A DNA stretch of 64,000 nucleotides from Nitrosopumilus sp. (lineage in GTDB: Archaea; Thermoproteota; Nitrososphaeria; Nitrososphaerales; Nitrosopumilaceae): NCBI RefSeq assembly GCF_025698945.1, contig NZ_JAILWM010000001.1:496001-560000 (forward strand), written 5' to 3'. The notes beneath the pieces were generated by a model. That model was not told the DNA's origin, searched no databases, and saw only the letters and a program-made list of their open reading frames with translations. The position numbers and the translations under genes were made by a program. How positions within the stretch are numbered: the stretch's first letter is position 1; every line of letters begins with the position of its first letter. Shown piece after piece: positions 1-64,000 of this stretch.

Positions 1-1
1 A

Positions 2-547
2 AGAAATCAATTAATTTCTGACGGAGTTATTTCAAAAGACGAAACACTGTACATTCAGGAATATGCAGCAGGAGTTTTAGCATATTTACAATTTTTTTAT
101 TCTCCGCTCAAAGAAGAGTTAGAGTTCTTTGGAGTTGATCAAAGACATGAATCAGACATTGAGGGTTTGGCTAGAATTCCTTCTGAACAACAACTCAAAT
201 CAAACAAAGTTCCATCATTTAATGTAATTGGAAATAGCCCTCTTGTGTTAAGAGAATCACTTTTAGACCAAGTTTATACAATGGGGGAAAATTTTGTTGA
301 GGCTTCTAAGAGGATGGTATCACCAGGAATGAACGGTCCATTTTGTATTGAAGGAGTATATGATGAAAATGCAAAGTTCACATCATTTGAATTCTCTGCA
401 AGAATTGTTGCAGGAACAAACATCTACATGGATGGCTCTCCATACTACTCACTACTATTCAATGAATCTATGAGTATGGGCAAAAGAATTGCACGTGAAA
501 TAAAGACAGCAGCTGAATCTAATCAACTTGATAAAATCACAACATAA
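2..547 (+). CDS. purP: PurP, formate-dependent FAICAR synthetase, C-terminal part
   Basis: The 5' end lies outside the window: the frame is open from base 2, well upstream of the first internal ATG. PurP uses formate and ATP to formylate AICAR in archaeal purine synthesis (family knowledge). The C-terminal ATP-grasp part is recognisable: an SPGMNGPFCIEG stretch, then ARIVAGTNIYMDGSPYY, then a closing SMGKRIAREIK helix, all typical of PurP. The gene converges on the hydantoinase-like gene, 16 bp away. The neighbours have no purine role, so the call rests on sequence alone. Confidence 0.9.
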   Translation, partial: RNQLISDGVISKDETLYIQEYAAGVLAYLQFFYSPLKEELEFFGVDQRHESDIEGLARIPSEQQLKSNKVPSFNVIGNSPLVLRESLLDQVYTMGENFVEASKRMVSPGMNGPFCIEGVYDENAKFTSFEFSARIVAGTNIYMDGSPYYSLLFNESMSMGKRIAREIKTAAESNQLDKITT

Positions 548-563
548 TTTTAAATTTAAAAAA

Positions 564-2675
564 TCAAAGTTCAACTAAGACAGCGGCTTTTTCAGATTTT
601 TCCAGTTCACGTCTTATTCCATCAATGATTTTTGAAGATGATGTAAGACTAGAATAATCTACTAGTTTTAGATCATCAAGTAGGAAAACCTTAGGAGCAA
701 TTTCTGAGTGTCTAGATTCTAAGAAATCATCCAATTCTTCCAAGAGAGATATTTTTCCACCTTGGAATATTTTTCCATTTTTCAAAGACAGTTTCATTTT
801 TCCATATCTATCCAAAATTAGGATATGATGTCGATTCTTTTTACTAAACAATTTTTTGACTTCAATATGGCCAGTAAACACAAAATAATGATCTGTCTCA
901 AAGCTTAAATCAATTAAATCATCAGAAATTTCTATAATTTCACTTGCACGTTTTTTAGCATCATTTAATGTGAAGATACTCTTTGATGTCTCAACACTAT
1001 CTAATTCTACATTTCCTACTGCTGTTACACGAAGCAATGCTTTCTCAGAGATATATTCACTATCAATTACAATGGATTCAGGAACAGCTCCTTTATTGAT
1101 TAACATTGTATGGATCTTTTTTTGCACTTGTGTAATTTTTTCAGGTGTGGCATCATCCATAGTTTGCTCAATTTCTTCTTGAAGCATTGATGATGCAACT
1201 CCAATGGATGATATAACATCTGCATGCTCAGCCTTTTGATATGCCAACCCCAGTTGTTTTGCAACAAATGGAACTAAAACTGAAGCACCACCTCCACCAC
1301 CAATTAATTTGATGGAGTTATTTAGATGAAATTCCTTTATGACATTAGTAATGGTTTTAGTAATTTCAAAAGACGCAGTTTGGATAATGGATTGAGCTGT
1401 TTCATGATAATGCATATTCAAATAGTCACCTAAAATTTTAAGAGCAATTTTTGCAGACTCTTGATTAGCATAAGAGTAATCATCTTTTTCAATCATCCCT
1501 AATGCATTAGCAGCACATGTGTTAGTAATTGCATAAGTTCCAGCATCACATTTTATTGCCACATATTCTTCATCATTTTCTTTAGGTCTGACTAGGATAA
1601 TCTTTCCAGTTTTAAGATCTTCTGGCTCAGCAAAACAAGAATATTTCAAACCAGCTATGTGTGCACTTCTTGGACCAACTTTAGAAACTCTATTTTGAGA
1701 AAGAGACACCATACTTCCTCCTGCAACACCTAGGATTCGCACATCCATTGAACGAATGCAAGTAGGATGATCATGGATTGTGACATATCGAATTTCTGGT
1801 TTTCCATTTTTAATGATACAGATGTTTGTACTTGTTCCTCCCACCTCTACAAAAATTCCATTTGTAACTTTAAGATAAAGTAATGCGCCTGCAACACTTG
1901 CAGCAGGTCCAGACAATACAGTCAAAATAGGTTTTGTTCTAAAAGTATCCATATTGGAAACTCCTCCATCGCCTTTCATTATCATTAATGGTGCAGTAAC
2001 TCCTGTTTTTCTAATAGCATCCTCAACATAATTTGCAACTTGAAATGTTTTTGGTAAAACACTAGCATTTACAGCAGCAGTAAGAGTTCTTATTTCCAAA
2101 CCATAAACTCCAGAAATTTCATGCGATGCAGTTGATGGGATGTTACATTTGGCTGAAGTATTCATTACAAATAATTCGTTTGAGGGATCATCTACACCAA
2201 AAGCTTCTGTAGCAACTATAACTTGTGCACCCTTTGACTTTAATCTATCAATAGTGTCTCTAACTTCATGTTCTGTGATCAGATGAGACGTGTCAAGAAA
2301 CTCATGTGATGATAAAATGTCTTTAGAACTCCCTGACAAGTCTTGTAAATTTGTACGTTTTATCACATCTTTTTTAGATGGTCCAACCCCCATTGCAATA
2401 ATACCTACTTTGGAAGTATCTGATTCCAAAAGTGCATTAATTGCTTGAGTAGTACTATGAGAAATTAATTCAATATCATTAATGTTAATTTTGGATTCTG
2501 CTATAATATTTGATAGTGCTTGGACAATTCCTTCTGAAACACCTTTTTTTGCATTATGTGTTGTAGGAACTGTAGATTTTGAAAGAATTGTACCTGATTT
2601 TGCATCAATGGCTACCGCTTTGGTAAAGGTACCCCCTACATCAATTCCTACGCGAATTCTAGTTTTTTCAGACAT
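564..2675 (-). CDS. Hydantoinase/oxoprolinase (HyuA-like) family protein
   Basis: About 703 aa. The N-terminus has the ASKHA phosphate loop DVGGTFTKA, a second glycine-rich ATP element EVGGTSTNICI near residue 282, and LIGGGGGAS near residue 460. These are hallmarks of the HyuA/oxoprolinase A family, which hydrolyses cyclic amides with ATP. No HyuB partner is adjacent, so the substrate is unknown. I place the start at 2675 rather than 2687 because a GGAG lies 6 nt before this ATG, and the ATG overlaps the stop of the upstream iron permease, which suggests translational coupling. Coupling to a metal transporter is unusual for this family. Confidence 0.8.
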   Translation of the reverse strand: MSEKTRIRVGIDVGGTFTKAVAIDAKSGTILSKSTVPTTHNAKKGVSEGIVQALSNIIAESKININDIELISHSTTQAINALLESDTSKVGIIAMGVGPSKKDVIKRTNLQDLSGSSKDILSSHEFLDTSHLITEHEVRDTIDRLKSKGAQVIVATEAFGVDDPSNELFVMNTSAKCNIPSTASHEISGVYGLEIRTLTAAVNASVLPKTFQVANYVEDAIRKTGVTAPLMIMKGDGGVSNMDTFRTKPILTVLSGPAASVAGALLYLKVTNGIFVEVGGTSTNICIIKNGKPEIRYVTIHDHPTCIRSMDVRILGVAGGSMVSLSQNRVSKVGPRSAHIAGLKYSCFAEPEDLKTGKIILVRPKENDEEYVAIKCDAGTYAITNTCAANALGMIEKDDYSYANQESAKIALKILGDYLNMHYHETAQSIIQTASFEITKTITNVIKEFHLNNSIKLIGGGGGASVLVPFVAKQLGLAYQKAEHADVISSIGVASSMLQEEIEQTMDDATPEKITQVQKKIHTMLINKGAVPESIVIDSEYISEKALLRVTAVGNVELDSVETSKSIFTLNDAKKRASEIIEISDDLIDLSFETDHYFVFTGHIEVKKLFSKKNRHHILILDRYGKMKLSLKNGKIFQGGKISLLEELDDFLESRHSEIAPKVFLLDDLKLVDYSSLTSSSKIIDGIRRELEKSEKAAVLVEL

Positions 2676-4899
2676 TTTCTGCTCCATGAGACTTTCTCAT
2701 AGAAGCTAAGCGTTTCTCTTTTTGAGGTCTCACTATCAGAACATAAGCTGAAGCTAATAAATAAATGCCTAGCAAAATTATTTGGGCCACAACAGTTTCA
2801 AGTGTTGGATAAATTCCAGTCATGGTTGCCAGATTGATATCTAATCTAGGAATTACTCCTATCATTCCTGTATAAGGAATAACTTCTAGGATTTGAAGTT
2901 CTCTTACAGCATTTCCTAAGAATGCTATTGACATGTATGCACCCACTCCCATAGTTAAACCAAATAGTGCACGTAACGGTAATTTTCTTCCCAATTTTCT
3001 CATCACATAATAAATCAAAAATAATGTAGCCATTCCTGCAAGGAATCCCAATCCAACATATGCTTCCATATATTTTGCAAATCCAGACATTGCTTGATAG
3101 AATAGAACTGTTTCAAAACCTTCACGATACACTGTGAAAAATGACAACATCACAAAAACCATGACACTTCCAGTAGTTGTTGCTTGCCAAACTTTTGCTT
3201 TAACAAATTCCATCCACTTTTTATGTTCTATTTTATTCAATACCCAGAAACTTACATAAAACAACATTCCAGTAGCTGATAGTGCTGCAATAGCTTCAAT
3301 TAATTCTCGGTTTGCACCAGATATTGCAATCACAAATGATGCAATAAACCAAGTTATAGCTGTAGCAGCAAGAGCAGCAATAATTCCATAATAAACATGT
3401 TTTTTATAGCGATTATTTCGTGATGCCTCCAAGTATGTAAGTATTGCACCCAAAATCAAAACAGATTCCAATCCTTCACGAAAGATTATTGCAAAAGAAG
3501 ATGAAAATGCAATTGTTGGTGCCAATGTACCAGTACCACTAACTAATCTTTCGGATTCATCCAAACTTCTTTTAATAGAAATTGCAACCTCTTGGACTTC
3601 TTCATAAGAAGCTTGTTGTTTAATGAGATTTCTTAATTGTGCAAATTGAAATTCAACCTCTAATGTAAAATCAGGATCAATTGCACGCAAAGGAATTTCT
3701 ACATATTCATAACTATCAAGATATGCAGTTCTAGCTGAAACATATGCAGATTGATAGTCTTGATTTTCATATTGAAATAACATTTCTTGTAGAGTATCAC
3801 GAATAAAATCGATCTCGCCTCTTACACTGGATTTTGCATCTTCACTGGCATCACCCATTTCTTTAAGTTCTTTTTCAAGAGTAATTTCTGCTAAGCCAGC
3901 AGTTCCCAATTCTTGAACTTTAGATTCTGCATCAGCAAGATTAGGCAAAATCGAATCTTCAATGAATACTCGAATTACTCGTGGATCTTGTTCATTTCGA
4001 ATCATATCACGTAATTCTTCACGCATATCCCATTCTAACGAATATAATAATTCTGAATCAACTTTCTCAATATCAGGTTCTAAATATTCAAAATTTTCAA
4101 GATATGCTTCAACTCCCAATTCTTCAGCTTTTTTGTAATCTCCATTATCTATTGCAATGAGAAGATCACCATACAAGTTGCGAATTGTTTCATAGAGTTT
4201 TTGTTTATCATATGCTATAGATTCATGACCAGCAAAATCACGGTTAATTGCATTAATCAAAGTTCCAACAGAAAGAAAATCATGTTTATTTGCAATCTTG
4301 TCTTTTAATTCTACTAGAAAAGAATCAATTTCTAATCTTAGACGTTCATCATAATTTGTATGTGGGAATAATTCTTCATGAACCAGATTCACCAAATCTG
4401 CAGAAAACATGTATAGAGTTTCATTTTCTTCTTTGATTGCAATTTGGTATTGTTCATCAACTATTATCAAAATCAATCCACTAACCATTCCATAATCAGG
4501 GTTGGGTGATTGATATTCAGATAAGAGATTTTCAATTATTTTAATATCAGAGATTAGTTGTTGATTGTCTAATGTTCCAATAGTACTATGTAAATCTAAA
4601 AGCAGGATATGGATTTCATCTGAAATTTCTGAATTTGACACTCTTAAATTCTGCAAATGAGTAGGGAAAATCTCAGTTATTAGTTTTGAGAGACTTTTAG
4701 CACCTTCAACATTTCCATTACTCAATTCCTGTTTGACCAAGTCTAGAGCAACAAACATAGTTTTAGTTACAAACAATGAAGAGCTGTCAATATCAGAAAA
4801 TCCTTCAGATTGAGCAGATATGGAAACATTTGGGACTAGTGAAAAACTAATCAACCCAACAAAAAATAATTTAAGAAATTTTTGTCGAAAAAGTAACAA
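2668..4899 (-). CDS. FTR1-family iron permease with long extracytoplasmic domain
   Basis: 743 aa. An N-terminal signal segment (about residues 8-30) is followed by roughly 430 residues of helical extracytoplasmic domain and then a multi-helix permease. The permease has both FTR1 REGxE motifs: REGLE at 474-478 and REGFE at 592-596. In the family these glutamates bind iron during transport. The extracytoplasmic part carries two copies of a module with core AYLxNxEYxE (residues about 248-330 and 376-455), also found in two other proteins of this window. The start is TTG, about 29 nt downstream of a TATTTAAA box at 4925-4932. It is the second gene of a leftward cluster after the PEFG protein. Confidence 0.88.
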   Translation of the reverse strand: MLLFRQKFLKLFFVGLISFSLVPNVSISAQSEGFSDIDSSSLFVTKTMFVALDLVKQELSNGNVEGAKSLSKLITEIFPTHLQNLRVSNSEISDEIHILLLDLHSTIGTLDNQQLISDIKIIENLLSEYQSPNPDYGMVSGLILIIVDEQYQIAIKEENETLYMFSADLVNLVHEELFPHTNYDERLRLEIDSFLVELKDKIANKHDFLSVGTLINAINRDFAGHESIAYDKQKLYETIRNLYGDLLIAIDNGDYKKAEELGVEAYLENFEYLEPDIEKVDSELLYSLEWDMREELRDMIRNEQDPRVIRVFIEDSILPNLADAESKVQELGTAGLAEITLEKELKEMGDASEDAKSSVRGEIDFIRDTLQEMLFQYENQDYQSAYVSARTAYLDSYEYVEIPLRAIDPDFTLEVEFQFAQLRNLIKQQASYEEVQEVAISIKRSLDESERLVSGTGTLAPTIAFSSSFAIIFREGLESVLILGAILTYLEASRNNRYKKHVYYGIIAALAATAITWFIASFVIAISGANRELIEAIAALSATGMLFYVSFWVLNKIEHKKWMEFVKAKVWQATTTGSVMVFVMLSFFTVYREGFETVLFYQAMSGFAKYMEAYVGLGFLAGMATLFLIYYVMRKLGRKLPLRALFGLTMGVGAYMSIAFLGNAVRELQILEVIPYTGMIGVIPRLDINLATMTGIYPTLETVVAQIILLGIYLLASAYVLIVRPQKEKRLASMRKSHGAENV

Positions 4900-4967
4900 G
4901 TTACTCGAAAATCTTCAAAGTCAATATTTAAAGGAGATTCTTATTCTAATGTGCTAGAATGAGATGT

Positions 4968-6539
4968 CTATATTTTTGGGAGAATGTTAAGTTTTGATTT
5001 TGAAGACAACATAGTTATTGCAACTAAAGATATTACAAAAATCATTAATGCAATAGTGCCAAACTCTGGAACAACCTTCTTGGCAGATGCCAAGTCAATT
5101 AAAATCATATCAATTTGCTCATCTACCATATCAGGAGATTTATTATTTTGAATCATATTTCGTAGATCCTCTCGCATATCAATTTCAATTTTGAACATTA
5201 ATTCAGGATCGACTTCGCCAAGAGGCCCTTCAACAAATTCATAATTATCAAGGTATGCCTTACTAACAAGATCATGTGCCAATTGGGCATTTCCATTTCT
5301 ATATTCAATTCTAGCTTCTTCTAACAATCGTTCAATTTCATCAAAGTATGTAAAAATATCTACTTCAACTGCACCACCAGAATATTCTTCAAGAGATACT
5401 AAATGGTTTATACTCTTTGCAACCAAGACAGTAATCTTACTAGGATTACCTAAAGAAGTTACAATAGAATCAATTTCTGCTAAGTTAGATTTGATTCCTT
5501 TTGCATCAGACTCAGACAAGGTAATCAAATCCGATTCCACAGTTTCAAATAACGAAATTGCTTTTGCTAAAAATGCAACTGTCTCATCATACTCTTCTTG
5601 ATTAATGATTTGTCCATCAGCAACTGCATCCACATATTCAACATCCACTAGTTTTAATCGGTCTTTAATTCCAGATAATGCCAATCCAATTGCAGAGGTA
5701 TCACCACCTTCATAATCACGTATAATTAATTCAACTTCAGCAGCAATGTGCTCTATTTCAGATTTCATCTCTTCAGGAGACTTTTTACTCATTGCAATTT
5801 CTATTGCTTCTTCCATTTCATGAAGTAATTTATTTGCAGTATCAACACCTAACTTTGCTTCAACTGCAGGATGAAATGTTCTATAATAGTATAATCCTTC
5901 ATAAGTGAATTTTTTGGCACTTTTAATATCACCCTCAGCTAATGCAAATATAGCTTCTTCAATTTCTTCAAATGTTTTTATTTTGAAGATATTAAGCATC
6001 TCATCTAAAATTGCAGGACCATATTCAGAAAGTGTTAATTCATCAGATTTAATTTCTGCAATCCATTTGTTTGTTTGATAATCTTTTTCAGGTACATTGA
6101 ATTTTTTCTCCAAAACAGAGTACCAACTTACAAAGTCATCAACATTATCTTCATCAACGGCAGATTCCATTTTCATAAATGCAATTTTATAAATTGTTTT
6201 GTCAATAGCTTGTCGATTTAATGATGCCATTTCAACATCACCAGAATTTAGATTATCTGTAATATCCTCAAATGCAGCTTCGATGATTTGGTTACTTTCA
6301 GGATCAACCTCTAATGCAGTATCTTTAAAGCTGTTTTCATAAGTAGAAACTGCCTTAGATAAATAGGATAAAGCATCAGATACAACTTCAGTTTTTTCTC
6401 CATCAGACAAAGAATTTTTTATTGAATTCCATTCATCTCCAAGATTCACAGAGTAAGCCAGAGGAAATGTAATAATTACGGATAAAATCATCAAACTAAA
6501 AATTAACGTTGTTTGATTTTTCACGAAAACTGATGGCAC
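4968..6539 (-). CDS. PEFG-CTERM exported protein with FTR1-type helical modules
   Basis: 523 aa with a GTG start. The N-terminal hydrophobic segment (residues 10-30) looks like a signal peptide. The C-terminus has VPEFG at 490-494, a hydrophobic helix and a basic tail: a PEFG-CTERM sorting signal, thought to be processed by a thaumarchaeal archaeosortase. Residues 411-490 closely match the extracytoplasmic modules of the adjacent iron permease (core AYLDNYEFVEGPL, then MREDLRNMI). A degenerate copy appears near 200-275 (YYYRTFHPAVE). I infer a cell-surface partner of the permease, perhaps a metal-binding or spacer protein. The molecular function is not known. Confidence 0.75.
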   Translation of the reverse strand: MPSVFVKNQTTLIFSLMILSVIITFPLAYSVNLGDEWNSIKNSLSDGEKTEVVSDALSYLSKAVSTYENSFKDTALEVDPESNQIIEAAFEDITDNLNSGDVEMASLNRQAIDKTIYKIAFMKMESAVDEDNVDDFVSWYSVLEKKFNVPEKDYQTNKWIAEIKSDELTLSEYGPAILDEMLNIFKIKTFEEIEEAIFALAEGDIKSAKKFTYEGLYYYRTFHPAVEAKLGVDTANKLLHEMEEAIEIAMSKKSPEEMKSEIEHIAAEVELIIRDYEGGDTSAIGLALSGIKDRLKLVDVEYVDAVADGQIINQEEYDETVAFLAKAISLFETVESDLITLSESDAKGIKSNLAEIDSIVTSLGNPSKITVLVAKSINHLVSLEEYSGGAVEVDIFTYFDEIERLLEEARIEYRNGNAQLAHDLVSKAYLDNYEFVEGPLGEVDPELMFKIEIDMREDLRNMIQNNKSPDMVDEQIDMILIDLASAKKVVPEFGTIALMIFVISLVAITMLSSKSKLNILPKI

Positions 6540-6617
6540 TTATGTGTATTATAACTAGATGATAATTCTAAAAATTTGGAATATAGAAGTAGATTTTCGA
6601 TTTGATGTTTTTAATTT

Positions 6618-6977
6618 TCATGTTGAGGATTTTGGATTAACAGTGTTAGGATACAAATTTAGACTAGGTTCAAGATTGTCAAGAGTTATCTCCACTTTTC
6701 CTATTCTACTTCGATATATCTTTATTTTTTTTCCTTCTGGGGAAATTACATATTTGTCTACTTCAGCCAAAGCAAGATCTTCAAGATTAGATAATGTTTT
6801 GTACACAGTGGAAAGAGATAGTTTCAATTCTTCTGCTATCTGTGTTGCATCTTTTGATTCATTTTTTACAGAAAATAATACAGCTCTAGTACAAACATTA
6901 CTAAGAGATTCAATTATTTTTTGAGTGATATCAAATTCTGATAATTGAATAATATTAGATTTTGACATGTACATCAT
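6618..6977 (-). CDS. Winged-helix transcription regulator, tandem copy 2
   Basis: 119 aa. A single winged-helix domain carries the recognition segment ATQIAEELKLSLSTVYKTLSNLE and a basic wing with IKIYRSRIGKVEI. It is a clear paralogue of the gene immediately upstream, which it overlaps by 4 bp. No ligand-binding domain is present. Because it precedes the PEFG and iron-permease genes on the same strand, I infer that it controls that cluster. The effector is unknown. Confidence 0.72.
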   Translation of the reverse strand: MMYMSKSNIIQLSEFDITQKIIESLSNVCTRAVLFSVKNESKDATQIAEELKLSLSTVYKTLSNLEDLALAEVDKYVISPEGKKIKIYRSRIGKVEITLDNLEPSLNLYPNTVNPKSST

Positions 6978-7306
6978 TTGTTAGGTAGTAATATAAGAAC
7001 AGGTTCAGGTTTTTTAATTGAGATATCGGCTTTACTGATCCTGCTTCGATAAACTTTGAATTTTCGACCTTTATCAGATAACATCCATTTTTCAACTTCA
7101 ATAAGTGTAAGCTCCTCCAGATCTGTTAATTTTTTATAAACAGAGCTAAGAGGGATTTTCAGTTTATCAGATAACTCTGCAGCAGTGTTTCCTTTTTTAA
7201 TGATTGAAAATAAAATTGCGCGAGATTCAGAATCTGCTAATGCCTCTATTACTTTTTGTGTAATATCGTATTTTTTTAATTGTGGGAGTGTTAATCGTCT
7301 TGACAT
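6974..7306 (-). CDS. Winged-helix transcription regulator, tandem copy 1
   Basis: 110 aa. It shares with copy 2 the layout DITQKxIExL, an HTH with LSSVYKKLTDLE, and a wing ending KVYRSRISKADI. The C-termini also match (EPxLxLxPN), so a local duplication is likely. A TATTTAAA box at 7332-7339 lies about 29 nt upstream of the ATG. It is the first gene of the leftward run towards the iron permease. Confidence 0.72.
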   Translation of the reverse strand: MSRRLTLPQLKKYDITQKVIEALADSESRAILFSIIKKGNTAAELSDKLKIPLSSVYKKLTDLEELTLIEVEKWMLSDKGRKFKVYRSRISKADISIKKPEPVLILLPNK

Positions 7307-7538
7307 GCAAATAGAAAAAATAAGTCAGGTCTATTTAAACGACATGTTTTTGTTCTCATTCTATAGACTTGGAATACATTCCAATAGAATAAAAAATCAA
7401 TTTTGATATGTTCTCATCTATTATACTATAAATTATCAAAATATGACTTGGTAGTGTCTTTATTAACAGTAGATGTTATTTATGACGAATTTGGTTCCAA
7501 TTTTAAATTAAAAAATTAACGTGGAATTTTAGGAATTA

Positions 7539-8270
7539 CTAATTGTAAGATGTTGTTGTCTCCAAATTAGGTTTTAAACGATTCCAAAAAATGCCAAGGA
7601 TAAGACCAACTGATGCCCAAAATGAACTTACTCCAAGAACAGACATAATCCTAAATTCCGTAACTAAATTCATAGGAGCAGTTATATCATCAGGATTTTC
7701 AGGCATTCCAAAAAATACTGCGGAAATGAAAACACCGTAACCAATTAGTACAATGAGTTTTTTGCGTGCTTGGAATTTTTTTGAAATTTTATAAAATACT
7801 AGTGTCCCAAACCCAGAAATTGCAATAAATGAGAGATAAAGAATAGATCTTAGTATCACAGTATCAGCATCACCCACTGTTGGTGGATTTGCAGGATATT
7901 TGAGAAACGGAATAAAGTAAAGTGTTAACCACATTATCCCAGATAACAAAATGGCTTTTTTTACATCATTATTGCCAGGTAATGAATTTCTAGATAACGC
8001 ATAAACTATTCCAAAAAGGGAACCAACAGATACACCTAAAATAACACCAGCCAAAATTTGACCACTTTTTTGCCACACTCTATACCCTTCATATTCTACC
8101 CAAAATTGGGGAGTGTTTTCAGCTTCCCCAGATGCAAATAGGTTTTGATTTTCTAATCCTATTGCCTGATCTAAGTAAGGTTCAACTATTGCAAAATTTA
8201 CAGTTCCATGAACTAAACCTGCAAAAGCACCTGAAACTAAAACAATTACGATAAAAAGAGATGTTTTCAT
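7539..8270 (-). CDS. cbtA: CbtA-family predicted cobalt transporter subunit
   Basis: 243 aa with about five to six hydrophobic segments. The N-terminus AGAFAGLVHGTVNF-like block (GAFAGLVHGTVNFAIV here) and the EGYRVWQKSGQILAG stretch are typical of CbtA. CbtA is predicted to import cobalt with the small CbtB; the pair is usually tied to cobalamin synthesis. CbtB lies 14 bp upstream in the same orientation. Archaeal ammonia oxidisers make cobalamin, which fits. No B12 riboswitch is evident upstream. Confidence 0.8.
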   Translation of the reverse strand: MKTSLFIVIVLVSGAFAGLVHGTVNFAIVEPYLDQAIGLENQNLFASGEAENTPQFWVEYEGYRVWQKSGQILAGVILGVSVGSLFGIVYALSRNSLPGNNDVKKAILLSGIMWLTLYFIPFLKYPANPPTVGDADTVILRSILYLSFIAISGFGTLVFYKISKKFQARKKLIVLIGYGVFISAVFFGMPENPDDITAPMNLVTEFRIMSVLGVSSFWASVGLILGIFWNRLKPNLETTTSYN

Positions 8271-8284
8271 GATGTTAGAAACTC

Positions 8285-8500
8285 CTAATGACAGGGAAAT
8301 CCTGCAGCATGTCTCATATCATGAGTGAGTTCATGGATGTAAAGATCTGCAAATGCTTGTTCACCATAAACGATACTGAAAATATGTCCTTGATCAAACC
8401 CTACAACAAATAATCCTGCTGCAAAAATAATGGCTAGTGCAACTATTGCTAGTTTTGAAACATTTGATGTGGACACATTAATTTGTCTTGCTTCAGACAT
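8285..8500 (-). CDS. cbtB: CbtB-family small cobalt transporter subunit
   Basis: 71 aa: one transmembrane helix (about residues 15-37) and a His-rich C-terminus containing HELTHDMRHAAGFPCH, the CbtB signature thought to bind metal. I choose the ATG at 8500 over an in-frame ATG at 8512 because a TATTTAAG box at 8523-8530 is centred 26.5 nt upstream, fitting a leaderless mRNA. It is probably co-transcribed with cbtA. Confidence 0.82.
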   Translation of the reverse strand: MSEARQINVSTSNVSKLAIVALAIIFAAGLFVVGFDQGHIFSIVYGEQAFADLYIHELTHDMRHAAGFPCH

Positions 8501-8648
8501 GATTGAAAGCAATAACTGAATCTATTTAAGCTCTTGGATGTTTTATCCAATTTATAAGAAAGTCAAAAAATAGGCACAGTTTTTCATGTTATTCTCAGAT
8601 CTAACATACATGTGTTTTTGTTACAATTTTTGAATATTATTTTGTAAT

Positions 8649-9422
8649 ATGAATACAAGAATAAATTGTGAAAAAAATGAATACAGAAAACAAATATCAG
8701 AAATTATACAATCAACACTAATTGATCTGTATGGAGTAAATGGATACAAATCAATTATTGCAACAATGGTAAAAATTTGTGGAAAAACTGAAAAAGATAT
8801 CATTACAAATTATGAATTATTTGCAGAATTAATTGAAGGAATCTATGGAAGATTAGGTGATTCAAAAATATTAGATCCAATCAAATGCGAAATTAATAAA
8901 ATAGGTTTAAACAATATCAAACAAGAAGAAAAACCATTCAAGAAAAAACCAATGAGGTTATTAATTGCAGATGATGAACCTTTAATTCTAAAACTATACA
9001 GCACATGGCTTAAGAATAAAGAAGTCATTACAGTTGAAGATGGTCAGAAATGTATTGACATATACAAAAAAGAATCAGAACATAATCAATCAAAAAATTA
9101 TTTCGATGTGGTAATTCTAGATCAAAAAATGCCAAATAAAACAGGATTACAAGCAGCCACAGAGATATTGCAGACAAATCCTAATCAAAGAATAATTTTT
9201 GCATCAGGATATGTTGAAAAAACATTAATGGATGCATTGACAAAATTAAACAGAGCGATAGAGGTTATTGAAAAACCATTTTCATTAGAAAAACTAGATA
9301 AAATGATAAACGATACTATAATTTTTGAAAAATTAGAAAAAATTAACATCAATCAACAAGAAAAAGAAGTCTCTGATAAATTGAATGAAATTATGGAAGT
9401 TTTACAAAACCAGAATTATTAA
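8649..9422 (+). CDS. Response regulator with receiver domain
   Basis: 257 aa. Residues 1-95 resemble a domain predicted to be helical that is frequent in thaumarchaeal proteins. Residues about 100-225 form a CheY-like receiver: acidic pair in LLIADDEP, phosphoacceptor Asp in VVILDQKMP, Thr/Ser-type switch in IIFASGY, and conserved Lys in VIEKPFS. No DNA-binding output domain is visible; the C-terminus is a short charged helix. No histidine kinase gene is adjacent, so its partner is unknown. Confidence 0.8.
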   Translation: MNTRINCEKNEYRKQISEIIQSTLIDLYGVNGYKSIIATMVKICGKTEKDIITNYELFAELIEGIYGRLGDSKILDPIKCEINKIGLNNIKQEEKPFKKKPMRLLIADDEPLILKLYSTWLKNKEVITVEDGQKCIDIYKKESEHNQSKNYFDVVILDQKMPNKTGLQAATEILQTNPNQRIIFASGYVEKTLMDALTKLNRAIEVIEKPFSLEKLDKMINDTIIFEKLEKININQQEKEVSDKLNEIMEVLQNQNY

Positions 9423-9491
9423 ATTTTAGATTAGGTTTGATTAATTGGTAGAGAGCATCTGAAAAAAAATATTCAAATTTTACAAAATATC

Positions 9492-10088
9492 GTGGCTAGA
9501 AAGGGATCTAGTAAAGTATTGACATTCAGTATTCCTCATGTATTCAAAGCATTACAGTTGTTAACAAATGAAAAATTTGTTAGCAGAGCAACATTCTGTA
9601 AAGAAATTCAGATGGGTGAAGGGGCAGTTAAAACCTTAATTTCGCATCTAAAAGAAGCAAAAATTATCGATTCAACTAAATCTGGAAGTTTTCTCACAGA
9701 TAAAGGAATAAAATTATCTAAACAATTCCAAAAAATTATTCCTAGAGAATGTCAAATTAAGTATTCATCATTGATTCCTGGAAAAAACAATCATGCCATT
9801 TTACTAAAAAATTATGTATTTTCAATCAAGTCAGGATTAGAACAAAGAGATTACGCAATAATGTATGGGGCCACAGGATGCATGACAATTCTGTTTAAAG
9901 GAAATAGGTTTGTTTTTCCAGGAGAAGAAAAAGATTGTTTTGCTAATGATAAAAAAACAAAAGAACACCTATTGAAAAATCTACAACCTGATGAAGGAGA
10001 TGTAATCATAATTGCATCCTCAAATGATCCATTCATCTCCGAAATATCTGCAAAAAATTCGGCATTATGGACATTAGCAGTAAATTAG
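9492..10088 (+). CDS. HTH protein with DUF4443-like C-terminal domain
   Basis: 198 aa, GTG start. The N-terminal ~70 residues form a winged-helix (ATFCKEIQMGEGAVKTLISHLKEAKII). The C-terminal ~115 residues include YAIMYGATGCMTILFKGN and GDVIIIASSNDP, resembling the DUF4443 domain found in archaeal regulators. I infer a ligand-sensing transcription factor. It sits alone between a response regulator and a thioredoxin-like gene. Confidence 0.6.
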   Translation: MARKGSSKVLTFSIPHVFKALQLLTNEKFVSRATFCKEIQMGEGAVKTLISHLKEAKIIDSTKSGSFLTDKGIKLSKQFQKIIPRECQIKYSSLIPGKNNHAILLKNYVFSIKSGLEQRDYAIMYGATGCMTILFKGNRFVFPGEEKDCFANDKKTKEHLLKNLQPDEGDVIIIASSNDPFISEISAKNSALWTLAVN

Positions 10089-10123
10089 CGAAGATATTTA
10101 CTTGAAATAGATTTTATTGGAAT

Positions 10124-10795
10124 ATGTCAAGAATTTATCTTTTAACAATTCCATTAACCATTGGAATAATTACGGGTTTAATTTTAGTAGTGTTTCCCGA
10201 ATCAGAAAACGATTCCAAATTATTTACAGTGTCAAAATTAATTGAAAATGGTTCCCCAATTTTAGGAGATTCTAATGCACCAATTACAATTTTAGAGTGG
10301 GGGGATTATCAGTGTACGTTTTGTTATAAATTTCATCAAAACACTTTAGATATGATTAATGAGAAGTATATCAAAACAGGTAAAGTCAAATTAGTATTCA
10401 AGGATTTTCCATTAAATGGTCCTGATTCATTGTTGGCTGCACAAGCTGCTTACTGTGCTAATGACCAAGACAAATATTGGCAGTATCATGATGAATTATA
10501 CAAAAATTGGGGAGGAGAACGCACAGGTTGGGTTACTAGAGATTCTCTAAACAGTTTTGCCATATCAGTAAATTTAGATTTAGTAGAATTTAACAAATGT
10601 CTTGATGAACGAAAATATGAAAATAAAGTTAATTCTCTGTATGAATTTGGAAGAGAAGTTGGAATTGATGCAACTCCTTCATTTTTGGTGTTTAACGATA
10701 ACAAAATTATTAAAATTAGAGGAAATCAACCATTAGAAGTATTTCATAAAACATTTGATGAGTTGCAAATTAAAAATGAAATCAATCAAAATTAA
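10124..10795 (+). CDS. DsbA-like thiol-disulfide oxidoreductase, membrane anchored
   Basis: 223 aa. An N-terminal hydrophobic helix (residues 3-24) is followed by a DsbA/thioredoxin-fold domain. The active-site motif is C-T-F-C (Cys64, Cys67) in the context EWGDYQCTFCYKFH. The usual cis-proline element appears as DATPSFLVF. It probably acts outside the membrane, forming or shuffling disulfides. It ends 27 bp before the aRF1 start, so the two may be co-transcribed. Confidence 0.85.
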   Translation: MSRIYLLTIPLTIGIITGLILVVFPESENDSKLFTVSKLIENGSPILGDSNAPITILEWGDYQCTFCYKFHQNTLDMINEKYIKTGKVKLVFKDFPLNGPDSLLAAQAAYCANDQDKYWQYHDELYKNWGGERTGWVTRDSLNSFAISVNLDLVEFNKCLDERKYENKVNSLYEFGREVGIDATPSFLVFNDNKIIKIRGNQPLEVFHKTFDELQIKNEINQN

Positions 10796-10822
10796 TATTT
10801 GCACATTAAGGAGAAGTTGGAA

Positions 10823-12103
10823 ATGAAAAAAATTGATGTTGAAAAGCAGGATTCAGTTAAACTCTATAAAATAAGAAAAACTTTAGAAGAATTATCTCAA
10901 AAGTCAGGAAGAGGAACAGAGTTAATTTCAGTATACATTCCAAAAGGAAAACAACTTCACGAAATTATTAGTTCCCTCCAACAAGAACAAGGAACAGCTG
11001 ATAACATAAAGTCGGATCTTACTAGATCTCATGTTGTAGATTCACTTGGAAAAGTAGTTCAAAGATTAAAGCTTTATAAAAAAACACCAGAGCGTGGGCT
11101 GGTAATGTTTTGTGGGGCATTACCACCAGAGGGAGGAGGCCCATTAGGAAGTGAGACAGTTACGGTTTGGGAAATTGATCCTCCTAAAGATTTGAATCAG
11201 TATCTGTATCGATGTGATGATCATTTCCATGTCGATATTCTAAAAGACATGCTAAAAGACGACAATCTCATTGGATTTTTAGCAATTGATGCAAAGGATG
11301 CAGGTTGGGGGTTATTACATGGCGATAAAATTGAAGTTTTATCTCAAACAGGTTCAGGGGTTGCAGGTAAACATAGACAAGGAGGTCAATCTGCAAAGAG
11401 GTTTCAGAAACTACGTGAGATGGAATTGACTTATTATTTTAACAGAGTTGCAGAGACCACTAGAGAGTACTTTATTGATATTTATCCAATCAAAGGGTTA
11501 ATTATTTCTGGTCCAGGCCCAACAAAGGAAGATTTTATCAATGGGAATTATTTAGAATATAGATTACAAAATATGATCATCAATACAATTGATGCATCAT
11601 ATTCTGGTGCTGAAGGGATAAGAGAAGCATTTGCAAAATCCTCAGAGATTTTAGGAGATTTCAGAATGGTAGAAGAGAAAAAACTTGTCGAAGATTTGTT
11701 TAGAGAGATTAACTCACACTCGGGAAAAGGGTCCTATGGATTACAAGAGGTAATAGAATATCTAAAAAACAATGTAGTTCAGACATTGATAATTACTGAT
11801 AACACAAATTTGCATAGAGTAGAAGGCAAATGTAAAAGATGCCGGAACTTACAAGAAGCAATTGTTGAACGCCCTCTTGTAATTCCAAAAAAAACTGAAT
11901 TTTCAAGTAATCCATGTCCAAGTTGCAAAGCTATGGAAGTCGAAGTAAATGAACAAGATATTGTAGACTATCTGGAATTACTTGCAGCAAAGACAGGCAC
12001 TCAATTGGAAGTAGTTTCAGGTAGTGCTGAACACGGAAATATGCTTGCCAGCCTTGGAAAGGTAGGGGCAATTTTGAGATACAATCCAGGCCATTCTAAA
12101 TAA
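10823..12103 (+). CDS. prf1: Peptide chain release factor aRF1
   Basis: 426 aa from the chosen ATG. The stop-codon recognition loop NIKS occurs in ADNIKSDLTR, and the peptidyl-tRNA hydrolysis motif GGQ in GKHRQGGQSAKRF. The C-terminal third has a CKRCRNL...NPCPSC zinc-like cluster. The upstream in-frame TTG at 10799 is unlikely: a GGAG at 10810-10813 lies about 9 nt before the ATG at 10823. The 3' end overlaps the convergent HIT gene by 8 bp. Confidence 0.95.
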   Translation: MKKIDVEKQDSVKLYKIRKTLEELSQKSGRGTELISVYIPKGKQLHEIISSLQQEQGTADNIKSDLTRSHVVDSLGKVVQRLKLYKKTPERGLVMFCGALPPEGGGPLGSETVTVWEIDPPKDLNQYLYRCDDHFHVDILKDMLKDDNLIGFLAIDAKDAGWGLLHGDKIEVLSQTGSGVAGKHRQGGQSAKRFQKLREMELTYYFNRVAETTREYFIDIYPIKGLIISGPGPTKEDFINGNYLEYRLQNMIINTIDASYSGAEGIREAFAKSSEILGDFRMVEEKKLVEDLFREINSHSGKGSYGLQEVIEYLKNNVVQTLIITDNTNLHRVEGKCKRCRNLQEAIVERPLVIPKKTEFSSNPCPSCKAMEVEVNEQDIVDYLELLAAKTGTQLEVVSGSAEHGNMLASLGKVGAILRYNPGHSK

Positions 12104-12503
12104 TATTTTTACGAATTTTATTTGCTAATTCTGAGAGTTCCTCATCAGTTGAAATTTGACGTTTTGTCCAGATAGTTCCTTTACTGTTGTATCTAGGTAT
12201 AATATGAACATGAACATGAGGTATGATTTGTTTTGCAGCTCTTCCATTGTTTTGACCCAGACTAAAAGCATCAGCACCAGTTGCATCCAAAATGGCTTTT
12301 GCAATTTTTGGAACTATTGTGAAAATTTTTCCAACATTTTCTGGTTTCATATCAATAATTTTTTCATGGTGTTCTCTTGGAATGACAAGACTATGACCAA
12401 CATCAATTGGGTATTTGTCTAAAAACGAAATGTGAAAATCATCTTCATAAATAATGTGTCCATCTCTCTTACCATCTAAAATATCACAAAATATGCAAGC
12501 CAT
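12096..12503 (-). CDS. HIT-family nucleotide hydrolase/transferase
   Basis: 135 aa, full length for the family. The N-terminal zinc-type CIFCDI motif and the catalytic histidine triad HVHVHIIPRY are both present. HIT proteins cleave or transfer nucleoside phosphoramidates and dinucleotides. The gene converges on aRF1 with an 8-bp overlap. Confidence 0.92.
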   Translation of the reverse strand: MACIFCDILDGKRDGHIIYEDDFHISFLDKYPIDVGHSLVIPREHHEKIIDMKPENVGKIFTIVPKIAKAILDATGADAFSLGQNNGRAAKQIIPHVHVHIIPRYNSKGTIWTKRQISTDEELSELANKIRKNII

Positions 12504-12582
12504 ACAGATCAGCCATTTAAGATTTTATTTATTGTTTTTATCGAATAGTTAATTAGGGCAAATTCAGGACTTTGTTTATCCA

Positions 12583-13179
12583 ATGGGCAGAAAAGAACGT
12601 AGAGAACGTGAACAAAAACGAGAAAATTATGCTACTAAACATTCAGCAGAAAAAAGAAAACAAAATCTTATAGCTATTGGTGTTTTTGCAGTAATTGCAG
12701 TAATAGTTGGATATGCTGCATGGCAATTTGCAACCATGACTGAAACTGCGCCAGGAGGACCAGAAAATGCAGGAGCTCTTGGAAGTGAGCATTCACATGC
12801 AGCAATTCTTGTAAAGATTTTTGGAGATCAGTTTGATTTTTCAGCACCAGCTTATCAAATTAAATCCAGTTGGATTCATTTTGAAGGAAGAGATGGATCC
12901 ACCATTCACAAACATGCTACAGGTGTAACGCTAGGCTATCTCTTTGAAACATTAGGTTTGGGACTAGATGATCAATGTTATGTATTTCAAGATGGAAGAA
13001 GTTTTTGTACAAATGAAGATTATACACTAAAATTTTTCATTAATGGAGAACCAGTTTCAGACATTAGAGATTATGAAATTAGTGAAGACGATAGAATTCT
13101 AATCACATATGGAGCCGAAACACCTGAAGAACTTGAAGGTCAATTATTAGAATTGGAAAACCAAGAAATTATCAAATAA
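12583..13179 (+). CDS. Membrane-anchored conserved hypothetical protein
   Basis: 198 aa. A very basic N-terminus (GRKERREREQKREN) precedes one transmembrane helix at about residues 28-50. The exported domain has HSHAAILVKIFG, two cysteines 11 residues apart (CYVFQDGRSFC, probably disulfide-linked) and DDRILITYGAE. I do not recognise a catalytic motif. Homologues that I recall in marine Thaumarchaeota are vaguely annotated as disulfide-isomerase-like; nothing here proves it. Confidence 0.65.
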   Translation: MGRKERREREQKRENYATKHSAEKRKQNLIAIGVFAVIAVIVGYAAWQFATMTETAPGGPENAGALGSEHSHAAILVKIFGDQFDFSAPAYQIKSSWIHFEGRDGSTIHKHATGVTLGYLFETLGLGLDDQCYVFQDGRSFCTNEDYTLKFFINGEPVSDIRDYEISEDDRILITYGAETPEELEGQLLELENQEIIK

Positions 13180-13190
13180 TTAGTTAGGAA

Positions 13191-13382
13191 TCACTTTTTG
13201 GTCGTAAATTTTGCCATTTTATCAAACAACATATAATATCCACACTTAGCACATCGTAAAACAGTCAGTTCTGTAGTGAGAAATTCTTTATCTTCAAATC
13301 TTCCACTTAATTTCACATTTTCTCCAGCAATTTCTGCTTTGGTACTTTTACAAACAGGACATTCAAGTGCTTTTTGTTCCAT
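13191..13382 (-). CDS. Small zinc-ribbon protein
   Basis: 63 aa with two CxxC knuckles, CPVCKS near residue 9 and CAKCGYY near residue 44, separated by a beta-rich stretch. This is a plain zinc ribbon with no other domain. It converges on the preceding gene and diverges from ilvD. Function unknown. Confidence 0.65.
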   Translation of the reverse strand: MEQKALECPVCKSTKAEIAGENVKLSGRFEDKEFLTTELTVLRCAKCGYYMLFDKMAKFTTKK

Positions 13383-13450
13383 AAAAGTCTCAAATAGAAT
13401 TACAATTTAAATCAATGAAATTTGTAAAATGGATAATCTCAATAAAGTCT

Positions 13451-13459
13451 AAATTATAG
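13451..13459 (+). promoter_or_regulatory. TATA-like box of ilvD
   Basis: AAATTATAG is centred 25 nt before the ilvD ATG, as expected if the mRNA begins at or next to the start codon. An out-of-frame ATG at 13475 is ignored. Confidence 0.5.
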
Positions 13460-13479
13460 CAAACTGAAAATCTCATGTT

Positions 13480-15153
13480 ATGGAAATTTCTAGTAGAAAT
13501 GTTGTAGAAGGAACTTCAAGATCACCGCAGAGAGCAATGTACAAAGCTATGGGGTTAAATGATGATGATTTATCAAAACAATTCATCGGTGTTTGTCATA
13601 CAGGAAATGAAGCAACTCCATGCAACATTCATCTGCCAAAATTAGCACTAAAAGCAAAAGAAGGTGTATCAGATGCAGGTGCAACGCCTAGAGAATTTTC
13701 AACAATTGCAGTCAGTGACGGTATTGCAATGGGACATGAAGGAATGAAATCATCCCTTGTTTCCAGAGAGATTATTGCAGATTCAATTGAACTAATGGTT
13801 AGAGCTCATCAGTATGACGCTCTTGTGGGAATTGCAGGATGTGACAAGAGTCTTCCTGGAACTATGATGGCAATGGCCAGACTAAATATCCCATCAGTTT
13901 TTGTGTACGGAGGCACAATCATGCCAGGGATGCTTGATGGGAAGGAGCTTACAGTAGTTGATGTTTACGAGGCAGTTGGAGCTTATGATTCAGGTCAATT
14001 AACACTTGAAGCTTTAAAGAATATTGAAAATACAGCATGTCCAAGTGCAGGTTCTTGTGGCGGTATGTTTACTGCAAATACAATGGCATCTATTTCTGAA
14101 GCTATAGGTCTTGCATTACCTGGAAGTGCAAGTCCACCAGCAGAAGATGAAAGAAGAGATAAGATGGTGTATGATACTGGTGTTGCATGTGCAAAATTAC
14201 TAGAACTAAATATTAAACCTAAAGAAATTTTATCATTTGAGGCGTTTGAGAATGCAATTACAATGCTAAATTCAGTTGGAGGATCAACTAATGGAATATT
14301 ACATTTGTTAGCACTTGCAAATGAAGTAAATATTGATTTGACATATGACGATTTTGAAAGAATTAGAAAGAAAACTCCGCATTTAGCTGATATGAAACCA
14401 GGAGGAAACTATGTTATGAATTCACTGGACAAAATTGGTGGAATTCCATTTGTACTAAAAAAACTACTCGATAAAGGATTGTTAAATGAGAATTGTATGA
14501 CAGTGACAGGGAAAACGATTAAAGAAAATCTTTCATCAATGAAAATACCAGAGGTAGAGCAACACATCGTAAGATCAGTTGAAAATCCCATTCATCAAGT
14601 TGGAACAGCTGTAGTTCTCAAAGGTAGTTTAGCTCCAGAGGGAGCTGTAATTAAAACAGCAGGAGTTGAAATGACCAAATTTACTGGAAAAGCGCGAGTG
14701 TTTGATAGAGAAGAATTTGCGTTTGATGCAGTTTCAAAAGGAGAAATTGATGAAGGGCATGTGGTTGTAATCAGATATGAAGGACCAAAAGGAGGTCCTG
14801 GAATGAGAGAGATGCTAGCAACTACTGCAGCCTTAGTGGGACAAGGATTAGGTAAAAAAGTTGCAATGGTTACAGATGGTAGATTCTCTGGAGGCACTCG
14901 TGGATTCATGGTAGGCCATGTAGCCCCTGAAGCTTATGTAGGTGGGCCAATCGCTCTTGTAAAAGATGATGATGAAATTACAATTGATACTGAAACCAAT
15001 ATTTTAGACCTTCATGTATCAGAACAAGAATTAGAAAATAGGCGAAAACAATGGAGTCCACCAAAACCTAACTACACATATGGTGCTCTTGCAAAATATG
15101 CAACATTAGTAGGCTCTGCTGCAAAAGGTGCGATTACTAGTCCAAAATTATAG
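13480..15153 (+). CDS. ilvD: Dihydroxy-acid dehydratase
   Basis: 557 aa, the normal family length. It converts dihydroxy acids to 2-oxo acids, the third step of valine and isoleucine synthesis, using an Fe-S cluster. Visible signatures include [36 protein letters not shown] with cluster cysteines, and a C-terminal [15 protein letters not shown]. No other branched-chain gene is nearby. The start is supported by the TATA box spacing. Confidence 0.96.
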
Positions 15154-15207
15154 AAAAGATCAATTTGTTCACAAGCTTTATAGATCATAAACTTTAAAAT
15201 TTTCTAG

Positions 15208-15255
15208 AGATAACAGGCAGAAAAATAAATTATAATTATCGAATTTCTGTTATCT
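15208..15255. repeat. Inverted repeat in the ilvD 3' intergenic region
   Basis: AGATAACAG at 15208-15216 is perfectly complementary to CTGTTATCT at 15247-15255, with an AT-rich 30-nt middle. It lies 55 bp after the ilvD stop and 154 bp before the stop of the convergent Met-rich gene. It could form a hairpin at the end of the ilvD mRNA or be a small RNA. No T-run follows directly. Confidence 0.4.
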
Positions 15256-15409
15256 ACTACAGATTGAATAAAAACAAACGTTGAAAGCACGAATTATTTT
15301 AGAAGAACTGTTTACTCTTGCAGTCAAAAATAAAAGCCCCTTAAGAGATTAAATGGTCAAAGTCACAGAACTATGAGAATTTGGGATTAATTCAACATTT
15401 GTAAAACTG

Positions 15410-16204
15410 TCAGAACAAAGATTTTGCTTTTGCCAACTCCATCTTAATAGAGTCGATTTTTGCATCAATTGTGTCTACTGCATCTCCATTCTTTATTATG
15501 TTTCGAAGATCTACACGTAACATCAATTCTATTTTCTCCATTAGAGTCCTGTCTTTTTGTGCAATGGCACCTTCAACATACTCATAATTTTCCAAGTATG
15601 CATTTGTTACAAGTGAGAATGCAATATCCTTTTCACCATTTCTGTAGTTTGTTGATACATCATCTAGAATTTTTTCTATGTTAGTTATTGTATCTAACAC
15701 CTGACTTTGTTCTGTAATAGAAGTGCCCATCATGTTTCCCATCATGCCAGAACCCATCATGTGACTTCCCATCATCATATCTCCACCCATCATGTTCATC
15801 ATTTGTTGATTGTTCATCATGGTATTCATCATTCCCTGATGTTGCATCATCATATCTAGCATTTGTTGCTGTAGTTGAGGATCATCCATCATTGTATTCA
15901 TCATGGGGCCCATCATTTGGTTCATGTGTTGAGGATTTCCCATCATCACATCATGCATTTGCTGCATGGCTTGTGGATCATTCATCATGTTTCCCATCCA
16001 TTGGTTCATGGCTTGTGGGTCTTGCATCATAGCATTCATCCATTGGTTCATGGTTTGCGGATCATTCATCATTTGTTGCATTTGTTGAGAAGACATCATC
16101 ATTGGTGATGAAGGTGTGGGTGATTGTAAAACAGCATAGCCTATTCCTATACCTGTAAAAAACACTCCAACCGCAATTCCAATCAGAATGCCTTGACTGA
16201 CCAT
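15410..16204 (-). CDS. Met-rich membrane protein with FTR1-type C-terminal module
   Basis: 264 aa. One N-terminal hydrophobic helix (residues 5-26) is followed by a low-complexity region at 35-160 holding about 46 methionines. This region has five loose repeats of the form MMxDPQxMxQW at about 45-113, then MMGSHMMGSGMM-like runs. Residues 168-264 are a helical module with core NAYLENYEYVEGAI and VDLRNIIKNG, nearly the same as those in the iron permease and the PEFG protein. Met-rich runs often bind Cu(I) (family knowledge). I infer an exported metal-binding protein; the metal is not determined. Confidence 0.75.
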   Translation of the reverse strand: MVSQGILIGIAVGVFFTGIGIGYAVLQSPTPSSPMMMSSQQMQQMMNDPQTMNQWMNAMMQDPQAMNQWMGNMMNDPQAMQQMHDVMMGNPQHMNQMMGPMMNTMMDDPQLQQQMLDMMMQHQGMMNTMMNNQQMMNMMGGDMMMGSHMMGSGMMGNMMGTSITEQSQVLDTITNIEKILDDVSTNYRNGEKDIAFSLVTNAYLENYEYVEGAIAQKDRTLMEKIELMLRVDLRNIIKNGDAVDTIDAKIDSIKMELAKAKSLF

Positions 16205-16311
16205 ATCAAAAGATAATAATTTTCAATAATATATGACTAACTAGATTTTCAAAAGTGATTCTCAAAAGATGTAATTTCAAAAAGGTTTACTTTTTCTCAC
16301 ACTGTTATCCT

Positions 16312-17997
16312 CTAAAGATTTTCCAAACCCAGAACATCATAGTATGCTTTAGGAATCATTTGTTGTGCTTTGAATAACACATTGTTTACAGCAGTGTCAA
16401 GAACATATGTCCTTGCCCAATCATCTTCACTTCTAATTGAGCGTCCAAATCCCTGAAGTAGTTTTGTAAGAGTTTGAGAGGTATACCATAAAGGAAACTT
16501 TTCCATCTTTGCTTTTGTTCTCTTTTCTTTATAATTTGGATACGGGACCTTTGCAATTATTTGAAATCTTGATAAATCATCTTTAAGATCCACTCCTTCC
16601 CACAATGAGGAGGAAAGTAAAACGCCGGTAGGATCTGATGCATGTTCTGAAATTATTTCATCTTGAGTTTTTCCGTCTTGGTTTTTACTATGACAAATTC
16701 GAATTCGCCTAGTATTTTTTGGTGAAAGAAATCTAAGAATTTTCTGACATCGTGGTACAGAAGAAGTAAGAATCAAACCTTTTTCATTTGAATGCTCGTC
16801 TAAAATTCGATCAATAACTTTGATTACCTCAATTTCATCTTCTTCAGTTGAGCCATAACTTAATCGCTTAATGTTAAGAAGATCAATTTTTCTGTGTTCA
16901 ATAGGGAATGGAGATTTTGGAGCATCAACAAAGGCAACATCATCTTTTTTCAATCCCATATTTTCACAAAAACTTGACTTGTCAATGGTAGCAGACATAA
17001 AAATTTGATATTCAGTTTCAAAAAATGATTTTGCAAATTTTGAAACATCTATAGGTTTTACAGAAATTGTTCTAAAATTTCCATTAAAATCTTTTATTGG
17101 ATCATTTACTATGAAATTATCTTTATCATCTAAAATATCTATTTTAGCTTGAGCAACTCTGTCAAACCTACGTTCTAATCGAGTGATTAATTCATAGTCA
17201 GGTTCTTTTTCAAATGCAGGACTTTCCTTGATATCTTTAATTTTTTTTGCATAAGAATACGCAATATCATCGGTCAATTTAATCATAGAATCTAAATCAG
17301 TAAAATCATATTTTTCTGAATTAAGATTGCATTCATCAATTTGCCCACTAAAAATATCAAATCCTACAAATTGAATAATCTGATCTTCTATTTTATGGGC
17401 CTCATCAAAAATAGATACCTTCCTGTCAAGATATTCTTCAAAGAGTTTCTTGTTAAATTTCATTATCTGAAAAAATGCATGATAATTCCATAGAGAATGT
17501 TTTGATACCAAGGCCTCATATTTTTGTAAATAATAATGACAAGAAGAAGAATCTTGAGTGTTATCTTCAACTTGTTTAATAGTTGGTTTAAATTTGCAAA
17601 CCTCAACGCTTTCTTTACCGTTTTTATTAATGCGTTCTTGGCATTGGCCTTTATCACATGTAAGGCCCCATCGCATTGCCCTTCTTGAATTTTCAACTTT
17701 CTCAGACGACATCAATTTTAGGCAGGGAAAATTTTGTTTTCCTTTAACTGATTTTAAAAAGGGAATATCTTTGATATATTGATCTTGTAAATGCTTTGAA
17801 GCAGTTACTGTAAAAGAACTATCATAATAACTTGCAATTGTTGCACCGACAAGGGATTTTCCTACTCCAGTTGGTGCACATAAAATAATTTTTTTATATC
17901 CTAATTTTAATTCCTCTTCAATTTGATGAATTAGATCTTTTTGAATTTCACGTGGGGTGAATTGTTTTGGAAATTTTTCTAAAAGAGACAGGATCAT
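16312..17997 (-). CDS. DinG/XPD-like iron-sulfur DNA helicase
   Basis: 561 aa. A superfamily 2 helicase: Walker A CAPTGVGKS at 40-48, Walker B DEAH at 198-201, and motif VI GFGRSIRSEDDWAR near the C-terminus. Cysteines at 92, 114, 119, 134 and 153 lie between motifs I and II, where DinG and XPD helicases hold a 4Fe-4S cluster. It probably unwinds 5'-tailed DNA during repair. It diverges from the GIY-YIG-like gene. Confidence 0.85.
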   Translation of the reverse strand: MILSLLEKFPKQFTPREIQKDLIHQIEEELKLGYKKIILCAPTGVGKSLVGATIASYYDSSFTVTASKHLQDQYIKDIPFLKSVKGKQNFPCLKLMSSEKVENSRRAMRWGLTCDKGQCQERINKNGKESVEVCKFKPTIKQVEDNTQDSSSCHYYLQKYEALVSKHSLWNYHAFFQIMKFNKKLFEEYLDRKVSIFDEAHKIEDQIIQFVGFDIFSGQIDECNLNSEKYDFTDLDSMIKLTDDIAYSYAKKIKDIKESPAFEKEPDYELITRLERRFDRVAQAKIDILDDKDNFIVNDPIKDFNGNFRTISVKPIDVSKFAKSFFETEYQIFMSATIDKSSFCENMGLKKDDVAFVDAPKSPFPIEHRKIDLLNIKRLSYGSTEEDEIEVIKVIDRILDEHSNEKGLILTSSVPRCQKILRFLSPKNTRRIRICHSKNQDGKTQDEIISEHASDPTGVLLSSSLWEGVDLKDDLSRFQIIAKVPYPNYKEKRTKAKMEKFPLWYTSQTLTKLLQGFGRSIRSEDDWARTYVLDTAVNNVLFKAQQMIPKAYYDVLGLENL

Positions 17998-18056
17998 TCA
18001 TGTTAATTTGGATTATTAAAAGGATGAAGGTTCTTGTAATATCACATTACTGCAAT

Positions 18057-18072
18057 CTAGTTAAATAACTAG
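18057..18072. promoter_or_regulatory. Perfect palindrome overlapping a TATA box
   Basis: CTAGTTA-AA-TAACTAG is a 7-2-7 inverted repeat. Its centre TTAAATAA (18061-18068) lies 25.5 nt before the ATG at 18090. A protein binding here would block TBP, so a repressor operator is plausible. Confidence 0.5.
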
Positions 18073-18089
18073 TAAGATCTACAATAATC

Positions 18090-18407
18090 ATGGAATTGCT
18101 AGATGACAAAATGAGAGTTTGGCTTGAAAGTGCTAAATTTGTTAAACCACTTGCAGGGGTTTATGTTTTGTATAATAGAAATAAAGAGGCAATATTTATC
18201 GGAGAGAGTAAAAATCTTGAAGAGACTTTTACAAAATATGTCGATACAAATTTTGATGGAAATGAATGTAAACAGAAAACTCAATCATACCAGAGAGTCT
18301 TTACTGAAAATCCTAAAGAATTGCAATTACAACTAATTGAACAAGTTAAAACAGAAACAGGTAAGATTCCTGCATGTAATTCCGAAATTAAATTAGAGAC
18401 ACATTAA
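18090..18407 (+). CDS. GIY-YIG-like small protein
   Basis: 105 aa. Residues 22-50 read AGVYVLYNRNKEAIFIGES, matching the GIY...YIG core with GVY and FIG in place of the name-giving triplets, followed by a NL/F helix as in UvrC-type nucleases. The downstream catalytic Arg and Glu cannot be assigned with confidence, so it may be a degenerate or specialised member. It diverges from a DNA-repair-type helicase, which fits a nucleic-acid role. Confidence 0.5.
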   Translation: MELLDDKMRVWLESAKFVKPLAGVYVLYNRNKEAIFIGESKNLEETFTKYVDTNFDGNECKQKTQSYQRVFTENPKELQLQLIEQVKTETGKIPACNSEIKLETH

Positions 18408-18556
18408 AACCACAAATAAAATTTTAGTCAGTTATAAGATGTATATTTTAAAAATATGCAATTATTGATAAAACATAGCAATATTATACCATATTTAGGA
18501 ACAAATTTTTTTGGATTTACAGAAAGTAATTAATCTTAGATATACGTAATTTAGGA

Positions 18557-18688
18557 ATGCATCAATGTTACTATTGTGAGCAAATATTTGAATCAAAAGA
18601 AAAACTATACGAACATGTAGAGGTTCACTCCGATATTGAACGAAATAAGGAAATAATGGAAAGGAAAAAACAATCAACAAAAAAATAA
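18557..18688 (+). CDS. C2H2 zinc-finger micro-protein (43 aa)
   Basis: 43 aa beginning MHQCYYCEQIFESKEKL. The spacing is exactly C-x2-C-x12-H-x3-H, a classical C2H2 finger, with a basic tail ending KKQSTKK. It is small and has no other domain. An AT-rich TATA-like stretch is centred about 26 nt upstream. Probably nucleic-acid binding; the target is unknown. Confidence 0.6.
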   Translation: MHQCYYCEQIFESKEKLYEHVEVHSDIERNKEIMERKKQSTKK

Positions 18689-18777
18689 TCAATTCAAGGC
18701 TAAATTAAAAAAAATAGAGCAAGAGTCAGAATTTTTCAAATTCAGGTGATGATATAACAACTATTAATCAAAATATT

Positions 18778-19041
18778 ATGGATTGGGTTGAAATATTACT
18801 AAAAAAATCATGTGATAGAACTCTCACAAAAGGAGAAGTTCTTCACAGTCTATTCCATATGATAGAAGTAAACGAAAATACATTAAATTACATTCAAACA
18901 GACAAAAGAGACTTTGGTCCTGAGCTTGAAGAATTAAAACAAACTGAAATTAGAGATTTAAATTTTCATTTAAAATACTATAGAAGTCTAGTAAATTTCA
19001 TCAATTTAATACCCGAAAATAAAATAATTGAAAATAAATAA
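18778..19041 (+). CDS. Hypothetical protein, helical (87 aa)
   Basis: 87 aa, acidic and predicted helical by eye, with no cysteine cluster or membrane segment and no family I recognise. The stop is followed by the convergent DUF922-like gene after 24 bp. Confidence 0.45.
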   Translation: MDWVEILLKKSCDRTLTKGEVLHSLFHMIEVNENTLNYIQTDKRDFGPELEELKQTEIRDLNFHLKYYRSLVNFINLIPENKIIENK

Positions 19042-19065
19042 GTCATTTATTAATTGAACAAAAAA

Positions 19066-19602
19066 TCATTTTCTCAATTTATCAAAAGTTAAATCAAATT
19101 CAAATTGTTTTTCAATATTTTTCCCATAATCGGTTTGGAGATCATATTCATTACTTTGTGATTGAAATTCAGATTCCAATTTTTTAACCTCTGAACCAAT
19201 CATGTTGCCAGAGTCTTCCTTTGCAAATTGTTTTCGTTGTTCTTCATTTGAACCTCTTGTAGGAAATTTTTTTCCATAAAAGATTTCACATAGTTTCGAA
19301 ATTTTTTCCTGTTTGATCAATTCAGCCAAATCAAAACGACCTTGTTCATGATTTAATAATTTGTCTTGTTCAATTGAATTTCTTACCCAAGATAATAAAG
19401 GATGGAATTCAACAAAAAGTTGTATATTTTCAATAAAAAACATTATTGTATCACCAATTTTTTCAGAATTTACAACCCAAGTATATCTATATTTTATGAC
19501 ACTGTGAGAATCTTCAAAAACAGCAGGATTAGACTCGGCTTTAAAATCTGACCAGTTTAATTTTCTATCTTTTGACCAAACAATAATTTCGTGTTCTCCC
19601 AT
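19066..19602 (-). CDS. DUF922-like protein with altered HExxH motif
   Basis: 178 aa. W-x-DF near the N-terminus (LNWSDFKAES) and LLNHEQGRFDLAELI near residue 92 match the pattern of DUF922, a predicted zinc-protease family whose motif is HEQGHFDL. Here the second zinc histidine is replaced by Arg (HEQGR), so activity is doubtful. There is no signal peptide. It may be an inactive or cytoplasmic derivative. Confidence 0.5.
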   Translation of the reverse strand: MGEHEIIVWSKDRKLNWSDFKAESNPAVFEDSHSVIKYRYTWVVNSEKIGDTIMFFIENIQLFVEFHPLLSWVRNSIEQDKLLNHEQGRFDLAELIKQEKISKLCEIFYGKKFPTRGSNEEQRKQFAKEDSGNMIGSEVKKLESEFQSQSNEYDLQTDYGKNIEKQFEFDLTFDKLRK

Positions 19603-19670
19603 ATCATTTCAAATAAAATCGAACATAAAATTATTGACATGTAATAATTAACAAAAATGATTATGTAAAA

Positions 19671-19874
19671 TCATTCTCTCTTACCATCTCGACCACTAAA
19701 ACTGCCAAAAGTTTGAGGAACATCAAATCCCAACCAAGAATGAATCTTAGATTCTAATGATTTATGATACTTTTCATGCTCAATTAATTCCTTATCCCCC
19801 CATTTACCATCATGTAGAAACGAGCATTTTTCCAAGTGGTTGTTTATTTGAGCACCTTTACAAATTATAATCAT
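19671..19874 (-). CDS. Hypothetical small protein with HExxH (67 aa)
   Basis: 67 aa containing LIEHEKYHKSLE, which fits HExxH by pattern, and a CxxxxxH pair earlier. It is short for a protease, so the motif may be chance. It sits 68 bp upstream of the DUF922-like gene on the same strand and may share its transcript. Confidence 0.4.
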   Translation of the reverse strand: MIIICKGAQINNHLEKCSFLHDGKWGDKELIEHEKYHKSLESKIHSWLGFDVPQTFGSFSGRDGKRE

Positions 19875-19924
19875 ATTTCTAAAGAATGAATGAAATTGAA
19901 AAATTTTGCGTTAAATAACAATAT

Positions 19925-20000
19925 GTTTGACGGCAGTTGAATTCTAGGGTATGGTCGATTAAGGCAAACGTATGAATGCCGTCAAACGATGACTCGACTA
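19925..20000. ncRNA. Structured element B, H-type pseudoknot candidate
   Basis: Stem 1 pairs GTTTGACGGCA (19925-19935) perfectly with TGCCGTCAAAC (19977-19987). Stem 2 pairs TGGTCGA (19952-19958), inside the stem 1 loop, with TCGACTA (19994-20000) just beyond stem 1; one of the seven pairs is G-U. The stems cross, giving an H-type pseudoknot with a 6-nt junction. It lies in the 430-bp gene-poor stretch 19875-20304. Strand and promoter are not settled. Confidence 0.5.
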
Positions 20001-20184
20001 TTATTTCTCACAGAAGACTAAAAGATATTGTATGTACATTTTGAACATAAATTCAGAAAATAATTTTTGTTTAGGCTCAAATTACAATAAAAACATAATT
20101 TGGATCACTTTTTCAACGCTTTTTGATCAAATTACAAAACATGTTTTATTTTAAGAATTTTTGAATATATCAATTATTAATAAA

Positions 20185-20273
20185 TTGGAAGCAAGGTGTT
20201 TGCTGGTTTGACATCTAACCGTAACTCCCAAAGAGTCGATGCAAAAAGGATGTCAAACTTGCTTGCTCTCCAA
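20185..20273. ncRNA. Structured element C, nested helices plus crossing stem
   Basis: The outer helix pairs TTGGAAGCAAG (20185-20195) with CTTGCTCTCCAA (20262-20273), 11 pairs with one bulged C. The inner helix pairs GTTTGACATC (20206-20215) perfectly with GATGTCAAAC (20249-20258). TTTGC (20199-20203) can also pair with GCAAA (20241-20245) in the inner loop, crossing the inner helix. The inner arms share GTTTGAC/GTCAAAC with element B, and GTCGAT plus GCAAA recur in both loops. Confidence 0.5.
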
Positions 20274-20304
20274 ACTATTAATTTCAGTTAATTTTACAAA
20301 TAAC

Positions 20305-20382
20305 ATGAATAAACAATTCTATATTTGGATGGGAGTTTCTATTGGAGCGCTTATAGTCGGATTTACTATTTTGTTTAGCTAA
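20305..20382 (+). CDS. Single-helix membrane micro-peptide (25 aa)
   Basis: 25 aa: a short polar start then MGVSIGALIVGFTILF, a plausible transmembrane helix. TATTAATT at 20276-20283 is centred 25.5 nt before the ATG, the leaderless spacing seen elsewhere in the window. It begins 31 nt after element C and ends directly at the stop of the convergent metallopeptidase gene. So short a frame can occur by chance. Confidence 0.35.
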   Translation: MNKQFYIWMGVSIGALIVGFTILFS

Positions 20383-21285
20383 TTATTGTGTAATTTCAAA
20401 ATTTGGATTACATCCTAACTGGAAAACTATTTTATTTAGTTGGTCAATTAATTTATTTTGTTTATCGATTAGTAAATTTACATTTTTACCTTGAAAATTT
20501 AATTTATCTATAATTTGTTGAGCTTTTTGATAATCTTGATCAGAGAGAGTTTTATCATCATAGTATTGGTATTGTTTGTAGTATTCATCATATTGGTTTT
20601 GCTCATGTGAAATTTTACTTTGAATAGATTGTATTTCAGCACTGATTTCTCGTTCCTGTTGTAATAATACATCTTGGCCTATGTATAATTCTTCAAATCT
20701 TTTAGGAACAACAAATCCTTTTGAATCAAAAGATATTTCAGGAGATTCAGTAGAATACATCAAATGACCTTCTTCACTTGTATGACTCAATCCCAAAGCA
20801 TGACCTATTTCATGCATCAAAATATTGGCAACCATGTTTTCATCATTTTGAATAAATTCTCCAGAACAATCCTTTGCACCTACTGAAATATCCAAAATGC
20901 AATGAGTAAAAATTCCAAACAAAACAGTACTACATGTTGCAAGTCCTGTGTGAGTAGGAGATGCATATTCTTGCCATCTAATTTCAATATTCGAATTCTT
21001 GGATTGGACAAACTGGAGTTTAGGATTTTTTTGCTCCCAAGTCTCAATTGCTTTTTTAAGTGCAGAAACAGGTATTTGTTTATCAGGTATTTGTGGAACA
21101 TCCTCAAAAGAATAATAGATAGTTTGCTTCTCATTTGAGGTAATTGCATTTGAGATTTGTTGAATATTCTCAACAGATAGAGCTAGTGTTGGAGATTTTT
21201 GAAATGTGTTAAATGGTAGCATTTCAGAATACCACATATATCCAAACACGACCACTGCAAAAACTACTATAACTGTGGCCTTCAA
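20383..21285 (-). CDS. Matrixin-like zinc metallopeptidase, membrane anchored
   Basis: 300 aa. An N-terminal hydrophobic helix (residues 4-18) anchors or exports it. The catalytic zinc motif HEIGHALGLSH is at 158-168 and the Met-turn LMYS at 175-178, so it is an active-looking metzincin of the matrixin/M10 type. Cysteines near 118, 129 and 140 may form disulfides. The last ~80 residues are a Gln/Tyr-rich coiled coil. It probably degrades or processes surface proteins. Confidence 0.8.
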   Translation of the reverse strand: MKATVIVVFAVVVFGYMWYSEMLPFNTFQKSPTLALSVENIQQISNAITSNEKQTIYYSFEDVPQIPDKQIPVSALKKAIETWEQKNPKLQFVQSKNSNIEIRWQEYASPTHTGLATCSTVLFGIFTHCILDISVGAKDCSGEFIQNDENMVANILMHEIGHALGLSHTSEEGHLMYSTESPEISFDSKGFVVPKRFEELYIGQDVLLQQEREISAEIQSIQSKISHEQNQYDEYYKQYQYYDDKTLSDQDYQKAQQIIDKLNFQGKNVNLLIDKQNKLIDQLNKIVFQLGCNPNFEITQ

Positions 21286-21420
21286 TGCAATATTGGAATT
21301 AAATTACTAACTAAAACTTTCTATGCAAAGTTTACCTTATGCCTAGATGAATAATTTTAACAATACAAATCAACTATCACACACATTTTTTATTTTAAAA
21401 GTAAATTTTGAGACAATAAC

Positions 21421-21496
21421 ATTGCCATAGATTAGCTGGGATGTTGGTAATTGCCACAAAGCAAGGCGACATTAATTACCAACTTTATCTGTGGCA
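21421..21496 (+). ncRNA. Structured element D, H-type pseudoknot candidate
   Basis: Stem 1 pairs GTTGGTAAT (21443-21451) with ATTACCAAC (21475-21483). Stem 2 pairs TGCCACA (21452-21458), directly after stem 1's 5' arm, with TGTGGCA (21490-21496). The arms cross, and a 6-nt spacer separates the two 3' arms, as in element B. ATTGCCA also occurs at 21421-21427, so the 3' arm has two possible partners. TTTTAAAA at 21393-21400 would start a plus-strand RNA at about 21422. Confidence 0.5.
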
Positions 21497-21500
21497 CAAG

Positions 21501-21755
21501 TTAGGTCGGATGAGAATTACTAAAATAATCAAAAAACTCGTGATTAGAAAATAACCCGTCATTAATTTTAGATAATTCTTCAACATCATTAAATGCTGGA
21601 CATTTTTTATCTATAGAGAATAATTCTTCACAATCAGGACATTGAATCACCATATGCGATCCCCAATCACATTCAATATCATCAATAAATTCGAAAACCA
21701 CATAGCTTTTACAGATGCACTGTAATCTTTGTTTAAATTTTTTTATTGTATCCAT
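21501..21755 (-). CDS. Small cysteine-rich protein (84 aa)
   Basis: 84 aa with C-x-C near residue 13, C29 and a CPDC knuckle at about 39-42 plus C52. The cysteines suggest one zinc site. No family recognised. It diverges from the next small zinc protein across about 60 bp. Confidence 0.5.
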   Translation of the reverse strand: MDTIKKFKQRLQCICKSYVVFEFIDDIECDWGSHMVIQCPDCEELFSIDKKCPAFNDVEELSKINDGLFSNHEFFDYFSNSHPT

Positions 21756-21816
21756 ACACTAGTTTTAATCCATCATAATTTATTAACATACAATTTGTTA
21801 AAACATTGTTTAATTA

Positions 21817-22023
21817 ATGACTGAATGCCCCACTTGTAGATTGTCAATGGAATCTCATTCAACATATGAATTGATGGAGTGTTGTATGAAACAAGTTGGA
21901 GATGAAATAAATACAGAAGAATTAGGGGTATGCCCAAACTGTAAACACGATCTTAAAAAACATACAACAAAGGAATTAGCTGAATGCACAATTGCTTTCT
22001 TAAAATCAGGAATAAACAACTAA
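21817..22023 (+). CDS. Small protein with two duplicated zinc knuckles
   Basis: 68 aa built from two similar halves: CPTCRLSMESHSTYELMECCM and CPNCKHDLKKHTTKELAECTI. Each has CPxC, a His and a T-x-EL-x-EC helix, so it looks like an internal duplication of a ~30-residue zinc unit. It precedes the next gene by 39 bp on the same strand. Confidence 0.6.
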   Translation: MTECPTCRLSMESHSTYELMECCMKQVGDEINTEELGVCPNCKHDLKKHTTKELAECTIAFLKSGINN

Positions 22024-22062
22024 GTCAAGATATAATTAAACAATAGAGAAATATCAAATATT

Positions 22063-22653
22063 GTGAATCATACTACTAGAAAATTAATAGAAAAGTTCTC
22101 TCCAATGTGGACAAATAAAGAGATTTGGGAGTTTGAACAACTTAATGAAAATTTAAGATTTGATTTAGCATACACGGAACCAGAAAAGTTTAGAGTTGAA
22201 TCTTGGAAATCAAAATTAGCATATCCAGATTCAGATATCAGAGACGTGGTCGTAAGAACTTTTAACAATTTTCAAGATGGAAATGAGTGTTGGATTGCAA
22301 ACAAAGGGCAAGGAAGAATAGATAAGAAATTCATACCATACCTGATGGCTGTGATGGCAGATATTATGATAGAGGAGGAAATATGCCTAAATTTCAGAAT
22401 TGAACATGATTGTCTTGTAGTATCTATAGATAACACAGCAGATGTAATTGATTGTAAAGAATTTTTCGAAGAATTTTATCATTTAGCAACGGGTTTCAAC
22501 TATGATATAGATACTGGAATTCCAGATGACGAAACAGAAGCTGAAATTTATCTCACAAGACTACAAGAAGAATTTGATCAAAAAATGAAATCACTGTTAG
22601 GGGACAAGTACTTACCAGGAAATAATGATCCAGATACAATTAATTCAAAATGA
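22063..22653 (+). CDS. Hypothetical protein (196 aa)
   Basis: 196 aa from a GTG. No signal, membrane segment or motif that I recognise; the N-terminal third is rich in charged and aromatic residues and the C-terminus is acidic. It lies between two small DNA-binding-type genes on the same strand, 39 and 33 bp apart, so the three could be one transcript. Confidence 0.45.
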   Translation: MNHTTRKLIEKFSPMWTNKEIWEFEQLNENLRFDLAYTEPEKFRVESWKSKLAYPDSDIRDVVVRTFNNFQDGNECWIANKGQGRIDKKFIPYLMAVMADIMIEEEICLNFRIEHDCLVVSIDNTADVIDCKEFFEEFYHLATGFNYDIDTGIPDDETEAEIYLTRLQEEFDQKMKSLLGDKYLPGNNDPDTINSK

Positions 22654-22686
22654 TAACTAAAATACAAGAAAATCATCAATAATTTA

Positions 22687-23019
22687 ATGTCAGAAAGAAA
22701 ACCATTCAGAAATTTTAAAACAAAAGAACCCTCATTGCCAATAGAACAAAAAATTGAAAAATTTGTATTGAGGAATTCAAGGAATGGTTTTTTTACCAGA
22801 TCTTCTACCTTGGCACAGAAATTTGAAATTTCAGAAAGTAAGTCTTGGGACATAATTGGAGAATTGTTATCTTCTGGATTGTTTGAATCAATTCATGATG
22901 AGAGAACTGGAGAAATGAAGCTTTGTGAGACAGGAAAAATATATGAAATTATGGATTTGGAAAGAAAACGAAAAAAAGAAAAATTTAGAGATAGCAAAAA
23001 GAAAAAATCAAAGAACTGA
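22687..23019 (+). CDS. Winged-helix-like DNA-binding protein
   Basis: 110 aa. Residues 35-80 (TRSSTLAQKFEISESKSWDIIGELLSSGLFE) read as an HTH followed by a wing, and the C-terminal 25 residues are nearly all Lys, Arg and Glu. It is probably a small transcription factor or nucleoid protein. Confidence 0.5.
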   Translation: MSERKPFRNFKTKEPSLPIEQKIEKFVLRNSRNGFFTRSSTLAQKFEISESKSWDIIGELLSSGLFESIHDERTGEMKLCETGKIYEIMDLERKRKKEKFRDSKKKKSKN

Positions 23020-23089
23020 GATCATTGTGTAGTATTTTAAAATTTGAAACTAGCAAACTCTTAAGTTGAGATATGGATGTAGAGTTATT

Positions 23090-23179
23090 ATGAGTGAAGA
23101 TGAAAATTTACCAGCACAATGTCATCCATTAATTAAATCAAAAAAGAAAAAAAGTGAGGAAAAAGATGAAACAATGTAA
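23090..23179 (+). CDS. Possible 29-aa peptide upstream of a zinc-finger gene
   Basis: A 29-codon frame with a Lys/Glu-rich tail. Its last 14 bp overlap the start of the following zinc-finger gene in another frame, and a GAGG within it lies just before that ATG. It may be a leader peptide for translational coupling, or not expressed at all. Confidence 0.3.
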   Translation: MSEDENLPAQCHPLIKSKKKKSEEKDETM

Positions 23180-23315
23180 ATTGTGCGGAACACCATTTGG
23201 AAATGACCCAACGATAGAAGAATTAGAGAAACATTGGAAATCTCAACACAATTGGCATTGGAAATCAAATAAAGAAAAAACACCTAGTGAAGCATTATTA
23301 AAAAACAGAATCTAA
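23166..23315 (+). CDS. C2H2 zinc-finger micro-protein (49 aa)
   Basis: 49 aa with CKLCGTPF followed by ELEKHWKSQH, giving C-x2-C ... H-x4-H, a C2H2-type finger, then an aromatic stretch NWHWKSNK. GAGG at 23156-23159 is a fitting ribosome site. The stop is 1 bp before the long hairpin element E. Confidence 0.55.
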   Translation: MKQCKLCGTPFGNDPTIEELEKHWKSQHNWHWKSNKEKTPSEALLKNRI

Positions 23316-23316
23316 T

Positions 23317-23374
23317 TGACGTCTTGGAATAGTGATCGTTTATAGCATGCCTAGATCACTAAACGAAGGCGTCA
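23317..23374. ncRNA. Long two-step hairpin element E
   Basis: The outer stem pairs TGACGTCTT (23317-23325) with AAGGCGTCA (23366-23374), nine pairs including one G-U. The inner stem pairs TAGTGATC (23330-23337) perfectly with GATCACTA (23354-23361); the internal loop is 4 by 4. CGTTTA and TAAACG could make an alternative crossing stem. It starts 1 bp after the zinc-finger stop and may cap that mRNA. The rest of the gap to 23627 is very AT-rich and I see nothing in it. Confidence 0.45.
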
Positions 23375-23627
23375 TTTATTGATTAGGCTCAAGATATAAA
23401 AAAACAAAGTCAAAGGTAGTGAACATTTGTTTAAAATTAACATCAAAATAATACTAATTTAAAGAATAACTTAGAGCAATTTTTCAATTAATTCATTAGT
23501 TTTTCATATTTTATTTATAGATTAAATTATAAAAAAAATCCGTCATGCTTAAAAAAATTTTTTTTAAACTAAAAACTATGTAAAAATTAACTTTGGATTT
23601 GTAATAGATATGAGGAAATAATGATTA

Positions 23628-23861
23628 ATGTCAGTAATAGAGGCATATGATATCAAAGCACGAAAAAAAGTGTCAATGAAAAACCCACAACCATATTTAA
23701 TGAAAAATGGAACATGGGCACTAAAAGGAACTAGCTCTGAGACTGGAATAAAAGTATTCAAAATTGTAGGTAAAACAAAACCATCAATTAATCAGTCAAA
23801 ATTTGAAGCATTTAAAAATATATTCATCAGTAGAAAATGTGAATGCAACAAAAGTTGCTAG
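23628..23861 (+). CDS. DUF5679-like small protein lacking zinc cysteines
   Basis: 77 aa. The order AY-x-KARKK, MKNP, MKNG-W-ALKGT and GIKVFKIVGK follows DUF5679, a small zinc-ribbon family (typically CVKCK, MKNP, KNGRPAxKG, CPxCG, FRI). Here both CxxC positions are replaced (DIKARKK and TSSETG), so the zinc site is lost. A new CECNKSC cluster at the very C-terminus may compensate. Function unknown. Confidence 0.5.
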   Translation: MSVIEAYDIKARKKVSMKNPQPYLMKNGTWALKGTSSETGIKVFKIVGKTKPSINQSKFEAFKNIFISRKCECNKSC

Positions 23862-24074
23862 ATTCCATTTTTTTAATAAAAATGTCACAGATGGGTTTAT
23901 TTCATCATAAATAATTCAACAACATAGTGTTTTTTCCTCTTCCAGCACGATGTTTTTTCACTAGAAATAATTTAAGACGCAGGTTATTTATTGGCCATAA
24001 AGAAGAACATGCCTACTAAATTAATTTACCATAAATTCGAAACCATTAATTTGATATTTTGCACATAATTTTCA

Positions 24075-24542
24075 TTGTCATTTGAAATTACTTGGCACAG
24101 AAATTTTTATGGAATTTCATGGGCATATGAAAAGGATCGATTAGTAGTATCTACAGTTTTTGAGGACAAAAAAGAAGCAATAGCCATTGCTAAAGAAATA
24201 GAGGATTGGAGTGATAAATTTACTCGTTTAACAATCATTGAGAAAGAAAATGATGAGTTTGCTATTTGCTGTTATCAAGATCCTCAAGTATCTAAAAGTG
24301 AGACACATGTAGGTTTGTTTCGAACTGGTATGCGTCAGAGTGGCGGATATGAACAAGCAAAACCAATGATTGAAGAAAAATCCCCGTTACTACAAATTGC
24401 ATTTGCCGCAGATGTCAGAGATATGAATACATATGAACAAATTTCAAGATTAGTTCCAATGAGAAAATGCAGAATTATTACTGAAAAAGAATTGAAAAAA
24501 CAAGAGTACTATTATGAAAAAAGTGCAAATTTAGAGAAATAA
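24075..24542 (+). CDS. Hypothetical protein (155 aa)
   Basis: 155 aa from a TTG. The N-terminus is aromatic (WHRNFYGISWAYEKDR), followed by alternating strands and helices. No family recognised. The frame is long and codon use looks normal, so I accept it as real; the start is uncertain. Confidence 0.45.
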   Translation: MSFEITWHRNFYGISWAYEKDRLVVSTVFEDKKEAIAIAKEIEDWSDKFTRLTIIEKENDEFAICCYQDPQVSKSETHVGLFRTGMRQSGGYEQAKPMIEEKSPLLQIAFAADVRDMNTYEQISRLVPMRKCRIITEKELKKQEYYYEKSANLEK

Positions 24543-24843
24543 AATGATGAGATTCAAATCTTAAATTTTTTGAATCATCATCACTTATGGTCGGGTAGTT
24601 CATCTAATACGAATTAAATTTAAAGAATCACTACTAAATTATACATAGTATTGATACTGATAAATCGTTCATTTGGGTTAAATACAAATTTGATTAAATC
24701 TAATCATGCAAGACAATGATAACCAAGTATCATGGGAAGAAGTAATAGGAATTTCGTGGCTCATTTCTGAGGAATAAATTGTCTAAAATGTATTCATAAT
24801 GCAGTTTGAATTGTGAGTGAAAACAATCTTAAGACAAGCATAA
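24543..24843. other. Gene-poor stretch
   Basis: About 300 bp with no convincing gene. A 23-codon frame at 24706-24777 is the only candidate and has no supporting motif. No clear hairpin was seen. Confidence 0.4.
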
Positions 24844-25023
24844 ATGAGATGTAAAATTTTTCAAAACATGCATTGTGATGACAAAAGAACATTATTTGTT
24901 TTAAAAGAACAAATTAAAAAAACGTGGGATTTGTTAAAAGAGTCTGATTTTAAGGATAAAGATCTTCTGAAAATGCTCAATGATATTATTTTAGACTATA
25001 CAGAATGCCAAAAAGAGTCATAG
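24844..25023 (+). CDS. Hypothetical helical protein (59 aa)
   Basis: 59 aa, mostly one predicted long helix (KEQIKKTWDLLKESDF, LLKMLNDIILDY) with cysteines near both ends. It is compact and codon use is like the neighbours. No family recognised. Confidence 0.4.
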   Translation: MRCKIFQNMHCDDKRTLFVLKEQIKKTWDLLKESDFKDKDLLKMLNDIILDYTECQKES

Positions 25024-25207
25024 ATTCTACCTAGTTATTGTTGAGTGTTTTTGTAGTCATTAGAATCGGAGTTTTTTCCTAAAATCTTATCAATCCACTT
25101 AAAGAATGGGCATTTGTCTTCATACATAGCAAAAATAGCAAAAATAAGTATAAATGGATTCGGAGAAATCAAAATCCCTTAAGTAATATTTTGACGTATA
25201 AAATGGA

Positions 25208-25600
25208 ATGGATTATGAAAATCTCTTAAAAAGAATCATGGATTCAGACGTCAATATTAGACACAGCATCATTACAGACATCGAGGGAAATATTCTTGCA
25301 ACAAGTCATAGAGATGGGGTAACAAACTATCTATCACCAGATGAGACTGCTTCTTCACTTAAGAGAGCAGCTGCAGCATGGAAGGGAAGAAGAGAACTAA
25401 CCCCAAAAATTGGAAAAGGATTGTATGCAGTAGCAGCATTTGAAAAAATCACCAGAATAACTTTTCCATTAGGAGACAAGAATTTGATTTTTGTTAGCAT
25501 GGGCTCCGATTCAGTAAGAATGGATCTTCACCAAGGAGGACAAAAACAAATTGTTGAACATGTTCTTAACATATTGAGTAGAGATCCAACCAAAACATAG
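25208..25600 (+). CDS. DUF6659/roadblock-like protein
   Basis: 130 aa. HSIITDIEGNILATSHRDG and the later LIFVSMGSD strand resemble the profilin-like fold of roadblock/DUF6659 proteins, small thaumarchaeal proteins of unknown role. It is related in layout to the gene at 48243. An AT-rich box is centred about 25 nt before the ATG. Confidence 0.5.
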   Translation: MDYENLLKRIMDSDVNIRHSIITDIEGNILATSHRDGVTNYLSPDETASSLKRAAAAWKGRRELTPKIGKGLYAVAAFEKITRITFPLGDKNLIFVSMGSDSVRMDLHQGGQKQIVEHVLNILSRDPTKT

Positions 25601-25644
25601 TAACAAAGTAAAGATTAGGAAAAACCTAATCATTTTTTTGTTTT

Positions 25645-25848
25645 ATGAGATTTTCAAAAAAAATATCCAAACAAAAAAGAATATTCTTTTTAGGGATAGC
25701 AAGAAGAATAGAACATATGTCTATGATGGAACATACAAAAGAATGCAAATACAGAATAGATAACGATATGCCTCACGTGAATTGCTTTTGTAAATGTCAC
25801 AAAATAATCATGGCAGAATCATCAAAAATGGAATCAAGAGTTTTTTGA
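25645..25848 (+). CDS. Small Cys/His-rich protein
   Basis: 67 aa; an internal ATG at 25717 would give 43 aa that keep the conserved-looking part HTKECKYR...HVNCFCKCHK. Four closely spaced Cys and His residues suggest a zinc site. The N-terminal Lys/Phe-rich segment may not be translated. The 3' end overlaps the convergent gene by 15 bp. Confidence 0.45.
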   Translation: MRFSKKISKQKRIFFLGIARRIEHMSMMEHTKECKYRIDNDMPHVNCFCKCHKIIMAESSKMESRVF

Positions 25849-26070
25849 TTCTTTAAGTGGATCAAAATTATCAATTATCTCAGTTACATTTTTCAGTATA
25901 ATTTCTTTGATTTGATTTTGAGTCATACCGGATTTGCTCATTAGTTTCATTTGATCAAGCAAAGCAAAATGAACTCTACCCTGCAGATAATCAACTATAC
26001 CAAATCCCTTTTTTGGAAATTCTGTAACAAATAGTTCAATTTCAGAAAGAATTTCATCATCTTTAGGCAT
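25834..26070 (-). CDS. Hypothetical helical protein (78 aa)
   Basis: 78 aa with an amphipathic helical look (DEILSEIELFVTEF, MTQNQIKEIILKN). No cysteine, membrane segment or known motif. Convergent 15-bp overlap with the previous gene. Confidence 0.45.
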   Translation of the reverse strand: MPKDDEILSEIELFVTEFPKKGFGIVDYLQGRVHFALLDQMKLMSKSGMTQNQIKEIILKNVTEIIDNFDPLKESKNS

Positions 26071-26139
26071 AATAGAAGTTTAGAAAAACTAGTTATAAAA
26101 TTTGCAAATCTTCATTAGTATCATCAAAAATCAAATTTC

Positions 26140-26490
26140 ATGACAGAATTTACCCATAAACCATATGATAGAATTTATGTTAGAGATATGATCAAACTAA
26201 ATCTTGATGATCTAATTGGAATGATGTCCTCATTAGAATCAGCTAATGCATACTGGGTAGATGGGGTATTGTTTGCAAGCTTTGCCATGACCGAATCCGA
26301 AGAGTTGGCAAAAAAAGAGATGCAAAATGAGATGTATTTAGATAAGATTGTATTTGCAATTTATCCCAATTACACAAAAACTGTAAAGTCCTCAACAAAT
26401 CTTGAAATTGGAATTCTAAATATGCAAAAAAGTAATCTTTACCGAGGTTTGATTGCCTGGCTTAAAACACAGCCAATTTGGACAGAATAA
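26140..26490 (+). CDS. Hypothetical protein (116 aa)
   Basis: 116 aa, soluble, mixed alpha/beta by eye, with AYWVDGVLFASFAM and LDKIVFAIYPNY strands. No recognised family. It stands alone; the next 290 bp hold structured element F. Confidence 0.45.
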   Translation: MTEFTHKPYDRIYVRDMIKLNLDDLIGMMSSLESANAYWVDGVLFASFAMTESEELAKKEMQNEMYLDKIVFAIYPNYTKTVKSSTNLEIGILNMQKSNLYRGLIAWLKTQPIWTE

Positions 26491-26586
26491 ATAATTTATC
26501 ATGATAATATTCATTTATGTATGGACAAGTATCAATAGATTTTTTATTTTTCATAAATTTTTTAATTTTTGAATCTGAAGAAAAAA

Positions 26587-26720
26587 GCAGTCTCCTTTAC
26601 TTAGGAGACTTTGTAATATGCATTAACTAGTTTATGTGAGCTTTTGGCCCCCAGCTAACACCGCGAGATGTCTCTGACTCAATAAACGAACTAGAACTCT
26701 GTTTTTGTTAAAAAACAGGG
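26587..26720 (+). ncRNA. Multi-hairpin RNA candidate F
   Basis: Three hairpins in a patch more GC-rich than its surroundings. First, AGTCTCCT (26589-26596) with AGGAGACT (26603-26610). Second, CTAG/CTAG plus TTTAT/ATAAA and GAG/CTC joining 26627-26640 to 26678-26694 around a GC-rich centre with GGCCCCCAGCT. Third, CTCTGTTTTT (26697-26706) with AAAAACAGGG (26711-26720), resembling a terminator stem. No tRNA, SRP or RNase P signature was recognised. Confidence 0.45.
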
Positions 26721-26781
26721 ATCAAAAAGTATTACTTTTAGCTAAAAAAAGTTATCAGATGATTCTAGGATTGAATTTTTA

Positions 26782-26895
26782 CTAACTTGAATCAGAGATC
26801 AAATTTTCAGTCGAATGAATTGTTCTAACATGACGATGAAGAAATCCAGAACTTACTAGTTGAATATCACAGTGAGGGCATTGTTCCATGATCAT
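26782..26895 (-). CDS. C2H2 zinc-finger micro-protein (37 aa)
   Basis: 37 aa beginning MIMEQCPHCDIQLVSSG. The finger spacing is C-x2-C-x12-H-x4-H. Two in-frame ATGs (26895, 26889) are possible; an AT-rich TATTTATC box is centred 22-28 nt upstream. There is no other domain. Confidence 0.5.
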   Translation of the reverse strand: MIMEQCPHCDIQLVSSGFLHRHVRTIHSTENLISDSS

Positions 26896-26978
26896 ACAAC
26901 AAACCTAGTTCTGATAAATATTGTGGAATTCAGATCAAAACAGAGGTTCCTAAATGGAATAATTGATCGTAAATGAAT

Positions 26979-27170
26979 TTATTGTAATGGATAATGAACA
27001 TCACAAAATAGCACTATTCCATTTGGAAGAGTTTTTGCAGTAATGCATTTACCGTCTTCTATTCCTTTTCCACAAACATAGCACTCAAAATTTGATACTG
27101 ATGATTGTAGATTATGAGATTTTTTAGCAAATTGCATATCTTGCATTATAGCGCTTCTTACACGTTGCAT
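26979..27170 (-). CDS. Small zinc-binding protein (63 aa)
   Basis: 63 aa: a basic helical N-terminus then ECYVCGKGIEDGK and LFCDVHYP, giving CxxC...CxxH, a treble-clef-like zinc site. TTATATCC on the minus strand (27193-27200) is centred 26.5 nt upstream. It diverges from the trp operon. Confidence 0.55.
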   Translation of the reverse strand: MQRVRSAIMQDMQFAKKSHNLQSSVSNFECYVCGKGIEDGKCITAKTLPNGIVLFCDVHYPLQ

Positions 27171-27203
27171 GATTCTATATAACGATCAAATAGGATATAA
27201 AGG

Positions 27204-27220
27204 TACCGTACTATACCGTA
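27204..27220. promoter_or_regulatory. Tandem TACCGTA repeat between divergent promoters
   Basis: TACCGTA occurs at 27204-27210 and 27214-27220, a 10-bp period, one helical turn. The pair sits immediately upstream of the minus-strand TATA box at 27193-27200 and about 70 bp upstream of the trp TATA box. A candidate operator. Confidence 0.4.
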
Positions 27221-27286
27221 ACCTTATTGAGCCTAGAAAATCAATTAATCCAAACAAATTATGTGATAGGCAGTCCTACTCATCAA

Positions 27287-27295
27287 TTTAAATAA
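27287..27295 (+). promoter_or_regulatory. TATA-like box of the trp operon
   Basis: TTTAAATAA is centred about 30 nt before the trpE GTG, so the operon mRNA would have little or no leader. No attenuator-like structure fits in so short a leader. Confidence 0.45.
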
Positions 27296-27320
27296 TAAAC
27301 CACCAAAATTTTGTCTATGG

Positions 27321-28670
27321 GTGGACACCTTTGGAAAAATTCAAGCAAAAGTAATACCCCTAGATTTATCTGAAAACCAATTTCAAATTTATAATAAAAT
27401 TTCAAGAAATTATTCTCACTCATTTCTCTTTGAATCACTAAATGGTCCTGAAGTACTAGCAGAAACATCGGTGATGGGATTTGACCCTAAAATAATTCTA
27501 AAAGGATATTCAAATAAAGTTGAGATCATAGAAAATAATCAAACTAAAACAATTGACACATCAGATCCATTTTCAGAATTAAAAAAACTACTCAGTAAAT
27601 CAAATGACACATCATATAGATATCTTGGAGGAGCAGTAGGAGTAGTAAATTATGATGCAATAAGAATAGTAGAAAAAATTCCAGATACTCATAATGCACC
27701 TCAACAGTTGATGGAATTTGGAATTTATGATGATGGAATTTTATTTGATAATGTTCACAAAAAACTATTTTATTTTTATAATGAAAAAAATAGATTTGAT
27801 GATCTTCAAATGGGGAAAGGGGGTTTTGGGAAATTTAGTGCTAGTGATGTAAAACCAAACATGGATGAGTCAAAATATTCAGAGATTGTAAACAAAGCTA
27901 AAAAATACATACATGATGGAGATATTTTTCAAGTAGTATTGTCACGAAAGTTTTCATTTGACATTAATGGAGATAATCTTGCATTATACAAAACACTACG
28001 ACATCTTAATCCGTCACCTTACATGTACCATTTAAAACAAGGAGAAAAGACAATTATTGGAGCATCACCAGAAATGTTGGTTCGAATTACAGATAACAAA
28101 GTTGAAACATTTCCAATTGCAGGAACAAGAAAAATTACAGATGATGAGGATAAAAATAACAGACTAGCTGAAGAGTTAATTCAGGATGAAAAGGAGTTAG
28201 CAGAGCATACAATGTTAGTGGATTTAGGTAGAAATGATATTGGTAGAGTTTGTAAATATGGAACTGTTCATCCAGAATCATTAATGGAAATTAAGAGATT
28301 CAGTCATGTTCAGCACATTGTAAGCCACATTTCAGGCACTCTAGATCCTAAAAACGACATGTTTGATGCGTTTAAAGCAGTTTTTCCTGCAGGAACTGTC
28401 TCAGGGGCACCAAAAGTCAGAGCCATGGAAATAATTGACGAGTTAGAAACTGAAGCTAGAGGACCATATGCAGGGGCCGTAGGATATTTTTCATATAATG
28501 GATGTTGTGATTTTGCTATTGCCATTAGAAGTATTTTCATTGAAAAGAATAAGGGATTTGTACAATCAGGTGCTGGAATTGTTTCAGACTCTATTGACAA
28601 AAATGAGTTTAAGGAAACAGAACACAAAGCAGAAGCAATGCTTCAAGCATTAAAGGAGGCATCAAATTGA
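27321..28670 (+). CDS. trpE: Anthranilate synthase component I
   Basis: 449 aa. Chorismate-binding family: catalytic LVDLGRNDIGRV, PAGTVSGAPKVRAMEII and a C-terminal QSGAGIVSDS. It makes anthranilate from chorismate with ammonia delivered by TrpG. The start is GTG in a region with an ATG close by, so it could shift by a codon or so. First gene of a tightly packed operon; 4-bp overlap with trpG. Confidence 0.95.
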   Translation: MDTFGKIQAKVIPLDLSENQFQIYNKISRNYSHSFLFESLNGPEVLAETSVMGFDPKIILKGYSNKVEIIENNQTKTIDTSDPFSELKKLLSKSNDTSYRYLGGAVGVVNYDAIRIVEKIPDTHNAPQQLMEFGIYDDGILFDNVHKKLFYFYNEKNRFDDLQMGKGGFGKFSASDVKPNMDESKYSEIVNKAKKYIHDGDIFQVVLSRKFSFDINGDNLALYKTLRHLNPSPYMYHLKQGEKTIIGASPEMLVRITDNKVETFPIAGTRKITDDEDKNNRLAEELIQDEKELAEHTMLVDLGRNDIGRVCKYGTVHPESLMEIKRFSHVQHIVSHISGTLDPKNDMFDAFKAVFPAGTVSGAPKVRAMEIIDELETEARGPYAGAVGYFSYNGCCDFAIAIRSIFIEKNKGFVQSGAGIVSDSIDKNEFKETEHKAEAMLQALKEASN

Positions 28671-29260
28671 AATTTCTTGTAATTGACAATTATGATTCGT
28701 TTGTGTATAACATTGCACAATATTTAGGAGAATTGGGAGTTGATTGTGATGTTATAAGAAATAACAAAATCACATTAGAGAAGATTATTGGAAAAAAATA
28801 CGATGCAATAATTATTTCACCAGGACCAGGTACGCCTGAAGATAAAAAATACTTTGGAATATGCTCAGATGTAATCAAAGAATTAGGGCCAAATACACCA
28901 ATACTTGGAGTGTGTCTAGGACATCAAGGAATTATTAATGCATTTGGGGGCAAAGTTACTAATGCAGGTTGTGTAAGACATGGCAAAACTAGTTCAGTAG
29001 TACATACCAATTCAGAATTATTCAAAGATGTAAAAAATCCATTTAGAGCAACAAGATACCACAGTCTAGTTGGGGATAAAACAATAATCCCAGATATTCT
29101 TGAAATAACAGCTACTGCATCAGATGATGGGGAGATCATGGGAATTAGACATAAAGAGTATCTCATCGAGGGTGTTCAATTTCATCCAGAATCAATAATG
29201 ACAGAAGACGGTAAAAAAATTCTGGAAAATTTTATAAAACAAGTAAAGGAGAAAAAATGA
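28667..29260 (+). CDS. trpG: Anthranilate synthase component II (glutamine amidotransferase)
   Basis: 197 aa, TTG start. Class I amidotransferase with nucleophile Cys in GVCLGHQGI and the His/Glu pair in GVQFHPESI. It supplies ammonia to TrpE. Overlaps both neighbours by 4 bp. Confidence 0.95.
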   Translation: MKFLVIDNYDSFVYNIAQYLGELGVDCDVIRNNKITLEKIIGKKYDAIIISPGPGTPEDKKYFGICSDVIKELGPNTPILGVCLGHQGIINAFGGKVTNAGCVRHGKTSSVVHTNSELFKDVKNPFRATRYHSLVGDKTIIPDILEITATASDDGEIMGIRHKEYLIEGVQFHPESIMTEDGKKILENFIKQVKEKK

Positions 29261-30303
29261 TTTCAAATATTATTGAAAAATTGAAACAAAAAACAGATCT
29301 GTCCTATGATGAGACGAATCAGATAATGACAGACATTCTATCTGGAAAAACCACAGATTCAGAAAATGTGGATTTTCTATCAAATCTTGCATCAAAAGGA
29401 GAGACAGATGATGAACTTTTAGCCATGCTAGATAAAATGCAGGAATTTTCACTAAAAATTGAGCCTAAAAATGAAGGAACAGTAATTGATATGTGTGGAA
29501 CAGGAGGAGATAAACTCCAAACTTTCAACATATCCACTACAGCATCATTTGTAGTAGCAGCAGCTGGTGGAATAGTGGCAAAACATGGAAACCGATCAAG
29601 TTCGGGAGTATCAGGCAGTGCAGATATTTTTGAATATTTTGGATATGACTTGAATTTAGAACCTTTAGAAATTTCAGAGATTTTACAAAGACACAACATC
29701 TGTTTTATGTTTGCCCAAAAATTTCATCCTGCAATGAGATTTGTGTCATCGGCTAGAAAACAAATTGGGAAAAGAACAGCATTTAATCTTCTTGGACCAC
29801 TTTCAAATCCTGCAAATGTTAAGAATCAACTAGTAGGTGTATTTTCAATTGAATATCTAGATAGACTTCCACTACTTCTCAAAAGAAAAGGAGCTGAAAA
29901 CATAATGACTGTTCGTTCAGATGACGGAATGGATGAATTTTCTACTAGTGCAACAAACAGAGTGTGTATTTTAAGAAATGAAAAAACATTAATGAATACA
30001 ATTGATCCTGAAGTATTAGGATTACATAAATCAAATCTATCTGATATTCAAATAAAAACTAAAGACGATGCTATCAAATCATTTGTGTCCGTATTAAATA
30101 ACACATCAAATCAGGCAATGACAGAAACAACTGCACTTAATGCAGCAGGAGGATTGATTGTATCAAATATTTGTAAGAATTTTGAAGAGGCAATTGAATT
30201 AGCTCTAAAAACAATAAAAGATGGAAAGGCAATGTCATTATTAGAAAGATTTGTCAAGGATACAGGAAATTTTTCTAAGTTAAAGGAGATAAAAGATGGC
30301 TGA
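29257..30303 (+). CDS. trpD: Anthranilate phosphoribosyltransferase
   Basis: 348 aa. PRPP-binding CGTGGDKLQTFNIST and the KHGNRSSSGVSGSAD loop are typical of TrpD. A FNLLGPLSNPA motif follows. It joins anthranilate to PRPP. Overlaps trpC by 8 bp. Confidence 0.96.
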   Translation: MISNIIEKLKQKTDLSYDETNQIMTDILSGKTTDSENVDFLSNLASKGETDDELLAMLDKMQEFSLKIEPKNEGTVIDMCGTGGDKLQTFNISTTASFVVAAAGGIVAKHGNRSSSGVSGSADIFEYFGYDLNLEPLEISEILQRHNICFMFAQKFHPAMRFVSSARKQIGKRTAFNLLGPLSNPANVKNQLVGVFSIEYLDRLPLLLKRKGAENIMTVRSDDGMDEFSTSATNRVCILRNEKTLMNTIDPEVLGLHKSNLSDIQIKTKDDAIKSFVSVLNNTSNQAMTETTALNAAGGLIVSNICKNFEEAIELALKTIKDGKAMSLLERFVKDTGNFSKLKEIKDG

Positions 30304-31072
30304 AAATATTCTACGAAAGTTAGTCAATAATTCTCAGATGGCAATTGATGATGGAGTGTATGATGTTGATTCAGATTTACAAAAATCAAACAAAGATTTT
30401 ATTCATATAATAAAGACAAACCCCCATGCTACCCTACTAACAGAAGTAAAGTTTGCCTCACCTTCTTTAGGAAAAATCAGAACACTGACTGATCCAGTTA
30501 GCATTGCAAACCAAATGATTTCTGGAGGCTCAAAAGCACTCTCAATTCTTACTCAGCCTCATCTCTTTAATGGATCTCCAGAATATTTCATGAAAGTCAG
30601 ACAAGCAGTAGATGTACCCCTTCTAATGAAAGACATCATGATAGATAAAATCCAAATTGATGCAGCAAAAAAGATAGGGGCGGATTTTATTTTGGTAATT
30701 CAATCTTTGTACGACAAAGGATTTCTCAATGAAATTGATGAATTCATAGATTACGGTCACAAACAAGGCTTACAGATTTTACTTGAAGTTCATACCAAAG
30801 AAGAATTTCAAAATGCATTAAAAACGAATGCAGATTTAATTGGAATAAATAATAGAAATTTGGATACTTTGGAGGTAGATCTCCAAACCACTGAGAATAT
30901 TTTGGTAGGAGAGAGAAAATCAAGGCTTGTTTTATCTGAGAGTGGCATAGAGACACCGGAAGATATTCAATATCTAAAAAAGTGCGGTGCTGATGCATTT
31001 CTAATAGGTTCAAGCATTATGAAAAGTGACAACATTGAAGAACAGGTAAGAAGATTGGTGAATGCATATTGA
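30296..31072 (+). CDS. trpC: Indole-3-glycerol phosphate synthase
   Basis: 258 aa TIM barrel. Catalytic-type [12 protein letters not shown] near the N-terminus, [19 protein letters not shown] and LSESGI with GSSIM at the end match TrpC. No TrpF domain is fused. 4-bp overlap with trpB. Confidence 0.95.
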
Positions 31073-32259
31073 AATATCCAAAAAATGGTAAATTTGGTGA
31101 ATTTGGTGGAAAGTATATTCCAGAAACACTAGTTCCAGCAATAGAAGAATTAGAAGAAAATTATCTAAAATATAAAAACGATAAAAATTTCAAAAAAGAA
31201 TTAGATTATTATCTTAAAGTGTATGCAGGACGTCCAACTCCATTATACTATGCAAAAAATTTGTCTGAAAAATTAGGAGGGGCAAAAATCTATCTTAAAA
31301 GAGAAGATCTCTTGCACGGAGGAGCACACAAAATTAACAATACTTTAGGACAAGCAATTCTTGCAAAAAAAATGAATAAAAAAAGAATCATTGCAGAAAC
31401 AGGAGCAGGACAACATGGGGTTGCTACAGCTATGGCTTGTGCTGCGTTAGGAATGAAAGCAGAAGTATACATGGGATACAAAGATACGATAAGACAAAAA
31501 CTCAATGTATTTCGCATGAATCTGTTAGGTTCAAAAGTACACCCAGTAAAATCAGGCTCACAAACACTCAAGGATGCAATTAATGAAGCAATCAGAGACT
31601 GGATTACAAATGTAGAGACAACATATTATCTTCTAGGATCCGCAGTAGGACCACATCCATATCCTGTAATGGTTAGGGATTTTCAAAGTGTGATAGGAAA
31701 CGAGATAAAATTACAGATGAAAAAAATCAACAACAAAACACCTGATTCTGTCATTGCATGTGTTGGAGGAGGCTCCAATGCAATTGGAACCTTTTATCCA
31801 CTTGTAGATTCAAATGCAGAGATTATTGGAGTAGAAGCTGCAGGTCATGGATTAAAAACAAAGATGCACTCTGCTACATTATCAGCAGGAAGTAAAGGAG
31901 TTTTACATGGAATGATGACATATTTACTTCAAGACAAAGAGGGTCAAGTTACTGAAACACATAGTATTTCAGCAGGGCTTGATTATCCAGGTGTAGGTCC
32001 TGAACATTCTTACTATAAGGATACTAAACGAGTAAAATATCGTTCTGCAACAGATACAGAAGTAATTGATGCATTTTTGATGCTAACTAGAACAGAGGGA
32101 ATCATTCCAGCACTAGAATCAGCTCATGCAATTGCTGAAGCAATCAAGGTTGCTAGAAAAGGCAAGAAGTCAGAATCAATTGTAGTAACACTTTCTGGTA
32201 GAGGAGACAAAGATGTCGAAGAAGTGCAAAATTATTTGAATAAACATGTCAAAGATTAA
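31069..32259 (+). CDS. trpB: Tryptophan synthase beta subunit
   Basis: 396 aa, TTG start. TrpB1-type: [10 protein letters not shown] at the N-terminus, PLP lysine in [13 protein letters not shown], and the phosphate-binding [10 protein letters not shown]. It condenses indole with serine. 14-bp overlap with trpA. Confidence 0.97.
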
Positions 32260-33049
32260 AGAGAAATTTGCAGAAGTTGCTGCAAAAAATCAAAAAGCAT
32301 TGATTGCATACATAATGGTAGGATATCCAAATGACAGTGTTACTTTATCAGCAGTAAGAGGTTTGGTAAAGGGCGGAGTAGATATTATTGAATTAGGATT
32401 TCCATTTTCAGACCCATTAGCAGATGGACCCACAATTCAAAATGCAAGCACCATATCGTTGAGTAAAGGAACAAAGATTAACAAATTTTTCAACATAGTT
32501 AAAAAAATCAGAAAAGAAACAGATATTCCATTAGTGTTGATGACATACACAAATATTTTGTATCATAGAGGGTATTCAAAATTCATCGCAGATGCCAAAA
32601 AAGCAGGAATTGACGGATTTATTCTACCAGATATGTCAATAGAAGAGTCAAAAGAATATTTACAAGCTGCAAAAAATAAAGCAGATACAATATTTTTAAT
32701 TTCACCCAACACAAGTAAAAATAGAATTCAAAGAATTGCTAAAGCATCCACTGGGTTTTTGTATCTAGTATCAGTATTTGGAACAACTGGAATCAAGGCA
32801 GGAATAAAACAATACTCATTAAACGCCATTAAAGAAGTAAAAAAATTAACGAAGGAAAAAATACCAGTAGGGATAGGCTTTGGTATTTCAACTCCAGAAG
32901 ATGTAAAAACATACATCAAAGCAGGAGCAGATGCAGTAATAGTAGGTAGTGCATTTCTAAAAATAATTGAAAAGACAGAACCTAACAGATTAGAAGCAAA
33001 GATTACGGCATTTACAAGAAGTCTCAAAAAAGAAACAATTCTAAAATAA
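32246..33049 (+). CDS. trpA: Tryptophan synthase alpha subunit
   Basis: 267 aa TIM barrel. Catalytic Glu in [17 protein letters not shown] and the [11 protein letters not shown] and [10 protein letters not shown] blocks identify TrpA. Last gene of the operon; structured element G follows 15 bp after the stop. Confidence 0.97.
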
Positions 33050-33064
33050 GAACCGTCTTAGAGA

Positions 33065-33121
33065 GGTGGTCAAGTTTTCAGACTTGGATAGAGGGGAAAC
33101 TCGATTTCAGTTATGACCACC
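33065..33121 (+). ncRNA. Three-way-junction element G after trpA
   Basis: GGTGGTCA (33065-33072) pairs perfectly with TGACCACC (33114-33121). Inside are two small hairpins: CAAGT/ACTTG (33071-33086, sharing two bases with the outer stem) and GAG/CTC (33091-33102). No T-run follows, so a simple intrinsic terminator is unlikely. It could be a processed 3' end or a small RNA. Confidence 0.45.
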
Positions 33122-33238
33122 AGACTAGATGTTCTCACAATACAACACCTTAACCAAAATAAAAAAATCTCGGATAAAATACTAAAAAAATGTCCAACTA
33201 ATCTAAAATTTTTTCACAGGTTTAAAGATCGTTGGTTT

Positions 33239-34069
33239 TTAATTTAAAGTGATTTTTGAGCGAGTAAAAAATAATGTTGTAATCAATCCCACAGTTAAAA
33301 TTCCCATTGCCAAAAATCCAAATTCAGGAATAACATGAGTTCCCATAATTTTAATTTCTTTTGAATGTTGAGATATTGGAATGATTAGTTTTGTTCCAGT
33401 AGATGTAATTTCAGTTTCAAAATCAGTCATCAAGCCATCAACCCATACAGATGTAGGATTATCAATTAGTTTTGGAGGTAAAATCAAGGTGATTTGTTCA
33501 TTTTCTGTTTCACCAGATATTTTAAATGTCAAAGTTTTATCGTGAGAATTAATCACAACAGCATTTTGAAGATTGGCATCTAAGACATATTTTACTGTAA
33601 ATCCTAAACCATCGTCACTTAATCCAGAACCAATATTATGTATTGATTTGACACTCCCAGGATTCTTTACTACATGAACAACACCATTCATCCATGGGTG
33701 AATACTACAGAAATAGTAAAAATTTCCAATTTCAAAAAACTGTCTACTGTAAGAATCTCCTGCATTAATAAAGCCACTATCAAACTTTCCATCCACTTCA
33801 CCAGATTGGGTAACAGATGTAATTGTGTGAAATGCAGTATCTGCATTTTCCCATAATACTGTATCATCAGGATATACAGTTATCTCCCCCGTTGTAATTC
33901 CGGTAGTTTTTTCAGACCAAAAATAGGGGGCATCAGGATCTGACGCTCCAGAAGGCATAATGATGGTATGAATGTTTTCTGCAAAAACAAACGAGATAGA
34001 ACTAATAATCAAAATTGCTAAAAGCGGTAAAACAAAAAACCCTGAACCCATAAGAGGATAAAACAACAT
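33239..34069 (-). CDS. Secreted cupredoxin with PEFG-CTERM anchor
   Basis: 276 aa. Signal segment at residues 10-30. A plastocyanin-like domain follows with type 1 copper ligands His81, Cys121, His124 and Met127 (CSIHPWM). After a second beta domain the protein ends IPEFGFLAMG, a hydrophobic helix and a basic tail: a PEFG-CTERM surface-sorting signal. Small blue copper proteins are abundant in ammonia-oxidising archaea and may carry electrons; the partner is unknown. Confidence 0.85.
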   Translation of the reverse strand: MLFYPLMGSGFFVLPLLAILIISSISFVFAENIHTIIMPSGASDPDAPYFWSEKTTGITTGEITVYPDDTVLWENADTAFHTITSVTQSGEVDGKFDSGFINAGDSYSRQFFEIGNFYYFCSIHPWMNGVVHVVKNPGSVKSIHNIGSGLSDDGLGFTVKYVLDANLQNAVVINSHDKTLTFKISGETENEQITLILPPKLIDNPTSVWVDGLMTDFETEITSTGTKLIIPISQHSKEIKIMGTHVIPEFGFLAMGILTVGLITTLFFTRSKITLN

Positions 34070-34131
34070 CTTCTATTTCAATCAATTATGATCGACAAAA
34101 CATACAAAAACCAGATACTCGTTTCATAAAT

Positions 34132-35736
34132 GTGCAGACGAAGTTCATTTTTGTCACAGGTGGTGTGATGTCTGGCCTTGGAAAAGGGGTTACAACATCA
34201 TCAATTGCAAAACTACTCCAACTAGCTGATCAAAAAGTCTCATGCATAAAGATTGACCCATATCTAAACTATGATGCAGGAACAATGAATCCAGTTGCAC
34301 ATGGAGAAGTCTTTGTTACTGAAGACGGAGGCGAGTGTGATATGGATATTGGAAATTATGAGAGATTTCTAAACCAAAATATTCCCAAGTCACATAATAT
34401 TACAACTGCACAAGTTTATTCATCCGTTATCGAAGCTGAAAGAAAAGGGGAGTATTTAGGAGCGTGTGTACAAATCATCCCACATGTTACTGATGAGATT
34501 AAAAATAGAATCAAAAAAATTGCAGAAGATGAAAAATTAGATTTTCTAATAGTAGAGTGTGGAGGAACGGTGGGAGATATTGAATCACTGCCTTTCTTAG
34601 AGGCACTAAGACAGATGAGAGTAGAAGAAGGCCCACAAGAAGTAATTTTTGTTCACGTAACACTTGCACCATCTTTAGATGTAGTGGGAGAGCAAAAGAC
34701 TAAACCTACCCAGCACAGTGTTCAGGAACTTAGAAGAATTGGTATTCAGCCAGACTTTTTAGCAGTTAGATGCTCATTACCATTAGAAGAAAAAACAAAG
34801 AAGAAAATTGCAATGTTTACAAATGTCACTACAAAAGATGTTTTGTCATGTCATGATGCAAAATCAATTTTTGAAGTACCACAAATTCTGTATGATCAAG
34901 GAATTATGGATTCAATTTTTACTAAATTTGGTAAAGTGGGGATGGTTAATGCATCAGCTAATTGGGATAAATGGAATAAAATTGCAAGCAACATGGTTAA
35001 CCATGAAGACCAAAAAGTAAGAATTGCAATGGTTGGAAAATATGTTACACTTGCTGACAGTTATGTTAGTGTGAATCATGCGCTAAAACATGCAGGAGCA
35101 CAATTGGGAAAATCAATCGATATTGATTGGATAGATTCAGAATCAATAACAGATTATAATATTTTATCAAATTACGACGGAATACTTGTACCAGGAGGAT
35201 TTGGAACAAGGGGTTCTGAAGGCATTATTCAAACTGCAAACTATGCTCGCGAGAAAAACATACCATATTTAGGAATATGTTTTGGATTTCAACTTGCAGC
35301 GATTGCTTTTGCAAGAAATGTTTTGAAACTAGATGATGCCAATTCAACTGAAATTAAACCAGATTCAAAAAATCCAATTGTAGACTTGCTTCCAGAACAA
35401 AAAGATATCTCGGATATGGGAGGCTCACTTCGATTAGGAGCAAATGAGATAAAGATCAAAGAAAACTCCAATGCCAGAAAAATCTACAATAGAGACACAA
35501 TTAGCAAAAGACATAGGCACAGATATGAAATCAATACACAATACATTCCAGAATTTGAGAAAAATGGATTGATTTTCTCAGCATATAGTGATGATAAAAA
35601 AAGAATGGAAATACTTGAGATTCCAAATCACAAATTCTATCTAGGAGTACAATTCCATCCAGAATTTAATAGTAGACCAGGTTTTCCTGAAGAATCATTT
35701 GTCTCATTTATCAAAGCTTCATCTGAGAAAAACTAA
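34132..35736 (+). CDS. pyrG: CTP synthase
   Basis: 534 aa, GTG start. The N-terminal amidoligase begins FVTGGVMSGLGKGVTTSS; the C-terminal class I amidotransferase has nucleophile Cys in LGICFGFQLA and GVQFHPEFNSRP. It aminates UTP to CTP. It diverges from the cupredoxin gene. Confidence 0.97.
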   Translation: MQTKFIFVTGGVMSGLGKGVTTSSIAKLLQLADQKVSCIKIDPYLNYDAGTMNPVAHGEVFVTEDGGECDMDIGNYERFLNQNIPKSHNITTAQVYSSVIEAERKGEYLGACVQIIPHVTDEIKNRIKKIAEDEKLDFLIVECGGTVGDIESLPFLEALRQMRVEEGPQEVIFVHVTLAPSLDVVGEQKTKPTQHSVQELRRIGIQPDFLAVRCSLPLEEKTKKKIAMFTNVTTKDVLSCHDAKSIFEVPQILYDQGIMDSIFTKFGKVGMVNASANWDKWNKIASNMVNHEDQKVRIAMVGKYVTLADSYVSVNHALKHAGAQLGKSIDIDWIDSESITDYNILSNYDGILVPGGFGTRGSEGIIQTANYAREKNIPYLGICFGFQLAAIAFARNVLKLDDANSTEIKPDSKNPIVDLLPEQKDISDMGGSLRLGANEIKIKENSNARKIYNRDTISKRHRHRYEINTQYIPEFEKNGLIFSAYSDDKKRMEILEIPNHKFYLGVQFHPEFNSRPGFPEESFVSFIKASSEKN

Positions 35737-35934
35737 CATGGGATTAAATCGATTTTAAGACCATATGGAGTAAAAATTTCAACATCAGAAATATGATCCT
35801 TAAAGTTCAAATATTATCATAGTCTATTTGATGGATAAATCCAGCCTCCAAAAATATGACTATGGGCAACGTATTTCTATTTTCCATATGTTGGAAATTG
35901 AAGAAATCTTATCTATTTATTAAAATCACAAATA

Positions 35935-36096
35935 ATGATAACAGTGGAACAGTGTAAACTTTGTCAAAAGTCATTTAAAATTGGAGTTAAGGGATTTTGT
36001 TCCATGGAGTGTTATAAAAAAAATATTAAACAACGAATTGAAGATGCAACATTTAATGATCCTTCACACACAAAATCTTTTTCAAAAGATGAATGA
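35935..36096 (+). CDS. Small treble-clef zinc protein (53 aa)
   Basis: 53 aa. CKLCQKSF, then FCSMECYKKN: a CxxC...CxxxC layout as in TRASH/MYM-like zinc fingers. The polar tail is rich in Lys, Ser and Asp. Its stop abuts the stop of the convergent NAD kinase gene. Confidence 0.55.
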   Translation: MITVEQCKLCQKSFKIGVKGFCSMECYKKNIKQRIEDATFNDPSHTKSFSKDE

Positions 36097-37095
36097 TTAT
36101 TCTATTTTTGATATTTCATAAATTTTTTGTCTTGCATCTCTAATAGAGACTTTCTTTTTGACATAGCCTTTTTTTAATAAATGACTCAAGGCAAGGCGAA
36201 CAGTTCTATCTGGCAACAGGGTCTTATTTGATAGATCCTTTTGGGTCAATGCACCCTCATACTCTAACGTTTTTAGGAGTAATTTTGAGCTTGGAGGCAT
36301 ACTAAGCAACTCCTCAGCTAAATGTACTTTTTTTGCTAGTGCAGAAATTGCAGTAGAGTCTTTTTTGAGACGAATGATTTTAGCATGAGGGAAAAACTGA
36401 TTGCATTCCACAGTTTTGTTGACTTTGTATCTATCTAAACCATCTAAAACTACTTCACAGTGCAGTCTAGCTGAAATATCATCAATTTCAATCGAACTTT
36501 CATTTGAGACTATAATTGGTCTTCTTGTAACATCAAGAGAGTTAACTGAAATTATCTCAAATACAGCAGCATCTTGAAACAAGACAGGGCCACCAGCTGA
36601 CATTGAATATGCTGATGAGCCGATTGGAGTAGATACAATGATCCCATCACTGTTATCATGCCATACTTCTTCACCATTGACTCTAAGTGTATGTTCCATG
36701 AGCATTGCACTTTTTGAAGAAAAAACTGCTACATCATTTAAAACAGGATAAACATTCTTTCCATCAATTTTCACTCCAAGACGCGGTACTTCTTCAACAG
36801 TAAAGTTTTGTTTTTTTAGAATGTTAACATAAGATGAAAATTCTCTTAATTCAATTTGAGCAAGAAACCCACTTGCTTCACCCTCATTGATTCCAAGTAC
36901 AGGAGATGTAGAATCAAAGGTCCTATGAAAATAATTTCTGACTCCTTTATCACCACCTAAAACAATAATACAATCACATAGCCTACTCCTTGATTTTGTA
37001 ATAGAAAATGACTTTATCCCAGAATCATCAAGTATTTTCTTTATTGTCTTTGCTGCAGTCTCTGCTGAACCAGAACCATAAATTCCTATTTGCAC
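36097..37095 (-). CDS. nadK: NAD kinase fused to a C-terminal winged helix
   Basis: 332 aa. Residues 1-255 are an NAD kinase: GGDKGVRNYF, GINEGEASGFLA and DGIIVSTPIGSSAYSMSAGGP, matching GGDG, NxG and DGxxxSTPTGSTAY. Note GGDK instead of the usual GGDG. Residues about 262-332 form an HTH (ALTQKDLSNKTLLPDRTVRLAL) and wing. The fusion suggests DNA binding or autoregulation linked to NADP(H) level, an inference. It may be co-transcribed with the PfkB kinase 40 bp upstream. Confidence 0.88.
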   Translation of the reverse strand: MQIGIYGSGSAETAAKTIKKILDDSGIKSFSITKSRSRLCDCIIVLGGDKGVRNYFHRTFDSTSPVLGINEGEASGFLAQIELREFSSYVNILKKQNFTVEEVPRLGVKIDGKNVYPVLNDVAVFSSKSAMLMEHTLRVNGEEVWHDNSDGIIVSTPIGSSAYSMSAGGPVLFQDAAVFEIISVNSLDVTRRPIIVSNESSIEIDDISARLHCEVVLDGLDRYKVNKTVECNQFFPHAKIIRLKKDSTAISALAKKVHLAEELLSMPPSSKLLLKTLEYEGALTQKDLSNKTLLPDRTVRLALSHLLKKGYVKKKVSIRDARQKIYEISKIE

Positions 37096-37135
37096 AAAAG
37101 TTACAAACTAATCAGTACAATAAAAGAATAATGTG

Positions 37136-38005
37136 TCATAGGTCTCGGAATTTCAATAAATTATAGAAATATGAGGCATTAGTTTCAATTGTACCTTTAC
37201 GTGGAATCTTTTGTAATCCTATATTTTGTGATTCAAGAGCTGCTTGGGCTGCACCACCTGCAAAACACAAGGCCCATAAAAAATCATTTTCCTTAATCAT
37301 TGTGCAGCAAAAGGCAGAACAGAAAATATCTCCAATTCCAGTAGTATCACGGACTTGTTTGTTTGGAAGGGTTATTGAATAAATTTTGTTTTTTACCAAA
37401 AGAGACACATTGATTTTATCAGTTAAGAGTACATAATCGATTCCTTTTTTTTGTAATGCTAACATCATTTCATCATGAGTGCCATCAACAATTTGTTTAC
37501 CTTCTTCAGGATTTATTTTTATGGCATTTACACCAGACAGATCAAGATTTGTTTTTTGCAATATTACATTATTCTTAGAATCAATTTGTCTCAAAAAGCC
37601 CTGTGGATCAACAAGTAAGAATTTTGAATCGTTTTTAATTTTTGAAAATACATCATCAGAGATCTCATGAAAAATTGGACTCACAAGGTGACAGTCTGCA
37701 TTTATTTGATCATATTCAATCAGATCACATTGATTTTCAAGATTTAGTGTTCTATCAGAACCATCTATAGTAATTCTAAATTTTGTTGTTTTTTTCTCTG
37801 ATTCAGCATTTTGAAAATTGATTTTGTAATCTGTCAAATACTGCTTTGGAAAATCAGGACCAAATTTTGTAAATAATTCAACATCAAATTTGAATTCTCG
37901 AGCAGTAATTCCACAATAACATGCGGCTCCTCCAATTTGTTCATAATTTTGATTATTGATTGTTATAGTATCAATTGCGCAATGAGAAAAAAGAGCTAAT
38001 TTCAT
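37136..38005 (-). CDS. PfkB-family sugar/nucleoside kinase
   Basis: 289 aa. A glycine-rich start (EQIGGAACYCG) and the ribokinase anion-hole/catalytic motif DTTGIGDIFCSAF near residue 225 are present. NPEEGKQI is the typical middle block. The substrate cannot be read from sequence. Confidence 0.8.
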   Translation of the reverse strand: MKLALFSHCAIDTITINNQNYEQIGGAACYCGITAREFKFDVELFTKFGPDFPKQYLTDYKINFQNAESEKKTTKFRITIDGSDRTLNLENQCDLIEYDQINADCHLVSPIFHEISDDVFSKIKNDSKFLLVDPQGFLRQIDSKNNVILQKTNLDLSGVNAIKINPEEGKQIVDGTHDEMMLALQKKGIDYVLLTDKINVSLLVKNKIYSITLPNKQVRDTTGIGDIFCSAFCCTMIKENDFLWALCFAGGAAQAALESQNIGLQKIPRKGTIETNASYFYNLLKFRDL

Positions 38006-38030
38006 TTCTCTAATTCAAAATTTAGTGGAT

Positions 38031-38138
38031 TTAGTTTTTTGCATTAATCTTGTCAAAACAATCTTTGCATAGAACCTGTCCTTTTGAAATCATTACTTCA
38101 ATTCCAGAAGTGAAGCAATTATGGCAAAGGCCTCGCAT
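38031..38138 (-). CDS. Small zinc-ribbon protein (35 aa)
   Basis: 35 aa: LCHNCFTSG and VLCKDCFDK, two CxxC knuckles 17 residues apart. It fills the space between the PfkB gene and eS26. Plausible but short. Confidence 0.45.
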   Translation of the reverse strand: MRGLCHNCFTSGIEVMISKGQVLCKDCFDKINAKN

Positions 38139-38238
38139 CAAATATCAATTAATTTAATTCGATCTATAATTAAAACATGAGGGATTTTTGGCCAGAAGTT
38201 AGGCACAAAAGTTACAAATCACATCAATTATCCGCAAG

Positions 38239-38246
38239 AATATAAG
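38239..38246 (+). promoter_or_regulatory. TATA-like box of the eS26 gene
   Basis: AATATAAG is centred 25.5 nt before the ATG at 38268 but only 19.5 nt before the ATG at 38262, favouring the downstream start. Confidence 0.5.
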
Positions 38247-38267
38247 TAGGCAAAATAGTTTATGTTC

Positions 38268-38555
38268 ATGCCATTAAAGCGTGCAAGTAGAGGCCGAACA
38301 AAAGGTGGAAAGGGTTCCTCAGGGGTAGTACAATGTACAAACTGCGGACAAACAGTTCCAAAGGATAAAGCAAAAAAAGTCACATCTAGATTAAATCTAG
38401 TAGAACATACTTTGGCAAAAGAATTAAGAGCTCAAGGAGCATATATTGCATCCCCAACAGTTTTGAAATGGTATTGCATCTCATGTGCAATTCACTTTAA
38501 AATATTAAAAATCAGATCTGCAGATAGCAGAAGAAAGCGCGGAAAACTACGTTAG
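38268..38555 (+). CDS. rps26e: Ribosomal protein eS26
   Basis: 95 aa. PLKRASRGRTKGGKG start, a zinc knuckle CTNCGQ...CISCAIH, and a basic C-terminus are typical of eS26, which is absent from bacteria and from many euryarchaea. I prefer the second ATG on promoter spacing. The 3' end is 2 bp from the convergent CDP-alcohol transferase. Confidence 0.93.
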   Translation: MPLKRASRGRTKGGKGSSGVVQCTNCGQTVPKDKAKKVTSRLNLVEHTLAKELRAQGAYIASPTVLKWYCISCAIHFKILKIRSADSRRKRGKLR

Positions 38556-38557
38556 TA

Positions 38558-39130
38558 TTATTCCTTAATATTTTTAGCAGTTACAATCATTCTTTGAATT
38601 AATGTAATCGCTGCAATTATTACAACAATTATCACAGCATAATCCATAAATCCAATCATGCCAATAATAGCTATCACCAATAATCTTTCTGCTCGTTCAC
38701 CAATTCCTACTCCTTGTAATTTTATATTCAAGGCATCTGATTTTGCTCTTGCATAGCTAACAAGTAAAGATAATGTAATTGCAAGTAAAACAAGATATGG
38801 TTCGGCATAGCCTCCAACTAAAATTCCTAAAAAAATTGCAGTTTCTGCAATCTTATCAAACATTGAATCAAGGTAGGATCCTTTGTTTGAAGTTTTGCCA
38901 GTAATTCGAGCAACTTGTCCATCAACCATATCAAAAAACCCTGAAACAAGTAGCAAAATTCCTCCAACAATTAATCCATATTCAATACCAAATCCATAAA
39001 CTATGGCAGATACAAATGCAATAACAAGACCCACAACAGTCCAAAAATTAGGAGAAAGTCCTGTAGAGGCAAATCCTTTGCCAATTTTTTCAAGCGTAGG
39101 ACGTAATGTCTCCCTGAGATTATTTAACAC
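38558..39130 (-). CDS. CDP-alcohol phosphatidyltransferase
   Basis: 190 aa with about five membrane helices. The metal motif D-G-x2-A-R-x8-G-x3-D-x3-D is present as DGQVAR, G and DSMFDK at about residues 69-91. It makes polar head groups of ether lipids, perhaps archaetidylinositol phosphate; the substrate is not certain. Confidence 0.85.
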   Translation of the reverse strand: MLNNLRETLRPTLEKIGKGFASTGLSPNFWTVVGLVIAFVSAIVYGFGIEYGLIVGGILLLVSGFFDMVDGQVARITGKTSNKGSYLDSMFDKIAETAIFLGILVGGYAEPYLVLLAITLSLLVSYARAKSDALNIKLQGVGIGERAERLLVIAIIGMIGFMDYAVIIVVIIAAITLIQRMIVTAKNIKE

Positions 39131-39354
39131 GAGATATCCCCAAATTACTATCTAATAAAGCCAACAGAAGCAAATGCAAGGCAAAATATTAAAAATTAAT
39201 TTAATTTTTGAGAATTAATTAAGAAAAAAGTAATATAAAAAGATATTATGATGTTATGCATGGATAAATCTTTTAAAATTTTCATTGTACAATATCGTAT
39301 TCAATATTATCTTGACATTTTTAATTAGAGAATATGCAAGATATTAAATGTGAA

Positions 39355-40227
39355 TTAATTTTTAGATAAATTCATTGCGATCATTGTAGAGATTATTTTT
39401 GCAGCTAGTGATGCAGTTGAGCCATTATCATGATAAGGATTAAGCTCAACTATATCAACACCAGTGACATTGGTTTCACTAAAACAACGAATTAGATCAA
39501 ATAATTCTCTAGATGTAACTCCTACTGCTTCAGGATTTCCAACACCGGGTGCAAATGCTGGATCTAAAACATCAAGATCATAGCTGGCATAAACATTATC
39601 ATAAGATGATAGATACTCAGTTAGAAGTACTGGTCCTTTACCTTCACGAATTTCCTTATCAGATATTGTTTTTATATTATTTTCTTTAAGAAATTCTAAT
39701 TCTTCTCTAACAAATGCACGTGCACCAACATGTAAAATATTATCAGCACCTCTTTCCTCTACAATTCTTCTTAGGTATGATGCATGGCTTAATTTACTAT
39801 CAGCAAATTCATCTCGTAAATCATAATGGGCATCAAAGACAACATACCCAGTATCTTTTGGAAAACTTGAATATGTGGCATATGTAATTGAGTGCTCACC
39901 ACCTAAAATGAATAATTGAACTTGCTTTGCAACAAGTTCAGTAGTAATTTTTTTAACCATATCAACCATTTCAGATGAAACAACAGTGTGACGAGTATTG
40001 CCTAAATCTTCAATATGGACTTCCTCAAGATCCACTTGCAAGTCAGGATGAAAAATCTCTATATTGTTAAACGAGTCACGTATAGCATCAGGTCCAAATC
40101 GGCATCCAGGCTTGTATGAGTGAGTGGCATCAAAAGGAATTCCAAATATTGTTGCTACAGGTTTAGAGTCTTCATTTGAGGCAGTAATCAAAGGATTTTT
40201 GTTCATGTATAAATCAAGGAAACTCAT
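39355..40227 (-). CDS. speB: Agmatinase / ureohydrolase
   Basis: 290 aa. Arginase-fold Mn2 ligands: GGEHSITYA, FDAHYDLRDE and SYDLDVLDPA, with PGVGNPEA as in agmatinases. Probable product putrescine. It lies 4 bp after thrS on the same strand and may share its transcript. Confidence 0.88.
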   Translation of the reverse strand: MSFLDLYMNKNPLITASNEDSKPVATIFGIPFDATHSYKPGCRFGPDAIRDSFNNIEIFHPDLQVDLEEVHIEDLGNTRHTVVSSEMVDMVKKITTELVAKQVQLFILGGEHSITYATYSSFPKDTGYVVFDAHYDLRDEFADSKLSHASYLRRIVEERGADNILHVGARAFVREELEFLKENNIKTISDKEIREGKGPVLLTEYLSSYDNVYASYDLDVLDPAFAPGVGNPEAVGVTSRELFDLIRCFSETNVTGVDIVELNPYHDNGSTASLAAKIISTMIAMNLSKN

Positions 40228-40231
40228 TTTC

Positions 40232-42097
40232 TCACACCATTAGTTGTGGTCTTTTTGAAAGATGTTTTGGAAGATTCAAACCAGTGTATGGTTTATTCTG
40301 TGTTTGAACTTTAATTTCTTTTATAAATTCATCAAAAGATAATTCCCTAACGGTTCCCATTTGTCTATCTCTAATACTTAGATTTTCAGAGTTTATCTCT
40401 TTTTCACCAATTACCAAGATATATCGTACCCATTCTTTTTCTGCTTCACGGATTCTTTTTCCAATACTTTCATTTCTATCATCAACATCTACACGAATAT
40501 TTTTTGAAGATATTTTTTCAGACAATTCTTCACAGTGGGAATAGAATTCTTCATTTAAAGGAATAACACGAACTTGAGTGGGGGCAAGCCATAAAGGAAA
40601 TTGAGGTTTTCTTCCTTCTTTGGAGTCTTTTGCAGCCTTTTCTAACAGAGCATAAATTATTCTTTCAATGGCACCACTAGGGGAATTATGCAATATTACA
40701 GGATGTTTAGATTGATTATGTTCATCAATGTAATCAATCTCATATCTTTCTCCGTTTTCAACGTCAATTTGATCTGTGGATAGTGCAGAAGCCTTACCAA
40801 GATTATCTATAAAATTAAATTCCCATTTTAAAACAAAATAAAAGAACTTTTCTTTCCACATTTCAACAAGAACCGGTCTACCATGTTTTTTTACTAATTC
40901 TTCAATGGAGGATTTGTTTTCATTGTAAAAATCTTCAGTGAATCTAATTGCCATCTCATAATCAGAGTCTTCAATTCCAAGCTCATGTAAAACACTTTGA
41001 GAAAGATCAAATCGAATTTTTATCTCGTCAACTGCTTGCGGTAAATCTTTGCAAAATGCATGGCAATCAGGCATAGTAAATGCTCTTAGTCTCCTTAAGC
41101 CAACTAGTTCACCGGATTGCTCTCGTCTGAAACTATAACGAGTAAGCTCGTATAATTTGTATGGTAAATTTTTGTAAGACAATTGATGATGATTAGCCAT
41201 CAAGAACTGCCCAAAACAGGCAGCAAATCTTAGGAATAATTTTTTTCCTTCTGAATCAATATTGTATTGTCGTGCTGGAAATCGATTAAAGTAACTCACC
41301 ATACTTGGATGCTCAGAGTCATACATGATTGGAGTCTCAACTTCACATCCACCATATTCTTTTACCCTATCAGTAACATATCTTTCAATTAAGGATTTTA
41401 TCAAACGTCCATTGGGATAAAATCTCATATTTCCCGAATCAGAAGCTGGCTCATAATCAGCTATTGCCATTTTTTTCATTAGTGCAACATGTGGAGGTGG
41501 CTCATCGACTTTTCGAATTTTTGCAGATTCATATTTTGCCAAAATCTCCAATTTTTTATTTTTTGAAAAATCAAAATCACCAATGTTTATCATATTTCCA
41601 TCAGGAGTCATTATCTTCCAATAAGAACGAATTTTTGATTCACCCTTTAGAGCATCAGATGTAATTTCTTTGTCTCCAGATACTGAAGAGTCTTTTGTGA
41701 CAACTTTGGAGCTTTCAGCTAATGGGTGACCCTTTACTTGAATTTTGTACGACTTTGTCCAACCAAATGGCGAATGAGAGACTTCAAGTTCTGATGCATT
41801 ACCCTCCATTTCTTTGAGTAGTGAAATAGCAACGGATGGTTTTGCAAGATTAGAACTAAGATGAGCATATGGGTATAATAACAATTTTCTACACCCAATT
41901 TTTTCCATTGATTTTTTAATCTGAGAAATAGCATTTAGAGCCACAGATGAATCATCACCATCCTCAATTGCCACAAAAGCAACCACAATTTCCTGCAAAA
42001 GAGTAGTCTTAGGATCTTCAATTTCCTCTGCAGATTTTATCTCCTTTTTTGTAGGAGTGTATTCAATGGAATCACAATGAAGTTGCAGTATTCGCAT
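40232..42097 (-). CDS. thrS: Threonyl-tRNA synthetase, archaeal type
   Basis: 621 aa. The N-terminal ~140 residues form the archaeal D-aminoacyl-deacylase-like editing domain, not the bacterial TGS/SAD pair. The class II catalytic core has motif 2 around ELTRYSFRREQSGELVGLRR, then the anticodon-binding domain. An AT-rich box is centred about 26 nt before the ATG. Confidence 0.95.
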   Translation of the reverse strand: MRILQLHCDSIEYTPTKKEIKSAEEIEDPKTTLLQEIVVAFVAIEDGDDSSVALNAISQIKKSMEKIGCRKLLLYPYAHLSSNLAKPSVAISLLKEMEGNASELEVSHSPFGWTKSYKIQVKGHPLAESSKVVTKDSSVSGDKEITSDALKGESKIRSYWKIMTPDGNMINIGDFDFSKNKKLEILAKYESAKIRKVDEPPPHVALMKKMAIADYEPASDSGNMRFYPNGRLIKSLIERYVTDRVKEYGGCEVETPIMYDSEHPSMVSYFNRFPARQYNIDSEGKKLFLRFAACFGQFLMANHHQLSYKNLPYKLYELTRYSFRREQSGELVGLRRLRAFTMPDCHAFCKDLPQAVDEIKIRFDLSQSVLHELGIEDSDYEMAIRFTEDFYNENKSSIEELVKKHGRPVLVEMWKEKFFYFVLKWEFNFIDNLGKASALSTDQIDVENGERYEIDYIDEHNQSKHPVILHNSPSGAIERIIYALLEKAAKDSKEGRKPQFPLWLAPTQVRVIPLNEEFYSHCEELSEKISSKNIRVDVDDRNESIGKRIREAEKEWVRYILVIGEKEINSENLSIRDRQMGTVRELSFDEFIKEIKVQTQNKPYTGLNLPKHLSKRPQLMV

Positions 42098-42406
42098 AAT
42101 TTCAAACAGAAAACCTAATTGAATTAAGTGTTTTGAGAAATGATGAAATATTTAAGATCAAAACATAGTGTTTTGTACGTGGTTTTTGTAGATGTTAGCG
42201 AGTTTATAGGCAACCAGTAAAAATAGAAATCCCCCGCTTCGGCTGAAAATATGCGTTTCATTATAGTAAAAAGTTGGTATGTATGTTGGATTTCCAATTG
42301 ATGTTTTTCTTTATCGTAAAAAGAAATTTTAACATTAAAAGGTCAGAAAAACCACAATAATATAAAAATCCTAAAAGGTCATAGTATTCAATATCTGTTA
42401 AAATTT
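42098..42406. other. Gene-poor stretch upstream of thrS
   Basis: It holds the thrS promoter. A short GC-rich patch at 42231-42245 (CCCCCGCTTCGGCTG) stands out, but its hairpin is only two pairs around TTCG. No tRNA arms or C/D boxes were found on either strand. Confidence 0.4.
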
Positions 42407-42538
42407 CTAAAATTCAAAACCAGGCTTCTTCATAGACTGAACTTTCCATTTTAGTAAGGCTACCTGAAGTTCACTGTTTAGTTTATGCATTTCGTTTTCA
42501 TAGAGTTGCTCAGGTTTACAAATTTGATTTGTGCTCAT
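42407..42538 (-). CDS. Hypothetical helical protein (43 aa)
   Basis: 43 aa from the ATG at 42538; a longer frame from 42589 adds a hydrophobic segment that may not be translated. One amphipathic helix (NSELQVALLKWKVQSMKK). No family recognised. Confidence 0.35.
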   Translation of the reverse strand: MSTNQICKPEQLYENEMHKLNSELQVALLKWKVQSMKKPGFEF

Positions 42539-42605
42539 TGTTATTATTAAAAGAAAATATAATAAAACAACTAGTTTGTTATTTTTCAAACATTACAACT
42601 CTAGC

Positions 42606-42941
42606 CTATGTCAATTTTTCACGTAAAGAAATTACCGAGCGTAAAATTAAACCAGATATGCCTAAATTGGATTTAAGAAATTCAGATGCACGTAAAAGTG
42701 GATCATTGCCACGAAATCCTTCATCATATATCATTTCAATTGACCCCTTGTCAGTTTCTACAAAAGAAGTGATTAGGCAAAAAGTTCCCAATTTCTCATC
42801 TTCTCTTTCATTGTATAATCTTAATTCAACTTTAGAAATAGTAAAACCATCTTGAAGAAAATTACCTGATGAAAACAAAACGTGAATTTCATCAGGAATT
42901 CTATTGACCCTAGCAGGATCATACAGATCAATAATCTTCAT
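42606..42941 (-). CDS. Hypothetical protein (111 aa)
   Basis: 111 aa, mostly beta-strand by eye, with a long hydrophobic C-terminus (LKSNLGISGLILRSVISL). No recognised motif. It diverges from the deoxyhypusine synthase-like gene. Confidence 0.5.
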   Translation of the reverse strand: MKIIDLYDPARVNRIPDEIHVLFSSGNFLQDGFTISKVELRLYNEREDEKLGTFCLITSFVETDKGSIEMIYDEGFRGNDPLLRASEFLKSNLGISGLILRSVISLREKLT

Positions 42942-43059
42942 AAAAGAACCTTAAGATTATTCATAATTAAGTAGTATTTGTATAAAAATTCATGATTTAA
43001 TAACACAGATCAATTTTTCTTACGCAAGTATTATTTACCAAGATATTTAATTTTTAAAA

Positions 43060-44151
43060 ATGGACCCACACAAATTTCATGGCAAGGATATTCCTCATAT
43101 CAAACTACATCCAAAAATGACAATAGAAGATCTGGTAAATGTTTTTGCTAGTTCTGGGTTTAATGGCAGACAGCTTGGTGAAGCTGCAAAACTTTATGCA
43201 AAAATGATACAAGAGGATGCAACAATTTGTCTAACCGTATCAGGAGCAATGACACCAGTGGGATTTGGCGGAATAATCAAGACATTAATTGAGAGAGGAT
43301 TTGTTGATTGGATAATTACTACTGGAGCAAATGTATACCATGAAGATCATTTCGCATGGGGGTTACCAGTAAAACAAGGAAGTTTTGATGTGGATGATAT
43401 GAAATTATACGAAAATGAAATTGTAAGAATTAGAGATGTTTACATTAAATTTTATGAAACATTAGAAGCACAAGATCAAGTAATTCAAAAAATGTTTGGA
43501 GATAATTTCCCAGATAAACCATTTACTACTGCAGAATTTTGTAATTTAATGGGAAAAATTAGTAAAGAAAACTCAAAGTATCCAGAAAAGAGTTTCATAA
43601 CAACGGCATATGATTATGATGTTCCAGTGTATATTTCAACAATTAAAGATTCATCATTGGCCCTTAATTTAGCAGTACATAGATTAAGAAACAAGGTATA
43701 CAATCTAGATTTTGTAAGAGAGATCATAGAGCAAGCTGCAATTCTTTATGATTCAAAGAAATCAGGTATTTTGGAATTAGGTGGCGGAGTACCAAAGAAT
43801 ACAGCACAGCAAACAGGACCATTATTAGACCAAATTTTAAGAAGAAATGATGGAGGTCAAGATTATGTTATTCAAATTACTGATGCACGACCAGACACTG
43901 GGGGATTATCAGGTGCAACATTACAAGAAGGTAAGAGTTGGGGAAAGGTACAAGATGCACATCATGGAATGATAACAGTATATGCAGATGCAACAATTGC
44001 ATTTCCCATTTTGGCGCTGTATGTTCTTAGTAATCAAAAGGCCAGAAAACCAAAAAGACTGTATAAAAAATTAGGAAAATTATATGAAAAACTAAGTGAA
44101 GATTATTCTAAAAATCCTGCAAACAAAAAAAAGAATAAAAAAAGAAATTAA
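43060..44151 (+). CDS. Deoxyhypusine synthase-like protein
   Basis: 363 aa. Rossmann-like fold with VSGAMTPVGFGG, ITTGANVYHED and GILELGGGVPKN, and a C-terminal QEGKSWGKVQ holding the lysine that forms the imine in the family (usually EAxSWGK). The authentic enzyme transfers aminobutyl from spermidine to aIF5A. Paralogues that condense other polyamines exist, so exact function is open. TTATTTA at 43031-43037 is centred 26 nt before the ATG. The agmatinase gene is 2.8 kb away. Confidence 0.85.
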   Translation: MDPHKFHGKDIPHIKLHPKMTIEDLVNVFASSGFNGRQLGEAAKLYAKMIQEDATICLTVSGAMTPVGFGGIIKTLIERGFVDWIITTGANVYHEDHFAWGLPVKQGSFDVDDMKLYENEIVRIRDVYIKFYETLEAQDQVIQKMFGDNFPDKPFTTAEFCNLMGKISKENSKYPEKSFITTAYDYDVPVYISTIKDSSLALNLAVHRLRNKVYNLDFVREIIEQAAILYDSKKSGILELGGGVPKNTAQQTGPLLDQILRRNDGGQDYVIQITDARPDTGGLSGATLQEGKSWGKVQDAHHGMITVYADATIAFPILALYVLSNQKARKPKRLYKKLGKLYEKLSEDYSKNPANKKKNKKRN

Positions 44152-44360
44152 AACTTGTCAAATCTAGCACGTTCTAGATCTCTATCATCTTTAGACTCTT
44201 TTTTCCATTCTTTGTAATGCTCTTTGCATAAAACAGTTTTTTTCCCAACAGAGTTTACCCTCAATCCAGCATTTTCTACTTTAGTAGTATTAAGTGAACG
44301 AGCTCCATCATTATCACATCCCTCAACATTGCATTTTGCTCCTTTTGATATAATTCCCAT
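44148..44360 (-). CDS. Small zinc-binding protein (70 aa)
   Basis: 70 aa with CNVEGCDNDGARS and VLCKEHYKEW, a C-x4-C...C-x2-H treble-clef-like site, then a charged tail. Its 3' end overlaps the preceding gene by 4 bp. Function unknown. Confidence 0.55.
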   Translation of the reverse strand: MGIISKGAKCNVEGCDNDGARSLNTTKVENAGLRVNSVGKKTVLCKEHYKEWKKESKDDRDLERARFDKF

Positions 44361-44449
44361 AAAATCAATTAATCAAGATGTTATTTATATTTGAAAATCA
44401 TCACATTTGAAAATTTTTCTATTAACTGAATTAATGAAACGGTACATCG

Positions 44450-44457
44450 TTTATAAG
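44450..44457 (+). promoter_or_regulatory. TATA-like box of the eS25 gene
   Basis: TTTATAAG is centred 26.5 nt before the eS25 ATG, matching a leaderless transcript. Confidence 0.5.
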
Positions 44458-44479
44458 AGGATTATTTTAGTCACAAATT

Positions 44480-44788
44480 ATGGGTGGAGCAAAAAAACCA
44501 ACTGCTGCAAATAAAGATAAAACTGCAGGCAAAGAGACAAAGAAAAGTAAAAAGGAGAAAGGAGAAAGTGGTCCTAAAAAAGCAGAGATCACAGTTATTG
44601 TAAATGAACAACAGGCAATGAAGATTATTCAAAACTCAAAAGTGGTTACAGTTCAAGATTTGGCAAGACAAATTGGAGTTAAAATTTCTGCAGCAAATGC
44701 ATTTCTTAGAGAAGCTGCAAAAAAGGGAACAGTAAAAAAAGTTGGCGGATATTCAGGACATCATTTGTATCAACCAGTTTCTTCATAG
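44480..44788 (+). CDS. rps25e: Ribosomal protein eS25
   Basis: 102 aa. A Lys-rich N-terminus is followed by the S25 winged helix: VVTVQDLARQIGVKISAANAF and GTVKKVGGYSGHHLY. Part of the archaeal/eukaryotic small subunit. It overlaps the 3' end of the convergent cyclophilin-like gene by 19 bp. Confidence 0.93.
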   Translation: MGGAKKPTAANKDKTAGKETKKSKKEKGESGPKKAEITVIVNEQQAMKIIQNSKVVTVQDLARQIGVKISAANAFLREAAKKGTVKKVGGYSGHHLYQPVSS

Positions 44789-45156
44789 ATAGAAAAAACA
44801 TCACCTGCTTTTACATCATTTAACATCATAATTTTATCACCTAGTTTTCCAATTGGAGTCATAGTTTTTCCTGAAACAACATCATTTGTAAAAAAGCATA
44901 TACTTCCAGTAGAAGGCAAAAATGCTATATCCCCTTTCTTAAATTCAGATCTGGCTCTTTCAATTCCTGAATCAATAGTTGTTTCAAAATACACAATACT
45001 TTTTCCAAGATGATGAGCATGTCCTTCCAATGGCAAGGATCTCATTATTGTTCCAACGGTTCTTGGAGATAAATGTCGTTTAAGATCACATTGGATTTTT
45101 GCTTTGCCTCTAATTTCTAAAATCAGTTGTTTTCTGGAGACTGAAGATGTACTCAA
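44770..45156 (-). CDS. Cyclophilin-like (DUF369) protein
   Basis: 128 aa, TTG start. GIERARSEFKKGDIAFLPSTGSICFF and a closing GDVFSIYE match the archaeal cyclophilin-like fold family. Isomerase activity is unproven in this family. The TTG is 26.5 nt from the centre of the TATA box shared with rpoK. Confidence 0.72.
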   Translation of the reverse strand: MSTSSVSRKQLILEIRGKAKIQCDLKRHLSPRTVGTIMRSLPLEGHAHHLGKSIVYFETTIDSGIERARSEFKKGDIAFLPSTGSICFFTNDVVSGKTMTPIGKLGDKIMMLNDVKAGDVFSIYEETG

Positions 45157-45178
45157 TTCGTACTTTAAAATGATTAGA

Positions 45179-45186
45179 TTATATAA
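45179..45186. promoter_or_regulatory. Palindromic TATA box shared by two divergent genes
   Basis: TTATATAA reads the same on both strands. Its centre (45182.5) is 26.5 nt from the TTG at 45156 (minus) and 26.5 nt from the TTG at 45209 (plus). Confidence 0.6.
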
Positions 45187-45208
45187 CGTTTTAAGAAAAT
45201 TTCGGTAC

Positions 45209-45718
45209 TTGTCTGATGTCGAAGAAGCTGAATTAATTGAACCTCAAGAATCTGAAATACTAGAATCAACTGATACCACAGATGAAGAACCAGAAGTCAA
45301 CGCAGGGTTAAACAAAGCACTAGACACATATCGAAAACTAATAGAAAAAAATGATGGTATCGAGCCATTAACTGAAAAAGAACAAGAGAAATTAGAGAAA
45401 CGAATCAAAGAGATCGAAGAAAGAGACGTAGTTGAAAAAATTGAAGAACATGATCCTGTAGAAATTCCTTGTGAGAAAGGAAAAATTACAATTGGACCTC
45501 CAACATTAACAAGATTTGAAAAAGCAAGAATAATGGGTGCAAGAGCATTGCAATTATCATTAGGAGCACCACCATTTATTCCAATTCCAAAAACGGCAAG
45601 AATTTCATTAGATATTTCAATGGAAGAATTAGAACAAAGAGTAATTCCAATTACCATTAGAAGAGTTCTTCCAAATGGAGATTATCAGAACATTCCAATA
45701 GACTATTTTGATAAATGA
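45209..45718 (+). CDS. rpoK: RNA polymerase subunit RpoK (Rpb6)
   Basis: 169 aa from the chosen TTG. Residues ~100-169 are the Rpb6/RpoK fold: LTRFEKARIMGARALQLS, then IPITIRRVLPNGDYQNIP. The N-terminal ~100 residues are acidic and predicted mostly helical, longer than in most archaeal RpoK. Earlier in-frame starts (TTG 45104, ATG 45170) would place the TATA box inside or too near the gene; TTG 45209 fits a leaderless mRNA exactly. Confidence 0.85.
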   Translation: MSDVEEAELIEPQESEILESTDTTDEEPEVNAGLNKALDTYRKLIEKNDGIEPLTEKEQEKLEKRIKEIEERDVVEKIEEHDPVEIPCEKGKITIGPPTLTRFEKARIMGARALQLSLGAPPFIPIPKTARISLDISMEELEQRVIPITIRRVLPNGDYQNIPIDYFDK

Positions 45719-45769
45719 ATCAATGGTCGATAAAACTTAAAAGAACAAAAAATTGCTGATTGTTGAATA

Positions 45770-46084
45770 ATGCTCATGGACGAGATAAGTGAACCGTATG
45801 GTCAAGAGCAGACCAAAAAGTCTGAGGATACCATCATCAATATTGGAAATGATCCTGTCATGTTATCAGCTGTAGATGTATTGTCAATTCTCGGAAATAA
45901 GAGCAAGGTAATTCTACGTGCAAAAGGGAATTCAATACCAAATGCAGTAGCAGTTGCAAATATCATTACAGAAAAAATGTTAAATGGAAATTCAAAAGTT
46001 CAAAAAATTACTCTAGATACAGAATCAGCACCAGGCATTGGAAATATGACTTCAACTGTAGAGATTATTTTAACTAAAAACTAG
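45770..46084 (+). CDS. DNA/RNA-binding protein Alba
   Basis: 104 aa. The Alba fold is clear: VMLSAVDVLSIL, VILRAKGNSIPNAVAVANII (with the nucleic-acid-binding lysine region), and STVEIILTK. An in-frame ATG at 45776 is an alternative start. Chromatin or RNA packaging role. Its stop overlaps the convergent regulator by 4 bp. Confidence 0.92.
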   Translation: MLMDEISEPYGQEQTKKSEDTIINIGNDPVMLSAVDVLSILGNKSKVILRAKGNSIPNAVAVANIITEKMLNGNSKVQKITLDTESAPGIGNMTSTVEIILTKN

Positions 46085-46497
46085 TAGACGCTTCCAGGAC
46101 CCTTTAAAAGCATGTTTTCACATTCTTTGCAAACTTGTTCGTCAATGTTTGATTCTAAATTATGATGTATCTCACAGATTAACAGACTTGATTTAATATA
46201 ATTACAAAGACCGATAAATTTTGAAAGGCTAGATGGAGTGTATGCCATATCAGATGATAAACTATCACTAAGCTCATCAATCATAATTGCCACTTGTTTT
46301 TCTGCCAATAATTTTGAAATCAAGGAAGGATCACCACGAGTTCCTCTAATGTAATTACTAATTGCTGCTTGAGTCACACCAAGCATTTTTGAAATTTCAT
46401 CTTCTCTAATGTTATGATCTTCAGCAAGTTTTTTTGCAAGAATTGCACGTAAAGCAGGAATGAGTGTTTTGGATTCTATCTCAGCTGGTAGTAACAT
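46081..46497 (-). CDS. XRE-like transcription regulator
   Basis: 138 aa. HTH at residues ~24-50 (NIREDEISKMLGVTQAAISNYIRG). The C-terminus has CNYIKSSLLICEIHH and EQVCKECENM, a possible metal or Fe-S site, as in archaeal regulators of this type. It diverges from the asparagine synthetase-like gene. Confidence 0.78.
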   Translation of the reverse strand: MLLPAEIESKTLIPALRAILAKKLAEDHNIREDEISKMLGVTQAAISNYIRGTRGDPSLISKLLAEKQVAIMIDELSDSLSSDMAYTPSSLSKFIGLCNYIKSSLLICEIHHNLESNIDEQVCKECENMLLKGPGSVY

Positions 46498-46598
46498 TGA
46501 TTCTCAAGAACGGTATTAAGAATTTAAAGTTTGCAATACTATTACCGCATTACAATAAATCATTAGGCATAGCTATTTTAATTTCAAACAGGCAGTAG

Positions 46599-47549
46599 AT
46601 GATAGTGGAAGATATTTCTCAGAAAATTTACAATGTTTTAAAAGAATCATGCAATTCATGTAAATCAAATTTAATTTCATTATCTGGAGGATTAGATAGT
46701 TCGATTATAGCATATTTTTTAAAACAAAGAAACCCTAGAGCGATTGCCGTAATAGCAGAAGATTTTGTTTCAACAGATCTTACATATTGTCAAATGATTT
46801 CAAAGGAGATGAATATCCCACTATCAATTTACAATGTAAAAACATCTGTTATTTTAGAAGCAATTGAGGATACAATTAAAATTTTAAAAAACTTCAACGA
46901 TATTGAAATTAGAAATAATGTAGTAATGTATCTGGCAATAAAATGGGCAAAAGAGAATGGTGAAGAATCCATTATTACAGGAGATGGGGCAGACGAATTA
47001 TTTGCTGGTTATAATTTTCTAATAAACAAACCCATTGAGGAACTAGAAGATGAGATAAAACGTGTATGTTCAGTCATGCATTTTCCTACACAAAAAATTG
47101 GAGAAAAGTTAGGAATAGAAATTGAATCGCCTTTTCTAAATGATAGAGTAATAGAGTTAGCTAAGAAGATCCCTGCAAATATGAAAGTAGGAGAAGGTAA
47201 TGGAAAAAGACATGGAAAACTAATTTTGAGAAAGAGTTTTGAAAAATATATTCCAGTACAAATTGCATGGAGAGAAAAATCACCCATGCAAGATGGTTCA
47301 GGAACCTCAGGACTTACTAATCTATTCAACTCAGTTATCGGAGAAGAAATCTATGTGGAAAAGAAGTTAACAGTTGAGAAAAATGATGGTGTGGTGATTA
47401 GAAGCAGAGAATCAATGTATTATTATGAAATTTTTAAAAAAATATTTGGCTCTCCAGCTGATAACAAGGCAGAAAAAACATGCCCTTATTGCAAACATAA
47501 AATTGAGAATTCAAGATTTTGTAGAATGTGTGGGGCCTTTCCAGTTTAG
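46599..47549 (+). CDS. Asparagine synthetase-like protein without glutaminase domain
   Basis: 316 aa. PP-loop SGGLDSS at 29-35 and ITGDGADELFAGY show the AMP-forming synthetase domain of AsnB. The N-terminal amidotransferase is missing, so ammonia would have to be free; this is plausible in an ammonia oxidiser. The C-terminus adds a zinc ribbon, CPYCKHKIENSRFCRMC. It may amidate something other than aspartate. Confidence 0.78.
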   Translation: MIVEDISQKIYNVLKESCNSCKSNLISLSGGLDSSIIAYFLKQRNPRAIAVIAEDFVSTDLTYCQMISKEMNIPLSIYNVKTSVILEAIEDTIKILKNFNDIEIRNNVVMYLAIKWAKENGEESIITGDGADELFAGYNFLINKPIEELEDEIKRVCSVMHFPTQKIGEKLGIEIESPFLNDRVIELAKKIPANMKVGEGNGKRHGKLILRKSFEKYIPVQIAWREKSPMQDGSGTSGLTNLFNSVIGEEIYVEKKLTVEKNDGVVIRSRESMYYYEIFKKIFGSPADNKAEKTCPYCKHKIENSRFCRMCGAFPV

Positions 47550-47692
47550 GAAGCATTTTTGTATTTTCTAGGTTTTTTAATAAAAATTCGTCTGCATCCA
47601 TTACAACAAAAATAGAATTTTTTTCCATCATGTTCATGCAGTAGAGCTAAATCTTCATCTAATTCAATTCCACATACTGGATCTACTGGCAC
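47546..47692 (-). CDS. YHS-domain micro-protein (48 aa)
   Basis: 48 aa, GTG start. DPVCGIELDEDLAL, H, GKKFYFCCNGC, RRIF and P-x-KY in order are the full YHS motif, a short metal-binding domain often tied to copper transport. TATAAATA at 47714-47721 (minus strand) is centred 25.5 nt before the GTG. It overlaps the end of the preceding gene by 4 bp. Confidence 0.8.
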   Translation of the reverse strand: MPVDPVCGIELDEDLALLHEHDGKKFYFCCNGCRRIFIKKPRKYKNAS

Positions 47693-47966
47693 AAATTTTC
47701 CTTATGTGAATTCTATTTATAGATTAAGACAAAAAATTGATTTTAGCCTTAATAAAATGAATGAATTTTTTTAAATTAAAATTTAATGTCAATTATTTGA
47801 AATTTTTCACCATTTATCATAGACAATGTTGAATCTTCATCTTACAAACATCATAATTTTGACATCATCTCTCACGCCAACCACTAGTTTAGATGAATAT
47901 TTTCAGTAACTGTTTGGTATTGAATTTTGTAAATAAGGTATGACAGTCATAATAGAAATCTACAAG

Positions 47967-48176
47967 TCATACAGTAAGTTTTACAGATTGTCTCTTTAAT
48001 GAACCAATAACATCACTAGTCATTTTGACAATATGTTCTATTTCTTGAGAGTTTAATTCATCTCTACATTGATTTATGGAATTCTCTACTATTGAACCAA
48101 TTTCTTTGGTTAATTCAGCCATTGCCAAATATTCAAAATCAATTTCGCTGTAACCTATTTTATTATAGTTTTCCAT
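47967..48176 (-). CDS. Hypothetical small protein (69 aa)
   Basis: 69 aa, acidic, predicted helical (EYLAMAELTKEIGSIVENSI). An AT-rich box is centred about 26 nt upstream. It precedes nothing obvious and may be paired with the DUF6659-like gene just upstream. Confidence 0.45.
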   Translation of the reverse strand: MENYNKIGYSEIDFEYLAMAELTKEIGSIVENSINQCRDELNSQEIEHIVKMTSDVIGSLKRQSVKLTV

Positions 48177-48242
48177 TCAATCATAAGACTGTTTTTTAGT
48201 AATTAAGGATCACCGAAAAGTCCCAAAACTGGAAATAGAAAA

Positions 48243-48608
48243 TTATGCATGAATTATTGACAAAATTTTTTTTGGAAGGACTCCATAATCTGCATCTGGT
48301 TCAGATACAACATACAGAATGTCTTCATTAATTAGAAAACTAATAGCTAATGCCCTCTCACGAGAAGCCATTGCAAAATTAACAGGACCAAGTTGCCTGT
48401 CAAATTCTTTTCTCATTTTAACACGTAGGGCCAATTCCATGAAGATCATTTCATCATCTTTTTCACTCTCTAGAGGCTCAACATTTTCCTTCATTCCTCC
48501 TGCAACCAAACGTCCTCTCTCATTTATCACACCTGCAAAACGAATTTTTGGGTCAAGGGATTTTATAGAATCACAAATTTTTGTATAATCATAAATCTTA
48601 GCAGACAT
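48243..48608 (-). CDS. DUF6659-like protein
   Basis: 121 aa. IRFAGVINERGRLVAGG, an MELALR helix and LAISFLINEDILYVVSEP match DUF6659, a roadblock/profilin-like thaumarchaeal family. An ATTAATTA box is centred about 26 nt before the ATG. Function unknown. Confidence 0.65.
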   Translation of the reverse strand: MSAKIYDYTKICDSIKSLDPKIRFAGVINERGRLVAGGMKENVEPLESEKDDEMIFMELALRVKMRKEFDRQLGPVNFAMASRERALAISFLINEDILYVVSEPDADYGVLPKKILSIIHA

Positions 48609-48666
48609 ACTTTAATTCCTACTGTAGGCCCATTAATTATCCTTCTATTTAATTTTGATTTAGAAT

Positions 48667-49767
48667 TTACGACGTAAGTTTCTTGACTAATGCCAGGAAT
48701 TCATACTCTGATAGTGGAGGAATTTTTAGAATCTCAAGATTTTCAGATATATGTTCTGGAGATTTCTGCCCAACTAGAGGAGCAATAACTCCTGGAGTGG
48801 AACGAATAAACTGTAAAGCCCGAAGTGATGGTTTTAATTCACTAAACTCAGGCATTACACCAGGGGCCAACAGTCTACCTTGCATGAATGGTACACTCGT
48901 AAAAACACCAACACCTAAGGAAGAAGCAGATTCTAAAATAGAGACAAATTTGGAATTAAGTATTTGGTTTTTTGCAAGCAATGCTTGGTCATAATGCATA
49001 TTGTATGGCAACTGAATAAATCTAAAACCATGATCATCACCACCAATTTTTTTTGCCAGGTTGATTGTATCTTCTAGGGACAAATATTGGGAATTATCAT
49101 TAGATACACGAAAACATTCCCATGTGGCCATTCCATAAAATTTAATTTTTCCTTCATCACGTTTTTGCTCATACAATTCAAAAGCATTTTTTAGATTGTC
49201 AGTGAATTTATCTTTAGAAGAATCTTTCATCTGTCCTTCAACAGCATTATGCAGGTACATCAAGTCAACACATTCTAAATCTAAATTTTTTAAACTTCTA
49301 TCAAGTTGATCTGAAAGATATGTAGGAGTCATACAATGGTATCCAGAGGTCACATCCCCTTCTTTGATTACACCCTTTTGAGAATACTCTTCTTTAACAT
49401 ATTCCCAAAAACCCAAATTTACATCAGCATCATTTGTAACATATCCATTTTTTGTGCTAACAAATATCTGATCACGAGAGATCTTTTTCTCCTGAACTAG
49501 TTCAGATATTGCTTTTCCAACAGAACGCTCCGCCTTTTGAGATCGATAATTAATTGCAGTGTCAATTACGTTTATTCCAGATTGAATTGATTGTTTTACA
49601 GCATTTGTGACCAATTGATCAGTCTTTGAATCGACATCACCAAGATATGTTCCAATTCCAACATTAGATAATGTGAGGTGTTGAAATTCTTTAAAATTTG
49701 CAGGGTTTACGTCTGAATTTTGAGCAAATCTTTTAGTTCCCTCAGCAGTTGCATACCCGGAAATCAT
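48667..49767 (-). CDS. Aldo/keto reductase
   Basis: 366 aa. Catalytic Asp/Tyr in VIDTAINYRSQKAE, Lys in VSTKNGY and His in MYLHN are all present, and the NADP-binding end is IAPLVGQKS. Substrate unknown. The N-terminus is unusually long, by about 25 residues. Confidence 0.88.
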   Translation of the reverse strand: MISGYATAEGTKRFAQNSDVNPANFKEFQHLTLSNVGIGTYLGDVDSKTDQLVTNAVKQSIQSGINVIDTAINYRSQKAERSVGKAISELVQEKKISRDQIFVSTKNGYVTNDADVNLGFWEYVKEEYSQKGVIKEGDVTSGYHCMTPTYLSDQLDRSLKNLDLECVDLMYLHNAVEGQMKDSSKDKFTDNLKNAFELYEQKRDEGKIKFYGMATWECFRVSNDNSQYLSLEDTINLAKKIGGDDHGFRFIQLPYNMHYDQALLAKNQILNSKFVSILESASSLGVGVFTSVPFMQGRLLAPGVMPEFSELKPSLRALQFIRSTPGVIAPLVGQKSPEHISENLEILKIPPLSEYEFLALVKKLTS

Positions 49768-49980
49768 GAATATTCTAAATTTTTACTAAATTTATGTTAA
49801 AGCTCGTTTTCCGAGCACAAAATACTATCAATTTTCACATACATTTTGTAATGTACAAATTCGCATGTATTATAGGAGATAAATAAAATTTTGTTTAATG
49901 AACATCTTGAAGATGGTTTATTATAATAATATCTAATTTCTATCTCGTCTTTTTATGAAAACAAATATTCAATTTAGAGT

Positions 49981-50868
49981 TTAAATTCTAATCAAAAAAC
50001 TAACAACAAACAGAAGTCCAGTGATCCTACTATACATCAATGTCAATGACATAAATGGTACAAGTTTATCAACAGAGTCATAATTTTTTTTCAATCCCAA
50101 TCCAGATTTTATCATTAAGGGTAGACTTAGAAAGACAATAAAAGACGTTAATGGAAACAGTTCTGCAAGAACACCGATTACTACTACTGCATAAGAGACC
50201 AAGGGGAATATCCAGAAAAAATTTATGGCTTTTTTCTTTCCAACACAAATAACTAAAGTTTTTCGTCCTTTAGATTTATCAGCGTCATGATCTGGAAACG
50301 ATGCAATAAACAATACAAGAGACGATAGTGCACCTACAAGAACTCCTGCAAGTGTAGATTCTATAGTTATTTGTCCAGATTGAATAAAGTATGTGCCAAT
50401 AACAATCATAGATCCTTTAACTGCAACAAAAAACTCACCTAATCCAGAATCAACAATCTTAGTAGAATAAAAGTAAATAGACAGTATTGCAAATCCCAAA
50501 ATTATGGCAATAGTAATTCCATCTGTCACTACAAAATAACCTCCAATAATGGTTCCAATTATTAAAAATGCAATTCCCGCTCTGTAAACAGATGATGGTT
50601 GGAGTAAACCTTCAGGTAACACACCTGTGCCCCCACTCATTTTCGTTTTAGGGGTTTTAGTATCAATACCTCGTTTAAAATCCCAAAAGTCATTTAATAG
50701 ATCAACACTTGCATGTAGGGCCATAACTCCTGCAAATGTTAAAACGGCAGTAAAATAATCAATTGTGGAGTGTTGCCACCAATTAAGTGCCAATCCTACA
50801 GATACAGCAATTATTGAGGCAAGTAGAAAACGAACACGAATTACACGAAACCAAATCGATAACATCAC
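49981..50868 (-). CDS. UbiA-family prenyltransferase
   Basis: 295 aa, about eight or nine membrane helices. First Asp motif NDFWDFKRGID and second DHDADKSKGRKT are both present. KMSGGTGVLPEG follows the first motif as in MenA-type enzymes, so a naphthoquinone substrate is plausible, but ether lipid is possible too. Confidence 0.85.
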   Translation of the reverse strand: MMLSIWFRVIRVRFLLASIIAVSVGLALNWWQHSTIDYFTAVLTFAGVMALHASVDLLNDFWDFKRGIDTKTPKTKMSGGTGVLPEGLLQPSSVYRAGIAFLIIGTIIGGYFVVTDGITIAIILGFAILSIYFYSTKIVDSGLGEFFVAVKGSMIVIGTYFIQSGQITIESTLAGVLVGALSSLVLFIASFPDHDADKSKGRKTLVICVGKKKAINFFWIFPLVSYAVVVIGVLAELFPLTSFIVFLSLPLMIKSGLGLKKNYDSVDKLVPFMSLTLMYSRITGLLFVVSFLIRI

Positions 50869-50898
50869 TTTCCATTACAGGTTTTCAGTATAATATTC

Positions 50899-51156
50899 AT
50901 GAGTTTTGTTTTTGGACCATTTTTTATAACAAAATGTCTAGTATTATTTGTGATAATTGGCAAAATTGGGAAAAATGAGAAAAGTGTCAATTTTGAATTG
51001 GAGTTACATTGTGCAAATTGTAAAAAGAAAGTTCCAGGAGGCATGAAATGCTCAAAGAAGTTCTATGAGTCAAAATCATTTGAAAAGAAAATAATAGAAT
51101 TTAAGAAAAATTATCTCTGCGGGGTTTGTAGAGATAAAAAAAGAACAAACAAGTAA
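50899..51156 (+). CDS. Small zinc protein, start uncertain
   Basis: 85 aa as the longest frame; the first 25 residues would be a membrane helix. A TTG at 50998 would give a 52-aa zinc protein: HCANCKKKVPGGMKC ... LCGVCRDKK. The zinc part is convincing, the hydrophobic start less so. Confidence 0.45.
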   Translation: MSFVFGPFFITKCLVLFVIIGKIGKNEKSVNFELELHCANCKKKVPGGMKCSKKFYESKSFEKKIIEFKKNYLCGVCRDKKRTNK

Positions 51157-51160
51157 AAAA

Positions 51161-53869
51161 TCATAGTTCCTCTTCTTCTTCCCATTCTTCTTCCAAGTTT
51201 GTTTTTGATTTCTTTAAGAACATAAACACAATTACACCTACCATCAATATACCACCAATTATAATGTAGATTATCCAATCAGGTAATTCTAAATCAATTG
51301 CGGCAAAGGTTCGATCAGGAGCATCAACATTAACAGTAAAAGTATCTTTACCTTCTGCATAGCCTTCAGCAGTAGCAATAATTTCAAATGAGATGTTTGG
51401 ACCTTTAAAGGCAGTTAAGCTAACAATAGCACTTCCATCAGAACTTGTTCTAACAACATTTGGAGATACCAACGCCTCTTCTTCGTTGGTGATTATTTGA
51501 ATAGATGCACCTGAAATAGAATCGGCGTTTTCATCATCAACAAACAATCTAAATTCAACGGGCTGGTTTGCAGGAATTTCACTGTCCAATCCTCCAGTAA
51601 AAATATTCAATTGTGTTTGAGACGATGCAGTGTTAATAGGAATTGATGTTCCATTGACGCCTTTTGCACTAGCAAATATTACCGATGCACCAATAGCTCC
51701 AGTAGTTTTGATGGAGAATGTAGTATATGATGAACCAGATGGAATTACACCATCATCTATTATTTGAACAACATTATCTTGAGAGGAAGTTATCTTAGAC
51801 TTTACATTAAACTTTGGAATTACAGGATTTCCTTGTAAATCAACTAATTGAATTACTCCAATGTTTTGATTATGATTTGCATTAATTTTTTCCATTGGCA
51901 GTAAAATTTTCATTTGGGAAGTTGGCTGAGTGATGAATTTTTTTGTTCCAACCAAATTTAAATCAGCATTTTCTCCAATAGGCTCAACAGTTAAGGTTAT
52001 CTCTTCTCTATCATTTGAAATTTCAAAAGAATCACTTCTTAATTGAGTAAATGCAAATGTTGAGCCCTTGTCAATTTCAACTACTCCATTAGTAGGAGTC
52101 ACTAAATATTTACTAGTCTCTTTCATAACTTTGGGTCTTTCTTCGGCGTCAAGAGCTACCAAGAACATATCAAAATATCCATCTCTATCAAAAATTATGT
52201 TATCCTGACCAGTGGGGGAAAATAATCGAGTTTCTCTTTGTTCTAATGTGTTAATAACTTGAGTAGTGAACGAACCAGTTCCAATACCATTTATTGACGC
52301 AGAGATTTTAACAAAGCCTGTTTTTTGACCTGTTGAAATTTGTGCAGTGCCATAAGAAGAAGAGCTTTGTATTTTACCACCATTGCTAATAGTAGCTAAA
52401 TTATCATCACTAGAAATCACATTAATTTTTTGAACAAACCCATCACTGTATTGATTATCGTTTGAGTGTATTGGGTATAGATCACCTTCTGATAGACAGT
52501 CAATAGTATACAAAATCATATCATCAGGATCTAATTCAGTATTATGAGAAATTCCTTTGGAGCTATCATCACCAGACTTTTCTTCATCTGTAATGTCCAA
52601 ACAATCAGGATGAATCTCTACTTTAGTTCCATCAGATCTAAAACCATCATCATCTTCATCTTCTTCAATCATGGATAACTGATATATGAAAAATGCTGTA
52701 GCATTACTAGGAATTTTATCTAAACCCAAGACATTCACAGTAGTGTCATAATTTTTTGCGTCAAAGTTATAATCAGTAAGTCGTTGATCATGATCTACTT
52801 CAATAGATTCTCCAACAGTTCTAAATGTATCAGTCGCAGTTCCATAGCCTTTAGAACTTACACCAATCAAAATATCATTGGCCAATAAATTTTGTAAACT
52901 ATATTTTTGTTGTAGAAGATACCCAAATTCACCTTTTTTAATCGTGGGCTTTTGGGATTTACTGAATTTATCGAGATTTTCACCAATTGGGTATTGTTCA
53001 CTTGAGAAAAAATCAAGAGGAATATCACGAGGAGTTTTTGTAGGATTGCCATCAGAATCAATTACACTAACAAATAGATCTAAAGTCCTATCGATTTCAG
53101 CAGGAATTAATTTGGGGAGTATGATTAATTTTAAACCAGTCGGTAATGTAGATGATATTTTGATACTTTTTGCAACATCAAGTCCTGCATCTTCATAAAT
53201 TGCACGTAAGAAAGTATTTCCAACTTTTTCATGAGAATTTAAAATTCCCCATGCGTAATAGTTGCCTTTACTAATTATCAAGGATTCAGAATTTGATGAT
53301 GCTAAAAGTTCATCATACTCTAATTTAATTTCAATATCTTCAGGGGCGCGAACGATAAAACCATCAGGAGTTTTTAAAAAAACTGTAAAGGGCATTACAG
53401 AGTTAACATGCATTTTATTTGTTGGAAGGTTTATCTCTAAAACTAGATTATCAGGCAAATAAGTTTCATCTGTTCCAACATTAATTTTTTGAAAGGTAAT
53501 CTTACCATCAAGATTTGCAGTAATTGTGGTTGAACCCGATTTTTCGGTAGTAGTTATTGGAAATGAAGCAAACTCTGCATTTGCTTTTAAAATTATTTTA
53601 TTTGGAACAGATACAATAGTTGGATCATCAGAACTAAGACTTATTGGAACATCATTTGATGATGTTATAGGAACACCATGTTTGCTAAGAACAAAAAGGT
53701 ACCCAACATTATGTTCTCCAGCACCGCTTTCTAAATGAGATGGAGCAATAGCTAATTTGATAGAATAGTCAGAAAGTGCTTCCAAATTTTGTGCGGATGC
53801 CGAATTCAGATTTCCCCCAATTAAGATAATTAAAGCAAGAAAGAAGATTGTGGGGTTTTTTGTGTTCAT
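51161..53869 (-). CDS. Large Ig-like-repeat surface protein, C-terminal anchor
   Basis: 902 aa. Signal segment at residues ~5-25. The body is repeated beta-sandwich units of the bacterial Ig-like type (SLSSDDPTIVSVPNK, VTAFKGPNISFEIIATAEGYAEG). One transmembrane helix near the C-terminus is followed by an acidic EEEWEEEEEL tail. I prefer the ATG at 53869, with GGAG 7 nt upstream, over 53881. Immediately follows the pilin genes, so an adhesin or pilus partner is plausible. Confidence 0.75.
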   Translation of the reverse strand: MNTKNPTIFFLALIILIGGNLNSASAQNLEALSDYSIKLAIAPSHLESGAGEHNVGYLFVLSKHGVPITSSNDVPISLSSDDPTIVSVPNKIILKANAEFASFPITTTEKSGSTTITANLDGKITFQKINVGTDETYLPDNLVLEINLPTNKMHVNSVMPFTVFLKTPDGFIVRAPEDIEIKLEYDELLASSNSESLIISKGNYYAWGILNSHEKVGNTFLRAIYEDAGLDVAKSIKISSTLPTGLKLIILPKLIPAEIDRTLDLFVSVIDSDGNPTKTPRDIPLDFFSSEQYPIGENLDKFSKSQKPTIKKGEFGYLLQQKYSLQNLLANDILIGVSSKGYGTATDTFRTVGESIEVDHDQRLTDYNFDAKNYDTTVNVLGLDKIPSNATAFFIYQLSMIEEDEDDDGFRSDGTKVEIHPDCLDITDEEKSGDDSSKGISHNTELDPDDMILYTIDCLSEGDLYPIHSNDNQYSDGFVQKINVISSDDNLATISNGGKIQSSSSYGTAQISTGQKTGFVKISASINGIGTGSFTTQVINTLEQRETRLFSPTGQDNIIFDRDGYFDMFLVALDAEERPKVMKETSKYLVTPTNGVVEIDKGSTFAFTQLRSDSFEISNDREEITLTVEPIGENADLNLVGTKKFITQPTSQMKILLPMEKINANHNQNIGVIQLVDLQGNPVIPKFNVKSKITSSQDNVVQIIDDGVIPSGSSYTTFSIKTTGAIGASVIFASAKGVNGTSIPINTASSQTQLNIFTGGLDSEIPANQPVEFRLFVDDENADSISGASIQIITNEEEALVSPNVVRTSSDGSAIVSLTAFKGPNISFEIIATAEGYAEGKDTFTVNVDAPDRTFAAIDLELPDWIIYIIIGGILMVGVIVFMFLKKSKTNLEEEWEEEEEL

Positions 53870-53933
53870 TTTTTTCTCCATTTTTCATTTTTTACTCCGT
53901 TTTTTTTTTCATAAAAAGGAAAAAAGGGTGGAG

Positions 53934-54521
53934 TTATCCACTTTGTTGACCAGCAATTACAGTTCCCACAAAGACTGCACCATTGGCAGTTGTTAGTTTG
54001 AACTGTGTGTCTCTTCCAGATTTGATGTTTTCATCAAGTGTTAGAAGTACTGTTACTTGTTGACCAGGTTGGATTTCAGCAGCTGTGGATGTCAAAATAG
54101 TACCAGGTCCTCTTGTAAGAACTTGGTAATCACCAGCAGCAGGGACAGCAGAAGTGTAATTGTACACTGTACCACCTAATCTTACCTCACTTAGAGTAAG
54201 CTTACCTACACTGTTACTTTGGACATAAACTGCCAATTCTTCACCAACAACAAGGCCATTACCTGCAGTATTTCCTGCTGCAAATACAGTACCATCATGA
54301 TTTAACAGAGTAGTACCATCTGATGCATCATAGCCGGTGAATTTGATTGATTCGATGTTTGGGGAACCGCTGATTTGAGCAGAACTAAAGAATCCTTGTG
54401 AGAACACAAAGACAATACTTCCACCAACTACTGCGATTGCTACTAAAAGAAGGGTTGCAATTACTGGAGCAACTGCTCTTCTTGATGTCAACTTGTTTTG
54501 TTTTGACTGTAGTTTTGTCAT
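53934..54521 (-). CDS. Pilin/archaellin-like protein
   Basis: 195 aa. Class III signal: a basic leader ending SRRAVAPVIATLLLVAIAVVG, to be cut before the hydrophobic helix by a type IV prepilin peptidase. The rest is Gly/Thr-rich beta. Size and composition suggest the main subunit. First of four pilin-type genes counted from the left. Confidence 0.8.
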   Translation of the reverse strand: MTKLQSKQNKLTSRRAVAPVIATLLLVAIAVVGGSIVFVFSQGFFSSAQISGSPNIESIKFTGYDASDGTTLLNHDGTVFAAGNTAGNGLVVGEELAVYVQSNSVGKLTLSEVRLGGTVYNYTSAVPAAGDYQVLTRGPGTILTSTAAEIQPGQQVTVLLTLDENIKSGRDTQFKLTTANGAVFVGTVIAGQQSG

Positions 54522-54621
54522 TTCTGAATTTCTTAGATCTAAAAAAGATGTTAAAGAGATTTGTGTTCAAAATGGACTACAAACAGAAAGATTGTACAAG
54601 TGTTTTTGATTATGAACAAAA

Positions 54622-56382
54622 TTATCCATCAACTTGAAGAACTATTTCGTTTAATGGTCCAATTGAAAAGTTAGACGAAGTCATGCCTTGAGCTAAGACA
54701 TACATGACATAAAGTCTGTCATCAGTGATGTTGGGCGCACGTGCACTAAATGTAATCCTATCATTTGTATTAGAAGCATCACCTAACGGACCACTTGTAA
54801 TCCCAATTATTTGATGGGATTTATCTCCAAACTCTACAGGAACAGGAGTACCTACAAATCCTTCATCAGAAATCACAGTAACTTCAGTCCACTCTTTTGG
54901 AACATTGATGATTAAACGTGCTCCAGAATTAATTATGGTCGTATCATCATTGTCCATATCTGCAAAAATAATATCAAACGTTTGAACACTATTAGGCACT
55001 ATTCCAGTTCTTGTTGAAAAAATATTATTGTCATCTCTAGGAGTAACGGTATCATCGGTGAGATATACATTAACCAGAGGGGAAGTAGTTCCTGACATTG
55101 TAGACTGGTAACCTGATTTTCCAAATGAACCCAAAGTAGTAAAAACAGAACCCTGAACTATTACGGATTCCAATGATGCACTACCAGAAGGTTTTCCAGG
55201 TTCAACTTGTGTAAGAAATGCCCTAGTAGAATTTGCTGGAATAATTACAGGAGTGGCACTTTGCCACATCAAAGCGTTTTCAGAAGGACATGACCAATTT
55301 GGATCTGCGCCCAACACAGGAGATATAGGGTTAAAATTACAATCGCCACCAGCTCGATCAAACAATTTATCATTATTTTGTGCACCTGGTGCAAAAGCTG
55401 TTATAATTAATTTACTTACTTCCATGTTCGCATTTACTGGGTTTACAACATTGATGCCCCATGTTGCTTGGGCTTCAGTAGATTTTCCTTGAGAAGAGGG
55501 AATTATAAAAAACAATTGAGGTCTTGCAAGTAAATCATCATTAACAATATCAGGATCAGCTCCACCACCTTCACCTGCTTTACGCAATAGACTTGAATCA
55601 GTTGCAATGTTACTAAACACATCATCTATACCAACAAGATCACCACGAGCTAGAGCTGAAAATATGATATCATCACCACTGATTCCGTTTACTTGATAAT
55701 CCCATGAAAACATTACAGATTCACCTGGATTCAAATTTACTATTGAAGGAGTATGAGACGATGAGGACATAATACTTGCACTGCCACCAGGAACCTGCAT
55801 TTCAGGTTCAACGTTTCGGATTAATTCATCACCAGTATTTGTAACAAGCATTGCAACTGTGACATTTTTACCAAGCACCACATCTGGAGGATCAGTTATC
55901 AACTCTGCTCGAAGTCCAGAAGAACCAGCAACTCCTAAAGCAAATTCAGTAGTTTTTATTGTTCCATATGAAGATACTACTTTGATATCATAAACATCAG
56001 GAATCATTTGAAGTGTCTGTGATGAAAGAACATTTGTATTAAATCCAGAAGGTACAAATGCATCATTGTAATTAATTTCAAATCTAGTTGCAGGTTGAGT
56101 AGGTAAAGTCTTATTGGTAATCCAAATACTAGAAATCTCAACAGGATTTTGTCCTTTGTTATCAACACTAACATTTAGAATATTATTTCCGTCTGTAGAT
56201 ACTAAAAGACCAAAATCTTCTTGTTGTTTTTTAATTTCAATATCAGACACCATCCTCTGAGTTGTTACAATATCAGTTTGGGCATCTAAAGCTAGACTCA
56301 AAACAGAAAATCCAGCTATCATCAACACTGTAAAAAATAAAGCACCAACAACAGAGGATATTCCACGTCTATTTTGAGGCAT
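54622..56382 (-). CDS. Large pilin-like protein
   Basis: 586 aa. The same N-terminus type (NRRGISSVVGALFFTVLMIAG) precedes a long extracellular beta-rich region with CARF-like adhesion domains (family of pilin-anchored surface proteins). Unusually long for a subunit; may be a tip or minor pilin. Confidence 0.72.
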   Translation of the reverse strand: MPQNRRGISSVVGALFFTVLMIAGFSVLSLALDAQTDIVTTQRMVSDIEIKKQQEDFGLLVSTDGNNILNVSVDNKGQNPVEISSIWITNKTLPTQPATRFEINYNDAFVPSGFNTNVLSSQTLQMIPDVYDIKVVSSYGTIKTTEFALGVAGSSGLRAELITDPPDVVLGKNVTVAMLVTNTGDELIRNVEPEMQVPGGSASIMSSSSHTPSIVNLNPGESVMFSWDYQVNGISGDDIIFSALARGDLVGIDDVFSNIATDSSLLRKAGEGGGADPDIVNDDLLARPQLFFIIPSSQGKSTEAQATWGINVVNPVNANMEVSKLIITAFAPGAQNNDKLFDRAGGDCNFNPISPVLGADPNWSCPSENALMWQSATPVIIPANSTRAFLTQVEPGKPSGSASLESVIVQGSVFTTLGSFGKSGYQSTMSGTTSPLVNVYLTDDTVTPRDDNNIFSTRTGIVPNSVQTFDIIFADMDNDDTTIINSGARLIINVPKEWTEVTVISDEGFVGTPVPVEFGDKSHQIIGITSGPLGDASNTNDRITFSARAPNITDDRLYVMYVLAQGMTSSNFSIGPLNEIVLQVDG

Positions 56383-56402
56383 TAATGAGATGTTTTTAGA
56401 AT

Positions 56403-57101
56403 TTATCTTGCATCACCACTTTCAATTAAATACTCTATAGGTTGGACATTCCCCGCATCTAAGAGAAGTCGAATTCCCTTGTTTAGCGGAATATCGGATT
56501 CCAAAGCACTAAGCTTGACCAGAATGTTTACAATTTGGCCATTTTGAATTTCTATAGATTCATTTTGAATAATAGGAGTTTTTCCAACAGGTAGAATTGA
56601 AAATTTTCCATCTGATGGATATTTGCCATTAACTAATGGAGCAGTAGCATCTAATTGAACACCAGATGTTGAAGAGTCCCATGTGTATACTACACCGTTT
56701 AAAGATACATCATCAAGAAATATAGAATCCAAACTATTGTTCTGAACTTGAAAGACAATAAATTCAGTTCCACCATTTAATGGAATGTTATTTGGAGTTC
56801 CACTACAACTAGAACCACATAATAAAGAATTGAATTGATTATCAATATTTGGCAAGGACAATAATGTAATTGAGTCTCTAGTATCATATGCTAAAAGAAA
56901 TAGATTCAGAGAAGAAGAATCCAATGTTGAGATTGTTCCAAGATTTCCAGATACAAAGGCATCATTCATAAAATATGTGAGTGTACTTGCACCGGTTATA
57001 GTTACTGCCATCAACATCATTGTACTAATTACATCAGCAACTCCACGTCTTTTTCTTAATCGAGATTTTTTTTCAGAGATTTTGTTAATAGTTGAATTCA
57101 T
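56403..57101 (-). CDS. Minor pilin-like protein
   Basis: 232 aa. Leader RLRKRRGVADVISTMMLMAVT fits the class III signal. The extracellular part has one Cys pair (LLCGSSCSG). 21 bp after the neighbour downstream. Confidence 0.72.
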   Translation of the reverse strand: MNSTINKISEKKSRLRKRRGVADVISTMMLMAVTITGASTLTYFMNDAFVSGNLGTISTLDSSSLNLFLLAYDTRDSITLLSLPNIDNQFNSLLCGSSCSGTPNNIPLNGGTEFIVFQVQNNSLDSIFLDDVSLNGVVYTWDSSTSGVQLDATAPLVNGKYPSDGKFSILPVGKTPIIQNESIEIQNGQIVNILVKLSALESDIPLNKGIRLLLDAGNVQPIEYLIESGDAR

Positions 57102-57108
57102 TTTTCAC

Positions 57109-57612
57109 CTATGTATTAAATGGACTTGCAACAGTAGTAAAGAAATTTCCCCTTACAGTTGTTAATGATATTTTGTATTCTTTATCAATGTAATTCACAT
57201 CATTCCAGGTAGTACCTAATGCAAGATTATCTAGAATTATTTGTTGGGAATCTTTAACTTGAATTATTTTATCAACATCAACCCAATTGGCAATAATTTC
57301 TTGATTATCTATTTTTACGATGGTTATAGTAGAGATAGTAGATTCAACAGTTCCCGTATTGAGCAGATTAATGATTATATCATCAGTATTTGGTTCAAAT
57401 CGTACATGCTCAAATACAATGCCTTCTCTATGAATTTGATTTTTTGTAGGCTCATGAAATGAAAGATCATATGTAAATGCACTGATACTATCCATCCCAT
57501 TAAATAAAATAACAGAACCTACAGAGCTAACAATTCCTAAAATTGCAACACTGCCAATAACTTGACTGACTGCACGTCTATTTTTAGGTGAGAAGGAAGA
57601 GACATTTCTCAC
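57109..57612 (-). CDS. Minor pilin-like protein
   Basis: 167 aa. Leader KNRRAVSQVIGSVAILGIVSS, a pilin-type helix, then a small beta domain ending TTVASPF. It starts at the stop of the TackOD1-like gene, so translation is probably coupled. Confidence 0.72.
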   Translation of the reverse strand: MRNVSSFSPKNRRAVSQVIGSVAILGIVSSVGSVILFNGMDSISAFTYDLSFHEPTKNQIHREGIVFEHVRFEPNTDDIIINLLNTGTVESTISTITIVKIDNQEIIANWVDVDKIIQVKDSQQIILDNLALGTTWNDVNYIDKEYKISLTTVRGNFFTTVASPFNT

Positions 57613-58772
57613 TATTTACCACCATTTTTAGAATACCATTCCGAAACAAACATCTCAACGTGAGAAATAATTTTAGAGAAATCAGGTTCTGAAATTAGAT
57701 GAATTTCATAATGCTTTGCAAGATTTTCTACACCATCATTTATTCCAGATACAGTAACTAGCAATGTATTTGTTGGTGCAATATCTAATTTTGGAACAAG
57801 AATTGAATTCATATCAGTTTGATCAATCCCTCCAGGTTGATTTTTGATAAATATCAAAATTGATTCATTCGTAGTTTTACTTTTACCATAAATTGGAATT
57901 TCATGCACGTTTCCACTTTTTCCCTTTATGAGAACATTAAGTTTTGCAGTAAAGTTGAACCCCTCTAGTAGTTTCAATAACTCATCTTTAATTTGATTTG
58001 TATCAGAATTAATTGAGATTTCAGAATTTTTAAGCTTGTAGCAATATGTAGTAACAAATTGCCCAGAATTAGTATCAAAATCATGTTCGTGTTTTCTGCA
58101 ATGTAATTTAATTACAGCGTTATCAAATTTTTCAGAACAATCTTCACATTGATACCACATTGCGGGAACACGTATTTCTTTTTCAAAGTTTTTGATTGGT
58201 TTTTTGCAAGAAGGACAAAAAGATTCTTCCTGATTTGTAAAATCAAAATTTGAGCTCTCAGTAATGTAACCGCATTTTTTATGCTCAAAAAGATTTAATT
58301 TTTCTACACCCATAGAATGACATTTTGGACAATAAAGACGCATACTAGAAGAGAATGTATCAGAATGTATTGGACAAACAATTAGTTTTTCATAAATTTT
58401 TTTTTCTAAAATACCATCTGCAACTAAATTATCTAGATATTCAATATTATCTTGAACTTCTCCAATTTTTGATAGAATTGGATAAAATAATTTTCCTTCA
58501 TTATAATCTACAAAAGGAATGATAGTTCTATCATTGAGTTTTTGAACCTCTTGAATTAATTGAACTGATTTAATAGTGGATGTAGGAGGTAAATCAATTT
58601 GAGACACTATTTTATGATCTTCTTCATGAAATTCTTCAAGAACAGTCTTTGATTTAGTCTCATTTGAGTTACTTTTGAATATAGACGATAGGTTGTCCAA
58701 ACCTGTTAATTTAGAGCTAGATTTTTTCTCAATTTTTGGGATATGAGAGGTAAATTTTTTTCCGAACATCAT
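57612..58772 (-). CDS. TackOD1-like zinc protein of the pilus locus
   Basis: 386 aa. The N-terminal ~90 residues are low-complexity. Residues 130-250 hold four zinc-knuckle-like groups (C133/H136, C148/C151, C186/C189, C209/C212, plus H164/C167 and C225/H228), in the style of TackOD1, a thaumarchaeal output domain. The C-terminal ~110 residues are an alpha/beta domain ending FVSEWYSK. No membrane segment. Probably a cytoplasmic regulator or assembly factor for the pilus. Confidence 0.62.
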   Translation of the reverse strand: MMFGKKFTSHIPKIEKKSSSKLTGLDNLSSIFKSNSNETKSKTVLEEFHEEDHKIVSQIDLPPTSTIKSVQLIQEVQKLNDRTIIPFVDYNEGKLFYPILSKIGEVQDNIEYLDNLVADGILEKKIYEKLIVCPIHSDTFSSSMRLYCPKCHSMGVEKLNLFEHKKCGYITESSNFDFTNQEESFCPSCKKPIKNFEKEIRVPAMWYQCEDCSEKFDNAVIKLHCRKHEHDFDTNSGQFVTTYCYKLKNSEISINSDTNQIKDELLKLLEGFNFTAKLNVLIKGKSGNVHEIPIYGKSKTTNESILIFIKNQPGGIDQTDMNSILVPKLDIAPTNTLLVTVSGINDGVENLAKHYEIHLISEPDFSKIISHVEMFVSEWYSKNGGK

Positions 58773-58854
58773 AATTTCGCCTCATATAGTATGAACATAT
58801 AATTTGCCATTGTAGTATTCTTATCCTCAAGTGAGGTAAAAGGAAAATGTTGTT

Positions 58855-58868
58855 CAAATGAACGAACA
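58855..58868. promoter_or_regulatory. 14-bp repeat, copy 1, pilus intergenic region
   Basis: CAAATGAACGAACA. With flanking bases it reads GTTC-AAAT-GAAC, a small palindrome. It lies about 85-95 bp upstream of the TackOD1-like ATG. Confidence 0.5.
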
Positions 58869-58959
58869 TTTTTAATCTTAAATATGGAGATCTAGTCAAT
58901 TTACAAATACATGCAATTACAATGTAGTATTTTTTAAAAATATAATTTGATGTTTTGTC

Positions 58960-58973
58960 CAAATGAACGAACA
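58960..58973. promoter_or_regulatory. 14-bp repeat, copy 2, beside the ATPase TATA box
   Basis: Identical to copy 1, 105 bp away. It ends about 4 bp before the GTTAAAAC box (58977-58984) that is about 30 nt upstream of the ATPase TTG: an activator or operator position. Confidence 0.5.
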
Positions 58974-59010
58974 AGCGTTAAAACACAAATGATACGAACA
59001 AAATTGTAAT

Positions 59011-60621
59011 TTGAGATTAAAGATTTTCAAGGACAAACTATCAGCATTGCAAAAATTTCCAACGGAGACTAAAAATATTCTAAAATCAGACAAAAAGGAT
59101 TTTGAAAACACAAATGATTTAGAAATTGAGACTAAAATTCCACAATTTATGACGCTATCTAAATTAGATTGGGACAATAATGAGATTCATGCAGGCATAA
59201 TTAAAGATCCTACTGCAAAAGGAGGATTAAGATATCAAGTAATTGAACCTGTCTTATCAGAGAGAGACCAAAAGGCATTTGAAATAATTAAAAAATTACT
59301 AATGACGGAATTAACCGTATCTCTTCAAGATATTAAATCAAAAGAAGATGCAGAGCGCAGATTAAAAAAGAAGATATCTTCAATGATTAAAAAATACAGA
59401 TTAAAGATTCCTCCAAAAAATATTGCCAAAATTAACTATTTTGCAATTAGAGATTTTGTATATCTTGGAAAAATTGAGCCCTTGATGAGAGATCACATGA
59501 TTGAAGAGATTAGTTGTGATGGCACAAACATTCCAATCTACATATGGCATAGAGAACACGAATCAATGCCAACGAACATCATCTTTGAAAAAGATGCAGA
59601 ATTAAATAATTTTTCAAGAAAAATGGCATACATTTGTGGAAAACATGTCTCAATGGCAGATCCAATTGTGGATGCTTCATTACCAAATGGGAGTAGAATA
59701 AATCTAACATTAGGACATGAGATTACCAAGCGAGGAAGCACGTTTACAATAAGACGATTCAGGGCAGATCCAATTACAATAATTGATTTGATAAAATTTG
59801 GAACAGTTTCAGTTGATATTGCAGCATACATGTGGTATTTGGCTGAAAAAAGATCAACTATGCTAATTGCAGGTGGTACTGCAAGTGGAAAGACAACAGC
59901 ACTAAACGCCTTAGCCTCATTTATCAGACCAGGACAAAAAGTAGTCAGCATAGAAGACACACAGGAGCTAAATTTGCCTCACGAGAATTGGATTCCAGCA
60001 GTTTCAAGACAGAATTTTACGGACACCCAGGTTGGTGAAATTAATCAATTTGATCTCCTAAGAGCAGCATTACGACAAAGACCAGACATTATCATTGTGG
60101 GTGAAACAAGAGGAAGGGAAGCATATACTCTATTCCAGGCTATGGCAACAGGTCACGGAGGATTTTCCTCAATTCACGCTGATTCGGTAGAGGCAACCCT
60201 AACAAGACTAACATCATCACCAATGGATGTACCAAAAGCACTCATCTCAAATAGTTTAGATTTGATAACATTGCAATTAAAAATTAGAGTAGGAGACAAA
60301 TCAGCTAGAAGAATCATCCAGGTTTCAGAAATTGATGGATTAGATGAAAATACTGGACAAATTAAAACTCATGAGATTTTCAAATGGAATCCAAAAACAG
60401 ATGCGCATGATTACATGGGAGATAGTGTAATTTTTAGAAAAATCAAAGAAAGAGATGGAGATTCAGAAGAGAAGATCAATTATGAATTAACCAAACGAAG
60501 ATTGGCATTAGAATGGATGGTAAAAAATGACATTCGTGATCATAAAGAAGTAACTGCAAATATCATGGATTACTATGCAGACCCTGAGCGCTTCTATGAA
60601 AGAAAGAGGTTAGAAGTTTAA
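59011..60621 (+). CDS. Type IV pilus/archaellum-type secretion ATPase
   Basis: 536 aa, TTG start. FlaI/TadA family: Walker A AGGTASGKTT (287-296), Asp box EDTQEL, Walker B-type RPDIIIVGETRGRE (357-370) and GHGGFSSIHADS. Powers pilus assembly with the two TadC-like proteins downstream (1-bp overlap). The N-terminal ~140 residues are variable. Confidence 0.92.
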   Translation: MRLKIFKDKLSALQKFPTETKNILKSDKKDFENTNDLEIETKIPQFMTLSKLDWDNNEIHAGIIKDPTAKGGLRYQVIEPVLSERDQKAFEIIKKLLMTELTVSLQDIKSKEDAERRLKKKISSMIKKYRLKIPPKNIAKINYFAIRDFVYLGKIEPLMRDHMIEEISCDGTNIPIYIWHREHESMPTNIIFEKDAELNNFSRKMAYICGKHVSMADPIVDASLPNGSRINLTLGHEITKRGSTFTIRRFRADPITIIDLIKFGTVSVDIAAYMWYLAEKRSTMLIAGGTASGKTTALNALASFIRPGQKVVSIEDTQELNLPHENWIPAVSRQNFTDTQVGEINQFDLLRAALRQRPDIIIVGETRGREAYTLFQAMATGHGGFSSIHADSVEATLTRLTSSPMDVPKALISNSLDLITLQLKIRVGDKSARRIIQVSEIDGLDENTGQIKTHEIFKWNPKTDAHDYMGDSVIFRKIKERDGDSEEKINYELTKRRLALEWMVKNDIRDHKEVTANIMDYYADPERFYERKRLEV

Positions 60622-61544
60622 TGATGAAAATGGGAAATAAGCAAAAAAAGAAACGACAAGAAGAATCAGTAGGACAATTACATGTTTTTAGCTACAAGTT
60701 ACTCAATGATCATGTAAAATTTTTGCATCCTAAAATGTCATCATTAGAAAAAGCAATCAAACAAGCAATGATGCCAATACCTTTCGAAGTGTATGTTTCA
60801 AGCATGGTTTTCTTTAGTATGATTGCAGCTGTTTGTGGAGGAGTAATGGGGATTGTTGCATCACAGTTTATCAACATACAGCCTGCAAGTATTGGATATC
60901 TTCTTCCATTTTTAACGGGATTGATGATGTTTGGGATGTCCTTTGGAATACTGCAAATGATTCCAACCATAAGAGTAAAGAACAGAGCAGCCAAACTTGT
61001 AGAAGAGATTCCCCATTTTATTGGGTACATGTCAACATTGGCAACAAGTGGATTAACACTAGAAGGAATTTTTAAGGCAATTGCAAAAGAAGAGACAGAT
61101 GAAGATATTGTAAAGGATGCTAGGTTTATTGTAAGAAATATCGATATTTTAGGCATGGATTTGATTACTGCAATTAAAGATTTGATTCATAGAACACCGA
61201 ATGGCCCATATTCAGAATTACTTGATGGAGCCATTATAACAGCACAATCAGGAGGAGATCTCAAAGAATACTTTAACGCAACAGCAAAGGTCCAGCTTGA
61301 AGAAAAGAAAATGCTGATGCAAAAGACAACTGAATCTTTAGGCAGTGTAGCAGAGATTTACACAATTCTTCTAATAGTTTTCCCATTACTAGCGGTAATC
61401 ATGTTATCAATTATGGGAATTATGAGTCCTAGTCTAGCAGGATTTGATTTGTTGACGCTGATGAATATCTTGACATTTGCAGTAATTCCATTAAGTGGAG
61501 TATTGATGTTAGTGATGATGGACACAATGGTGCCAAAGAGGTAA
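60621..61544 (+). CDS. TadC/FlaJ-like membrane platform protein 1
   Basis: 307 aa. A T2SSF-domain protein: a cytoplasmic N-terminus, transmembrane helices near residues 55-120, a GYMSTLATSGLTLEGIFKAI cytoplasmic domain and C-terminal helices. Partner of the ATPase. Confidence 0.88.
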   Translation: MMKMGNKQKKKRQEESVGQLHVFSYKLLNDHVKFLHPKMSSLEKAIKQAMMPIPFEVYVSSMVFFSMIAAVCGGVMGIVASQFINIQPASIGYLLPFLTGLMMFGMSFGILQMIPTIRVKNRAAKLVEEIPHFIGYMSTLATSGLTLEGIFKAIAKEETDEDIVKDARFIVRNIDILGMDLITAIKDLIHRTPNGPYSELLDGAIITAQSGGDLKEYFNATAKVQLEEKKMLMQKTTESLGSVAEIYTILLIVFPLLAVIMLSIMGIMSPSLAGFDLLTLMNILTFAVIPLSGVLMLVMMDTMVPKR

Positions 61545-61548
61545 TGAA

Positions 61549-62460
61549 ATGTTAAAAATAGAGAAATCAAAAAGAAAATCAATAGATATAGAACCTAAAC
61601 AATCTATTTTAAAAAATGAGATAGTAAAAACAGCATCATTTTCAATTATAGCATCAATCAGCGTTATTACTATGAGTTTTTATTTTTCGGAGTATTCGGA
61701 TTCAACAACAATTAGAGATGTGGGTTTAATTTTTGGAATTTTGGTTGGAATTATTCCACTAACCATTCATCAGTTAAAAGAAGTACAAAGAAGAGACAGC
61801 ATAGATAGAAACCTTCCAGTGTTCCTTCTAGCATTATTAAGCTCGGTTCAAAGTGGAGCTAATTTGATCAAAGCAATAGAACAAGCTGCAGACAGAAATC
61901 TAGGAGCATTAACTCCAGAATTAAAAAATCTCAGAGCAAACATTAGTTGGGGAACCCCAATCGAGGAGTCATTTGAGAATTTTGCTGAAAGAACAGGCAC
62001 AAGGGTTGCAAGACGTGTTACAGTACTATTAGAAATGGCAATGAAAATAGGTGGAGATGTTACTGAAAACCTAGAAATGATTCAAAAACATGTATCTGAA
62101 ATGCAAAATATTGAGAAGAGTAGAAAATCGGCTCTTCAACCATATACATATACAATTTACATCTCCTTTGGAGTCTTTTTGGCAGTAGCAGTTTTACTTA
62201 CAACTAGTTTCTTCACAGAGATTGAAAAAGTACAGGATGGGTTATTGGCCTCAGGTAGTGGAACTGAAGGACTGTTTGGATCATTGGCAAGCATGGAAAT
62301 TGAAAAATTAGAATCGGCACTCTTCAACATGGCAATAATTGAAGCTGTCTTTGGCGGTCTTGCAGCTGGAAAAATAGGTTCAGGATCATATGTTGCAGGT
62401 ACAAAGCATGTAGTTGTAATGATAATCATCTCAGTAATTGCATTTAACGTGCCACTCTAG
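61549..62460 (+). CDS. TadC/FlaJ-like membrane platform protein 2
   Basis: 303 aa. Same family: LLALLSSVQSGANLIKAIEQ and RVTVLLEMAMKIGGDV, with membrane helices on both sides. Two TadC-type proteins in a row, as in Tad-like systems, suggest a heteromeric platform. Confidence 0.88.
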   Translation: MLKIEKSKRKSIDIEPKQSILKNEIVKTASFSIIASISVITMSFYFSEYSDSTTIRDVGLIFGILVGIIPLTIHQLKEVQRRDSIDRNLPVFLLALLSSVQSGANLIKAIEQAADRNLGALTPELKNLRANISWGTPIEESFENFAERTGTRVARRVTVLLEMAMKIGGDVTENLEMIQKHVSEMQNIEKSRKSALQPYTYTIYISFGVFLAVAVLLTTSFFTEIEKVQDGLLASGSGTEGLFGSLASMEIEKLESALFNMAIIEAVFGGLAAGKIGSGSYVAGTKHVVVMIIISVIAFNVPL

Positions 62461-62622
62461 TAATCAATTTAGACATTTTTTGAAAGAAATTGTTCAAAGT
62501 AATATCATAATATTTGATTAACATGGTATTTTTGTTATAATCAGAATAACATGGTTGTTTGTTTTTTACCTAACATGCAGATCTTTTAGTTCTCAGTGAT
62601 CAATAATTTTCAGAGTACAAAC

Positions 62623-62712
62623 ATGAAAGAAAATAATGAACTAAGAATTTGTACGAAACTACTAAATGGTATCAAACAAAATGACCCTAGGTTAAGGAGA
62701 ATGAAAACGTAA
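62623..62712 (+). CDS. Possible 29-aa upstream peptide
   Basis: 29 codons, basic, ending 1 bp before the TrmB ATG. An AAGGAG at 62695-62700 could serve an internal ATG (62701) or the TrmB gene. Perhaps a leader peptide; not proven. Confidence 0.25.
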   Translation: MKENNELRICTKLLNGIKQNDPRLRRMKT

Positions 62713-62713
62713 A

Positions 62714-63565
62714 ATGATGTCATATCAGGATCAAGTAAGTGGGATTGCAGCAGAGTTAGAAGAGATTTTAGATCTTGATGATTTAGAAGCTAAAGTATAT
62801 CTTAATTTACTAAGAGCAGGTCCAATTACTGCAAGTGCACTTGCAAAAGAGTTAGACATTGACAGAGCAAGAATGTACAGAACAGTAGACAAGTTAGTTA
62901 GCAGAAACATAATATCAACTACATTATCTAGTCCAAAATTATGTATTGCATCTGATCCTCATGATGCACTAAAAATTGCATTAAGTAAAAAAGAAGATGA
63001 GGTAAACAAAATTAAAAAATCAGGTGAAGCAATTATCCATAAAATAAATAATGAAATTACTACCAATCAATCAAGCAATGTCCCAACATTCAGAATAGTC
63101 CAAGGACGACAAAACATCTATGCAGACATTGCACAAATTATTGAGAATGCGACAGATGTAATCTATATCGCAACCACATTAGATGATGTATCTCGAATGT
63201 ATCATAGTACAATTCCTGAAAAAATCAGCATATGTGAGAAAAATGGTGGTAGGGTGAGATTACTTGTAGATATGAATGATCCAAAACTAGCACCATTTGT
63301 TAAGCGATTTAATGCTACTGAAACAAGGGTTGGTAATTTACCATCAAAAGGAAGGATGGTGGTACAAAAAAGTCAAAAAATGATAATGTCAGATTCGGCA
63401 GTTTCTGCTAAAAACTCAAATTCGGATTCAGACTTTTCATTGTGTACAAATTCAAGTGAAATGGTAGATAACATCTTTACATTATGCACATATTTGTGGG
63501 AATCCTCAAAACCATTAAAAACTATTGACGTCAAAAATTTTGTTAAAAAATCTAGAGTGGTATAA
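62714..63565 (+). CDS. TrmB-family transcription regulator
   Basis: 283 aa. N-terminal winged helix AKVYLNLLRAGPITASALAKEL...RMYRTVDKL; then a coiled coil and a PLD-like sensor domain (DVIYIATTLDDVSRMYHS, LLVDMND) typical of TrmB. TrmB proteins sense sugars or other small molecules; ligand unknown here. Confidence 0.85.
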   Translation: MMSYQDQVSGIAAELEEILDLDDLEAKVYLNLLRAGPITASALAKELDIDRARMYRTVDKLVSRNIISTTLSSPKLCIASDPHDALKIALSKKEDEVNKIKKSGEAIIHKINNEITTNQSSNVPTFRIVQGRQNIYADIAQIIENATDVIYIATTLDDVSRMYHSTIPEKISICEKNGGRVRLLVDMNDPKLAPFVKRFNATETRVGNLPSKGRMVVQKSQKMIMSDSAVSAKNSNSDSDFSLCTNSSEMVDNIFTLCTYLWESSKPLKTIDVKNFVKKSRVV

Positions 63566-63763
63566 TTCTCTATTCCAAATACAGTGAAGATAAATTAGCA
63601 AAAAATATTTTTTAAAAATTAATTTGTAATTGTAGAATCATCTAAGGAATCTTCATCCCATTTTTGTGCTAATCTAAGCAGGTATGTTTTTCTCAACAAT
63701 GTAAAAATGAAAAATAGATTCAATAATTGCTGTATGTTATTCAAATAACAAGCTACTTTGATG

Positions 63764-64000
63764 CTAATCTCTAGCAAGTCTATCTCTGAGGATATATGTT
63801 CCTGCGATAACCATAGCAATTGCACCTATATTTGCAAAAGAGATTTCCTCTCCAAGTAAAATATTTGAGAACAATACACCAAATACAGTAGTGGTTGAAA
63901 ATACCATAATTGTTCTAACGGCCCCAATATACCTCAATGCAATTAATACAAAAAACACAGGTATTCCAACACCAATCACACCTGTGATCAATATCACTGG
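63764..64000 (-). CDS. EamA/DMT-family transporter, C-terminal part
   Basis: The frame is open to the right edge, so the start is outside. The last two to three helices, with FVLIALRYIGAVRTIMVF and LLGEEISFANIGAIAMVIAGTYI, match the C-terminal half of an EamA repeat transporter. Direction and substrate unknown. Confidence 0.8.
   Translation of the reverse strand, partial: PVILITGVIGVGIPVFFVLIALRYIGAVRTIMVFSTTTVFGVLFSNILLGEEISFANIGAIAMVIAGTYILRDRLARD

Follow-up and report, generated by a model that had tools for sequence, protein, structure and literature searches.

Archaeal intergenic small RNAs are, as a kind, short, structured, encoded in a single copy between genes and preceded by a promoter-like box. 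The two elements described here, el1 and el2, agree with this description in all respects. They were recognised in a stretch of 64,000 nucleotides of a Nitrosopumilus genome that was analysed as a whole (the window). Unlike the known archaeal sRNAs, however, they are without a match in Rfam and form a conserved divergent pair that, within the range of the searches, was restricted to four genera. At the gathering threshold, none of the 4227 families of Rfam 15 matched the window (0 matches), and when E-values up to 10 were allowed, only chance-level matches were obtained for positions 19850-20400. The boxes of archaeal box C/D sRNAs (RUGAUGA and CUGA) were, by inspection, found neither in el1 (minus strand) nor in el2 of this window. 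Among open papers no known Nitrosopumilus sRNA was found at this locus, and the searchable literature yielded little on RNA regulation in ammonia-oxidizing archaea.

A second comparison is offered by Tan1 (PMC5069720), an ncRNA that is abundant in marine group II Euryarchaeota. Like Tan1, el1 and el2 would represent previously unannotated ncRNAs of marine archaea, here predicted from sequence, although they come from a different phylum and are likened to Tan1 by description, not by sequence. With H-type pseudoknot riboswitches and leaders, el1 shares a hairpin with a possible crossing helix from loop to flank; it differs from them in that the crossing helix comprises only 3-4 bp and is formed with the 5' flank on the minus strand, and in that the gene behind el1 varies and is preceded by a promoter box of its own. 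Type I toxin-antitoxin pairs, which combine a small membrane peptide with a regulatory RNA, resemble el2 insofar as it often adjoins a 25-aa membrane ORF, but el2 persists without this ORF. A toxin-antitoxin pairing of el2 with the ORF was rejected, since el2 binds the ORF of its own genome no better than that of another genome (permutation p = 0.77).

We consider it likely that el1 (minus strand, from ~19995 to ~19899) and el2 (plus strand, ~20178-20285) constitute a divergent pair of stand-alone, trans-acting ncRNA genes. Being conserved and having an assigned strand, position and synteny, both RNA families are directly testable in cultured strains.

Conserved structure of the two elements

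An earlier note had drawn el1 as an H-type pseudoknot, by implication on the plus strand. Both of its helices can indeed be read in the window: the 11-bp perfect inverted repeat consists of GTTTGACGGCA (19925-19935) and TGCCGTCAAAC (19977-19987), with 11/11 pairs, and the 7-bp second helix of TGGTCGA (19952-19958) and TCGACTA (19994-20000), with one G-T pair. By eye, two overlapping helices of this length had seemed unlikely in random AT-rich DNA; the 11-bp repeat alone was not shown to exceed chance. Perfect 11-bp repeats with five or more G/C and a spacer of at most 60 nt average 0.28 per dinucleotide-shuffled window versus 1 observed, and perfect 11-bp inverted repeats of any composition occur at a mean of 4.7 per dinucleotide-shuffled window. 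Folding of the el1 region yields z-scores of -0.87 (plus strand) and -0.93 (minus strand); about one fifth of the shuffles fold as well. We take the hairpin as real because it is conserved in relatives and not because the repeat is improbable alone.

When relatives are aligned, the long helix of the drawing is kept with 10 of its 11 pairs (the 11th holds in 8/30), whereas the second helix as drawn is not: 55-59% of its cells pair in relatives and all seven pairs are present only in the window's own genome (1/54), for which reason the H-type pseudoknot in its original form was rejected. The more general proposal of a structured RNA that is not explained by a protein gene is supported. Indels of 1-4 nt in el1 and el2 break the reading frames, and the two properties by which we recognise a structured ncRNA gene, covariation and the lack of a coding frame, were both found, with the covariation of el1 being modest. 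The el1 hairpin probably belongs to a genuine small-RNA gene conserved in marine ammonia-oxidizing archaea, with the opposite strand and a different fold from those originally drawn.

The el1 gene, placed by its homologues (47/200 family genomes) and the strand evidence given below, would measure ~97 nt (19899-19995, minus strand), with a predicted 5' end near 19995 (GAGUCAU) and a predicted 3' end near the T-run at 19903-19899. A T-run of at least four within 48 nt is present in 53/54 sequences, and the 3' end may fall on a run of this kind, for example the one in the box of the next gene. On the minus strand, helix P1 is formed by GUUUGACGGC (5' arm, 19978-19987) and GCCGUCAAAC (3' arm, 19925-19934); 98.5% of its cells are paired and double changes occur in 4/10 pairs. 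P1 varies little, with 6 double-change cells. The loop (19935-19977, minus strand; consensus CCUACGUUUGCCUUAACCGACCAUNCCCUAGAAUUC) is strongly conserved between genera and carries indels of 1-4 nt. A crossing contact may exist between this loop and the 5' leader, on other bases than those drawn: GUC in the leader (19991-19993, minus strand) faces GAC in the loop (19956-19954) as a weak candidate for a short crossing helix. The contact is 96.1% paired on the minus strand, with a single compensatory case (GATC/GGTC in L026), and is absent in L221. Taken together, P1 and the short contact are 97.9% paired on the minus strand, and none of 500 shuffles matched them on every measure.

Part of el2 is a related stem, GTTTGACATC...GATGTCAAAC, at a distance of 280 bp from el1; GTTTGAC-GTCAAAC pairs of this spacing occur only twice in the genome, once in each element. 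Based on its fold, homologues and covariation, the el2 gene is placed at 20178-20285 (plus strand), with predicted ends and a structured part at 20187-20271. In its outer helix the 5' arm GGAAGCAAG (20187-20195, plus strand; 99.3% paired) joins the 3' arm CTTGCTCTCC (20262-20271, plus strand), the pairing of which is seen in the wider set, and changes take the form GCAAG/CUUGC to ACAGG/CCUGU. The inner helix connects GTTTGACATC (20206-20215, plus strand) with 20249-20258 and has double changes in 10/10 pairs. Within it lies the near-invariant core GTAACTCCCAAAGAGTCGAT (20221-20240, plus strand), a CUC/GAG hairpin with the loop CCAAA that changes to CCC/GGG and UUC/GAA. Among 73 sequences, 96% of the helix cells are paired, both-side changes occur in 17/22 pairs and double-change cells number 142 versus 34.5 in shuffles; the covariation was repeated in a wider set with three further genera. 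The fold of el2 has z = -3.82, and its consensus fold reaches -22.4 kcal/mol versus -4.7 for the reverse complement. On these comparisons el2 is a structured RNA on the plus strand; as a structured-RNA gene it is better supported than el1, its covariation being overwhelming. Variants of the core (GTATCACATGAAGGGATGGATAC) at two loci (L245 and L251) would lengthen the capping helix by GUA/UAC, possibly a further case of covariation.

The intervening region and the neighbouring genes

el1 and el2 are divergent and ~190 nt apart, with a promoter-like box for each in between, from which each RNA would be transcribed. The box of el1 is TCTTTTAGTCT on the minus strand (20015-20025; consensus TTTCTTTTARTCT), and the promoter candidate of el2 consists of the conserved A/T boxes TTTTATTTTAAGAATTTTTGAA (20144-20165, plus strand). 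A promoter motif sought in 43 genes of the window gave no clear signal. The region upstream of el1 also contains an imperfect dyad, TATGTACATTTTGAACATA (20031-20049, on neither strand in particular), which was not seen in genomes without el1. Its outer pairs are not maintained, and it was rejected as an RNA hairpin since the upper pairs alone hold. A conserved block further on, GGATCACTTTTTCAACGCTTTTTGATCAA (20102-20130, likewise without strand), comprises the dyad GATCA/TGATC (GGATCA...TGATCA) and stays with el2, also in genomes without el1. This near-invariant dyad block upstream of el2 (GGATCAYTTTTTCAACCCWTTTTGATCAA) is a candidate regulator site; a regulon was discarded, the site being single in the genome.

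Behind el1, on the minus strand, lie c8, a conserved orphan ORF of 67 aa (window 19671-19874) that in relatives has an A/T box of the leaderless type ~30-31 nt before its start and is lost in some clades, where el1 is then found directly before c1, and c1 itself (window 19066-19602), which encodes a protein of 178 aa without a Pfam or NCBIfam match. Its synteny with el1/el2 extends over four genera; four more genera within the family have c1 but neither element. On the other side, el2 is followed on the plus strand, in the majority of Nitrosopumilus genomes, by a conserved 25-aa ORF (window 20305-20382) for a miniprotein with a single membrane span (consensus-like MNxKFYVxMGISxxALxVGFxLLFG), for which no Pfam or NCBIfam match was obtained. 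It adjoins a gene for an M10/matrixin-like metalloprotease (window 20383-21285, minus strand) that is present in part of the relatives only.

With this arrangement, el1 and el2 could be cis-regulatory leaders of the riboswitch or attenuator type, el1 of c8 or c1 and el2 of the 25-aa ORF, a reading that we consider rather unlikely. It would accommodate the same-strand ORF that follows P1 after ~45-110 nt in nearly all genomes and is nearly always c8 or c1, as well as the 25-aa ORF, which follows el2 in some two thirds to three quarters of the genomes. However, each RNA is separated from the downstream start codon by a promoter-like box whose spacing is fixed to that codon, which fits leaderless mRNAs that start behind the structured RNA. 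The distance from A/T box to start codon is mostly 28-31 nt (mean 28.8, sd 0.7 for c1; mean 30.2, sd 2.0 for c8), whereas the same boxes lie at variable distance from el1 (sd 4.7 for c1 and 21 for c8). With the box fixed to the start codon, c8 and c1 would seem to be expressed from promoters of their own, as leaderless mRNAs that begin after el1, and this anchoring speaks against el1 as their leader. In the case of the 25-aa ORF a TATTAAT-type box is located ~22-24 nt before the ATG. Moreover, the same-strand gene behind el1 changes, being c8, c1 where c8 is missing, or a zinc-ribbon-like gene (L016), and el2 is kept without the 25-aa ORF in ~20 genomes, including L220 and L221 of genus g18. 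The occurrence of both elements is, in other words, independent of the downstream gene. That many genomes lack the 25-aa ORF, and that this ORF is preceded by a separate box, also speaks against el2 as its 5' UTR. Because the neighbours have boxes of their own and el2 is kept without the ORF, el1 and el2 look like stand-alone divergent sRNA genes, which we regard as more likely than leaders.

Strand preference of el1

On the plus strand, the 10 pairs of P1 are kept (94-96% paired), and the departures comprise 17 A-C cells versus 4 G-U cells. The pattern is opposite in el2 on its plus strand, where 112 G-U cells stand against 18 A-C cells. Collapsed by clade, the asymmetry in el1 shrinks to ~10 versus 6 events. 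The consensus fold of el1, calculated over identical columns, reaches -14.08 kcal/mol on the minus versus -1.31 on the plus strand; single-sequence fold energies and z-scores do not separate the two strands. From the box TTTCTTTTARTCT to the conserved start of el1 (GAGTCAT) the distance is near-fixed, 21-23 nt in 43/48 sequences, and the mean column identity is 0.69 for the box and 0.41 for the spacer between box and start. This placement would look like that expected of a promoter for a minus-strand el1 RNA. The substitutions (G-U versus A-C), the energy of the consensus fold and the spacing of the box thus favour the minus strand; el1 is probably read from it, and the plus strand implied by the original drawing is probably wrong.

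The plus strand could be retained if el1 were an H-type pseudoknot with its second helix shifted to 19953-19957/19990-19994 (GGUCG/UGACU), and this shifted helix is in fact 90.6-93% paired on the plus strand. Its agreement, however, stems from conserved sequence, almost without compensation, and the substitutions in P1 and the three central contact pairs are mostly A-C on the plus and G-U on the minus strand. The poor plus-strand consensus fold of el1 and the fixed-spacing box, placed for minus-strand transcription, also speak against it. The register-shifted helix, conserved as it is, was set aside because the wobble pattern favours the minus strand, and we judge such a plus-strand RNA quite improbable. 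That the conserved hairpin acts as untranscribed DNA, i.e., as a protein-binding dyad or recombination site, would agree with its long identical arms and the limited variation of P1, but is highly improbable in view of the G-U tolerance mainly on one strand, the asymmetry of the conserved ~40-nt loop and the single-copy, syntenic occurrence of el1 and el2, the core of the latter not being found in viral contigs.

Possible function and distribution

As a pair of stand-alone genes, el1 and el2 would yield two folded RNAs. In the el1 RNA a 10-bp hairpin would present a strongly conserved loop of ~40 nt, possibly tied to the 5' leader by a crossing helix of 3-4 bp; in the el2 RNA two helices would stack, with a near-invariant hairpin as their cap. 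A partner mRNA or protein may bind, in trans, to the el1 loop or the el2 core. We favour trans action because the best-conserved parts, the el1 loop and the capping hairpin of el2, are those expected to face a partner. A search of the genome by DNA similarity revealed neither paralogues nor long antisense targets of the two elements. That el1 and el2 form one regulatory unit, i.e., a co-inherited divergent sRNA pair with a shared control region and trans regulation of gene expression in ammonia-oxidizing archaea that represents families specific to the Nitrosopumilaceae, is a tentative proposal to which we give limited credence.

Using DNA similarity, el1 was detected in 32/95 and el2 in 76/95 Nitrosopumilus genomes. 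Of 200 genomes of the family, covariance models detected 47 with el1 and 68 with el2, in 4/22 genera, and no further genus with either element was found among 300 genomes of the class. el1 is conserved in ~50 genomes from four genera of the Nitrosopumilaceae, in all of which the gene order around the locus is mostly preserved, and both elements are single-copy and syntenic. Diverged copies of el1 or el2 beside c1 in the four other genera were not found, even with filters off. el1 is practically never found without el2: the lists for the family contain a single such genome (G208, 77% complete).

A viral origin was rejected, the el2 core being without a match in viral contigs. Scanning GTDB genomes for exact copies of this core produced 45 loci, 44 of which are in Nitrosopumilus or other thaumarchaeal/archaeal records; one exact match (L198) lies in a Competibacteraceae bin and may reflect chance or mis-binning. 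A Nitrosopumilus genome of 1,775,052 bp has both elements, and another (G006, locus L036; 1,645,259 bp) has kept the dyad block and el2 (at 782966-783072), with no el1 detected; a genome with both elements and G006 provide a natural comparison.
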